From positions 1-42,994 of the forward strand of contig CAJWGB010000017.1 in assembly GCA_913031625.1 (NCBI GenBank): DNA of 42,994 nt, in the 5' to 3' direction. A model generated the notes under the pieces. That model saw only the letters and a program-made list of their open reading frames with translations. It was not told the DNA's origin and searched no databases. This DNA is from an uncultured Planctomycetaceae bacterium (GTDB taxonomy: Bacteria > Planctomycetota > Planctomycetia > Planctomycetales > Planctomycetaceae). Positions 1 through 42,994 of this stretch are shown here, in pieces. The first letter of the stretch is position 1; the number at the start of each line of letters is the position of its first letter. A program made the position numbers and the translations under genes.

Positions 1-2
1 CG

Positions 3-698
3 ACCGAATTGTTGACAGGCCTTCTCGACGAGTCGGACGAAACTGAACTACACCTGATGCGCGGCAATGCACTTCTTAAGCAGAACCGTTTTCAGGGAGC
101 ACTCGACGACTACCTCGAAGTCCGCAGACATCGACCCGACGAATCCGTCGACAGTCGGATTGCCTACTGTCACATGAAACTAAACCACTATGACGTAGCT
201 GCTGACATTTATCAGGACCTGCTTTCAAATCATCCGGAATCAGCGACGCTGCATAACAATCTAGGTTATGCGTATCTTCAGGATTCTCTCTTTGAGCCAG
301 CGATTACCCACTTCTCGAAGGCGATCGAACTCAACGATCACTTTGGAACCGCCTGGCTCAACCGCGCCGATGCCCGCTTTCAACAGGCCCTGGCTCTGCG
401 ACAACCAACCCCGCCGGAAGCGATTGAGGATATGAAGAAAGGGGGCCCTCACATGATGCAGACGGGAGAGTCCGCATTATTTTTTTGCCGTGCTCTATGT
501 AGTCGTCCGATCATCGACGTGGACGAGCTACGGAAGAGCCTCCACCTCGCCGTGACCAATGGTGTGAGTAAGCGACTATTGTTGTCGGATACAGCATTAC
601 GGTCAGAGATCCTGAAGGATAAATATCGCGACCTAATCGAAAGGGCTGGCCAGGACGCTCGAATGACTCGTTCCGTGAGGATCGTGCCGCCATGGTAA
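3..698 (+). CDS. TPR-repeat protein, 5' end outside the window
   Basis: The reading frame is open from the left window edge; the first start-like codon is a TTG at 9, so the gene very probably begins upstream and only its C-terminal part is visible. The visible 229 residues contain three to four tetratricopeptide-type helical hairpins in the first ~130 residues, for example the segments around HLMRGNALLKQNRFQGALDD, AATLHNNLGYAYLQ-like and TAWLNRADARFQQALALR. TPR units mediate protein-protein contacts; no catalytic motif is visible. The last 70 residues have no recognisable repeat. Its stop codon overlaps the start of the next gene by 7 bp, so the two are almost certainly co-transcribed and translationally coupled. 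The specific role is unknown; a scaffold for the exported proteins encoded downstream is only an inference. Confidence 0.8.
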   Translation, partial: TELLTGLLDESDETELHLMRGNALLKQNRFQGALDDYLEVRRHRPDESVDSRIAYCHMKLNHYDVAADIYQDLLSNHPESATLHNNLGYAYLQDSLFEPAITHFSKAIELNDHFGTAWLNRADARFQQALALRQPTPPEAIEDMKKGGPHMMQTGESALFFCRALCSRPIIDVDELRKSLHLAVTNGVSKRLLLSDTALRSEILKDKYRDLIERAGQDARMTRSVRIVPPW

Positions 699-1828
699 GA
701 CGATGGGTGTTGCTATTGTTGACGTTTCAGACAGCGGCTACCGCGCAAGAGGCCAAGCTCGCACAAGAGCTCCAGGCTGCACGGCGGGCCGTTGATGAAT
801 TGAAATCCAATCTGAATGAACAGTGGTTCGAATTCTGGAGTCAAAAGACCATCCCAAGCGAAGGACTTGTGAGAAGATGCCGTGGGGTTGTCTTTCGCAG
901 TAAGGACTGTTTTTATTGCTCTTTCACTCGCAGACAACACAGTGATTCACATCCCCGCGGCACTCTAATTGAGTGGGAGGCGTTAATCGTAGACGGCTAT
1001 TTGATCTTTAAGGATCACCGCCACCCCGAACACGCTATTCATTTCCGCGTCGATAGCGTGTCACATGCTCTCGCCGAGGTTCAATCTGTCTCAGATATCC
1101 TCCGACTCTTCAGATCGCGCGTTGAAAAGTTCATTGACTTGGAGTTTGCTGTGCCAGCAAAGTTAGGAGCTGCTGGTGAATTGCACGTGACATATGACCC
1201 ACACTCGACCCACCATACGATTCAAAAACTGGAACTCACGAAATCCTTCTCGGTAGCCCTGCACCAAGAGAATGGCCAGTACATTCCGCATCGAGTCGAC
1301 CTTATAGGGCAACAGCATGGTGAAAGGTTTCTACTTGGCTTCGTCGAGCCAAGTTTTGAAAGAATCGGTGATAGGGCGATACTGACAGGTATTTACAGTG
1401 AGGGGCGTCAGCAAGAACCTAGCGAACAGCCCGAAGTGCACGAGTTTTGGACCCAAACTATTCCCCGGCCAAATTGGGTATTGGATGGACAACTCAAACT
1501 AACCGCTCACTCTGAATCGGTGTTTAAGTTGCTCGAGGAAACAGGCTTTGAGGGAAGTGTGGCTGACAAAGTGCCTGAAGTCGTTTTGGATCATGTTGTA
1601 GAGATTCCTGTTGCTGATATGCAGGAACGCCACTCTGCAATGTTTAGTCAGATAAACAACATAACGTTTCAATTTGGCCGTCGGGGGAAGACCGAATCAA
1701 CTACCGAACCAATCGCACACGCCCCAGAAACAAATTGGGCTGGTCATTTATTGTTGATATGCGGGGCGTTTCTTTGCGCAGTCGCCATACGATGGTTCTT
1801 GTTGCTGACTCAATCAAAGAATAAGTGA
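692..1828 (+). CDS. Secreted protein with C-terminal membrane anchor, unknown function
   Basis: A 378-residue protein whose family I do not recognise. The N-terminus (MVRRWVLLLLTFQTAATAQ) is a typical signal peptide with probable cleavage after TAQ, and is followed by a short charged helical stretch. The central ~300 residues look beta-rich. Residues about 350-370 (HLLLICGAFLCAVAIRWFLLL) form one transmembrane segment ending in a short basic tail. The expected topology is a large extracytoplasmic domain held by a C-terminal anchor. The ATG lies inside the stop region of the upstream TPR gene, so this start is favoured by coupling. The protein two genes downstream (2387-3562) has the same signal peptide - beta-rich domain - C-terminal anchor layout, which suggests related roles, although I see no convincing sequence similarity between them. 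Confidence 0.8.
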   Translation: MVRRWVLLLLTFQTAATAQEAKLAQELQAARRAVDELKSNLNEQWFEFWSQKTIPSEGLVRRCRGVVFRSKDCFYCSFTRRQHSDSHPRGTLIEWEALIVDGYLIFKDHRHPEHAIHFRVDSVSHALAEVQSVSDILRLFRSRVEKFIDLEFAVPAKLGAAGELHVTYDPHSTHHTIQKLELTKSFSVALHQENGQYIPHRVDLIGQQHGERFLLGFVEPSFERIGDRAILTGIYSEGRQQEPSEQPEVHEFWTQTIPRPNWVLDGQLKLTAHSESVFKLLEETGFEGSVADKVPEVVLDHVVEIPVADMQERHSAMFSQINNITFQFGRRGKTESTTEPIAHAPETNWAGHLLLICGAFLCAVAIRWFLLLTQSKNK

Positions 1829-1897
1829 AAAAGAATGTCCGCTTATCTGCATGTTTCGGCACATAAGACTTAGCACAGTCTTATTCTGAGGTGTCGA

Positions 1898-2314
1898 ATG
1901 AAACACAGACTACTTGCCCTTGTTATATTGCCTCTGTCTCTCGTCTGTAGCCGTTTCCTTGACCTCGAGGCTCTAGGGTCGAATTCAAGCTGTGGAAACA
2001 GTGGTGGCTGCTCCTGTCAACCTGTTTCATGTCCTGCCACGCATTCAAACCAATTCTGCTCAACCTACACGTCCTGTATGGCGGAAGGTGGCTCCTGCAC
2101 ATCAGATCACAGTAGTGCGGAATATCGGACGATCGAGCAGCAGAATGCCACCAGGTGTGTAAGCAATGGTCCATTGGTTGGGGCGGGGTGTGTGGCATCA
2201 GGGTCGAGCTACTGCTTTACATTACGAAGATGTCGCTGCGATCCTTTTCTTGAATGTGAAGTTGCTTCGGAAGAAGAGGCCGGGCTTTACGTTCCCTGTC
2301 AGCCGTTGGACTAG
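1898..2314 (+). CDS. Small secreted cysteine-rich protein
   Basis: A 138-residue protein beginning with a signal peptide (MKHRLLALVILPLSLVCSRF). The part after the signal holds 14 cysteines in about 113 residues, including CSC, CRC and several C-x(3-6)-C spacings, with much Ser and Gly. An even number of cysteines in an exported protein suggests multiple disulfide bonds, or less likely metal binding. A good ribosome binding site (GAGGTG, 5 nt before the ATG) supports the start. It sits between two anchored exported proteins in a same-strand series. I recognise no family; possibilities are a disulfide-knotted surface or secreted peptide, or a substrate of neighbouring gene products. None of these is shown by the sequence alone. 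Confidence 0.75.
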   Translation: MKHRLLALVILPLSLVCSRFLDLEALGSNSSCGNSGGCSCQPVSCPATHSNQFCSTYTSCMAEGGSCTSDHSSAEYRTIEQQNATRCVSNGPLVGAGCVASGSSYCFTLRRCRCDPFLECEVASEEEAGLYVPCQPLD

Positions 2315-2386
2315 CCGCTCCTGTCCGGCAGTGCTGATCTCAGCGCTCCACCCGCTCTCTCCTGAATCCCCTCGGAGAATTCCCTC

Positions 2387-3562
2387 ATGCAACTTTTACG
2401 CTCCCTGTGCGCGCTCAGCATGGTCGTCGGATTCTGCTCACTACCCTCTCGAGCAAATGAAACCCTCCCACCAGACACGGTGAAACGGGCTGTCAATGAT
2501 TACCTGAACCAGATGAGTACCTATCAGGCCCGGATGGTCGTGACTAAGGTCGTGCGACTCTCCAGCGGTCGAATCAGCGAGAAGACATACAACGTTGAAT
2601 GCCTGTCTCAAGATCACATCATGCGAATCGCCCGTTATGCTCGGGGCGCAGTTGAGGGTTCGCAAACATGGTTCGATATTCGGCAGACCCTGGTATTCCC
2701 AACCGGTCAGACAGCGGAATGGCGTCACCCTGGCTTTCCAGGCCAACTCACAGTCGGAATCGAAGGACCCGATGCTACGCGCGTGCGACATTCGGCCATT
2801 GATATCGGTGACCCCTTTGCCGTTCTCCGGAAGATCAAACGGGTAATGGATCGACAGAAACTGGCGCTGCACGCAATCACGTCAGAGACAGTCGTTCTTC
2901 GCTGCACTCCTGGTTCTGAGCGGGACGTTAAACGACGAACGCTACAGAACGACTACATCGAAATTGTCTGTGCGCGAAAACTCGGACTCCTGCCGATCTC
3001 TATGACTCGAGTCTGCGTCAACGATGATCAGAATCGGGAGTTTGATTCCGGCGCTACTGTCTCCATGAAGTTCTCCCGAACTGCTGACGGCTCGATCATC
3101 CCGATCTCCGCTCAGCGAGACACACGCATTCGACCTGACGTCCAGGGAACACTGACGATCACATGGCAGATGGCTGCCTTCGACAGAACGCCTCCTGAAC
3201 AGGCGGATATGTCGCTTAAGATTCCAGGGCCGGCGTTGGTGCTTGAAGCCGACACGGGGCGACAATACTCGGCTCATGACGACTCCAGCCAGCGTCTGAA
3301 GGAGTTGCTGGGCGACTTTGTTGAGGTCCTGGATCAGCCCGATGCGAAACGAGCTGTTGCACTTTCCTTCGTGGGGCGGTCGCCCGATCTACCTCAAGAA
3401 TATGCACTGTTAAGACGCCAACAGGGAAGCCTGATCGCCAGTTCTGTCAGTCCGTGGTTCGTGGCAGCAAACGGGTTTGGACTATTGGCCGTGGGAGCGT
3501 TTCTGTTCAGGCGACAAGTCCTCAGGTCTATCTCACACCACAGAATTCAGCCCTGCGAATAA
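2387..3562 (+). CDS. Secreted protein with C-terminal membrane anchor, possibly LolA-like fold
   Basis: 391 residues with a signal peptide (MQLLRSLCALSMVVGFCSLPSRA). The region after it (DTVKRAVNDYLNQMSTYQARM, then alternating beta-type segments) resembles in outline the secreted planctomycete proteins with an outer-membrane lipoprotein-sorting-like fold, in which a short helix is followed by antiparallel strands reporting on a ligand. This is a resemblance of style, not a firm family match. Residues about 356-374 (WFVAANGFGLLAVGAFLFRR) are a transmembrane anchor with a basic cytosolic tail. GGAG lies 9 nt before the ATG. The gene is 72 bp after the cysteine-rich protein and 45 bp before the DUF1573 gene, all on the same strand, so an operon is likely. 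Function unknown. Confidence 0.75.
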   Translation: MQLLRSLCALSMVVGFCSLPSRANETLPPDTVKRAVNDYLNQMSTYQARMVVTKVVRLSSGRISEKTYNVECLSQDHIMRIARYARGAVEGSQTWFDIRQTLVFPTGQTAEWRHPGFPGQLTVGIEGPDATRVRHSAIDIGDPFAVLRKIKRVMDRQKLALHAITSETVVLRCTPGSERDVKRRTLQNDYIEIVCARKLGLLPISMTRVCVNDDQNREFDSGATVSMKFSRTADGSIIPISAQRDTRIRPDVQGTLTITWQMAAFDRTPPEQADMSLKIPGPALVLEADTGRQYSAHDDSSQRLKELLGDFVEVLDQPDAKRAVALSFVGRSPDLPQEYALLRRQQGSLIASSVSPWFVAANGFGLLAVGAFLFRRQVLRSISHHRIQPCE

Positions 3563-3607
3563 TTCGAGCGGGCCCTGACGCGCGTTTCACCGTCTGGAGT
3601 TTACATC

Positions 3608-4720
3608 ATGAAACTACCTGCAACCGGACTTCGACAACGAGTTCTCTATCTCTTCTCCTCCGTCATACTAACACTCGCCATGTGCGGGACCATCCCGCCA
3701 GACGAATCGACGTCCAACAAGTCGGGCATTGAAACAACATCTGGTGCTTCCTCCCATTCCTCTGCGGACTGCGATCTTGAGCTGGAAGCTGGCACAATCG
3801 ATTTTGGCACCGCCGTCGAAGACTCGCGGCTGCGACATCAATTTCAACTCACAAACACGGGAACTGCTGCGATCAGGATTGTCGACGTAAGCACGTCGTG
3901 CGGATGCACGACCGTCGACACTGACATTCCATTCACTATTCCGGCCGGTCAGACTCGTCATGTCACACTCCAGCTCAGTACAGCAAACGCTACCGGTCCG
4001 CTGGAGAAGCGCGTCACTCTCTTCGCAACACAAAATGGTCACGGGTATCAGTACCCCGTCACTCTGAAAGCTGTCAGTGTTCCACTGGTGTCTGTCTCCG
4101 ATCGCGCCGTCGATCTTGGTATGGTTCGGAACGGTCAGATTTCCTCAAAAATGATCTCCGTCAGCCTGCACCATGAGCACCCCCATTCCAGGACGACTGT
4201 CCGAGCCATCAGCATTCCGCAGGGTGTTGACGTTCTGATTCAAGAACAACCTCCGGAAACGGGAGCTGTTCGTCGCTGGCAGATCAGTTTGAGCATCTCG
4301 GGCGAAGACATTCCACCTGAATCGATCGATGGGGATCTGGTACTGCAAACACCTTCGACAGTGGAGGAGTACATTCGAATCCCGGTTAGCGCTCGTCAGC
4401 ATAGTTTTCTGGGCACTCACTCCCCCAGAGTACATTTCGGAGCCATCAGACCAGGCCATGCCCAACACCACACAGTCGAGCTGAATTGTGTCAACGGTCA
4501 CACGTTCACGATCGAGTCAATCGACGTAGACGGGCCGTCGTTCCTGACCGCTGCTCAGCATGGGGGCGACACCATTCAAGTCCAGGTAGGAGCGGCAGCG
4601 ACTTCCGGATTCTTTCGCGGGACTGCTCATGTTCGATATCGGTGCGACCGGGGTCGGGAACAGCTATTAACTATTCCAATCACCGGTTACTGTCTTCCCG
4701 GCAGTCCCTCGGCAGATTGA
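3608..4720 (+). CDS. DUF1573-domain exported protein
   Basis: 370 residues. The N-terminus has a hydrophobic stretch ending in a cysteine (SSVILTLAMCGTIPP) that could be a lipobox, although Met at -1 is atypical, so it may be a lipoprotein or an ordinary secreted protein. Residues about 55-155 form a DUF1573 domain (family knowledge: Ig-like, ASH/PapD-related beta sandwich) with the hallmark STSCGCTTVD and an IPAGQTRHVTLQ segment. Two further Ig-like segments follow, including one beginning VHFGAIRPGHAQHHTVELNC near residue 280. DUF1573 proteins are abundant in the planctomycete and Bacteroidota envelope and have no established enzymatic activity. The ATG has GGAG 8 nt upstream. It is the last gene of the rightward series; the next gene is convergent. 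Confidence 0.85.
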   Translation: MKLPATGLRQRVLYLFSSVILTLAMCGTIPPDESTSNKSGIETTSGASSHSSADCDLELEAGTIDFGTAVEDSRLRHQFQLTNTGTAAIRIVDVSTSCGCTTVDTDIPFTIPAGQTRHVTLQLSTANATGPLEKRVTLFATQNGHGYQYPVTLKAVSVPLVSVSDRAVDLGMVRNGQISSKMISVSLHHEHPHSRTTVRAISIPQGVDVLIQEQPPETGAVRRWQISLSISGEDIPPESIDGDLVLQTPSTVEEYIRIPVSARQHSFLGTHSPRVHFGAIRPGHAQHHTVELNCVNGHTFTIESIDVDGPSFLTAAQHGGDTIQVQVGAAATSGFFRGTAHVRYRCDRGREQLLTIPITGYCLPGSPSAD

Positions 4721-4826
4721 AGAGCTGCGAAAGTGTTTTGCCGACTATGGAAACCGCCCCCGTCAGGCAGGGAAACGTTGCGAGCGGATCCAATGCACTC
4801 CAGGCTGAACGCTAACAGCCGGATCC

Positions 4827-6521
4827 TCAGTACAGGACGATCGCGCGACCCGGTCCGCCGTGGCAGTCTCGAATCTTCAGCGCCGCAAACAGAAAGTACG
4901 GATTCCCTTCTGTCGGGATCGCTCCAACGTTGTGGAGAAACTCTACTCCGACCATCTCGCGACTCCCGAGTGCCCAGTATGTCATTGCTGCTCGACGCTG
5001 ATTAACCCCCCCGAGATCCGGGGCATCCGTAGCTACGCACCGGATTCCTTTTGACTTCAGATAGACAATGGCATCGGGACCAGGGGCGGGCCAGCCCTCA
5101 GACTTGCCAGCCAACGGATCCGACCACATGCCCAACTCATTTGGCGCGGCACGATAATGTTCATCAATATGGCCCGTCCGAAAAATCACGATGTCACCAG
5201 GCGCAAGGGATCCGTGTTGACGTTCGGCTGCTTTGATGTGTTCTGCTGTAATCTCCGGTGAGTCCGGCAGCTGGTCCGGCTTTAATGTCCCTCCAAGCGA
5301 CCGCACGTCGATCACTCGAGCATTTCCGCACGTCCAGCTCAGAGGCACACGCTCAGTGGTCATGTCACTCGTTCCCCGCGGCCCGTATTTCGACTCATAC
5401 GCCTGCAGCCAGCCTCTCGCGGTGGGTGAATAAGTTACGTCCTGACCTGCCTTAGGGAGAGCATAAGCGGGCGGCACCAGACTGGTTCCTGACTGCCCAT
5501 CCATGAGATGGAGGTGGTTATACAGGTCCAGTGTCTCTGCATATTGAAAGTCGACCTTGAGGTAAGGCTGACGATGGCGGCCGGGTAAGGCGCCGGGATT
5601 GGAGATTGGCATCCCCTGCTCAAGCACGGGTGATAATTCGATCGCGCGTTTTGCACGTGACGCCCTGATCAGCCGGGGAGACAGCTCTTTGTCTACGATC
5701 GAGAACGCTCGAATCTCGCCGTACTGACCCTTTTTGTGTCTGGGTCCGAGTGTACAGTAGAATGCACCTGTCGGAGGGAGCTTACCGTAGGCTGTTCCAC
5801 TTTCGGTCCACACCATTCCATATTTCAACCCTGCATAGTGGGTCGGTTCAGCCAGTGTTGGCAGGGGCCCCATGCTGGCACTGTCTGTGCCGAGTATCAT
5901 CACTTTCCGTGAAGCCAGATACTCCATGCAGTCCGGATCCGGGTCAGGATAGCCGGGTGCTTTGCGATTCAGAATGTCTGCGATGAATCGATGTCCCTCG
6001 GGAAGTGGTCGATAATATTTGTCTGAGTAATCGCTGCGGAACAGGACGACATCACCTGGGCCGACCGCCCTGTGCTTCTTTTCGAAGCGCATCACGTGAG
6101 CGCGTTTGACAAGTGGACTCATTCCCTTTGGTGCCTGGTCAAGCAGATCTCGAATGTCGACCACGCACGCTTCTCCACAAAACTGCCACGGTTCAATGAC
6201 GTCAGTGAATGAATTGCCGAACGGACCACTCTTGGGACGTTTGAGTTCGGGGCGAACGACGGAATGAGGAGGTACGTCAAGCTGAGTACCCGTGTTTCCA
6301 TCGATCTGCAGAGTATCAATGTTATAGACGCTCTCTGGACCGATCGTTCTGACATGATGAATCAGAAACACGGGGAAAGCTGGATGGGGCCATGTGCAGG
6401 GATAGTCGGGGGCAACGATCAGGGAATGGTCGATGAATCGTGGCTCGTCGGCTCTTACCGAATCCGCGCGAAACGCGAGAAGGGAAATGAGAATCACTGC
6501 GTGACGCCTGAACAGTACCAT
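4827..6521 (-). CDS. Secreted tandem cyclase-family (kynurenine formamidase-like) protein with degraded metal sites
   Basis: 564 residues with a signal peptide (cleavage near ADS/VRADE) and two successive Cyclase-fold domains, about 28-285 and 315-564. Family knowledge: active members bind metal through an HxGTHxDxPxH motif. In domain 1 the equivalent is NTGTQLDVPPH (residues 76-86): the first two His are Asn and Gln, while Asp and the last His remain. In domain 2 it is QSGTSLVPPAY (343-353), with none of the ligands kept. Other family features are present in both copies: the VVDIRDL / VIDVRSL strand, PGDVVLFR / PGDIVIFR, and the C-terminal VEFLHNVGAIP. The usual catalytic reaction is therefore doubtful, and a binding or altered-chemistry role is possible. 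It is convergent with the DUF1573 gene, separated by 106 bp. Confidence 0.85.
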   Translation of the reverse strand: MVLFRRHAVILISLLAFRADSVRADEPRFIDHSLIVAPDYPCTWPHPAFPVFLIHHVRTIGPESVYNIDTLQIDGNTGTQLDVPPHSVVRPELKRPKSGPFGNSFTDVIEPWQFCGEACVVDIRDLLDQAPKGMSPLVKRAHVMRFEKKHRAVGPGDVVLFRSDYSDKYYRPLPEGHRFIADILNRKAPGYPDPDPDCMEYLASRKVMILGTDSASMGPLPTLAEPTHYAGLKYGMVWTESGTAYGKLPPTGAFYCTLGPRHKKGQYGEIRAFSIVDKELSPRLIRASRAKRAIELSPVLEQGMPISNPGALPGRHRQPYLKVDFQYAETLDLYNHLHLMDGQSGTSLVPPAYALPKAGQDVTYSPTARGWLQAYESKYGPRGTSDMTTERVPLSWTCGNARVIDVRSLGGTLKPDQLPDSPEITAEHIKAAERQHGSLAPGDIVIFRTGHIDEHYRAAPNELGMWSDPLAGKSEGWPAPGPDAIVYLKSKGIRCVATDAPDLGGVNQRRAAMTYWALGSREMVGVEFLHNVGAIPTEGNPYFLFAALKIRDCHGGPGRAIVLY

Positions 6522-6893
6522 GACTTTCTTGCTTTCCTACAGGACAAAGTGACACGGGTCGTGTACGGGGATTCCCGATTCCTATCGCGGTATTGCCCAT
6601 TATCAAACACCGCTACGGAAACCTTGTCAACCAGTGTGAAGCGACTGGACAGCTTCACCAGTTGCGTATGAAGGGTGGTGTGACTGTATCTCTGGACGGA
6701 TCACCAGTGCCTGCTGAGCAACCGAACGCGAGATGAGTGCCTGCAAAGTCCCTATATTCGGATTCACATGGCAGGGTATCAGCGTCAGTCAACGATAGTT
6801 GTGCATTGACACAGGAATTGAAGTCTGCGGCACATCGATATAACTGGCGATTCCCTGTCCTCCGCAGCATGAGGCTGCGACGACCGCTGCACG
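6522..6893. other. Intergenic region, nothing recognised
   Basis: The stretch between the cyclase-family gene start and the small BON-like ORF. Short ORFs here have no family resemblance and no convincing ribosome binding sites. It must contain the leftward promoter of the cyclase-family gene, but I could not point to a clear -35/-10 pair. Confidence 0.5.
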
Positions 6894-7175
6894 GTGGCAC
6901 CTACTCGGCAACACCAATCCGATTACTATGTCTACTGCCGCTGCACCACACCATCGCTCAGCCTTCGAATTGACACGCAGCATCACGTGCTCGAGCTGAT
7001 GCAGAAGGCCGTGAGTCGAATTGCCGGATCTGTTCAGGTTCAGCTGGCAGATGAACACATCTTCCTGACCGGACAGGTCGACAGTTGGCATCAGAAGCAG
7101 TTTGCTCAGGAGTCGATTCGGCCGCACGCCGGCCAGCGAATTATCTGCAACAGCCTGAAAGTGGTTCAATCATAG
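6894..7175 (+). CDS. Small BON-domain-like protein
   Basis: The last ~60 residues of this 93-codon frame resemble a single BON domain: a short helix (LELMQKAVSRIAG), then VQVQLADEHIFLTGQVDSW, a helix with conserved Ala (KQFAQESI), and a closing ICNSLKVV strand. BON domains (~60 residues) are phospholipid- or surface-binding modules in envelope and osmotic-stress proteins. The start is unclear: the frame can begin at GTG 6894, but the residues before ~30 do not look like protein-coding sequence, and an in-frame ATG at 6999 would give a bare 58-residue BON domain. Neither has a strong ribosome binding site. It may be a genuine small planctomycete BON protein or a decaying one with a damaged N-terminus. 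Confidence 0.5.
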   Translation: MAPTRQHQSDYYVYCRCTTPSLSLRIDTQHHVLELMQKAVSRIAGSVQVQLADEHIFLTGQVDSWHQKQFAQESIRPHAGQRIICNSLKVVQS

Positions 7176-7376
7176 ACTTCAGGGCAGGGGTTCAGCAAAA
7201 CTCGCTCCCTGAACACACTCAGCAGGCATGGCCTCAACAGACCAGCCCTGTTTGTTTGTGGGACCGCTGTGGGTAACGAAGACATTTGCCCACCTGCGTC
7301 CAAAAAACCGGGTGAAATCGTGCACTGGTCACTATGATGGAAGCCGTTACGCTCTTTCGGTTGCAGGAACGCCAGG

Positions 7377-8777
7377 ATGCCAAAACAGAACCGCAGACAA
7401 TTCGCGAGCCGGGCCGGCCTGTCACTGGGCAGTCTGGCCATGGCGCCTCTTCTTCACCAAATCCAGGTGCATGCTGACGGTCGAGAAGAAGCACTCCCTC
7501 GACGGTTTGTGTTTGTGATCAAGAGCAGTGGACTGACGGCCGAGGCCATTCGGCCGGACAACATTGACGGCGACCAGAGCCGCACAATTGACGAGTCGAT
7601 TGCTGATCACAAACTCCCCGCCACACTTGAGTCCCTGACACCGTTCCGCGATCAGCTGCTGATCCTTGATGGTCTCTCCGGAAGCAACTTCACCGGCAAC
7701 CATTCCTCCTATTACGGTGCCCTCAGCTGTTGCCACGCTCCCGACAAACCGGTTGCTCCCACGATTGACTGTCTGCTGGGTGGGCTCAACCCGGCTCCAT
7801 TCCCGATCTATGGTTTTTCCCCCAATGGCCACAGCATCGGAAACAACTTTGGGCCAACAGTTCAGGAGACGGCCGTATTTCCGAAGATCTCCGCGTATGG
7901 CGCAAACAAACCTATGGCTTACCAGGCAAGCGCTGAGAAAGCGTGGCGGGAACTGTTTGGCAGCGTCGCCGACCTTGCGGCCGGAGGGAAAAGGGAGTTC
8001 CTGCTTCAGGACAATCTGCTTGATTTCCTCAGCGACGATGTGAAGCGCGTCTCCCAACAGGTAAGTAGCTCTGAGCGCGAGAAGCTTCATCAGTATCTGC
8101 AGGCATTTGAGTCTGTTCGAGCGCGTAATACCAAACTGAGCGATATGGCAGATTCGCTGCGACTTCATTCACCGAAGATGACCAGTCAGTATTCGTCGAA
8201 GGTATTTACCGAGCGTGTTTCTGTCTTCTTTGATCTCACAGCCGCCGCGTTGATTGCGGGTCTCACGAACGTGATCTCTATCCGAGCGGACTGGCTGAGT
8301 ACAAAGTATGCGGCTTTTGGTTTCGGCAGCACCAGTGTCCACGATATCGGACACAACAAGCTCACTGGCAACGGTCTGCGTTCTGCAGATGCCAGAGGTG
8401 TTATTCGGAAATTCCACGTTGACGAGATCGGACAGCTGGCCGCGAAGCTTCAGGCCGTTCCGGAAGGGAATGGGACGATGCTCGACCATACTTTGATCAT
8501 CTACATGAGCGACGGCGCTGACGCTCACCATTCCTCCCGTCGAAACTGGCCATTCATTATCGTTGGAGGAAAGCGGACCAGATTGCGCACTGATGGCCGC
8601 TACGTACGCTATCCCGGTTATCGCCGGAATGGTCACCGTACAATCGGCAACTTCTATAACACGCTGCTGCATTGCTGCGGTAACCAGACACGACCACACT
8701 TCGGGCAATTAGATGCACAGCTACGTGATCTGGATCTGGCCGGGCCCCTTGATGAATTGCTGAGGCGCGCGGCATAG
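7377..8777 (+). CDS. Tat-exported DUF1552 protein
   Basis: 466 residues opening with a twin-arginine signal (NRRQF at 5-9, then a hydrophobic stretch GLSLGSLAMAPLL). The body matches DUF1552 proteins: an early FVFVIKSSGLTAEAIRP strand, then LILDGLSG with NHSSYYGALSCCHAP, a mid-region helix typical of the family (LSDDVKRVSQQVSSSEREKLHQYL), and the C-terminal IIYMSDGADAHHSSRRNWPFIIVGG. Family knowledge: these are planctomycete and verrucomicrobial secreted proteins related to the DUF1501/sulfatase-like superfamily, usually encoded beside a large cytochrome-like DUF1592/DUF1588 protein and probably acting in polymer breakdown. That partner is absent from both sides here. A GGA-containing site precedes the ATG. 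Confidence 0.85.
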   Translation: MPKQNRRQFASRAGLSLGSLAMAPLLHQIQVHADGREEALPRRFVFVIKSSGLTAEAIRPDNIDGDQSRTIDESIADHKLPATLESLTPFRDQLLILDGLSGSNFTGNHSSYYGALSCCHAPDKPVAPTIDCLLGGLNPAPFPIYGFSPNGHSIGNNFGPTVQETAVFPKISAYGANKPMAYQASAEKAWRELFGSVADLAAGGKREFLLQDNLLDFLSDDVKRVSQQVSSSEREKLHQYLQAFESVRARNTKLSDMADSLRLHSPKMTSQYSSKVFTERVSVFFDLTAAALIAGLTNVISIRADWLSTKYAAFGFGSTSVHDIGHNKLTGNGLRSADARGVIRKFHVDEIGQLAAKLQAVPEGNGTMLDHTLIIYMSDGADAHHSSRRNWPFIIVGGKRTRLRTDGRYVRYPGYRRNGHRTIGNFYNTLLHCCGNQTRPHFGQLDAQLRDLDLAGPLDELLRRAA

Positions 8778-8778
8778 C

Positions 8779-9106
8779 ATGTTTCGGCAGACCGTTGAGT
8801 ATGCTCTCAGAGCGGCCGTTCATTTAGCGCAACATTCCCCGACCCCGCAGACGATTTACGATCCTTCGAGTCCTCAACTCAGTTGATCCAATCATGAGGT
8901 TTCACACCTGTCCGCTGGAACTCCCAAACCACGGCGTTAGCTTATGTGCTCTTCACAAGCGAATGGACGACGTTCTCTCCTGTATGGAGGAAGCGTTGCG
9001 ATCTACGACTCTCGCAGAACTTCTCTCCAACCCTAACCCCGGCATTCTCCTGAGGAATGATCCGGAATCAGGCGAAACAGACTCTGCACCGTGTGCGAAA
9101 GGGTAG
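8779..9106 (+). pseudogene. Rrf2-family regulator remnant with internal deletion and frameshift
   Basis: The ATG at 8779 begins MFRQTVEYALRAAVHLAQHS, a textbook Rrf2 N-terminal helix, but the frame stops at a TGA (8884-8886) after 35 codons. In another frame, from about 8855, the text FTILRVLNSVDPI continues into the Rrf2 C-terminal half: RFHTCPLELPNHGVSLCALH, then KRMDDVLSCMEEALRSTTLA and ELLSNPNPG, ending at 9106. Between these two pieces roughly 55-60 residues of a normal ~140-residue Rrf2 protein are missing, namely the recognition helix and wing of the winged helix-turn-helix. The join lies near 8850-8855. The gene therefore cannot make a DNA-binding repressor; internal ATG 8894 could at most yield a C-terminal fragment. 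It starts 1 bp after the DUF1552 stop. Confidence 0.85.
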
Positions 9107-9110
9107 TCCT

Positions 9111-9419
9111 GTGTCCCGACAGGAAAAGATAATGGCGATGCTCCAGGAAAATCCTGGTGACCAGAAACTTCGCTACATGTTGGCAATGGAGCAGCGAAAC
9201 GGTGATGACATTGAGAAGTCACTTCAGACGTTTCGAAGTCTGATGGAAGACGAGACTCCATACGTGCCCGCCTTTCTGATGGCAGGTCAGGAATTGGCAA
9301 AAAACGGTAGAACCGAAGACGCCAGATCGACCTATACGGCTGGCATTGAGGCTGCTGTCAGGCAGGGAAATGAACATGCTGCGGGTGAGATGACTCAGTT
9401 TCGAGCAGAGCTGGGATAG
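9111..9419 (+). CDS. Small TPR-like protein
   Basis: About 103 residues from a GTG start at 9111, beginning VSRQEKIMAMLQENPGDQKL. This start gives an N-terminus of the form I associate with small planctomycete TPR proteins; a longer frame from ATG 9057 adds 18 residues of unlikely content that overlap the Rrf2 remnant. The sequence has two to three helix pairs (RYMLAMEQRNGDDIEKSLQT, FLMAGQELAKNGRTEDARST, AGIEAAVRQGNEHAAGEM) with TPR-type Ala/Gly/Tyr spacing and no catalytic motif, no signal peptide and no membrane segment. It is probably a cytosolic adaptor. It is followed by a convergent gamma-glutamyltranspeptidase gene. Confidence 0.7.
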   Translation: MSRQEKIMAMLQENPGDQKLRYMLAMEQRNGDDIEKSLQTFRSLMEDETPYVPAFLMAGQELAKNGRTEDARSTYTAGIEAAVRQGNEHAAGEMTQFRAELG

Positions 9420-9515
9420 TTCTATCAGCCGTTTCTTTGCTCTTACTGAGTGGTATCCTGTCGGTTCAACCCGTCGTCCGATTCTTTACGTGGGCGATGC
9501 CCACCCTGCAGTTGG

Positions 9516-9541
9516 ACCGGGGCTGCAGACCCGGCTGCTGG
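9516..9541. repeat. Degenerate copy of a GC-rich REP-like hairpin
   Basis: ACCGGGG-CTGCAGACCC-GGCTGCTG closely follows the better copy at 16861-16879 (CCGGGGTCACAGACCCCGGC), with two single-base losses. It lies in the spacer between the convergent TPR and gamma-glutamyltranspeptidase genes, 14 bp from the latter's stop. Confidence 0.45.
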
Positions 9542-9554
9542 TTCCCGGTCAGCA

Positions 9555-11249
9555 TCAATAACCAATTGCTGACCCGTCCTTGCGCGACTCTGATGCTCCA
9601 AAGTAAACCCCGCGCTTGGCATCGTAGCGGATGGCCTGGTAGCCGCCGTAACTGCCTCCGGAAGTGACCTTGTGACCACGACGTTTCAGTTCTGCGCGAA
9701 CATTTTGACCGAATCCGGATTCCAGCGCGACGTTTCCACCATCAGTCATCTGCTGCCCGGTTGGCTCAGATGAGCCATGGTGGACGATTCGTGGGGCGTC
9801 GCCTGCTTCCTGCGTGTTCATCCCAAAGTCGATCATGTTAATCACGATCTGAGTATGTCCCTGAGGCTGAACGGCTCCCCCCATGACGCCGAAGCTCATG
9901 TAAGGAGCTCCGTCCTTTGTGATGAATGAAGGAATGATGGTGTGGAAGGGTCGCTTTTTTGGAGCGTACGTGTTGAAACGCCCCTCTTTGAGATCAAACA
10001 GCTGTCCGCGGTCCTGGAGACAGAACCCGAGTTCATCCGGACACATGCCGCTGCCAAATCCCCGGTAGTTACTCTGAATTAACGAAACCATGTTTCGATC
10101 TTTATCAGCAACGGTCAAAAAGATCGTGTCACCGTGCTCCAGCGTGTAGGGCAGCCCTGGGTCGTACTGTTTGGCTGCCCTGTTATCGTCGATCAGCTTT
10201 CGGCGTTCGTTGGCGTAATCTTTCGAGATCAATCGGTTGACCGGAACATCTACAAAGTCCATGTCAGCATAAAGACGCGCTCGATCTTCAAAGGCTAGTT
10301 TTTTGGCTTCCGCAAACCAATGCAGGTGATCCGCACTGCCAAAGCCCGCTTTCTTCAGGTCATATCCCTCCAGCACGTTCAACATCTGCAGAGCTGCGAT
10401 ACCCTGACCATTTGGAGGGATCTCCCAGACGTCGTATCCGCGATAGTTGGTTGATACCGGATCCACCCATTCGGATCTGTGAGCTGCCAGATCTTCATAC
10501 GTCAGGAACCCTCCATGCCGCTGCATGTAGTCGCCTATCGTGCGAGCGATACTTCCTCGGTAAAACTCATCACGCCCGTTATCTGCGATCTTCTGCAGCG
10601 TTTTTCCCAGCATGGGATTCTTAAAGACGTCACCTGTTCGCGGGCCTTTGCCGTTTGGAAAATAGGTCGTCAGAAAACCTGGGTACTTTTCAAACGTCTT
10701 TTTGCTTCCACTCCATCCGGCAGCTATCACTTCGGTGACGGGGAAGCCGTCGTGGCAGTATTCGATCGCGGGTGCAAGAACCTCCTGCATCGGTAAACGG
10801 CCAAATCGCTGGTGAAGTTCGAACCAGCCATCCACACAACCCGGCACGGTGACCGGCAGCGGTCCGAATGGTGGAATGTATTCCAGATTCCGTTTTCGGA
10901 ATTCTTCGAGCGTCAGAGTCGCGGGAGATCGCCCACTGGCGTTCAGGCCATAGAGCTTCTTCGTCTTGTTGTCCCAGACGATCGCAAACAGGTCGCCACC
11001 GATTCCGTTTCCTGTTGGCTCCATGAGCCCCTGCGCGGCATTCGCTGCGATCGCCGCATCTACGGCAGACCCACCCTTCTTCAGAATGTCGATGGCAATC
11101 TGAGTTGCCAGCGGCTGACTGGTTGCCGCCATCCCGTTGCGCGCAATCACTTCGGAACGAGTGGCAAATCGATGACCGGTCGGTCGGTCTGCAGCTCCGG
11201 ATTCGTAAACAGTCGTCATGAAGATTCCCAGCACGATCAACAGTCGCAT
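9555..11249 (-). CDS. ggt: Gamma-glutamyltranspeptidase, secreted
   Basis: 564 residues with an N-terminal signal peptide (MRLLIVLGIFMTTVYESGAA). Family knowledge: this Ntn-hydrolase precursor cleaves itself before a catalytic Thr and hydrolyses or transfers the gamma-glutamyl group of glutathione and related peptides in the periplasm. Seen here: NGMAATSQPLAT near the N-terminus, SAVDAAIAANAA (61-72), GNGIGGDLF (80-88), LNASGRSPA with the substrate-carboxylate Arg at 107, and the self-cleavage site EHGD/T375 followed by IFLTVADKDRNMVSL. The oxyanion/substrate glycines appear as GVMGGAVQPQGHTQ in the small subunit. The residue after the nucleophile is Ile rather than the usual Thr, as in some GGT-like branches. 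The length fits the family. It is monocistronic, convergent with the small TPR gene. Confidence 0.93.
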   Translation of the reverse strand: MRLLIVLGIFMTTVYESGAADRPTGHRFATRSEVIARNGMAATSQPLATQIAIDILKKGGSAVDAAIAANAAQGLMEPTGNGIGGDLFAIVWDNKTKKLYGLNASGRSPATLTLEEFRKRNLEYIPPFGPLPVTVPGCVDGWFELHQRFGRLPMQEVLAPAIEYCHDGFPVTEVIAAGWSGSKKTFEKYPGFLTTYFPNGKGPRTGDVFKNPMLGKTLQKIADNGRDEFYRGSIARTIGDYMQRHGGFLTYEDLAAHRSEWVDPVSTNYRGYDVWEIPPNGQGIAALQMLNVLEGYDLKKAGFGSADHLHWFAEAKKLAFEDRARLYADMDFVDVPVNRLISKDYANERRKLIDDNRAAKQYDPGLPYTLEHGDTIFLTVADKDRNMVSLIQSNYRGFGSGMCPDELGFCLQDRGQLFDLKEGRFNTYAPKKRPFHTIIPSFITKDGAPYMSFGVMGGAVQPQGHTQIVINMIDFGMNTQEAGDAPRIVHHGSSEPTGQQMTDGGNVALESGFGQNVRAELKRRGHKVTSGGSYGGYQAIRYDAKRGVYFGASESRKDGSAIGY

Positions 11250-11625
11250 AGCTACCCTTTCAGCGAAACATCGCAGGAAGCCAGCAGCATGATCGATTCA
11301 TACAGGAATTCAACCGGTGGCAGCGGATCAGGTCACCGGAGACATTGACCATTTACCGTCGCAGTACACCCGGAATTCGGCTGTCAGACTGCTGCCTCTT
11401 TTGATGAAGCCGGCAGCACAGCCGTTCAGGGCTTCTGACCACTCAGTTGCTTGAGTGTCCGTCTCTATCGATCGGTCATTGCTGTGCGGCCCTCAGGACT
11501 TTCGTCCGGCATCGCTTTGAGGGAGTCATCCACCTGCTCATGCATTCCTCTGTGGTACTCTGTGTACCCCGTGGTAAAAAAGAGTATTCACCACGGAGGA
11601 CTCTGAGGATCACAGAGGATTGGCG
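11250..11625. other. Intergenic region holding a large imperfect hairpin
   Basis: Between the gamma-glutamyltranspeptidase start and the phosphoglycerate mutase stop, both on the minus strand. No gene was recognised. The 3' part is taken up by the 72-nt inverted repeat described separately; the rest must carry the ggt promoter, which I could not place. Confidence 0.5.
11547..11618. repeat. 72-nt imperfect inverted repeat, possible terminator or dispersed repeat
   Basis: The left arm 11547-11575 (CCTCTGTGGTACTCTGTG...) and right arm 11590-11618 (...GAGGATCACAGAGG) are 29 nt each and complementary at about 23 of 29 positions, with a 14-nt A-rich loop. The right arm has the wording ACCACGGAGGA...CACAGAGG, familiar as an intergenic repeat type in many bacterial genomes. 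It ends 7 bp before the stop of the leftward phosphoglycerate mutase gene, so it would be transcribed as a hairpin at that gene's 3' end. There is no strong U tract. Confidence 0.7.
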
Positions 11626-12834
11626 TTAAGCGCCGTATTTTTCCAGTCGCCCGGCATGAGCCAGTGCCTGAAGCATCAGATATTTTGCTTCAAATATCCC
11701 AAGCTCTCCGACACGGCAGGCTGACTCTCCAAACTCCTGAGAACCATCGAATCGGCAGATATCTGACGCCAGCAATGTTGGAACGGGATGGCCGCTGTGC
11801 GATTTCATCTTCGCTGGTGTGCTGTGGTCACCAGTAACAATCACGACATCCGGATTCAATGCCACCATTCGCGGGATGCCTGAATCCAGCTCTTCAGTTC
11901 GCTGAACTTTAGCGTCAAAGTTTCCGTCTTCTCCCGTGCTGTCTGTATACTTGAAGTGCACGAAGAAAAAGTCGTAGTCGTTCCAGTTCTGTTCCAGACA
12001 GCTCAACTGATCGTCGAGCGTCTGACCAGCGTCGAGGATATCCATACCAACCAGTCGAGCGAGCCCCCGATACATCGGGTAGACGGCGATCGCAGCCGCT
12101 CGTGTGCCGTATACTTCTTCGAAGGTTGGAATCGGAGGCATCTTGGCGATTCCCCGCATCGTGAGCAGGTTTGCTGGTGCATCGTCTTTCAACACCTCAG
12201 CTGCCTGCCGAAGAAACTCAGCACAGATCTCCGCTGTTCGCTGAGATGCCTCATCGTTCCCATGAGGAGCCAAAGGAGGCACACCGGTGCGCTGTGGATC
12301 CGTGTCGTCGACATCACCCCCAAGTCCCGCTGCCCGGAAGACGATTACCAGCCGATACTCCTTAACGTGTCGAACGAATACCTCGACCCCCGGGATTTCA
12401 ATCTGGTCCAGCTTCTCACACAGTCGAGCGCCAATATCACTGCCGATTCGTCCCGCGCGACGGTCAGTAATGTTGCCATCGTCGTCCACCGTGCAGTAGT
12501 TGCCACGAATCGCGACGTCGTCCGGACCCAGCTCGAAGTCGATCCCCAGTGCCTCAAGCACACCGCGACCAATGTCATACTTCAATGGGTCATAGCCAAA
12601 CAGTCCAAGGTGGCCGGGTCCACTTCCTGGAGCGATGCCTGGCAGAACAGGAATGCTCATCCCCAGAGAACCACGCTGAGCGAGCGCATCGAGATTCGGA
12701 GTGGCTGCCGTTTCCAGTTCTGTTTTGCCGCCGGGTTCCAATGGAAGGCCGCCAAGCCCATCACCTACGTACAGGATAATCTTTGAGTCGTTCTTGCGCT
12801 GAAGTTTGCGAGTGAGTGTATGAATGTCAGTCAT
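11626..12834 (-). CDS. apgM: 2,3-bisphosphoglycerate-independent phosphoglycerate mutase, archaeal type
   Basis: 402 residues of the alkaline-phosphatase superfamily, ApgM branch. It interconverts 3- and 2-phosphoglycerate in glycolysis and gluconeogenesis without a bisphosphoglycerate cofactor, using two metal ions and a phosphoserine. Seen here: the metal-binding start KIILYVGDGLGG (Asp25), TPNLDALAQRGSLG, then GIAPGSGPGHLGLFGYDP (67-83) with the expected nucleophile Ser71, KYDIGRGVLEALG, and VIVTGDHSTPAKMKSHSGHPVP near the C-terminus with the second metal-ligand cluster. The length is typical (about 400) and much shorter than the 510-residue GpmI type. It is monocistronic, with a 461-bp spacer upstream. 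It is cytosolic; no signal peptide. Confidence 0.92.
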   Translation of the reverse strand: MTDIHTLTRKLQRKNDSKIILYVGDGLGGLPLEPGGKTELETAATPNLDALAQRGSLGMSIPVLPGIAPGSGPGHLGLFGYDPLKYDIGRGVLEALGIDFELGPDDVAIRGNYCTVDDDGNITDRRAGRIGSDIGARLCEKLDQIEIPGVEVFVRHVKEYRLVIVFRAAGLGGDVDDTDPQRTGVPPLAPHGNDEASQRTAEICAEFLRQAAEVLKDDAPANLLTMRGIAKMPPIPTFEEVYGTRAAAIAVYPMYRGLARLVGMDILDAGQTLDDQLSCLEQNWNDYDFFFVHFKYTDSTGEDGNFDAKVQRTEELDSGIPRMVALNPDVVIVTGDHSTPAKMKSHSGHPVPTLLASDICRFDGSQEFGESACRVGELGIFEAKYLMLQALAHAGRLEKYGA

Positions 12835-13295
12835 GGGATGACTCTGAAATCACTATGTAGATTTAGGTTAAGGAAGTCCGGCCCAGCGCCGAGCGAGAAT
12901 CTCCCAGGATAGCTATCCCCCCGCCAAGCTCCACTCCTGACCATACCTTTTCACTTGCGCAGTGACAATTCCCGCTCCTGTGGCTGTTCAGGCCCCTTCA
13001 ATTCCCGGACCTGACGGCAAACTTTTGGAGTCGCGGACAGATTCGCGTGTTCCGCTTCCCTCGTCAGGGCAGTCCCAAAAAGCTAATTACTGCCTGACCG
13101 CAGCCGGATTATTCCCTTCGAAGGTACATGTCTTCCAGTGGATAAGACTGCTATATCTAACCGAAGCGGTTCTCATAATGTTCTGTCGCTGATCTATTTC
13201 CACTGTCCCTTCTACCTGATCAGTGCGACGCTTTTTATCTTCGGTTTGAAACTGCTGCTTGAGTAGTCTGGCCGGCAGTCACCTGAAGACGATGA
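12835..13295. other. Intergenic region, nothing recognised
   Basis: 461 bp between the apgM start and the mfd stop. I see no gene with family resemblance, no tRNA cloverleaf and no strong hairpin followed by T residues. It must contain the apgM promoter. Confidence 0.5.
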
Positions 13296-16200
13296 TTAAA
13301 CCTGCGCCTTCGGCAACTGGGTCTCGCCCTCGACTTCCGGTATGGGTGGCTCTGCCTGAGAGAGCATCTCGATCAGTTCCTCAAGAATCCCGGCACCATC
13401 TTCTTCACTTGATTCCAGAGGCCAATACGCATCATGCCTGTCCACGATGCGAAGATGACCTTTATGAAAGTAGCTGAGAATGCGGATCATCTGAGCATCC
13501 TGATAGCGTAGCACCGCATACCCATCTTCCAGATGAATGTTCTCGATCTTCCAGCTCAGAGCTCGCAGGTTCAGTTCTCGAAGTCGCAACATTCGTTTGG
13601 CTGGTGTCGGAACCGGACCGAATCGATCTCGCAGTTCCTCTTCCAGCTCACTAACTTTCCGGAGTGAATTCACCTGAGACAGCCGTCGATAGATTTCTAT
13701 CTTGAGTTTTTGTTCCGGGATGTATCTGTCAGGGATGAAGACCGAGATCGGCAGTTCGATTTTCACATGTGTCTGATAACGCAGCGGCTGCTTCTTCAGG
13801 GTTCTGACAGCGTTCTCCAGTAACTGACAATAAAGCTCGTATCCGACTGCAGCGATATTTCCGCTTTGCTCTGTTCCAAGAATGTTTCCTGCACCACGGA
13901 TCTCAAGGTCCCGCATGGCGATTCGAAACCCGGCCCCCAGCTCACTGTACTCTTCGATCGCCTTCAGACGTCGAGTCGCTTTGCTGGTGACAACTTTGCC
14001 GTCTTCCAGCATCAGGTAACAGTAAGCCCGATGTCGATCCCGGCCCACGCGTCCACGCAACTGGTGCAAATCAGCAAGGCCGTAGATATCGGCCTGGTGA
14101 ATGATCATGGTATTGGCGTTTGGGATATCGAGACCACTCTCGATGATCGTCGTTGCCAAAAGAATGTCTGCTCGACCAGTGACGAACTCCAGCATGGCTA
14201 CTTCAAGATCGTCCGGATTCATCTGCCCGTGAGCGATGGTCACTGATGCTTCGGGGACGATCTGGCGAATCCGGTCTGCGACAAGCTGGATGTCGTGCAC
14301 TCGGTTATGAACGAAGTAGACCTGGCCACCGCGATTGAGTTCCCGAATGATGGAGCTGCGGACAAGTGATTCGTCGAAACGTCCCACCCGAGTTTCGATC
14401 GGCATTCGATCTCTGGGTGGTGTCGTCAGGCTGCTGATATCTCGAATTCCCAGCAGCGACATGTGGAGTGTTCGAGGAATCGGCGTGGCTGTCAGGGTGA
14501 GGATATCGACCTCCAGTCGAAGGTGCTTCAACTGATCTTTAACCTTCACCCCGAACTTCTGTTCCTCATCAATGATCAGTAGTCCAAGATTCTTGAATTC
14601 CACATCCTTCGACACAAGGCGATGTGTTCCGATCACCATATCGATTGCGCCGCTGCGTAACTTTTCGATAATCTTCTTCTGCTGCCCGGCCGATCGAAAC
14701 CTCGACAACATTTCGATCGACACAGGAAACTCGGCCATCCGCTGCGAAAACGTTCGAAAGTGCTGTTCAGCAAGAACTGTCGTTGGCACAAGTACGGCCA
14801 CCTGACGGCCGTTCTCGATCGCTTTAAAGGCAGCCCTCATCGCGACCTCTGTCTTTCCGAAGCCCACGTCCCCACAGATCAGACGGTCCATGGGCCGGGA
14901 GCGTTCCATGTCTTCCTTGAAATCCGAGATCGCTGTGACCTGATCGGGGGTCTCCGTAAACGGAAACGCTCCTTCAAACTCCTGCTGCATCTGAGAGTCT
15001 GCTTCGCACAGCAAGCCCGGTTTTGAATCGCGTTCGGCCTGCAGCTTTAACATGTCCGCTGCCATGTCTGTGACGGCGTCAGCGACTTTGCTTTTCTTTT
15101 TCTCCCATGATGTTCCACCGAACTTTGACAGTTCCGGAACGGACTTCGCCGGACCAATGTACTTCTGCACCAGATGAATCAGCGAGGCCGGTACGTAGAC
15201 GATGACCTGATCACGAAACTCCAGCAGCAGATGTTCTTCCTGCTCACCTTCGTTGTCCATCATGGCCATGCCACGATACTTCGCGATCCCCTGAGTCACA
15301 TGAACGACCAGATCTCCCTCCCGCAGATCGAGGAATGTGTCGATCGCTCGTGAATCCGCCGTTCTGCGACGCGTCTTAACGCGACGAGCCTGAGATCGTG
15401 AAAACAGCTCGTTATCGCTGATCACTGTCAGACCGTGTTCGACGAACCGAAATCCCCGAGAAACCCGCCCCACGCACAAATGGATTCGATCCGCTGAGTC
15501 GATTTCTCCAGCCTGCTGTGTTTCGTCGATCAGCTCACTGAGTCGCTGTTTTTCGCCATCGTTATGACATGACAGGAGGGCTCGGTCTTCCGGACCAAGG
15601 GACTCCATCAACTCGACCAGAGCATCCCGACCACTGCTGGCAAACTGTTCGGCGGCTTCCAGTCTGAGATGACATGACTTTTCGAAGCTGTCTGCCGCCA
15701 GACCATCGACCGTCACGGACGGGAAGTCAGTCAGCCGAGACATTGTGGCTTCGACAGAAAACATGCCGATCGGATTTACCAGACGCTGCAGATACAACTT
15801 CCCTTCGCTGACAGCCTGACCCATATCGTGCAGGACGACAATTGTCTTCGACGGCAATGAATCCAGAAGCGATTCAGTGGCTGACTCGATGGCTGTATGA
15901 GGCCGCAGGCTGTCGCCCGGTTGTGGACTCTCCGGTGGCTTGACTGGACGAGTGGCGGTCAGTGCTACGGTTTCAAGGTCACTGACTCGTCTCTGGGACT
16001 CCACGTCAAAACTGCGAATTGATTCTACTTCATCCCCAAACAGTTCGACGCGAATGGGATCGCGTTCTGTTGGAGGAAAAATGTCGAGGATCCCTCCGTG
16101 GACGCAGAATTCTCCGGGCAATTCGACGGCGGTCACGCGATCAAATCCACGATCCATCAGCCAGTCCATCAGTTCAGAGACGTTCAGGACATCGCCGTTT

Positions 16201-16760
16201 GAGATTCTGCGCGTCGCGTTTTCGATTTCGCTGCGAGCAAGGACTGGTTGCAGAAGAGCCGGCAGGCAGGTTACCACGATGGCCGGTTCACGTTCTGCGG
16301 AGTTCGTTGTCTGTTGAGGTGGGGTGGACTGAGTTGTATCAACGGAAAAATGCCACGGGTCAGCAGCTGGGGATTCGCTGCCGATGCCACCTTCATTAAG
16401 GACTCGGACTGTCCCAAGTCGTGCAGCAAAGATCGCGTCCGTGATGTCGTGTTCTTCTGGCAGCGATTCCCATGCCGGGAACGGCAGCAGTCGTCCATCC
16501 TGCGAGAGGAACTCGGAGACCTGATCATGAAAATCATCGATGTCACGAATGCCGGGTACCACAATCAGAATGGTATGCTCCGGGCAGGACTCCCTGAGAG
16601 CAGCGGTCACCAGCGCGCACGCCGAGCCCCACGCTCCGTCGATTGCTCCACTATTTCCAGCGACCAGTTGAGCGACCACCGCCGCAAAATCCGGTTCGCA
16701 CGCAATCAACGCAGTCAGGTCAGCAAGTGTTTCGGGGACTCGCTGCGTCACGTTGCTCAT
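13296..16760 (-). CDS. mfd: Transcription-repair coupling factor Mfd
   Basis: 1154 residues from the ATG at 16760 (MSNVTQRVPETLADL); a longer frame to 16970 adds 70 unlikely residues and overlaps the next gene, so I reject it. Mfd displaces RNA polymerase stalled at lesions and recruits UvrA. Domains in order: UvrB-like N-terminal part (1-~330, with the Walker A region degenerate as in all Mfd), the RNA-polymerase-interacting CarD-like domain (~475-560, GDLVVHVTQGIAKYRG), then the RecG-type translocase: Walker A GDVGFGKTE at 630-638, DEEQ box 731-734, TATPIPRT 757-764, and motif VI QLRGRVGRDRHR 900-911. The C-terminal TRCF domain occupies ~1000-1100. E. coli Mfd is 1148 residues. It lies 139 bp downstream of the symporter gene on the same strand. 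Confidence 0.96.
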   Translation of the reverse strand: MSNVTQRVPETLADLTALIACEPDFAAVVAQLVAGNSGAIDGAWGSACALVTAALRESCPEHTILIVVPGIRDIDDFHDQVSEFLSQDGRLLPFPAWESLPEEHDITDAIFAARLGTVRVLNEGGIGSESPAADPWHFSVDTTQSTPPQQTTNSAEREPAIVVTCLPALLQPVLARSEIENATRRISNGDVLNVSELMDWLMDRGFDRVTAVELPGEFCVHGGILDIFPPTERDPIRVELFGDEVESIRSFDVESQRRVSDLETVALTATRPVKPPESPQPGDSLRPHTAIESATESLLDSLPSKTIVVLHDMGQAVSEGKLYLQRLVNPIGMFSVEATMSRLTDFPSVTVDGLAADSFEKSCHLRLEAAEQFASSGRDALVELMESLGPEDRALLSCHNDGEKQRLSELIDETQQAGEIDSADRIHLCVGRVSRGFRFVEHGLTVISDNELFSRSQARRVKTRRRTADSRAIDTFLDLREGDLVVHVTQGIAKYRGMAMMDNEGEQEEHLLLEFRDQVIVYVPASLIHLVQKYIGPAKSVPELSKFGGTSWEKKKSKVADAVTDMAADMLKLQAERDSKPGLLCEADSQMQQEFEGAFPFTETPDQVTAISDFKEDMERSRPMDRLICGDVGFGKTEVAMRAAFKAIENGRQVAVLVPTTVLAEQHFRTFSQRMAEFPVSIEMLSRFRSAGQQKKIIEKLRSGAIDMVIGTHRLVSKDVEFKNLGLLIIDEEQKFGVKVKDQLKHLRLEVDILTLTATPIPRTLHMSLLGIRDISSLTTPPRDRMPIETRVGRFDESLVRSSIIRELNRGGQVYFVHNRVHDIQLVADRIRQIVPEASVTIAHGQMNPDDLEVAMLEFVTGRADILLATTIIESGLDIPNANTMIIHQADIYGLADLHQLRGRVGRDRHRAYCYLMLEDGKVVTSKATRRLKAIEEYSELGAGFRIAMRDLEIRGAGNILGTEQSGNIAAVGYELYCQLLENAVRTLKKQPLRYQTHVKIELPISVFIPDRYIPEQKLKIEIYRRLSQVNSLRKVSELEEELRDRFGPVPTPAKRMLRLRELNLRALSWKIENIHLEDGYAVLRYQDAQMIRILSYFHKGHLRIVDRHDAYWPLESSEEDGAGILEELIEMLSQAEPPIPEVEGETQLPKAQV

Positions 16761-16810
16761 TGCGACGGAGTGTACGGCCACCGCTCGTCTGGGGGTAGTG
16801 CGGAAGGGAA

Positions 16811-16879
16811 ACAGGCCAGAGACAGGCCTGTATTGATTTTCGTAGACTGCCGCCGGGAGTCCGGGGTCACAGACCCCGG
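16811..16879. repeat. Pair of REP-like hairpins
   Basis: Two perfect inverted repeats lie side by side between the symporter and mfd: ACAGGCC (16811-16817) with GGCCTGT (16825-16831), and CCGGGGTC (16861-16868) with GACCCCGG (16872-16879) around a 3-nt loop. Related GC-rich hairpins occur at 9516 and 24195, so this is probably a dispersed element. The second hairpin is 21 nt downstream of the symporter stop and could limit read-through into mfd, but no T tract follows. Confidence 0.6.
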
Positions 16880-16899
16880 CTACTGTCTTCCTTATCTGG

Positions 16900-18522
16900 T
16901 TACGCTGCTGCTGCGTCCGGGGTATCGTCAAACGTCTGATCGACCACTGCCGCACCAACTGAGTCGCCAAATGCGTTTGTGGCCGTGCGGAACCGGTCCA
17001 GCAGCCAATCGATCGGCAGAATCAGAGGCAGGTATTCTGTCGGCAACCCGACCGCATTCAGCACGATCAACATCGTCACCAGGCCCGCTTCCGGTATGCC
17101 TGCGGCACCAATCGCGGCGAGAGTAGCCGTGACAGCAATCAACAGCTGTTCCTGAAACCCAAAGACAAACTCTGGATTGGCAGCCGAGTAAATCTGAGCC
17201 ATAAAGATGGCTGCTGCTGCCTCATAGAGGGCTGTTCCGTCCATGTTGATGGTCGCCCCCAGCGGCAACACGAACTCCACCGAACGGCGAGAGACTCCGG
17301 CATTCTGCTCCGCACATTCCATCGTCACCGGCAGCGTGGCCGAAGAACTCGCCGTCGAAAACGCCGTCAAAATGGCATCTGACATCGCTCGATAGAATGG
17401 CAACGGGTTTCGTTTTGTGAAGATCCACAGGATTAACGGCAAGGAGACAAAGAAGTGAAATCCAAGTCCGACCATCACGGTCGCTACATACGTCCCAAGA
17501 CTAGCGATCTTCTCCCAGCCACTGACTGGCGGCTTTTCGGGCACAAATCTGTCTGTCTTGCTGCCCTCCCCAATATCGATCACTACGGGCTTCTCGGCCG
17601 TCGCATCTGCTTCTGTCGCTGCCAGCTGAAATGACGTTCCACTCTTTCGAACGGCAAAATAGATCTTGCCATCCTCAAGACCATCGATTGTTTCCTCACC
17701 CGCCTTGTAGGTCACTTTCGCGGCGTTCCGAACACCATGAGCACCCTTAAAGGAGATCGAATCTCGATTGACGTCTACGATCGGTACAGCATCAGCTATT
17801 CCTTCGCCATCAAGAAAGAACTTGCCAAACGATGATGCCACCAGACAGAAGATTCCGATCGGAGCAAACTTCATCAACAGCATTACGAAACTCATCATCG
17901 CGTCGTTGATACTGACGATGAATGTGCGAATCGTCTCGGATCTCCTCCCCATCGTCGTCAGCATGCCCGCAAAGACGATGCTGAACACGATCAGCGGCAG
18001 GAGGTCGGCTGAAACCATCGAACCCAGAAGATTGTCCGTGAACAGCATCAACACCATCTTGTGGAAGATGTCTCCGATGTTCCGCGGCCCATCTTCTGAA
18101 TTACTGGTCTCCTCGACCTGCTCTTCGTAGTCCGTTGTATCAGCGCTCTCCATCAGACTGTCGGCATCGATGCCGACTCCTGGAGCAAACAGGTTCACCA
18201 CTATGACACCCGTCCCCACCGCGAGGATCGTCGTCATCAGGTAATAGCCCACGGCAGCAAGGCCTGGTTTTCCGAGTTTACGAACGTCGCCCAGACCAAG
18301 GATCCCACTCATCACACTGGCCATGACCAGCGGCACCACCACCATCATCAACAGTCGCAAAAAAACTTCGCCGCCCAGTTTCAGGCTGACGGCGGCGGCT
18401 GGAGCTAACCATGCCAATAGCAACGCCGCGATAATGGACCCTATCATGAACAAGGTATGACCTGATCCTGATTTTGGCTTGTGCTCTTCTGACTCTGTCT
18501 GGGACGACGTGTTTTCCGACAT
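16900..18522 (-). CDS. Dicarboxylate/amino acid:cation symporter (DAACS) with an inserted domain
   Basis: 540 residues, about 110 more than usual for the family. DAACS/GltPh-type carriers take up dicarboxylates or amino acids with Na+ or H+ across the inner membrane. Seen here: TM1-TM3 (about 21-110), the serine-rich hairpin STASSSATLPVT (390-401), the NMDGTAL motif (426-432) in TM7 and the second hairpin AIGAAGIPEAGLV. Two insertions stand out. One is an acidic loop at ~117-148. The other is a ~95-residue block at ~240-335 between conserved membrane segments, with the pattern DSISFKGAHGVRNAAKVTYK ... GLEDGKIYFAVRKSGTSFQLA. That pattern resembles repeats found in large surface adhesin-like proteins. 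Substrate cannot be told from sequence. It is upstream of mfd on the same strand. Confidence 0.9.
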   Translation of the reverse strand: MSENTSSQTESEEHKPKSGSGHTLFMIGSIIAALLLAWLAPAAAVSLKLGGEVFLRLLMMVVVPLVMASVMSGILGLGDVRKLGKPGLAAVGYYLMTTILAVGTGVIVVNLFAPGVGIDADSLMESADTTDYEEQVEETSNSEDGPRNIGDIFHKMVLMLFTDNLLGSMVSADLLPLIVFSIVFAGMLTTMGRRSETIRTFIVSINDAMMSFVMLLMKFAPIGIFCLVASSFGKFFLDGEGIADAVPIVDVNRDSISFKGAHGVRNAAKVTYKAGEETIDGLEDGKIYFAVRKSGTSFQLAATEADATAEKPVVIDIGEGSKTDRFVPEKPPVSGWEKIASLGTYVATVMVGLGFHFFVSLPLILWIFTKRNPLPFYRAMSDAILTAFSTASSSATLPVTMECAEQNAGVSRRSVEFVLPLGATINMDGTALYEAAAAIFMAQIYSAANPEFVFGFQEQLLIAVTATLAAIGAAGIPEAGLVTMLIVLNAVGLPTEYLPLILPIDWLLDRFRTATNAFGDSVGAAVVDQTFDDTPDAAAA

Positions 18523-18946
18523 ACTTAGCCTCTCTACAGGAATTCAAATGTGCTGGAGCCCCATGCAGTTGCTCCATGCTTTATGCGCCATACGGTACTG
18601 GACTGTCACTGCTGACGTGAGTTTCTGCCCATTTTATCGAACCAGATGAAAGCGGCGACGAACAGCATGCTCAGACAGATCAAACACTGATCCGTATGAC
18701 CAGAACCATCCTGCAAAATCCTGCTCCGATGAGGCTATTGCCTGACGGAGCGGGGTTTCCCGAGACGGTGTGTCTACGCCCCAACGTTGATTTTGACTAC
18801 TTTGGTCACAGAAATCCTCTCATTGAGATGGGGAAGTACCCGACGTCGGAGGTGCAGCCTGCAGCTCTTTGTCCGTATGACAACCGAGTGAAGCGATGGC
18901 CGTTTCGCCGCTGATCTTATGACCTCGTTCCTCTCCGCCAGTCTGC
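18523..18946. other. Intergenic region, nothing recognised
   Basis: 424 bp between the symporter start and the sulfatase stop. Only short ORFs without family resemblance were found. The symporter promoter should lie near 18530-18650 but I could not assign it. Confidence 0.5.
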
Positions 18947-20695
18947 TTACTTCACTCGTCGCAGAAGCAGGAGTCGAAAGTCCATCACACTGTCCCGCGC
19001 GATCCCTGTCGCCTTAAGCGTCAGTGTTCCCTTCCCCGCTTCTAGCTTGATCTCTCCGAGTGTCATACGGCCCCAATTCTGCTCGTACGACTCGACTCGC
19101 TTAAACCTATCCTCTGCCGCTCCTACGATTTCAGAGGGATGTGCTTTACTGATCTGACCACTGAGACGACTGCCGTTGAAGCTCAGTTCAATTGTGGAAC
19201 CTTGCTGCCCTTCCGGGCACGAATAGAAGATCTCTGCCTCGTATTGTCCGGAAGTTAACACTGTGGCGTCCCATGTGATGCTGTCGTCCGTGGACGTCCA
19301 GTTTCCAAAGTACGAACTATTCGGGAATCTATTCGACCGTTTAATGTTGCCGTGAGTGATGGCATCACGAGCTGGCAGCTGCGTCAGTGGCGTGTCGGGG
19401 TGGGCGATTACGAATGGTCGTTGATCATCGTCGTAGCCCGGCAACACTGTCTGCCGGAATTCGTCGGTCGCGGCCTTGAGTCGAGCTGTCACCTTCGGAT
19501 ACCGCCTGGCGATGTTGGTTCGCTGCCCGGGATCTTTCGTCAGATCAAAGAGCGATCCACTGTTGTCGAAACGATACGGTCCAGACTTTGCGCTCACCCT
19601 GTTCCGCCAGTGGGAGATGATGATTCGGTCATCTGGAGTGTCATCCTGACCGGCGATCACCCGGGACAAATCTGTGCCGTCAAACGGCTTCTCATTGACT
19701 GTGTTGATGCCCGCCATCGCGGCCAGCGTCGGATGTAGATCAATGGCGGCCCCGTTTCGCGTTACGGTGTGGCCTGCTTTGATCCTTGACGGCCAGCGAA
19801 TGTGACACGGAGAGCGGACACCCCCTTCGTCTGTTGATCCCTTGCGACCCTTCATGTCACCATTCCAGCGGGAACCATTGGGCCCGTTATCGCAGAAGTA
19901 AACCACTATGGTGTTGTCTGCCTTTCCCGTTTCCTCCAGGGTCTCCAGAAGTCGCCCGACGTTGTAATCAATGTTTTCGCACATCGCCAAAGCGGCCCGG
20001 ATGTGCTGCAGGTTCTCCTTCTTCTGATCCCGATTGTGTCGCTTCAGGTCGAAGTCCTTGAACTTATTCCACCAGCGATCCGGCACCTGCATCGGAGAGT
20101 GGGGAGTGTTGTACGGCAGATAAATGAAGAACGGATCCTCTGATTCTGCCTTAATGTAGTCGATCGCGTGATCCGTCAGATCATCGATGATGAATCCTTT
20201 ACCGGTCACCATGTCATTATTGTGATCCAGCAGAGGGCTCCAGTAGTGTCCCCAATGCCCCGAACAGAAGCCGTAGTATTCCTCAAACCCCCGCGCGTTG
20301 GGATGATATGGAAACTGCATACCGTTGTGCCATTTCCCAAACGCTGCGGTGCGGTAACCCGCCTCCTGGAAGGATTGTCCGATCGTCACCTCGTCAAGAT
20401 CGAGCCGCTCTCCACCCGCTGACGTGCTGTAAACTCCGCCACGCGGGTGATAACGCCCTGTCAAAAACTCGGCCCGTGTTGGCGAACAGACCGGACACAC
20501 ATAGAACCGTTCGAATGAAACTCCCTCACGGGCGATGCGATCGACGTTTGGTGTCTCCAGATTAGTGTTTCCATTGAATGACAGATCCCCCCAGCCCTGA
20601 TCGTCTGTGAGGATCACCAATACGTTCGGCCGCTCAGCGACGACTGCTGGAATCAGACATGACAGGGACAGGAACACTAATGAAATACGAGACAT
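18947..20695 (-). CDS. Secreted sulfatase (formylglycine type)
   Basis: About 582 residues from an ATG at 20695, which follows GGAA by 7 nt and gives a clean signal peptide (MSRISLVFLSLSCLIPAVVA). The frame could extend to 20731, but those 12 residues spoil the signal. The sulfatase domain spans about 20-450: RPNVLVILTDDQGWGDL with the metal-binding Asp pair, the CSPTR motif whose Cys (residue 70) is oxidised to formylglycine, LTGRYHPR, FGKWHNG, and FCDNGP with the second metal ligands. It hydrolyses a sulfate ester, and in planctomycetes the substrate is typically an algal sulfated polysaccharide. The last ~130 residues, after DAITHGNIKRSNRFPNSSYF, form a separate beta-rich module (TWDATVLTSGQYEAEIFYSC ... 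GTLTLKATG) likely to be carbohydrate-facing. The maturation enzyme is not in this window. Confidence 0.93.
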   Translation of the reverse strand: MSRISLVFLSLSCLIPAVVAERPNVLVILTDDQGWGDLSFNGNTNLETPNVDRIAREGVSFERFYVCPVCSPTRAEFLTGRYHPRGGVYSTSAGGERLDLDEVTIGQSFQEAGYRTAAFGKWHNGMQFPYHPNARGFEEYYGFCSGHWGHYWSPLLDHNNDMVTGKGFIIDDLTDHAIDYIKAESEDPFFIYLPYNTPHSPMQVPDRWWNKFKDFDLKRHNRDQKKENLQHIRAALAMCENIDYNVGRLLETLEETGKADNTIVVYFCDNGPNGSRWNGDMKGRKGSTDEGGVRSPCHIRWPSRIKAGHTVTRNGAAIDLHPTLAAMAGINTVNEKPFDGTDLSRVIAGQDDTPDDRIIISHWRNRVSAKSGPYRFDNSGSLFDLTKDPGQRTNIARRYPKVTARLKAATDEFRQTVLPGYDDDQRPFVIAHPDTPLTQLPARDAITHGNIKRSNRFPNSSYFGNWTSTDDSITWDATVLTSGQYEAEIFYSCPEGQQGSTIELSFNGSRLSGQISKAHPSEIVGAAEDRFKRVESYEQNWGRMTLGEIKLEAGKGTLTLKATGIARDSVMDFRLLLLRRVK

Positions 20696-20799
20696 AGAGA
20701 ATTCCATTACTACCGCTTTGTGCGCGTTCAATTTAAGTTTGCTGGTCTGCCGGAAGGGAAGCCCGAAGTATGAGCGACGGATCTGCTCGGGCTGCCAGC

Positions 20800-22362
20800 C
20801 TAAGCGTTCTCGTGCTTTCTGACCACCAGTAACACGGGCGCTGTCGGTTTGTCTGGCTGACTGTTGAAGCGTTCCAGATCATAGTTCTCTGGAAGCCCGG
20901 ACAACAGGTTGTGAACCGCGTTGAACTCTTCCGGCCCGCCGTCGTGTCCCCGATAGCACAGCACCGTCAGTACTCCGCCCGGCCTGAGTACAGCGATTGC
21001 ACCTTCGAGAGCCGGTATCGTCGTGCTGGCTCGCGTGATCACGGACTTATCCGCGCGAGGCAAATATCCCAAATTGAACATCACAGCCGCGACACCAGAT
21101 TCTGCCTCTCGCGTCAGTGTCTCATGACCCTGCTTAATCAACCTGACGTTCTCCAGACCCTTTGCCTCCAGCCGTTTTCTCGTGGAGTCGATCGCCTGCT
21201 GTTGGAGATCAAACCCCAGAACTCGGCCGCTCGTTCCGACTGACTCCGCAAGGAAACACGTATCGAATCCGTTTCCTACCGTGGCATCGATCACAAAGTC
21301 TCCTGTCCTCAGCGCTTTACCCACGATCTGCTGAGCTCGTTGAGTCAACGGACGCTGTCGCTCCGGTGGCCGAATGCGAGACACACAGCGTTCCCTTGAT
21401 ATCTCTTCCTGCCCTCTCATCCGTGCCGTCAGCTCGGCTGCTGCACGAGGTGCCCGAAGGCTGCCTTTCGAGCCGAGCCCGTTGAGTATCCACACACTGG
21501 CATGCTCGGGATGCCTTCCCAACACTGGCAGGTAGTCCTTCATCGTCGGCCGGATGGCTGCTCGATGATCGATCAGACTCACTTCAGCGTCGACCAGATC
21601 TGCCAGCCGATGTGCGATCTCCTGTCGACCTGTTTCAGTGGGCTGATTCTCAAGGTACTCCCAATCGTATGTGCTCCCCACTCGTTGCTGATCACCGTCC
21701 GGGGCAATCCAAATTCCCGCATGCACTACTCTGGTCTGTGAATAGCCGTCGATGCTGACGTCCAAAATGTCTCCTCGGGACGGATTGTTCGGCACATCGG
21801 GAAACAAGGCTGTCTTTGCTGCACCAGTTGCCAGAATCAGGACGTCCGCTGTCGCTGCCAGTCCCGGAAACTTCAACGGCTGGTCGATCGAAAATCGGCT
21901 AAGATCGATTCGCTGACAGCAATATTGCCCTCTGTCAGTGAACCAGTTTCGAGTGGCCTCCAGATAGGTTCCTACGTCTAACCGTGCGGCTGGCTCCATA
22001 CAGACAGCATCAAAGGGTCGCTCCTGCCCAGTCAGCTTGATGGATTTCCGCGGAAACTCCTGTGATTCCGGCACTCGGAGACGATACATCGGCTCTTCAG
22101 AGAAGAAGGATCTTCCAGTGACCTGCTCCACCCTCCGATAGAACTCCACTGCCGCCTGCCAGTCCTGCGCATAATCCGGCGCCTGTGCCATCCGCTTGCC
22201 CGTATAGGGTGTGATAAGACCAGCCGAGACTCGAGAGGCTGTCGCCGGCTGCTCATCGTCGACAATGACAAGTGACTGTCCCTGCCAGTGCATCTGCCAT
22301 GCGATAGCCGACCCGGCGAGTCCCTGTCCAACGATCAGATTCTGTACGTGAGTCTCCGGCAC
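20800..22362 (-). CDS. Fused FAD-dependent oxidoreductase and MnmM/YtqB-type methyltransferase, probable tRNA mnm5U synthesis enzyme
   Basis: 520 residues in one uninterrupted frame from a GTG at 22362. Residues 1-~320 are a DAO-type FAD oxidoreductase: GQGLAG (12-17), AGLITPYTGKRM, AIRPTMKDYLPVLG (269-282) and LGSKGSLRAPRAAAELTARM (296-315), the last two resembling the C-terminal oxidase half of MnmC. Residues ~330-520 are a SAM methyltransferase of the rRNA_methylase/YtqB family: VIDATVGNGFDTCFLAE (357-373), VMFNLGYLPRADKSVITRAS (427-446), LCYRGHDGGPEEFNAV (468-483). Known: E. coli MnmC joins a methyltransferase and an oxidoreductase to turn cmnm5U into mnm5U at the tRNA wobble base, and B. 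subtilis YtqB is MnmM, the methyltransferase for that second step. Inference: this fusion does both steps with a non-MnmC methyltransferase at the opposite end. Confidence 0.85.
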   Translation of the reverse strand: MPETHVQNLIVGQGLAGSAIAWQMHWQGQSLVIVDDEQPATASRVSAGLITPYTGKRMAQAPDYAQDWQAAVEFYRRVEQVTGRSFFSEEPMYRLRVPESQEFPRKSIKLTGQERPFDAVCMEPAARLDVGTYLEATRNWFTDRGQYCCQRIDLSRFSIDQPLKFPGLAATADVLILATGAAKTALFPDVPNNPSRGDILDVSIDGYSQTRVVHAGIWIAPDGDQQRVGSTYDWEYLENQPTETGRQEIAHRLADLVDAEVSLIDHRAAIRPTMKDYLPVLGRHPEHASVWILNGLGSKGSLRAPRAAAELTARMRGQEEISRERCVSRIRPPERQRPLTQRAQQIVGKALRTGDFVIDATVGNGFDTCFLAESVGTSGRVLGFDLQQQAIDSTRKRLEAKGLENVRLIKQGHETLTREAESGVAAVMFNLGYLPRADKSVITRASTTIPALEGAIAVLRPGGVLTVLCYRGHDGGPEEFNAVHNLLSGLPENYDLERFNSQPDKPTAPVLLVVRKHENA

Positions 22363-22476
22363 GGCTTGCTATCATTATGTGGCGACGGATACGGCCTATA
22401 CGGCCGCTTGCTTAGTGGTTGGGTCAATCGTATCCTCGCAGCTTCCTTACTTCCTCGCGATCATCGGAGTCATCCC

Positions 22477-23784
22477 ATGACCAGTCAATCAAGACGCTCG
22501 TTTCTTCAAACCTCGGCCGCGGGTATCGCTGCCGGGATGTATGCCACGCATACTGAAGCCGCTCCCTCCAAAAACCCCCTGGAAAAGCTCAACATCGGCT
22601 GTATTGGTACAGCAAACCGCGCAGCGGCTGATGTCGATGGAGTCATCTCAGAAAACCTGGTTGCGATCTGCGACGTAGACTCCCGATATCTGGAACTGGG
22701 TAAGAAGAAGCTTACCGACCGCAAGGGACTGGAACCTCGCACTTATGTCGACTATCGCGAAATGCTCGACAAGGAAGGCGACAAGATCGACGCAGTGACT
22801 GTCGCGACCACCGACCACCATCACGCTCCAGCGAGCATTCGAGCTATTCGAGCCGGCAAGCATGTCTACTGCGAAAAGCCGCTGACCCACACTGTTCAGG
22901 AAGCTCGCATTATCGCGGAAGCCGCCGCCGAAAAGGGTGTTGCTACTCAGCTGGGTACTCAGATCCACGCGGGAGAAAATTACCGGCGGGTAGTCGAGAT
23001 CATCCAGAGTGGTGCTATCGGCGACGTCACCGACGTTCACGTCTGGGTCGGCAAAGCATGGGGAATTACCAAGCAGACAGGTGAAGAATCTGCTCCACCA
23101 GACACCCTGAACTGGGACATCTGGCTGGGCGCTGCTCCTGAACGCCCTTATGTCGCTGGTCGATACCACCCAGCCCAATGGCGACGCTACTGGGACTTTG
23201 GAGCGGGCACCCTCGGCGACATGGGCTGTCACTACATGGACCTGCCGTTCTGGGCTCTGAAACTTCGTCACCCGATCTTCTGCGAAGCGGAAGGCGCCGA
23301 AGTGCATCCAGACATGGCTCCGACCGGACTGACGGTTCGCTACAAGTTCCCGGCTCGCGGCGACATGGTGGCCTGTAACCTGACATGGCACGATGGTGAC
23401 CGAATTCCTCGCGAAGTGGCGGGCGAACGAGTACCGGCAAACGGCGTCATGTTTATTGGTACCGAAGGAAAGATGTTTGCGGATTACGGCCGCTACCGAC
23501 TGTTCCCGTCAGACAGGTTTTCTGACTTCGAACCACCGGAAAAGTCGATTCCCAAATCAATCGGTCACCATCAGGAATGGATCAAGGCCTGCAAAGACGG
23601 GTCTCCCACCACCTGTAACTTTGATTACTCTGGTGCTTTGACGGAATCCGTGCTTCTCGGCACCGTCGCCTATCGAACAGGCAAGCCACTGGAGTGGGAT
23701 GCAAAGAACCTGACCGCAGCCAACAACAAAGCTGCTGATGCTCTGATCAGCAAAGAATATCGAGCAGGCTGGGAAGTTGAGTAA
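22477..23784 (+). CDS. Tat-exported Gfo/Idh/MocA-family oxidoreductase
   Basis: 435 residues from the ATG at 22477, chosen because GGAG lies 7 nt before it and it begins with a twin-arginine signal (SRRSFLQTSAAG, RR at 6-7); the frame extends upstream but without signal or sense. The mature protein has an N-terminal Rossmann fold (LNIGCIGTANRAAADV, 38-53; ICDVDSRY) and the family motif CEKPLTHT with EKP at 133-135, followed by the C-terminal alpha/beta substrate domain (GDMGCHYMDLPFWALKL). Family knowledge: NAD(P)-dependent oxidation, reduction or lyase chemistry on sugars. Secreted members are numerous in Planctomycetota and their substrates are largely unknown. It is divergent from the fused oxidoreductase-methyltransferase gene across a 114-bp spacer, and ends at a strong terminator. 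Confidence 0.92.
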   Translation: MTSQSRRSFLQTSAAGIAAGMYATHTEAAPSKNPLEKLNIGCIGTANRAAADVDGVISENLVAICDVDSRYLELGKKKLTDRKGLEPRTYVDYREMLDKEGDKIDAVTVATTDHHHAPASIRAIRAGKHVYCEKPLTHTVQEARIIAEAAAEKGVATQLGTQIHAGENYRRVVEIIQSGAIGDVTDVHVWVGKAWGITKQTGEESAPPDTLNWDIWLGAAPERPYVAGRYHPAQWRRYWDFGAGTLGDMGCHYMDLPFWALKLRHPIFCEAEGAEVHPDMAPTGLTVRYKFPARGDMVACNLTWHDGDRIPREVAGERVPANGVMFIGTEGKMFADYGRYRLFPSDRFSDFEPPEKSIPKSIGHHQEWIKACKDGSPTTCNFDYSGALTESVLLGTVAYRTGKPLEWDAKNLTAANNKAADALISKEYRAGWEVE

Positions 23785-23808
23785 TTGGCTTCAGCGTCCA
23801 AACGAAAC

Positions 23809-23844
23809 AAGCCCGGTCAGTTAATGACCGGGCTTTTGTTTTTT
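23809..23844 (+). terminator. Rho-independent terminator of the Gfo/Idh/MocA gene
   Basis: A perfect 11-bp stem, AAGCCCGGTCA (23809-23819) with TGACCGGGCTT (23825-23835), around the loop GTTAA, followed by TTGTTTTTT-like sequence. It begins 24 nt after the stop codon. The strongest terminator in the window. Confidence 0.93.
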
Positions 23845-23968
23845 GATGGTTAAACTTTGTTCGCTAAGGGGAGGCTGCTGAACTTCAGTTTCTTGAGTCC
23901 AGTTTTCTCAAAGAGAGTTATCTCTTTAAGAGTCAGCCAGGTTTGGAACAGGGTTCTGTGAAGTGACC

Positions 23969-24011
23969 AAAATATCTAAACAACAAAATTAAAAAGTAGT
24001 AGTAGTAGAAG
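23969..24011 (+). promoter_or_regulatory. AT-rich tract followed by TAG trinucleotides (possible unwinding element and DnaA-trios)
   Basis: A run of A-rich sequence ending AAAAAG, then TAG x4 and AAG, read 5' to 3' on the plus strand. In the Bacillus-type origin as I recall it, the strand carrying the TAG trios reads AT-rich, trios, GC-rich spacer, reverse-orientation box, which is the order seen here. It could also be a chance microsatellite. Confidence 0.45.
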
Positions 24012-24024
24012 GAAGAGCGACAAG

Positions 24025-24033
24025 TGTTGATAA
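24025..24033 (-). promoter_or_regulatory. DnaA-box-like site TTATCAACA
   Basis: TGTTGATAA on the plus strand, which is TTATCAACA on the minus strand, one mismatch from TTATCCACA. It is 16 nt from the last TAG of the trio run and in the orientation expected for loading DnaA onto that strand. Confidence 0.5.
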
Positions 24034-24153
24034 GTGGCTATCAGAGCGACGCAAATAGAAGCTGATGAAAGGGTTATATCAATCTCGCCACGGGGATAAA
24101 CAGTCGCCAGGCACGGCACAACTGATGACAAGCCGGTGAACAAAAGGAGATCG

Positions 24154-24162
24154 TTATCCACA
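24154..24162 (+). promoter_or_regulatory. Perfect consensus DnaA box TTATCCACA
   Basis: An exact match to the widely conserved 9-mer. I noticed no other exact copy in this window. Confidence 0.6.
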
Positions 24163-24194
24163 CATTCAGACTGACAGAAAACGGTGTTGAATAA

Positions 24195-24212
24195 CGGGGC
24201 AATCAGGCCCCG
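24195..24212. repeat. GC-rich REP-like hairpin
   Basis: CGGGGC (24195-24200) and GCCCCG (24207-24212) around a 6-nt loop, flanked by GGCTATTTCC. On the minus strand this reads AGCCGGGGCCTGATTGCCCCG, similar in build to the hairpin at 16861 read on the minus strand (GTAGCCGGGGTCTGTGACCC). Confidence 0.5.
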
Positions 24213-24235
24213 GCTATTTCCAGGTTTGATCACCC

Positions 24236-24259
24236 GTTATCAACAACATTGTTGATAAC
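24236..24259. promoter_or_regulatory. Palindrome of two opposed DnaA-box-like sites
   Basis: GTTATCAACAA and TTGTTGATAAC are exact reverse complements separated by 2 nt. Each arm contains TTATCAACA, the same variant as at 24025. It ends 1 nt from the stop codon of the leftward LRR gene, so an alternative reading is a 3' hairpin of that transcript; however it is AT-rich and has no T tract after it in that direction. Confidence 0.5.
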
Positions 24260-24260
24260 C

Positions 24261-25415
24261 CTACTGACCTTCAAGGTACTCCAGCTGAATTTTCGTATTG
24301 GGGAGTTTGGGCTGCAGTTTTGCCACTCCCTGAGCTGTGACAGGGGTGCGAGTGACCTTGAGATCCCTGAGGTTAGTCAGGTGTTCAAGGTGTTCGAGGC
24401 CGTCGTCAGAAACGCTGGTCGAACCGAGGTGCAGAAACGTGAGTGCCTTCATATCCTTGAGGACAACCAGTCCGGCATCAGACAGCTGAGTGTTGTCCAG
24501 ATTGAACCATTCCAGCTTTGTAAGAGGTGCCAGTTTGGTAATGCCATCGTCGGAGATAGCCAGCCGCCACAGATTAAGCTTCCTCAGAGACGTCAAAGGC
24601 GCGAGATGTTCGAGGCCCGCATTGGTAAGGCTGGAATTCTCACTCAGATCCAATTCTTCCAGTGACTTGAGACCAGACAGATGCTGCATGCCAGCATCGC
24701 TGATCTGTCCAAAGGCAAGCCGAAGCTTCTTGAGTTTCGGGAAGTTGCTCAACAGAGCCAGTCCATCATCGCTGATGGTGGTGGACTTCAGGTACAGCTC
24801 TTCAATCTTTGTGAGCCCTTTGAGTTCTTCCAGTCCCACTTCGCTGACCCACAGGCCATCCAACGCAAGTACCTTAAGATTCACAAGTCCTTTCAGGTGC
24901 TTCATGCCGCCGTCGTCTACAGTAGTGGCGCCGGAGATACCATTGAATCGCACAGCTTTGAGTGTCGTGAGTTCAGCGATGTGAACCAGAGCGTCGTTAT
25001 CGAGCGGACAGTCTCGAAGGTCGAGATTCTGTAACGGCGGTTTGCCGGTAGCGAGGTGAGCCAAACCGTCCTTGCTGATCTTCAGCTCATTCAGCAGGAG
25101 CGAACGGACCTTCTTCAGAGCAGCAACATGCTCAAGAGTCTCGTCCGTCGCTTCGGTGCCGCGTAGATTCACTGTTACGACATTTCCGGCAGCGTCCTTT
25201 TCGAATTCAGCTCCCGCTTTTTCCAGTGCAGCAATCGCGTCTGCGTCATCCGGTTCCGGCTGTAGCACTTTTGCATCCATGTCTTTTGGCGTAGCGTCGG
25301 GACCTTTGCCCACCAGCGAATCCGGTGGATTCGTGTTCACGGGGGGTGGTTCGGAATTGCAGCCAGCAAGGATCAACAGGCAGGACAGGGCAGCGAAGGA
25401 GAGAATTCTGGTCAC
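24261..25415 (-). CDS. Leucine-rich-repeat lipoprotein
   Basis: 384 residues. The signal ends in a good lipobox (LLILAGC, Cys19), so it should be lipid-anchored. After a Pro-rich linker and a short domain (IAALEKAGAEFEKDAAGNVVTVNLRGTEAT-type start, residues ~58-85), about eleven consecutive LRR units of ~24 residues follow to the C-terminus, with the pattern LxxLxxLxLxxTxISDDGLxxL. This is the ribonuclease-inhibitor/F-box-like LRR style common in planctomycete surface proteins. LRRs form a curved protein-binding scaffold; no enzymatic domain is present. The gene is monocistronic. Its stop is next to the 24236-24259 palindrome. Confidence 0.92.
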   Translation of the reverse strand: MTRILSFAALSCLLILAGCNSEPPPVNTNPPDSLVGKGPDATPKDMDAKVLQPEPDDADAIAALEKAGAEFEKDAAGNVVTVNLRGTEATDETLEHVAALKKVRSLLLNELKISKDGLAHLATGKPPLQNLDLRDCPLDNDALVHIAELTTLKAVRFNGISGATTVDDGGMKHLKGLVNLKVLALDGLWVSEVGLEELKGLTKIEELYLKSTTISDDGLALLSNFPKLKKLRLAFGQISDAGMQHLSGLKSLEELDLSENSSLTNAGLEHLAPLTSLRKLNLWRLAISDDGITKLAPLTKLEWFNLDNTQLSDAGLVVLKDMKALTFLHLGSTSVSDDGLEHLEHLTNLRDLKVTRTPVTAQGVAKLQPKLPNTKIQLEYLEGQ

Positions 25416-25557
25416 GGGAGGACACTCCGAGGAAAAAGTAGCAGTCTGCCTATCATAGGGTCCGATCAGCCCTCGAATCAGCAGAACTCAGGCAGCACAC
25501 GAGGTTTTTCTGAGGGTAACGAGCTAAAATCGATGCGAGCGAGTGTAACCCCGGAAA

Positions 25558-26811
25558 TCAAGGTGTAGAGATACGATAGAGGCGTTTGAAGGTTCGGAGG
25601 TAAATGGCTCCGTCGGCGACAGCGATGGTAGAGTTCCCGGGATCGTTCAGTGAGTTGACAGCGATCTTTTCGAACTGCTCTCCGTTCGGTTGAAAAACGG
25701 TCGTGGTGCCGTTCTGGTCCGTGGCAAAGAGCTTGCCATCCGCGTAGACGACGGAACTCCAGTAGTTCCCGGTCCCTCGCGTCTCCCATTTCTGACTGCC
25801 GTCATTCGGGTCGATACACTCCAGCGTGCCAGGACCCGCATTGGCCATATAAATCAGGCCTTCAACGACGACACCAGATCCAATTCGCTGAGGATTTCCT
25901 CGATCAACTCGCCACAATCGGTTCTGTGTGATGTTTCCCTTTCCGGTCATGGGGAATCCGATCGCTGGGCCCTGGTAGCCGCCCATGCAGATGCAGACGT
26001 TTCCAGCAATGACAGGTGATGTGTAGGCCAGGTCACCTCGTTCTCCACGGAGACCATCACACGTCCAGGCAATCGTTCCGTCTTTGACGTCATACGCGAG
26101 GACACGAGTCGAGAGGCTGCAGACAGCCAGAGTCCCTGCATTGGTCTTCACAAGTACAGGGGTGCTCCATGAGCCCATGTATTTGCCGTCGTCGTTGGTT
26201 TCACCGTCATTTTCAACGGGCTCCTCCTGTTTCCAGAGAGGCTGTCCATCGCTGAGACGGAATGCTCCGACCCAGATACTCCTTCCCGGTCCCGAATGCA
26301 GAATGACTCTGTCACCAGCGATGACAGGGGAAGTCCCATAGCCCCATTGATGGCGAAATTCGCCGAGTTCGCGGCCCCAGAGTTGTTTGCCGTTCAGGTC
26401 GTAGCAATAGAGTCCCGCGGAACCGTGCCACACCACGACGACTTTTCCGTCAGAAGCAGGAGTCGTCCCGCCATACAGATTGGTCTTGTGAGTCGGCATT
26501 TCCCGGTCGTATGTCACGTCTGCTTTCCATTGTTCGCTGCCGTCAGCCGCGGAAAAGCAATGCAGTGTTCGAGTCGTTCCTTTATCCGTCGCACTGGTCA
26601 GCAACACGCGGTCGCCGGCGATGATGGGGCTTCCGTTTGCTGCTCCGGGGAGTTCGATCTTCCATGCGATGTTTTTCTCCTGAGACCACTCGGACGGCAG
26701 ATTTTTGGCCGCAGAATGACCATCTCCGGCTCCCCCACGAAATGCTGTCCAGTCTGAAGCACAGGCAACAACACAGCAGAGACAGGCAGCCAATCCGGGA
26801 AGAATTTTCAT
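25558..26811 (-). CDS. Secreted PQQ-like beta-propeller protein
   Basis: About 417 residues, taking the second Met (MKILPGLAACLCCVVACA) as start because it begins the signal peptide directly; the frame allows 4 more residues to 26823. The mature protein starts DWTAFRGGAGDGHSAAKNLP, typical of planctomycete PQQ-repeat proteins, and then shows repeated propeller-blade signatures: GSPIIAGDRVLLTSA, LHCFSAADGSEQWK, VWHGSAGLYCYDLNGKQLW, GTSPVIAGDRVILHSG, DVKDGTIAWTC, CIDPNDGSQKW, and ATDQNGTTTVFQPNG. The fold is like BamB and quinoprotein dehydrogenases, but the residues for a PQQ cofactor are not evident, so a structural or binding role is more likely than redox catalysis. It is in the same orientation as the LRR gene, 142 bp upstream of it. 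Confidence 0.9.
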   Translation of the reverse strand: MKILPGLAACLCCVVACASDWTAFRGGAGDGHSAAKNLPSEWSQEKNIAWKIELPGAANGSPIIAGDRVLLTSATDKGTTRTLHCFSAADGSEQWKADVTYDREMPTHKTNLYGGTTPASDGKVVVVWHGSAGLYCYDLNGKQLWGRELGEFRHQWGYGTSPVIAGDRVILHSGPGRSIWVGAFRLSDGQPLWKQEEPVENDGETNDDGKYMGSWSTPVLVKTNAGTLAVCSLSTRVLAYDVKDGTIAWTCDGLRGERGDLAYTSPVIAGNVCICMGGYQGPAIGFPMTGKGNITQNRLWRVDRGNPQRIGSGVVVEGLIYMANAGPGTLECIDPNDGSQKWETRGTGNYWSSVVYADGKLFATDQNGTTTVFQPNGEQFEKIAVNSLNDPGNSTIAVADGAIYLRTFKRLYRISTP

Positions 26812-27061
26812 CAGAGCATCCAAAGCAGAGTTAAGGGACGAGACTAACCCAGGATGCTAAACGAAAGGGGGTCCGGGAACATCTGACCAGGACCAGTGTC
26901 AGGGAACGGATGTGACGATTAAGCAGGACATATTGATGGGGTAATTCAGGAACCCCAGTCTTTCCGGCGCGCAGCAAAAGGGTAACAGTTGCGGCTGGTT
27001 CAGAGGGCATGATTGAGTATCTCGCCGTCTGCGCTTCCGCTGGCAATTCTGGCTCTCCCTT

Positions 27062-28480
27062 ATGTCCACAAACAATCAACGACTGCACTGGTCTGCATGG
27101 GGCCTGCTCATCGTGGCCGGGCTCGTCGCTTTCTGGCCTTCAGTCTGGTTCGATTTCGTGAACTGGGATGATCCGTCTTACATCACCCACAACGAGTTGA
27201 TCAAAAGCTGGAGCCCCCAGAACCTCGGCGGGATCGCCACTCAAACGGTCACCCGCAATTACGCACCGCTGACGATCCTCAGTTTTTTGATCGATCACAC
27301 GATCTGGGGTATGAAACCCGGTGGCTACCACGCCACGAATGTACTGCTGCACATACTCAACGGGGTCCTCGTGCTCCTGCTGGTGCGACAAATCTCCGGC
27401 AGTCGATTTGTGGCATGGACGACCGCAGCTCTGTTCCTCGTTCATCCTGTTCAGATCGAGACAGTAGCGTGGATATCGTCGCGCAAAGGTATTTTGTCAG
27501 CCACTTTCATGCTGGCAGCTCTGATTGCGAGGCTGAAGAAAGAGCCGGGAGAAAGAGCAGATCTGTGGTACATCGCCTTCCTGTCAGCAGCACTGCTGTC
27601 CAAAGCTCTGGCCGTGGTTATCCCGGCGATTGTGCTGGCGTGGGATCTCTGGGTCCGACGGCAGAAGTTTGCAGATGCATTTCCGCGGCAGATCATTCCA
27701 GGGCTGCTGTGCGTGCTGCTGTTGCTCAAAACGATCGCATCACAGAACAGTGTCATGGGCGGAGTCCGCGGTCACATGGAATTCAGCATCTGGAAGATCA
27801 TAGGAATCGACGCCACTATTCTATGGACCTACATCAGAATGCTGGTGTGGCCGACAGATCTTTGTGTGCTGTATGACCCTGCCGTGGACGGCATCTGGAA
27901 GTCCGTCGTCGCTGCTTCGCTGGCGTGGATCGCGATTCTGGCCTTCTTATGGAAGAAACGAGAGTCGAATCCTCTGTTGCTCTGGGCCGGGTTTACATTC
28001 TTCATTCTGCTGTTTCCTGTGCTCAACTTCTTCCGAATCACCACTCTTATGAACGACAGATATCTGTATCTGCCGTGCATCCTTGTCTTTGGAGTGGTTG
28101 CTGCGGGACTACATCGTCTCCTGAGTGTTCCAGAAGAGCTCCGAAGTCAGCTGCCAGGACGAATTACGTCCACTTCTCGCTGGTTGATTGGCGGAACATT
28201 GGTGGCAGCGGCCATCTTTGCGACAGCCGCCCATCTCCCGGTCTGGCAGAATCCCAACACCTTGTGGACGCACGCCATGGAGGAAAATGGTCAGATCCCC
28301 GTCGTTCGAATTCAGATGGCTCTGACCAAATATGACAGCGGACACAAACGAGAGGCCGTCAGAATTTTGCAGCGAGCACTCTCTCAGACAGAGCCAGACG
28401 AACAGGATCGAGAGAGGATTCAGAACTTCCTCAAAGAATGGCAGCAGGAACTGGCCGGCCGAACGCTTCCACGCCTCTAA
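27062..28480 (+). CDS. Polytopic membrane glycosyltransferase, GT-C/TMTC-like
   Basis: 472 residues with roughly ten to eleven transmembrane helices. The first extracytoplasmic loop carries FVNWDDPSYI (Asp36-Asp37), the acidic pair expected for a GT-C enzyme using a lipid-linked sugar. HPVQIETVAWISSRKG (about 128-143) is the signature of TMTC-type putative protein O-mannosyltransferases; NDRYLYLP follows a later membrane segment. The last ~70 residues (MALTKYDSGHKREAVRILQR...) look like one or two TPR hairpins, again as in TMTC proteins, which normally carry a longer TPR tail. The likely role is transfer of a sugar to exported proteins or glycans at the membrane; substrate unknown. It is divergent from the propeller gene across about 240 bp. 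Confidence 0.82.
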   Translation: MSTNNQRLHWSAWGLLIVAGLVAFWPSVWFDFVNWDDPSYITHNELIKSWSPQNLGGIATQTVTRNYAPLTILSFLIDHTIWGMKPGGYHATNVLLHILNGVLVLLLVRQISGSRFVAWTTAALFLVHPVQIETVAWISSRKGILSATFMLAALIARLKKEPGERADLWYIAFLSAALLSKALAVVIPAIVLAWDLWVRRQKFADAFPRQIIPGLLCVLLLLKTIASQNSVMGGVRGHMEFSIWKIIGIDATILWTYIRMLVWPTDLCVLYDPAVDGIWKSVVAASLAWIAILAFLWKKRESNPLLLWAGFTFFILLFPVLNFFRITTLMNDRYLYLPCILVFGVVAAGLHRLLSVPEELRSQLPGRITSTSRWLIGGTLVAAAIFATAAHLPVWQNPNTLWTHAMEENGQIPVVRIQMALTKYDSGHKREAVRILQRALSQTEPDEQDRERIQNFLKEWQQELAGRTLPRL

Positions 28481-28556
28481 ATCGACATGAGCCCTCCTTC
28501 TGGCCGGGCCTGCTGATGGTGATTAGTGGAATTGGCTTGCCACCTTAGCCATTGGC

Positions 28557-29948
28557 CTAGAACTCGGCGTGATTCGGAGTTCGGGGGAACGGAATGACGT
28601 CTCGGATGTTGGTCATCCCCGTGATCAGCTGCACGGCGCGTTCGAGTCCGAGTCCGAATCCACTGTGAGGAACAGTGCCGAACTTCCGCAGATCGATGTA
28701 CCACCAGTACTCTTCGGGCTCCATACCACATTCCTCGATGCGGCTCAGCAGAACGTCAAGCCGTTCTTCGCGCTGGCTGCCGCCGATGATCTCACCGACG
28801 CGTGGAACTAAAACGTCCATCGCTCGGACAGTTTTGCCGTCGTCGTTGCACCGCATGTAGAACGGCTTAATCGTCCGGGGATAGTCGTGAAGAATGACCG
28901 GTTGTTTGAAGTGTTCTTCTGTCAGCCAGCGTTCATGTTCACTCTGCAGGTCACTTCCCCATTCGACGGGGTACTCAAACTTCTGACCGCTGTTTGTCAG
29001 GAGGTCGACGGCATCTGAATAGGTCAGTCGGATGAACTCGTTGCTGCGAATGTTTTCGAGCGTCTCAAGAACCGTCCGATCGATCCGCTTGTTGAAGAAC
29101 TCCATGTCTTCAGGGCACTGTTTAAGGACGTCGTTGATCATCGTCTTGATGAATGACTCCGCGAGGTCCATGTTGTCCGACAGCTCGTAGAATGGCATCT
29201 CTGGTTCGACCATCCAGAACTCGGCAAGATGCCGGGTGGTGTTGCTGTTCTCAGCTCGAAATGTTGGACCAAATGTGTAGCAGTCCCCGACTGATGTCGC
29301 GTAGGTTTCGGCTTCCAGCTGGCCGCTTACGGTGAGTGACGCGGGTTTGCCAAAGAAGTCCTGCTTCCAGTCGATCTCAGTCTGCAGTGAGGCCAGTCGT
29401 GCGAGATCAAGAGTTGTCACCTGAAACATCTCACCAGCGCCTTCGCAGTCACTGGTCGTGATGATCGGCGTGTTGATGTACAGGAATCCACGGGATTGAA
29501 AGAAGTTGTGAATCGATCGCGAAATGCAGTTTCTGACTCGCGCTACGGCTCCAAAAGAATTGGTCCGCGGACGAAGATGAGCAATTTCTCTTAGGAATTC
29601 GAATCCATGCCCCTTCTTCTGCAGAGGGAACTCCGCTGGATCCGCAAGGCCGATCACCTCCAGGCTCGTCGCATGAACTTCGATACGTTGCCCTTTGCCG
29701 GGAGACTCTTTGACGATCCCGGTGATCGCTACGCTGGCTCCGGTGGTCACCTGCTTGATGGTCTCGGCATAGCCTTCCACATCAGCATCAACAATAAACT
29801 GCAGGTTGCCCATGCAGCTTCCGTCGTTTAATTCAATGAATGAGAACCCACTCTTGGAGTCTCGTCTGGTTCGCACCCATCCTTTGACAGTGATGGATTC
29901 TTCGGGAGCAGCAGTCTTAAGCAGTGTCGCGATGCGGGTCAGTGGCAT
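28557..29948 (-). CDS. asnS: Asparaginyl-tRNA synthetase
   Basis: 463 residues, the usual length. It charges tRNA-Asn with asparagine in the cytosol. An N-terminal OB-fold anticodon-binding domain ([20 protein letters not shown] onward, ~18-110) is followed by the class II catalytic core: motif 1 region [20 protein letters not shown] with [20 protein letters not shown], motif 2 region [20 protein letters not shown], and motif 3 [16 protein letters not shown] with GLGLER at ~432-437. [10 protein letters not shown] and the [12 protein letters not shown] stretch distinguish AsnRS from AspRS. Presence of AsnRS means this organism can make Asn-tRNA directly. Monocistronic, convergent with the glycosyltransferase gene. 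Confidence 0.96.
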
Positions 29949-30221
29949 GGCAGATTTCCGATACAGATCGTCAGCAGGCAGGTGTGGGACTTTATCTCGC
30001 TGACGGACAAATGTCTAAAGCACGCGTCAGCGCCACATGATCTTGTGTTTGTTGATTCATGCTCTACTAAATGCTGTTGCTTACTTCAGGTCAGTGACGA
30101 GTTCCAGACGACTGAATGAAATAGTCACGGCCCATCCTTCGTTGGCAGCGGGCAAACGTGGTATGGTGACGCTTTGAGGCGAAACAGGTTCGTCGCCCAC
30201 TCAACAAACCAGGAAAAAACA

Positions 30222-30503
30222 ATGCCTACAGCTTCTGCCCGCCATATCCTTGTTCCCGACGAAGCGACCTGTCTGAAACTTAAAGAAGACATCGAGGGGG
30301 GTGCTGATTTTGGCGATGTAGCCAAAGAGCACAGCCAATGTCCGTCCGGAAGTCGTGGCGGAGATCTGGGAACCTTCGGTCAGGGACAGATGGTTCCCGA
30401 GTTCGACAAGGTCGTGTTTAACGATGAAGTGAATGTGGTCCATGGTCCCGTTCAGACTCAGTTTGGTTATCACCTGCTGGAGATTACGGCTCGGTCGGAG
30501 TAG
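30222..30503 (+). CDS. Parvulin-type peptidyl-prolyl isomerase
   Basis: 93 residues: one complete parvulin (PpiC-type) domain without signal peptide, hence cytosolic. It catalyses cis-trans isomerisation of peptidyl-prolyl bonds. Seen here: [20 protein letters not shown] at the N-terminus, [20 protein letters not shown] with the conserved SGSRGGDLG loop, [15 protein letters not shown], and the closing [12 protein letters not shown] with the FGYH motif. It matches the size of E. coli PpiC. The ATG at 30222 follows AGGA by 8 nt; the frame extends 16 codons upstream without a better site. The site-2 protease gene begins 42 bp downstream on the same strand. Confidence 0.94.
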
Positions 30504-30545
30504 CCACCAGGTCTGAAGGCGGCCAGCATTCACAGTGTTGCGCTT

Positions 30546-31706
30546 ATGACAGACGGGGAACAGGAAGATCATTCCGGTGCAGGCGAACAGCCTGACCCGT
30601 CTGTTGCTGCGCCGATAAGTGACGAGGTCACAATCGAAGCTCAGATGGCGATTTCCGAGCTTGAACTCGCGACGGGGTACCGGCTGGAAGAAGAGGCACA
30701 CCGGCGCCGACGTCGCAAGAGTGTTCGGGTTTGTTTCATACTGTTCGCGCTTACGTTTCTCAGTACGACAATTGTGGGAGCAGACTTTCTGCCACTGCGG
30801 ATTCTGTACGGGCTGTATGACTCGCAATATGGCGTAAATCTTAAAGCAGCGCTCGATCAGTTTATCCCGTCAGCCATCCCAATGACTCTGGTTGATCGGT
30901 TTTGGCAGTCCGTGGCTCGCGGGTGTACGTACAGTGTCCCGCTGATGGTGATCCTGTTTGCCCATGAGATGGGCCACTACCTGCAGGCCGTTCGTTATCG
31001 CATCCCCGCCTCTCTGCCGTATTTTATCCCACTGCCACTGCCGCCCATGGGAACAATGGGGGCCGTCATTCTGCAGGGAGAAGGTGGTGCGGATCGTCGA
31101 AAAATGTTCGACGTCGCTGTCTCCGGTCCAATCGCCGGACTCGTCGTCACGATACCGGTTCTGCTCTATGGGATTCACACGTCAGGCTATATCCCCACGA
31201 CGATGACCCGCGTGTTTGAGTTTGGCCAGCCACTGGTTTTGCAATGGTTGATCGAGTCCGTCCACGGCGAGCCAGTTCCCGGACTGACGTTTCACTGGAA
31301 CGGATATGCCACGGCCGGGTGGGTCGGCGTGTTTATCACAGCCATGAATCTGCTGCCTATTGGCCAGCTGGACGGCGGACATATTCTCTACACCTTGATC
31401 CGCAGGCCTGCTCACTACGTTGCGTGGGGACTGATCCTCACAGCAGTGGGGATCATGATTCACAGAGGGCTGTACTCGTACCTGTTGCTGTTGGTGCTGT
31501 TGATGGTAACGGGGCCTCGACATCCGCCAACGGCCGATGACAGTGTGCCTCTGGGGATCACTCGGCACATCGTTGGCTGGCTGACTCTGTCGTTTCTCCT
31601 CGTGGGATTCACACTGCAGCCAATCGTGATTTCGGACGGTACGGAACCAACAGGCATCAAGTTGCCTCCAACTGAGCACGAGTCTGTTCCGCTGCCTGCT
31701 GAGTAA
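30546..31706 (+). CDS. Site-2 protease family (M50) membrane metalloprotease
   Basis: 386 residues. After a ~55-residue charged cytosolic N-terminus come several membrane segments. The zinc site HEMGH is at 140-144 (ILFAHEMGHYLQAVRY), and the third zinc ligand is in NLLPIGQLDGGH (268-279). The segment LPYFIPLPLPPMGTMGAVI between them and GPRHPP after the last helices of the core resemble the EGY/slr-type branch rather than RseP: no PDZ domain is visible. Family knowledge: these cleave substrates within the membrane, often to release regulators. The partner is unknown. It is next to the parvulin gene; co-transcription is likely. Confidence 0.9.
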   Translation: MTDGEQEDHSGAGEQPDPSVAAPISDEVTIEAQMAISELELATGYRLEEEAHRRRRRKSVRVCFILFALTFLSTTIVGADFLPLRILYGLYDSQYGVNLKAALDQFIPSAIPMTLVDRFWQSVARGCTYSVPLMVILFAHEMGHYLQAVRYRIPASLPYFIPLPLPPMGTMGAVILQGEGGADRRKMFDVAVSGPIAGLVVTIPVLLYGIHTSGYIPTTMTRVFEFGQPLVLQWLIESVHGEPVPGLTFHWNGYATAGWVGVFITAMNLLPIGQLDGGHILYTLIRRPAHYVAWGLILTAVGIMIHRGLYSYLLLLVLLMVTGPRHPPTADDSVPLGITRHIVGWLTLSFLLVGFTLQPIVISDGTEPTGIKLPPTEHESVPLPAE

Positions 31707-31718
31707 ATGGAGCGATTC

Positions 31719-32069
31719 ATGAGCGACAGGCCACTCCCGGATTGAGTCAATCAGGTTCGTCTCAGTCGCCACATCGCCCTCGCGCTGAGCGAATTTTTTA
31801 TCGCCACTGTCTTCTGGCGTTCCCTGGCTGCTCAGTGCACTTTGGTACGGGTGCTGTGGTGTGCAGGATTCGCTGGACTGGCAGTCGCTTCCGTGATCGT
31901 GGCCAGAGACGTCCGGGTCTTGTTTGCCAGCGAAAGACATCGATTTGCCAACGTCGTAATCGTGCTGCTAACGGGCAATATGATCGCGGTTCCGGCAGAT
32001 GTGCTGTTGGCCCGAAATCGCATTGTCGCACGAAGATGGCGTGAAGGGGTCCGGCAAAGAGATGCCTGA
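31719..32069 (+). pseudogene. Small membrane protein frame interrupted by an in-frame TGA
   Basis: An ATG at 31719 begins MSDRPLPD and then meets TGA at 31743-31745. The same frame continues open for 108 codons (VNQVRLSRHIALALSEFF..., VRVLWCAGFAGLAVASVIVA, NVVIVLLTGNMIAVPADVLL, ending RREGVRQ-like basic tail) to a stop at 32067-32069. Two hydrophobic segments and a basic tail make it look protein-like. Either it is a disrupted gene, or translation starts inside at TTG 31842 (75 residues). Its stop directly abuts the stop of the convergent ligase gene. I recognise no family. Confidence 0.4.
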
Positions 32070-33731
32070 TCAAACCTGCCGGGCAACCCATTCAGAGAGT
32101 TTTTCGCGGTTGATCTTCACGTTGTGCCGCGTATCCACCGGCAGAGACTCGTGAAACACAATATCCTGAATGGATGCTGTGAGTGCATTCTGATTTCCTA
32201 ATTCCAGCAACTCATGACGGAGCGCCGTCTTTGCAGCCTCCGTCGTGGGAAACTGGCCGGCCTCTGGCTCTGCGACGATGACCGGTCGCTGTTGACCTCG
32301 TGAGCCGAGACCTGTCAGTGCAGACCGATAGATCCGCGGGTGCTGATTGAAGATGGCCTCGCAGCGAACCGAGTAAAGCGGACCTTGTGTTGTGTGCACT
32401 ATGTGAGCCTTGCGGCCGCAAAACCAGAGTCGCCCCTGATCATCAAAGTATCCCGTGTCGCCCATGCGGTGCCAAAACGAGTCACCGTCCGGAATCTTCG
32501 CCATGGAAGTGCCGTCTGGCCTCCGAAAATATTCTCGTGTCGCGACCGGCCCCTGAACGATGATCTCACCAATTTCTCCTGGAGCACATTGCTCCGTATC
32601 AGCAATGTCAGCAAAGGCCTCGTAGCTAACTCTTACGATCCGCACAGTCATTTGATCGAAGACCGTTCCGACGCATGTGCCGGCTCCGCCTGCTGTCAGT
32701 TGTGCGGTTTCCGACAGCACCTGCCGACCACCAATGGCGGCAACCGGCAGGCACTCGGTTGCTCCATAAGGGGTAAAAACATCGGCATCGTCACGGAGCG
32801 TGGCTGTCATTCGCCTCAACACGTGATTCGGGACCGGCGCACCGGCTGACAGGATACGATTCAGCGTCGGAAGTTTTACGTTGTTCGCTTCGCAGTACCT
32901 GCCAACCGTATTCCACAGCGCCGGTGATCCGAACGCCTGAGTGACCCCGTGATTGTTAATCGCCTCAAGAATCCTGACCGGGTCCACGTTTGCAGGTCGC
33001 GTGGGATCCATGTCCGGGATGACGGTCGTTACCTGCATGCCAGCGTTGAACAGGCCAAATAATGGAAAGCCTGGCAGGTCGACCTCACCCGGCTGAATAT
33101 CGAATCGATCCCTGATCAGGTCCACCTGGCTATTGAACATCCCGTGTTCGTACGAGACACCTTTCGGAGGGCCAGTGCTGCCGCTGGTGAAGATAATGGC
33201 TGCCTGATCGGTGCTCATCGTTTGCGGCAATGAAATGGTGGGGTCAGCGCCACGTTTGAGTAGGTCCGAATATGAGACCGCTCCGAAACCCCGAGAGCGA
33301 GGTCCCACAACAACGTTCAGTTTCGCTCGACCGAAACGGCGGAACTTGAGCAGTCGTCCGAACTGCACGATCGGGATCGCGACAAACCCATCGGGCTCAC
33401 ACTGATCGAGGCAATCGAAAACGCTGTTGCGGCCCATTCCCGGATCGATCAGTGTGCAGACTGCTCCCGATCGAAAGATACCGAAGGTCATCGAGATGGA
33501 TTCGATCGAAGGTGGCACAAACATCGCCAGTCGCTGGCCTCGCTGGACACCCATATCCACAAGGCCTCTTGCCAGCGCGTCCGCTTCTTCATCCAGTTGC
33601 CGGAACGTCAGGTGGGTATAGGAAACTCGCCCCTGAGCATCTCGCGCATCAGGGAACACAACGGCTCGCTGATGTGGGGCAACGGACGCAGAGTGCCGGA
33701 GCCGATCCGCAATGTTCAAGGGTTGCGACAT
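32070..33731 (-). CDS. AMP-dependent acyl-CoA synthetase family protein, OleC-like
   Basis: 553 residues of the ANL adenylating superfamily. Seen here: the phosphate-binding loop [18 protein letters not shown] (~179-196), [13 protein letters not shown], the adenylate-binding [20 protein letters not shown], and the C-terminal domain ending [14 protein letters not shown] with the expected catalytic Lys. The segment [20 protein letters not shown] (91-110) followed by EPDGFVAIP is characteristic of OleC, the enzyme that closes beta-hydroxy acids to beta-lactones in long-chain olefin biosynthesis. OleA, OleB and OleD are not in this window, so a general fatty-acyl ligase role remains possible. It is monocistronic and convergent with the small membrane ORF, with no gap between the stops. 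Confidence 0.82.
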
Positions 33732-33925
33732 CAGTTCTTTCTACCGCGTCCGCGGGGTATTGAATATGTGTACACCTGTTGATTCAAAGAAACGGAGCTG
33801 ATGTCTTCGTTGCATTTGAGCAACGTGACATTAGTCCAAATTGACGTGGCTGGATAGTTGACACAGGGTGAGCGGCGGTTTTATCGTCATACTCGTTAAC
33901 CCCACCTTCGAGATGACACCGAGAC

Positions 33926-34504
33926 ATGCTCCGGCTGCAAAAATCGATTGCCATTCTTGCCATCGTGACCTGCGCGTCAGCGACGCGGGGTGGTCTCATC
34001 GAAGGTCCGATAATGACCTCCGATATTTCAGGTAATTCGCGCTGGGGCATTCAGTTTACGGCTCTCAAAACGTCATGGCTTCGGGGCTTTGACTATGAAG
34101 TCCAGGATGGAATTGCGGGCCGCGTGGAACTGCACAACATTACCACTCCTGGCATGATCTTCTCCAACGACCATGCTGCAGCCACAGACCGCGTCGAGTA
34201 TCGGGGCCTGTCCATTCTTCTGTTGGCCGGGCAGGATTACCAGTTAGTTGGTGTAGACGCCACGACCACGAACAACAATGGGCGGTTTGCGGCGTATTCG
34301 AATTACGGTGCTTCCGCCTCCATCAGCGATGAAATCGATGTAACGACGGGCGTGCAGAACTCTGGCACAAATTCAGGTTTATGGTTCTCGTTTCGAAATG
34401 TCGAAACTGAAGCAGTTCCCGAGCCCGGAACGCTGGGATTATGTGCACTCCTGACAGGCGCGTTCTACGCGCGTCGCTGCTGGCGCCGCAGGAAGCTGGC
34501 CTGA
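33926..34504 (+). CDS. PEP-CTERM-sorted exported protein
   Basis: 192 residues with an N-terminal signal peptide (MLRLQKSIAILAIVTCASATRG) and a C-terminal sorting tag: VPEPGT at 164-169, a hydrophobic stretch (LGLCALLTGAFYA) and a basic tail (RRCWRRRK). Family knowledge: PEP-CTERM proteins are processed by an exosortase and usually linked to exopolysaccharide or surface deposition. The ~140-residue middle is beta-rich (FTALKTSWLRGFDYEVQDGI, VELHNITTPG) and resembles small planctomycete PEP-CTERM proteins of unknown role. No exosortase gene is nearby. It is divergent from the OleC-like gene across 194 bp. Confidence 0.85.
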   Translation: MLRLQKSIAILAIVTCASATRGGLIEGPIMTSDISGNSRWGIQFTALKTSWLRGFDYEVQDGIAGRVELHNITTPGMIFSNDHAAATDRVEYRGLSILLLAGQDYQLVGVDATTTNNNGRFAAYSNYGASASISDEIDVTTGVQNSGTNSGLWFSFRNVETEAVPEPGTLGLCALLTGAFYARRCWRRRKLA

Positions 34505-34819
34505 CTCTGACGATTTCAACTTTAGCCGATCAACCTGAACCAGAATCCGGGCCAACGGGAGATCCGCCCTCCCACTTGCCGCCGCTCGGCAGAAGCCACT
34601 CCCTCCCAATTGATGATTCAGAAGGCAGTACCTCCGGCACGGAAACCGCAGCTCCTGCCCAGTGGGTTCGACCTTAGGCGACTGGCTTGAGGCAACGAGA
34701 CCGCAGCCGCATTTCCCTGACAACGTTACTAATGACTTCCGCCGCGCGGCGAAATATAATGCCTCCCCACAGCTTCACAGTGCGAGAGCAAATCCTTCTC
34801 GGTTCATAGTTCTTTGGCT
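34505..34819. other. Intergenic region, nothing recognised
   Basis: 315 bp between two rightward genes. I saw no terminator with a T tract, no RNA gene and no convincing small ORF. Confidence 0.45.
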
Positions 34820-36154
34820 ATGGAAACCACAGAACAGGCAGAAAACATGCCCCGTCCGCTCTGGCGCCGGCCACGCATCCGGATCGCAGCATTTCTCTGC
34901 GCCTTCATTGGCCTGACGATGTTTGCTCCTGTCATCGTATTAAAGACGGGACTGCGAGACGTCGTCCTCAACCGCAAGCTGAATAGTCTGGGGCTCGCAG
35001 CCGCCACAGCATCAGGCAGCGGCAGCTGGTTTTCGCCGCTGGTGCTGACCGAGGTTAAGCTGACGGACACAACCGGCCGTGCTCGCTGTGCGCTGAAATC
35101 TGTGACGACATCTGCAACGATCTGGGAACTGATGACCGATCCCCACAAGGGTGGCTTCGCAATCCAGGAGCCTGTGGTCGAACTTGAACTGGATGACAAT
35201 GGCGACCTGCCGCCAGACCTGTTCGCGGGATCGGGCGGTGATTCGAAGCCGACGTGCGAGTTCGACATTTCAGGGGGGCGGTTCGTGCTCAGCGTGCCCT
35301 GGCGCAAGCTGCCGATCGTGGAGCTCAATGAGCTGAATGTCGAAGGCGAAATCGTACTTCGAGATGGTGGGCACTGGCTTGATGTTCGACCAATCGAGCT
35401 GTTTGATCATGACCCGATCAGTGAAGCTCATACGGAACAAAACCTTGCTATGGTCGCACCCGTGCTTTCCCAGTCAGCGAAACTGCAGGGGGACATATCG
35501 GTGACGCTGGCAGAGGCTTCATTCCAGCTCGACGCAGAAGATGGCCCGGTCCTTGATCTGGCTGGTGACGCCGTCTTTCACTCTGTCGAAGCACGGCTTC
35601 GAAAAGAGTGGGTTGCTCAGATTGGTCAGATGCTCGGGAAGGCAATGGGCGCAGACATCCCCAACCGCCTTGAGATCATGAAAGACAGCAAAGTGTCCTT
35701 CACCGTGGACGAAACCGGCATCCGTCATGAAGGGCTTGCCTTTCTGTTGCCGGACCTTGCCACGGATCTGAAGATTGATTCTTCAGGCCTTGTTGGTCTG
35801 GATGAGCAGATCGATCTGACTCTGGGGGTTACGGTACCGCCGCCAAAGGATGCGGGCCTCTTCGCCTCGATAGTTGCCAGCATGGCAAAGAATATTCAGG
35901 TGGCTGTTAAGGGAACGGTTGATGACCCGCAATTGGTATTACCGCCTGGGATGTCATTGTTGAAGCAGTTCTCCGGCAACCTTGAACCGGAGAAGAAAGA
36001 CGAGGACCCCGGCGTTGCTGGATCGGTCCTTGACCTTGTCGGCGCTGCTCGGTCAAAAGACCCGCAGGAGAAGGCTGCAGGAATCACGGGCGGTATCCTG
36101 AATCTGATTCGAGCCAGAAAGAATCAGAAGTCCCGACAGGCCACGGACGAATAG
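34820..36154 (+). CDS. AsmA-like membrane-anchored protein
   Basis: 444 residues from ATG 34820; a TTG two codons earlier is in frame but unnecessary. A basic cytosolic start is followed by one transmembrane helix (about 19-40, IAAFLCAFIGLTMFAPVIVL) and a long extracytoplasmic region. That region has AsmA/TamB-like features: the VVLNRKLNSLGLAAATASG segment with a following LTEVKL strand, repeated strands in a lipid-groove style, VDETGIRHEGLAFLLPDLAT, and a C-terminal IDLTLGVTVPPP ... VKGTVDDPQLVLPPG, which is the typical closing motif of this group. Family knowledge: AsmA-like proteins are thought to help lipid traffic between membranes. The family call is by style of sequence only. It is followed by ung after 21 bp, so co-transcription is likely. 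Confidence 0.7.
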   Translation: METTEQAENMPRPLWRRPRIRIAAFLCAFIGLTMFAPVIVLKTGLRDVVLNRKLNSLGLAAATASGSGSWFSPLVLTEVKLTDTTGRARCALKSVTTSATIWELMTDPHKGGFAIQEPVVELELDDNGDLPPDLFAGSGGDSKPTCEFDISGGRFVLSVPWRKLPIVELNELNVEGEIVLRDGGHWLDVRPIELFDHDPISEAHTEQNLAMVAPVLSQSAKLQGDISVTLAEASFQLDAEDGPVLDLAGDAVFHSVEARLRKEWVAQIGQMLGKAMGADIPNRLEIMKDSKVSFTVDETGIRHEGLAFLLPDLATDLKIDSSGLVGLDEQIDLTLGVTVPPPKDAGLFASIVASMAKNIQVAVKGTVDDPQLVLPPGMSLLKQFSGNLEPEKKDEDPGVAGSVLDLVGAARSKDPQEKAAGITGGILNLIRARKNQKSRQATDE

Positions 36155-36175
36155 ATCTCGATAGCGGTACTCTTC

Positions 36176-36883
36176 ATGGATGTTTCGTCATTGCCCGCCT
36201 GCTGGCAAACAGCGTTGGCAGCAGACCTTGATTCAGACTGGTTCGCGGAACTGTCAGAATTCGTATCCGCCGAGCGGCAGCGGAGTGAAGTCTTTCCCGA
36301 AGAGGCAGACGTCTTCACAGCATTGCAGCTGACCCCGCTCGACAGAGTGAAAGTCGTGATTCTCGGGCAGGATCCTTATCACGACACAGGACAGGCACAC
36401 GGGTTGAGTTTTTCGGTTCGACCTGGTGTGAAGATTCCACCTTCACTTCGCAACATCTATCGCGAATTGCGGGAAGACCTGGGGGTGGCTACGCCGGAGC
36501 ATGGTTTCCTCGAAGCATGGGCAAAGCAGGGAGTTCTGATGTTGAACACAGTGCTGACAGTTCGTGCTCATGAAGCCAATTCGCATCGCCGCCGAGGGTG
36601 GGAACGATTTACAGACAGCGTCATTTCGACAGTGGCGGACCGCCGAAGTGCCGTCTTCATCCTGTGGGGCAGGCCTGCTCAAAAGAAGAAGCCGCTGATC
36701 ACCGGCAATCAGTTGATCCTCGAGAGTGCTCACCCATCTCCACTTTCAGCTCGCACCGGATTTTTCGACAGCAAACCGTTTTCGAAGGCCAACGCCTGGC
36801 TCAAGGCGAACGGACAGCAGGTTGTGAACTGGGAGTTACCTGCCGAGGCCGGCGGCAACGAGGGTTGGTTATTTCCTGTCTGA
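36176..36883 (+). CDS. ung: Uracil-DNA glycosylase, family 1
   Basis: 235 residues, the family length. It removes uracil from DNA to start base-excision repair. Seen here: the water-activating motif VVILGQDPYHDTGQAHGLSF with GQDPYH at 64-69 (catalytic Asp66), VRPGVKIPPSLRNIYREL (the 4-Pro loop region), WAKQGVLMLNTVLTVRAHEA with the uracil-recognising Asn, VFILWGRPAQKKK, and the Leu-intercalation loop HPSPLSARTGF (His186). All key family residues are present. The gene starts 21 bp after the AsmA-like gene; a functional link with it is not expected. Confidence 0.96.
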   Translation: MDVSSLPACWQTALAADLDSDWFAELSEFVSAERQRSEVFPEEADVFTALQLTPLDRVKVVILGQDPYHDTGQAHGLSFSVRPGVKIPPSLRNIYRELREDLGVATPEHGFLEAWAKQGVLMLNTVLTVRAHEANSHRRRGWERFTDSVISTVADRRSAVFILWGRPAQKKKPLITGNQLILESAHPSPLSARTGFFDSKPFSKANAWLKANGQQVVNWELPAEAGGNEGWLFPV

Positions 36884-37278
36884 CTCTCTGTGACGTCGTA
36901 GGTGTGCATTGCCCACCAACAATCGATGCGTGTGGGATGAGTGCGATGGCACCCCGAGCCGACCGGACCTCACCGGCGATCCAGTAGCCTCCGATACGGC
37001 CAGACCTGCGATGAAAGGAAACCATGTGGATTTCATGGCGTTTGTCCCCGGAACCGGTGTCGGTGAGAGGACTACAATGCCTCGCGATTTTGTTTTGGCT
37101 GCCAAAGAAATCGATTTCTGCAGGACGACGACTTGTTCCGAAGAGCGAATGAAGTTTCCTATTTTCGTCAGTTTTCGCTCGCAGAGGGTGTCAGTCCATT
37201 TGTGCCTGCAACAATTACGTCTGCGGTCATAGACCAGTCCGGAATTCTCCCCTGTCATACTACTTACAGGAGTTTGGA
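36884..37278. other. Intergenic region, nothing recognised
   Basis: 395 bp upstream of the long hydrolase gene. It holds a 14-nt perfect palindrome (AGAAATCGATTTCT, 37106-37119), which could be an operator. No supported gene. Confidence 0.4.
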
Positions 37279-39804
37279 ATGCTCACCAAGCGGACCATGA
37301 TCCCTCTGTCCTTCTTTGCCTGCCTTCTCACTGCGTCCTTTGCCTTCGCGGGTGACTTCGTTTCAAAGACGCTGACTGACGCGGATGGAGACCATAAGTA
37401 TCAGGTCTATCTCCCGAACAACTATTCGGCACAGAAGAAGTGGCCGGTGATGGTCTTCCTGCATGGAGCCGGTGAACGTGGGACAGATGGTCAGCTGCAG
37501 ACTCAGGTTGGTCTTGGTGCCGTCCTCAAAACACAGCCACAGGCATTTCCGTTTGTTGTCCTGTTTCCGCAGTGCGAGGATAAAGAGTCGCGGTTGCTGC
37601 CAGGCTGGCGCGCCGAAGGGCCCGATGGGAAGCGTGTGTTGGCAATGCTCTCGGCAGTGGAAGAAGAATACTCGATCGACACCGAACGTCGGATTCTGAC
37701 GGGCTGGTCGATGGGCGGATACGGAGTCTGGCACCTTGCCGCTGCTCATCCCGACATGTGGTCGGCCCTGCTTCCGATTGCTTCAGGTGGCGATATATCG
37801 ATCGCCGATCAACTGCCAAAGGTTCCCACATGGATTATTCACGGCCAGCGTGACAACGTTGTTCGACCTTCTGCCGTCACGGGTCTCGTCGAGCAACTTC
37901 AGTCGGGCAATCGGAACGCGTGGTTTACTCTGTTGCCGCAGGCCGGTCATGATGCATGGCGTGTGGCATATGGTTCAGAAAAGGTCCAGCAGTGGCTGCA
38001 GAAGCCAACTTCTGACGGCAATGTGCCGGATCTGTCCCGGGCAACGCGTGCGGAAGTCGCAGCTGATGATTTTAAGCCGGTGCTTGAGCTTCCTGGCGCC
38101 ATTGAGTTGCGACTTGGCAATCGAATGCTGAATGCGTTTTCGTTTGCGATACCGGCCCGGATTCCGAAAGAAGCCGTTTCCGGACGCATTGCGGATATCC
38201 GTGATTCAGTGACAGCCGAAGGGATTCCGTTTTCGGTCACGTTTTCCGGCATCACCTATTCGGGAGGTGTCACTCGCGCGATCGTAAGAGCGTCGGGAAA
38301 GAATCGACTTCAACTGCAGTTTGGACTAACGAATGTCAGTCTGCGAATTGGGTCGACTTACATCCGGGGTCGCGGACGCAGCGCCACCTCCGGCCCGATT
38401 ACGATAGGCATTGGGACACGTCGTCCGGTGTGGTTGAAGATTGACGCAGAGCCATACGTCAAAGATCGTCGGTTGAAGCTGAAGGCCCTGCGTTCCAGCT
38501 TTCAGATTGATCGAGACAACTGGTTCGTTTCCCGACCGTATTCGATCCAAACTCGCGGCTGGGGAATGACACGCCAGCGTGTGTCGAATGCTCTTGTCGA
38601 TGGTCTGTACGCTCGCCGCAGCAGGATCGAGCGAGAGGTGGTAGCAGCCGTTCCGTCCATGTTGAAGTGGGCCGAACAGGCGTTGGACCTTAGCTATGCG
38701 AGTCAGGCCACCAGAGCCGTCTGGCCTCTGCCCGTCTATCAGCCAGTCTCCGAAGCATGGCCGCAGGCAATTTCAACCGACGAAAACGGGATCTCACTTA
38801 CACTGGGTCTGAATGTGGCCGCACCCACGGCCAGGAAACTGCCGTTTCGAACGGTGGCTGCTCCATCCGGAACTCTGCTGAAGCCGTCGAAAACTGAGAC
38901 GCTTGAAGTAGGGATCTCGCCACACATTTTGGGGCCGCTGTCGCAGCTCCTGGTTGAGAGTGATATCGCGCGGATTAATGTCCTTGATATTCCGGGGGAC
39001 GCTTTCGCGCCGTTGACGCGACGGAAGGTGTTGCAGGCTGTCATTCCTCAACTTAAGGATTATCCGGAGACGTCAGAGATCCAGACCGAATTGGTTCTCA
39101 AAAAAGCACTCAATCTGGTGACTCCGGGATCAGACACCAGCATTTCCCGGGGGCTGCTGAGACTCGATGCACCCAATGCCACCATCGTGGTGTCTGTTCG
39201 GGACGAAGATTCTGGTGAGTGGCGTCCGGCAGCGGACCTTCAGATGCAGATTCGGCAGTCAGTTCAGGCCCGTGTTGACCGACAGGAAGACTATTCCAGT
39301 GTCCAGCTGTTGCCTGCGAGCCCCGTTCAGCTGGAGACTCAGAGCGGACAGAATTATCTTGCAGGTGCGGCCATCGATGAGTCCGCCCGCGTGGCATTTT
39401 CCAATTTGTTTGACGCAGCATGGCAGGAGTGGATCAGCGGCGAGAGTTTCGCAGATACAAATGTCCCAGCCGTTGATCTGCAGCAGACGCGATTGCGGCT
39501 GGATGACCTGTCCTTCACAGAACACGCTGTTGTCACACGGTTTGACGTGCCTCCCGTCATCATTGAAAACCTGACGGAAGAAGTGCATCGTTACGAAGTC
39601 AAAGGCCCCGCCTCTGGCTGGGAGAAGTTTGAACTGAAACCGGGAGAAACTCACCGGTACAGCTACGAATACAGCCTGACCTACCGGTGGACGGCGAACG
39701 GCAAAACGACAACATACACACTGAAGCCGGGTTCGGAGTCTGAGTTTCGAGTGCCGCGGTCAGGCGGTCCGCCAACGCTGTTCAAGAAGCCACTGCGCCG
39801 GTAA
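37279..39804 (+). CDS. Secreted alpha/beta hydrolase with a ~590-residue C-terminal extension
   Basis: 841 residues with a signal peptide (MLTKRTMIPLSFFACLLTAS then FAFA/GD). Residues ~30-245 are a complete esterase/depolymerase-type alpha/beta hydrolase: YQVYLPNNYS, oxyanion motif FLHGAG (60-65), nucleophile GWSMGG (Ser144), acid GQRDN (Asp192) and QAGHD (His224). Family knowledge: such enzymes cleave esters of polysaccharides, phenolics or polyesters. From ~250 to 841 is a large region without catalytic motifs that I cannot assign. It contains beta-rich parts and ends with a strand-rich piece (YEYSLTYRWTANGKTTTYTL), a Pro-rich tail and basic residues. The extension may bind a surface or polymer. 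ATG preceded by AGGAG at 8 nt. Confidence 0.85.
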   Translation: MLTKRTMIPLSFFACLLTASFAFAGDFVSKTLTDADGDHKYQVYLPNNYSAQKKWPVMVFLHGAGERGTDGQLQTQVGLGAVLKTQPQAFPFVVLFPQCEDKESRLLPGWRAEGPDGKRVLAMLSAVEEEYSIDTERRILTGWSMGGYGVWHLAAAHPDMWSALLPIASGGDISIADQLPKVPTWIIHGQRDNVVRPSAVTGLVEQLQSGNRNAWFTLLPQAGHDAWRVAYGSEKVQQWLQKPTSDGNVPDLSRATRAEVAADDFKPVLELPGAIELRLGNRMLNAFSFAIPARIPKEAVSGRIADIRDSVTAEGIPFSVTFSGITYSGGVTRAIVRASGKNRLQLQFGLTNVSLRIGSTYIRGRGRSATSGPITIGIGTRRPVWLKIDAEPYVKDRRLKLKALRSSFQIDRDNWFVSRPYSIQTRGWGMTRQRVSNALVDGLYARRSRIEREVVAAVPSMLKWAEQALDLSYASQATRAVWPLPVYQPVSEAWPQAISTDENGISLTLGLNVAAPTARKLPFRTVAAPSGTLLKPSKTETLEVGISPHILGPLSQLLVESDIARINVLDIPGDAFAPLTRRKVLQAVIPQLKDYPETSEIQTELVLKKALNLVTPGSDTSISRGLLRLDAPNATIVVSVRDEDSGEWRPAADLQMQIRQSVQARVDRQEDYSSVQLLPASPVQLETQSGQNYLAGAAIDESARVAFSNLFDAAWQEWISGESFADTNVPAVDLQQTRLRLDDLSFTEHAVVTRFDVPPVIIENLTEEVHRYEVKGPASGWEKFELKPGETHRYSYEYSLTYRWTANGKTTTYTLKPGSESEFRVPRSGGPPTLFKKPLRR

Positions 39805-39840
39805 AGGCTGGAAACCAGGCACTGGTATTTCCGCATTTCT

Positions 39841-39866
39841 GGAAGGGCACCCAGGAGCCCTCTTCC
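39841..39866 (+). terminator. Weak hairpin after the hydrolase gene
   Basis: GGAAGGGC (39841-39848) pairs with GCCCTCTTCC (39857-39866) apart from a 2-nt bulge, followed by TTCTGTG. It is 37 nt after the stop. The T run is poor. Confidence 0.3.
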
Positions 39867-39967
39867 TTCTGTGCTGCTGCTGACGCGTTCCGTGGCAGCC
39901 CTGTTGTGTCTTGGAGCACCGTGCGCACTCCTGCTACAGTTCGCCTTCTACGTGAAGAGGAGGAGCG

Positions 39968-40855
39968 ATGAATAGTCCGACGTCAAAGGAGGACGTGTGG
40001 ACCGTGCAGTCAATTCTGCAGTGGACGAGCGGGTTCCTGCAGGACAAAGGGATTAGCGCGCCACGACTCGAGTCAGAATTGCTGCTTGCTCATGCACGTC
40101 AGTGCCAGCGCATCCATCTCTACGCTGATTTTGACGCACCGTTATCGGATGACGAACGTGCTCGGATGCGCGAAATGGTTAAAAGGCGAGCTGCGCGAGA
40201 GCCGCTGGCGTATATCACAGGACTCCGCGAATTCTACGGACGTGAGTTTGAAATAGAGCGAGGGGTTCTTGTTCCGCGTCCGGAAACGGAAACTCTGATT
40301 GATGTCTGCCTGGAATACCTTGCAGCCGATAGCGATGCGCACGTGTGCGAAATAGGAGTCGGCTCCGGGTGCATCAGCGTGACACTTGCGCTTCAGCGAC
40401 CTCAGCTGCAGCTGACTGCAACGGATCTCTCTGAAATTGCGCTCAATTGTGCCGTCCGCAATGTTGCGAAGTATTCACTGGACCGCAGAGTCACGATTCA
40501 GCGAGCAGACCTGTTTCCGGACAATCACCCGCTATTTGACGGGATCGTGAGCAATCCGCCTTATGTGACAGACGGAGAACTCTCGGATCTGGAGCCTGAG
40601 GTTTCAGTTCACGAACCTCAGGATGCCCTTGTGTCAGGGGCAGACGGACTCGACTGCCTGCGAGCAATCATCAGCCGTGCCTGCGATACACTAAAACCGG
40701 AAGGCTGGATTGCCCTCGAAATGGACCCGGCACAGTGTGCGACGGTCACGACACTGCTCGACGCGGAGGGGTTTGGTGACGTTAAAACGGTTCAGGATTG
40801 TTTTGGCGTGGACCGCATCGTTCATGCTCGGCGAGCAGTGTCCGAGTCACGGTGA
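39968..40855 (+). CDS. prmC: Release factor glutamine N5-methyltransferase PrmC
   Basis: 295 residues. It methylates the Gln of the GGQ motif in peptide-chain release factors using S-adenosylmethionine. Seen here: the helical N-terminal domain (SILQWTSGFLQDKGISAPRL, 15-34, then ESELLLAHA), REPLAYITGLREFYGREF, LVPRPETETLID (101-112), SAM-binding EIGVGSGCIS (128-137), and the catalytic NPPYV (196-200), all hallmarks of PrmC rather than PrmB. AGGAGGAG before the ATG is a strong ribosome binding site. prfA, the usual neighbour, is not next to it. Its last codons overlap the remnant of an SRPBCC gene on the other strand. Confidence 0.95.
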   Translation: MNSPTSKEDVWTVQSILQWTSGFLQDKGISAPRLESELLLAHARQCQRIHLYADFDAPLSDDERARMREMVKRRAAREPLAYITGLREFYGREFEIERGVLVPRPETETLIDVCLEYLAADSDAHVCEIGVGSGCISVTLALQRPQLQLTATDLSEIALNCAVRNVAKYSLDRRVTIQRADLFPDNHPLFDGIVSNPPYVTDGELSDLEPEVSVHEPQDALVSGADGLDCLRAIISRACDTLKPEGWIALEMDPAQCATVTTLLDAEGFGDVKTVQDCFGVDRIVHARRAVSESR

Positions 40856-40976
40856 CTTTTGCATCCGGCTCAGCAATCAGCCATGGGGACCATGTGCCGA
40901 AGTCGGCAACAGCGTCAAAAACGGTTTCCGGATCCTTGTCGACCACGATGCTCTGCGACACACTGAATTCAGCCAT
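40848..40976 (-). pseudogene. SRPBCC/polyketide-cyclase family remnant
   Basis: On the minus strand, ATG 40976 begins MAEFSVSQSIVVDKDPETVF and continues DAVADFGTWSPWLIAEPDAK with VTV, the N-terminal strand, helix and WSPWLI signature of SRPBCC (polyketide_cyc2) proteins, which normally run to ~150 residues or more. The similarity stops at about 40848, exactly where prmC ends, and the frame then runs through the antisense of prmC. The C-terminal ~75% of the gene is therefore gone, apparently deleted at the prmC boundary. The rest of this gap (40977-41188) holds nothing I recognise. Confidence 0.7.
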
Positions 40977-41188
40977 TCTGACTGCTCCTGGTGTTCTGGC
41001 TGGCGAAACGTTTCAAAATGACACCCGGAAGCAGGAAACTGATCAAATCCCGGCCGCTGGAATTCAGCAATCTCACCCGAGTTGCAGCGGATTCGCAACA
41101 GAGCCCAGCTAATCTCTCACTGATTGGCTTCGGCAGGCGCCTTTGTAACAGCGGACATGAACACCTGACTCCTCATTGGAACGATGGA

Positions 41189-42994
41189 ATGAACTTCAAA
41201 CATCTCGCTCTCCTCCTGACTGCAGCAGCCTGCACCGTTGGTGCTGTCGGTGCTGTCGGTGCTGAAGAAAATGCACAGCCAAACATCCTGCTCATAATGG
41301 CGGATGATATTGGGATCGAGGGACTCGGGTGTTACGGCGGAATGTCGTACAGGACTCCTCACCTTGATCGAATGGCATCGGAGGGACTGCGATTTACGAC
41401 GGCATACTCTCAACCACTGTGCACGCCGACTCGCGTACAGATCATGACTGGCAAATATAATCACCGGAACTGGACCTGTTTCGGGATTCTGGATCCCAAA
41501 GAGCGGACCTTTGGTCACCACCTGAAGGCCGCCGGTTATCAAACGGGCATCTTCGGGAAGTGGCAGTTGCAGTCCTACGACCCGCCGGATCTCCCCAATG
41601 CTGATTCGCGACGTGGTACTGGAATGCATCCGAAGGATGCCGGCTTTGATGAGTATGCGCTCTTCCATTCGCTGCACACGGAAGACAAAGGTTCGCGATA
41701 CGCAAATCCGGTCATGCTGGAGGGAACTGCTGAATCGTCAGGCACACTGCGCGAGTGGCCGGGAAAGTACGGAGAAGATATCAGCGTGGAAAAGATTCTG
41801 GGCTTCTTTGACAAACATAAGGGGAAGCCCACATTTGTGTACTACCCGATGGCTCTGCCGCACCGTCCGTTTGAGCCAACGCCGCATTCGGATAATTGGG
41901 ATCCCAAAAATGTGCCGGAAGAAGATGTGAAGTACATCAAAGACATGACGGAGTATATGGACACTGTCGTAGGCAGGCTGATCGACGGACTGAAAGAGCG
42001 GAAGCTTGATAAGAACACGCTTGTATTGTTTTACGGCGACAACGGCTATCACCGAGCTGTCTATTCGAGACTGGATGACGGCCGCACGATTCGAGGAGGG
42101 AAAGGTGAGCCGCTGCAGACCGGGTTTCATGTGCCTCTGATTGCATGGTGGCCCGGCAGGGTGAAACCGGGTGTGTGTTCAGACATTATCGACGCGTCGG
42201 ATTTCATGCCAACGCTGCTGGACGTCGCTCATGCGCCGTTGAAGAAGGACGTTAAAACCGATGGGCACACATTCTATCCACAGCTGATGGGGCAGAAGGG
42301 TGAACCGCGAGAAGCGGCTTTCTTTTGGTACGACCCTCGGCCGGGCTGGGACAAAGAGCGATTTCGGCGGCACGTATTCGCCGTTAACAGGACGCACAAG
42401 CTGTTTCGCTCAGGTCGCCTGATTCGCCTTGGTGAAAAGCCATTGGAAGAGGAGGCGATTGATCCACTCAACATGACGGCAGCAGATAAAGCGGCAAGGC
42501 AGCGCCTGACGACTTTCATGAGTCGATACGCTCAGGAGACAGAGCCACCGCTGGTCACGGCTTACGGTGTGCCCCTTCATGATCTGCATTACGTTCCAAA
42601 GAGCAAGCAGGAAACCACGGCGATCAATACAAAGCTGTTGGCAACGGGCGAAGAGCATTTCTACGGCGACCACAAGGACCAGAAACTATGGATCTTCAAA
42701 CCATTGGATGCGGAGCCTGAAGAGCAACGGCCTTGTGTGTTCTTCATTCACGGTGGTGGCTGGGGAGGCACGCCGTCAGCACTTGCTCCTCAGGCGGTCT
42801 ACTTTCAGCGCCGCGGCTACACGACTGTTTCCATTCACTTCCGCGCACCGGGAAAGGGCGCGACGCCTCATGATTCGCTTCGCGATGCGCGCGCTGCATA
42901 CCGCTGGATCGTGAAGAATGCATCACAGCATAACATTGACGCAGACCGGGTTGTGGTTTCCGGCGGTTCGGCGGGCGGCCACCTGTCGATGGCG
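41189..42994 (+). CDS. Secreted sulfatase fused to a carboxylesterase, 3' end outside the window
   Basis: 602 codons without a stop up to the window edge. The ATG at 41189 is chosen for its signal peptide (MNFKHLALLLTAAACTVGAV). The sulfatase domain spans about 28-450: PNILLIMADDIGIEGLGCYG with the metal Asp pair, CTPTR at 78-82 whose Cys becomes formylglycine, MTGKYNHRN, FGKWQLQ and FYGDNGYH. After a linker, an alpha/beta hydrolase_3-type esterase starts near residue 490: oxyanion FFIHGGGWGG (HGGG 521-524) and nucleophile GGSAGG (Ser594). One polypeptide would thus remove sulfate and ester groups, probably from the same polysaccharide. A 9-bp tandem repeat lies in the signal peptide. The esterase acid and His lie beyond the window. 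Confidence 0.9.
   Translation, partial: MNFKHLALLLTAAACTVGAVGAVGAEENAQPNILLIMADDIGIEGLGCYGGMSYRTPHLDRMASEGLRFTTAYSQPLCTPTRVQIMTGKYNHRNWTCFGILDPKERTFGHHLKAAGYQTGIFGKWQLQSYDPPDLPNADSRRGTGMHPKDAGFDEYALFHSLHTEDKGSRYANPVMLEGTAESSGTLREWPGKYGEDISVEKILGFFDKHKGKPTFVYYPMALPHRPFEPTPHSDNWDPKNVPEEDVKYIKDMTEYMDTVVGRLIDGLKERKLDKNTLVLFYGDNGYHRAVYSRLDDGRTIRGGKGEPLQTGFHVPLIAWWPGRVKPGVCSDIIDASDFMPTLLDVAHAPLKKDVKTDGHTFYPQLMGQKGEPREAAFFWYDPRPGWDKERFRRHVFAVNRTHKLFRSGRLIRLGEKPLEEEAIDPLNMTAADKAARQRLTTFMSRYAQETEPPLVTAYGVPLHDLHYVPKSKQETTAINTKLLATGEEHFYGDHKDQKLWIFKPLDAEPEEQRPCVFFIHGGGWGGTPSALAPQAVYFQRRGYTTVSIHFRAPGKGATPHDSLRDARAAYRWIVKNASQHNIDADRVVVSGGSAGGHLSMA
41240..41264 (+). repeat. 9-bp tandem repeat within the sulfatase signal peptide
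   Basis: GGTGCTGTC occurs twice in tandem followed by GGTGCTG (2.8 copies), encoding the GAVGAVGA part of the signal peptide. Unit gain or loss would keep the frame. Confidence 0.85.

Follow-up and report, generated by a model that had tools for sequence, protein, structure and literature searches.

The window analysed here, a stretch of 42,994 nucleotides from an uncultured Planctomycetaceae bacterium, carries a gene that joins an N-terminal FAD oxidase to a C-terminal MnmM methyltransferase in one frame (Table 1). The encoded protein is very probably a convergent, order-swapped counterpart of MnmC, with a predicted chemistry leading from cmnm5U via nm5U to mnm5U at the wobble uridine of tRNA. 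Among the genomes compared, the two-protein system is found as adjacent genes, as unlinked genes or as a fusion; the substrate of the fusion, the order of its reactions and its product are what we infer. We also lean towards the broader view that the oxidase represents a third cmnm5U oxidase lineage besides MnmC(o) and MnmL, one that was repeatedly joined to MnmM. The bifunctional MnmC design would then have arisen at least twice, with non-homologous methylases and in opposite domain order, and fused, adjacent and unlinked arrangements would interconvert within one family.

Table 1. Features of the oxidase-MnmM fusion gene, with positions in the window and residues of the encoded protein.
Feature	Position	Strand	Basis
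Fusion gene, FAD oxidase + MnmM methyltransferase	20800..22362	-	single 520 aa frame, GTG start
DAO-type FAD oxidase domain, residues 9-313	21424..22338	-	Pfam DAO PF01266, E 1.6e-23; tree grouping
Dinucleotide-binding motif GQGLAG, residues 12-17	22312..22329	-	alignment
R271, aligned with ecMnmC Arg567, proposed cmnm5U carboxylate binder	21550..21552	-	alignment; presumed equivalence with Arg302
NGLGSKGSLRAP loop, residues 294-305, MnmC(o)-type GS[KR]G..AP	21448..21483	-	alignment
Interdomain linker, residues 314-339	21346..21423	-	stretch between both domain matches
MnmM (YtqB) methyltransferase domain, residues 340-516	20815..21345	-	NCBIfam NF053511
GNGFDT, holds D367 = bsMnmM D34	21259..21276	-	alignment
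NLGYLP, holds N430 = N101 (proposed base) and Y433 = Y104 of bsMnmM	21058..21075	-	alignment
YRGH, holds Y470 = Y141 and H473 = H144 of bsMnmM	20944..20955	-	alignment

On the minus strand of the window, an in-frame stop codon lies upstream of the GTG start of the fusion. A sequence-only reading of this DNA had described a single 520-residue frame that combines a DAO oxidoreductase with a C-terminal YtqB-family methyltransferase, and the profile searches confirmed this description: besides the DAO match (PF01266), the C-terminal half was recognised by Pfam PF06962 (YtqB family; residues 381-514, E 3.3e-39), and the fusion reached 184.3 bits with the NCBIfam MnmM model NF053511, over its cut-off of 135. 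The motifs quoted in that reading are present in the fusion as well. The oxidase half reached neither the cut-off of the MnmC oxidase model (MnmC1, TIGR03197; 67.9 versus 174.2 bits), for which E. coli MnmC(o) served as positive control with 522.7 bits, nor that of the ThiO model (TIGR02352; 73.1 versus 250.8 bits). PF05430, the MnmC(m) domain, was absent from the fusion protein in the Pfam scan; the oxidase is N-terminal and MnmM C-terminal. The earlier suggestion of a convergent enzyme with swapped domain order is supported. Compared with solved structures, the methylase half had six YtqB-like matches (8h0s and 8h1a among them), and glycine oxidases were nearest to the oxidase half. With a profile made from paired oxidases, the MnmC structures 3awi, 3ps9 and 3pvc were reached as well, at scores under those of the glycine oxidases.

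Downstream of the fusion, a sulfatase frame (PF00884; window 18947-20731, minus strand) starts after 68 bases on the same strand. A GFO/IDH/MocA oxidoreductase that weakly matches a Tat signal (window 22288-23784, plus strand) is divergent from the fusion; its first listed start overlaps the start of the fusion, and its likely start is near position 22477.

Mutants of K11, D34, N101, Y104, K110, Y141 and H144 in bsMnmM were reported to be nearly inactive, and a decrease in activity of about three-fold was given for Y104F (PMC9976899). Residue equivalences were derived by alignment to 8h0s, with a numbering that fits this publication, and place the seven residues at Q344, D367, N430, Y433, K439, Y470 and H473 of the fusion. 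Six of the seven are identical, and the position of K11 is occupied by Q344. Among the 102 MnmM sequences of the family, N101 is found in all, D34 and Y141 in 101 each (with one gap each) and H144 in 100, and the position of Y104 holds tyrosine in 97 and phenylalanine in 5. At the position of K110, lysine is found in 51, histidine in 43 and arginine in 5 sequences; at the position of K11, lysine occurs once and histidine or glutamine 100 times. The variation at K11 and K110 counts against a tRNA contact that is fully identical to that of bsMnmM.

The genome to which the window belongs comprises 6.7 Mb in 444 contigs, is 96% complete and has one PF06962 match, which is the fusion. The sequence-only reading had proposed to look in this genome for mnmE and mnmG and for the absence of a canonical mnmC, and the search agreed with its expectations. 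MnmG was found with 828.5 bits, and a full-length MnmE-like protein, for which MnmE models were the best matches, scored 231.6 bits, under the cut-off of 252.6. In profile searches of the same genome, the MnmC methylase domain PF05430 was not found, TIGR03197 had no match over its cut-off, and TIGR01212 (YtqA/MnmL family) gave four weak matches, none of them over the cut-off. MnmE and MnmG were seen in the proteome of another planctomycete, Tuwongella immobilis (PMC8567305), which backs the use of this pathway by planctomycetes. The window's genome additionally encodes a separate ThiO (the DAO protein L002), which at 274.6 bits exceeds the cut-off of 250.8, so that the fusion is not needed for thiamine synthesis.

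The occurrence of the two halves was surveyed in 170 related genomes of one GTDB family, the same as that of the window. At E 1e-20, MnmM gave 102 matches in 101 of these genomes, each exceeding the NF053511 cut-off, and a search at E 1e-30 with a profile built from 11 paired oxidases detected the oxidase in 103 genomes. All 101 genomes with MnmM contained the oxidase, as did two of the 69 others, and neither gene was found in 67; the Fisher p of 1.2e-45 for this co-occurrence overstates independence because the genomes are related. The linkage of all 102 MnmM genes, including that of the window, was judged from fetched flanks: 54 genes in 53 genomes are fused behind the oxidase, 38 are adjacent to it (on the same strand and within the fetched flank) and 10 have the oxidase elsewhere in the genome. 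Fused or adjacent genes thereby account for 92 of the 102, and 53 of the 101 MnmM-bearing family genomes carry the fusion. The sequence-only reading had anticipated that stand-alone DAO and MnmM proteins would be paired elsewhere, and the 38 adjacent pairs and the presence of the oxidase in every MnmM genome of the family bear this out. With 54 fused copies spread over 53 genomes (that of the window among them), a chance fusion or a slip of assembly was rejected.

In 30 of the 38 adjacent pairs the genes are separated by -13 to +14 bases (-4 in 14 pairs, -13 in 8), as in translationally coupled genes. The other pairs comprise six larger overlaps, probably resulting from an over-long start choice, and two gaps of 72 and 215 bases. 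The MnmC methylase domain PF05430 was detected in none of the 170 family genomes at E 1e-5, with a positive E. coli control, and TIGR01212 in none of them at E 1e-30, with positive controls from E. coli and B. subtilis. In at least two genera (g3 and g6), some members have both genes and a member has neither, as seen among the negatives listed, which are a part of all negatives. Five fusions from named records (L051-L055) are not extra cases, because they are the same sequences as the family-genome copies L091, L118, L107, L116 and L062, respectively; three of the five matching genomes are of the window's genus.

Several loci of the survey come from incomplete sequences. The two oxidases without a detected MnmM are found in drafts, L198 in G311 (79% complete) and L201 at a contig end in G427. 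The MnmM of G404 starts near a contig end, and its classification as unlinked may hide a split fusion. At L077 in the draft G367, one TAG interrupts the MnmM frame beside the oxidase. Genome G407 contains two different copies of the fusion, L138 and L146.

Judged from its sequence, the oxidase half is not the oxidase of MnmC but falls into a third group, separate from both MnmC(o) and ThiO. Mean identities of the family oxidases to the MnmC(o) rows and to the ThiO rows were 16-20%, that is, about equally distant, and as the oxidase also lies under every curated cut-off, its substrate cannot be read from the sequence. The TIGR03197 cut-off was reached by none of the nine family oxidases scanned. 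This model had matches in 14 of 14 control genomes and exceeded its cut-off in only two, so that similarity to DAO proteins alone has little meaning.

The residues shared with MnmC are of different informative value. R271, which is aligned with Arg567 of ecMnmC, is kept by every sequence compared (103/103 family oxidases, 5/5 MnmC, 4/4 ThiO) and is not diagnostic because ThiO has it too. Arg302 of glycine oxidase, which would occupy the same position, holds active-site ligands by their carboxyl group (PMC4741190), and Arg567 of ecMnmC is given under FAD binding (PMC3648344). Gly518, Arg567, Gly578, Gly619 and Arg653 of the MnmC FAD domain were described as more than 98% conserved (PMC3648344). 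Among the 103 family oxidases, Gly518 and Arg567 are kept in all, Gly619 in 99 and Gly578 in 83, and Arg653 is not conserved; the first four positions are not diagnostic either, because all four are kept in 4 of 4 ThiO sequences. In the alignment, GSKGSLRAP of the fusion has its counterpart in MnmC(o), where E. coli reads GSRGLCSAP, whereas the ThiO rows do not match it. Within the NGLGSKGSLRAP loop, the serine is present in 95 of 103 family oxidases, and lysine or arginine likewise in 95 of 103. The corresponding loop of MnmC has serine or threonine followed by arginine (5/5), and ThiO has arginine at the position of the serine (4/4). The sequence-only reading had called the oxidase MnmC-oxidase-like, which holds for the loop and the presumed reaction but not for the cut-off of the MnmC oxidase family.

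All trees were quick trees with SH-aLRT values alone as support. Duplicate rows (L062, L091, L107, L116 and L118) and two short rows (L070 and L201, the latter with fewer than 300 residues) were dropped from the oxidase trees, and the 103 family oxidase rows include those of a Cycloclasticus genome and of G311. In the first oxidase tree, which contained three very long-branched DAO proteins of the window's genome, Cycloclasticus was placed outside the family group. After removal of these three proteins and addition of unlinked oxidases, the second tree (112 rows) had all 103 family rows, i.e. fused, paired, unlinked and Cycloclasticus, on one side of a branch with an SH-aLRT of 99; the split that excludes Cycloclasticus from the family had an SH-aLRT of 75. 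MnmC(o) (5 rows) and ThiO (4 rows) formed one group each, ThiO with an SH-aLRT of 87 in the second and 98 in the first tree. As the oxidase tree is unrooted among the three groups, it provides evidence neither for nor against a sister relation. In the MnmM tree, neither the family nor the family together with Cycloclasticus occupied one side of a branch, and long branches meet, so that we make no claim on the direction of transfer. The label fused or split changes at least eight times on the oxidase tree, with five changes forced by starred branches (eight and three in the first tree), and seven times on the MnmM tree, with three forced. These quick trees suggest that fusion and fission, or repeated fusion, occurred several times.

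The common GS[KR]G..AP loop might also indicate that the oxidase truly belongs to the MnmC oxidase family and has exchanged its partner methylase, an explanation that we consider possible but unlikely. The positions of G518, R567 and G619 are kept in agreement with it (all three in ThiO too), and a Neisseria MnmC(o) without PF05430, with an MnmM-like stretch at a distance of about 3 kb, indicates that such swaps may occur. However, none of the nine scanned family oxidases reached the TIGR03197 cut-off, and MnmC(o) forms a separate starred group in the unrooted tree, in which the family is on one side of a branch with an SH-aLRT of 99. Alternatively, the methylase half could act as MnmM while the substrate of the oxidase is a small molecule or a different wobble intermediate, for example in proofreading or salvage that provides MnmM with nm5U by a different chemistry. 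This is conceivable because none of the oxidase proteins scanned exceeded a curated cut-off and sequence does not reveal the substrate, and MnmEG was reported to form nm5U directly with ammonium (PMC9976899), so that MnmM could work without a cmnm5U oxidase. We nevertheless regard it as quite improbable: the arginine in 103 of 103 oxidases and the MnmC-like loop point to an N-substituted glycine, and since neither PF05430 nor TIGR01212 was found in the family at the thresholds used, the oxidative step would be left without a known route. A thiamine-pathway glycine oxidase (ThiO) joined to MnmM by happenstance is hardly credible and this assignment was rejected, because, although TIGR02352 outscores the other oxidase models with the fusion and with several of the paired oxidases, the score is far under the cut-off, another ThiO over the cut-off is present in the window's genome, the ThiO rows group apart in both oxidase trees, the loop has a serine where ThiO has arginine, and the oxidase strictly co-occurs with MnmM.

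Outside the family, a phylum sample of 294 genomes contained 19 over the MnmM cut-off, five of them outside the window's family (L021, L022, L027, L036 and L039). No oxidase was found within the 1.5 kb flanks of these five MnmM genes, and a lone MnmM is also present at three loci from named records (L057-L059). The 720-residue frame at L039 was considered as a fusion and rejected; it has no oxidase match before MnmM and resembles a high-GC read-through. A metagenome-assembled genome of the gammaproteobacterium Cycloclasticus (L056) contains oxidase and MnmM as overlapping neighbours, with 201.8 bits for MnmM; in this genome, which was searched with TIGR03197 only, no MnmC oxidase exceeded the cut-off (best score 92.6 versus 174.2 bits). 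In Neisseria gonorrhoeae NZ_CP119142.1, an MnmC1 oxidase (L152:5551-7167; 417.5 versus 174.2 bits) has no PF05430 match, and an MnmM-like stretch with a stop codon inside (L152:1985-2509) lies about 3 kb away on the same strand. This is possibly a further change of partners between oxidase and methylase.

As a convergent counterpart of MnmC, the fusion would act on cmnm5(s2)U34 supplied by MnmE and MnmG, the side chain of which is an N-substituted glycine. R271 of the N-terminal FAD domain would hold the carboxylate while the glycine C-N bond is oxidised, and hydrolysis of the imine would yield nm5(s2)U34 and glyoxylate. The C-terminal MnmM domain would then methylate the amine with SAM to form mnm5(s2)U34, and N430, Y433, Y470 and H473 would, by homology, take the roles that they have in bsMnmM. 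For MnmC1, oxidative cleavage of the carboxymethyl group of cmnm5U via an imine and the fold of glycine oxidase were described; a distance of about 45 Å separates the two sites of MnmC, with the tRNA thought to be released between the steps (PMC3648344). The frequent split and unlinked arrangements agree with two independent steps.

In Gram-positive bacteria, MnmL, which we take to be YtqA and thus the TIGR01212 family, is not known to be an FAD enzyme, and YtqA is a radical-SAM protein. The sequence-only reading had assumed an FAD enzyme as the oxidative partner in Gram-positives; this has to be revised, as a 2025 review names MnmL for the oxidative step in B. subtilis (PMC12548931). According to the 2023 MnmM paper, the MnmC(o)-like enzyme of organisms with MnmM was unknown, and a fused oxidase-methylase or an operon was expected among the Gram-positive candidates and not found (PMC9976899). 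The fusion described here is an oxidase-methylase of the kind expected there. In the literature searched, outside of which most subscription papers lie, we recognised no description of an oxidase-MnmM fusion or of one in planctomycetes. The abstract of Jaroch et al. 2024 is said to mention fusion proteins and alternate arrangements. The fusion would work like MnmC without membership in the MnmC family, and the priority for this is uncertain. Because the partners occur naturally in fused, adjacent and unlinked form, the assignment of the oxidase can be tested directly in an E. coli mnmC deletion mutant. With this assignment, a DAO group to which none of the curated models tried assigns a function would gain a role, and the fusion would be an example of a bifunctional tRNA enzyme that evolved convergently.

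Like E. coli-type MnmC, the fusion combines a glycine-oxidase-like FAD domain and a SAM-dependent methylase in one polypeptide, with the same two presumed reactions. In contrast to MnmC, its methylase is MnmM and not PF05430, the order is oxidase-methylase instead of methylase-oxidase, and its oxidase stays under the MnmC1 cut-off and falls into another group. With MnmM (YtqB; 8h0s, 8h1a) it shares the family, over the cut-off, and the equivalents of D34, N101, Y104, K110, Y141 and H144, whereas its MnmM copy sits behind an FAD oxidase and has glutamine at the position of K11. As in the MnmL-MnmM route of Bacillota, MnmM would methylate the product of an oxidative step assigned to another protein, but an FAD oxidase replaces the TIGR01212 protein. 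The DAO family, the conserved arginine and a glycine chemistry are common to the fusion and ThiO glycine oxidase, from which the oxidase half differs in its group and in its loop.
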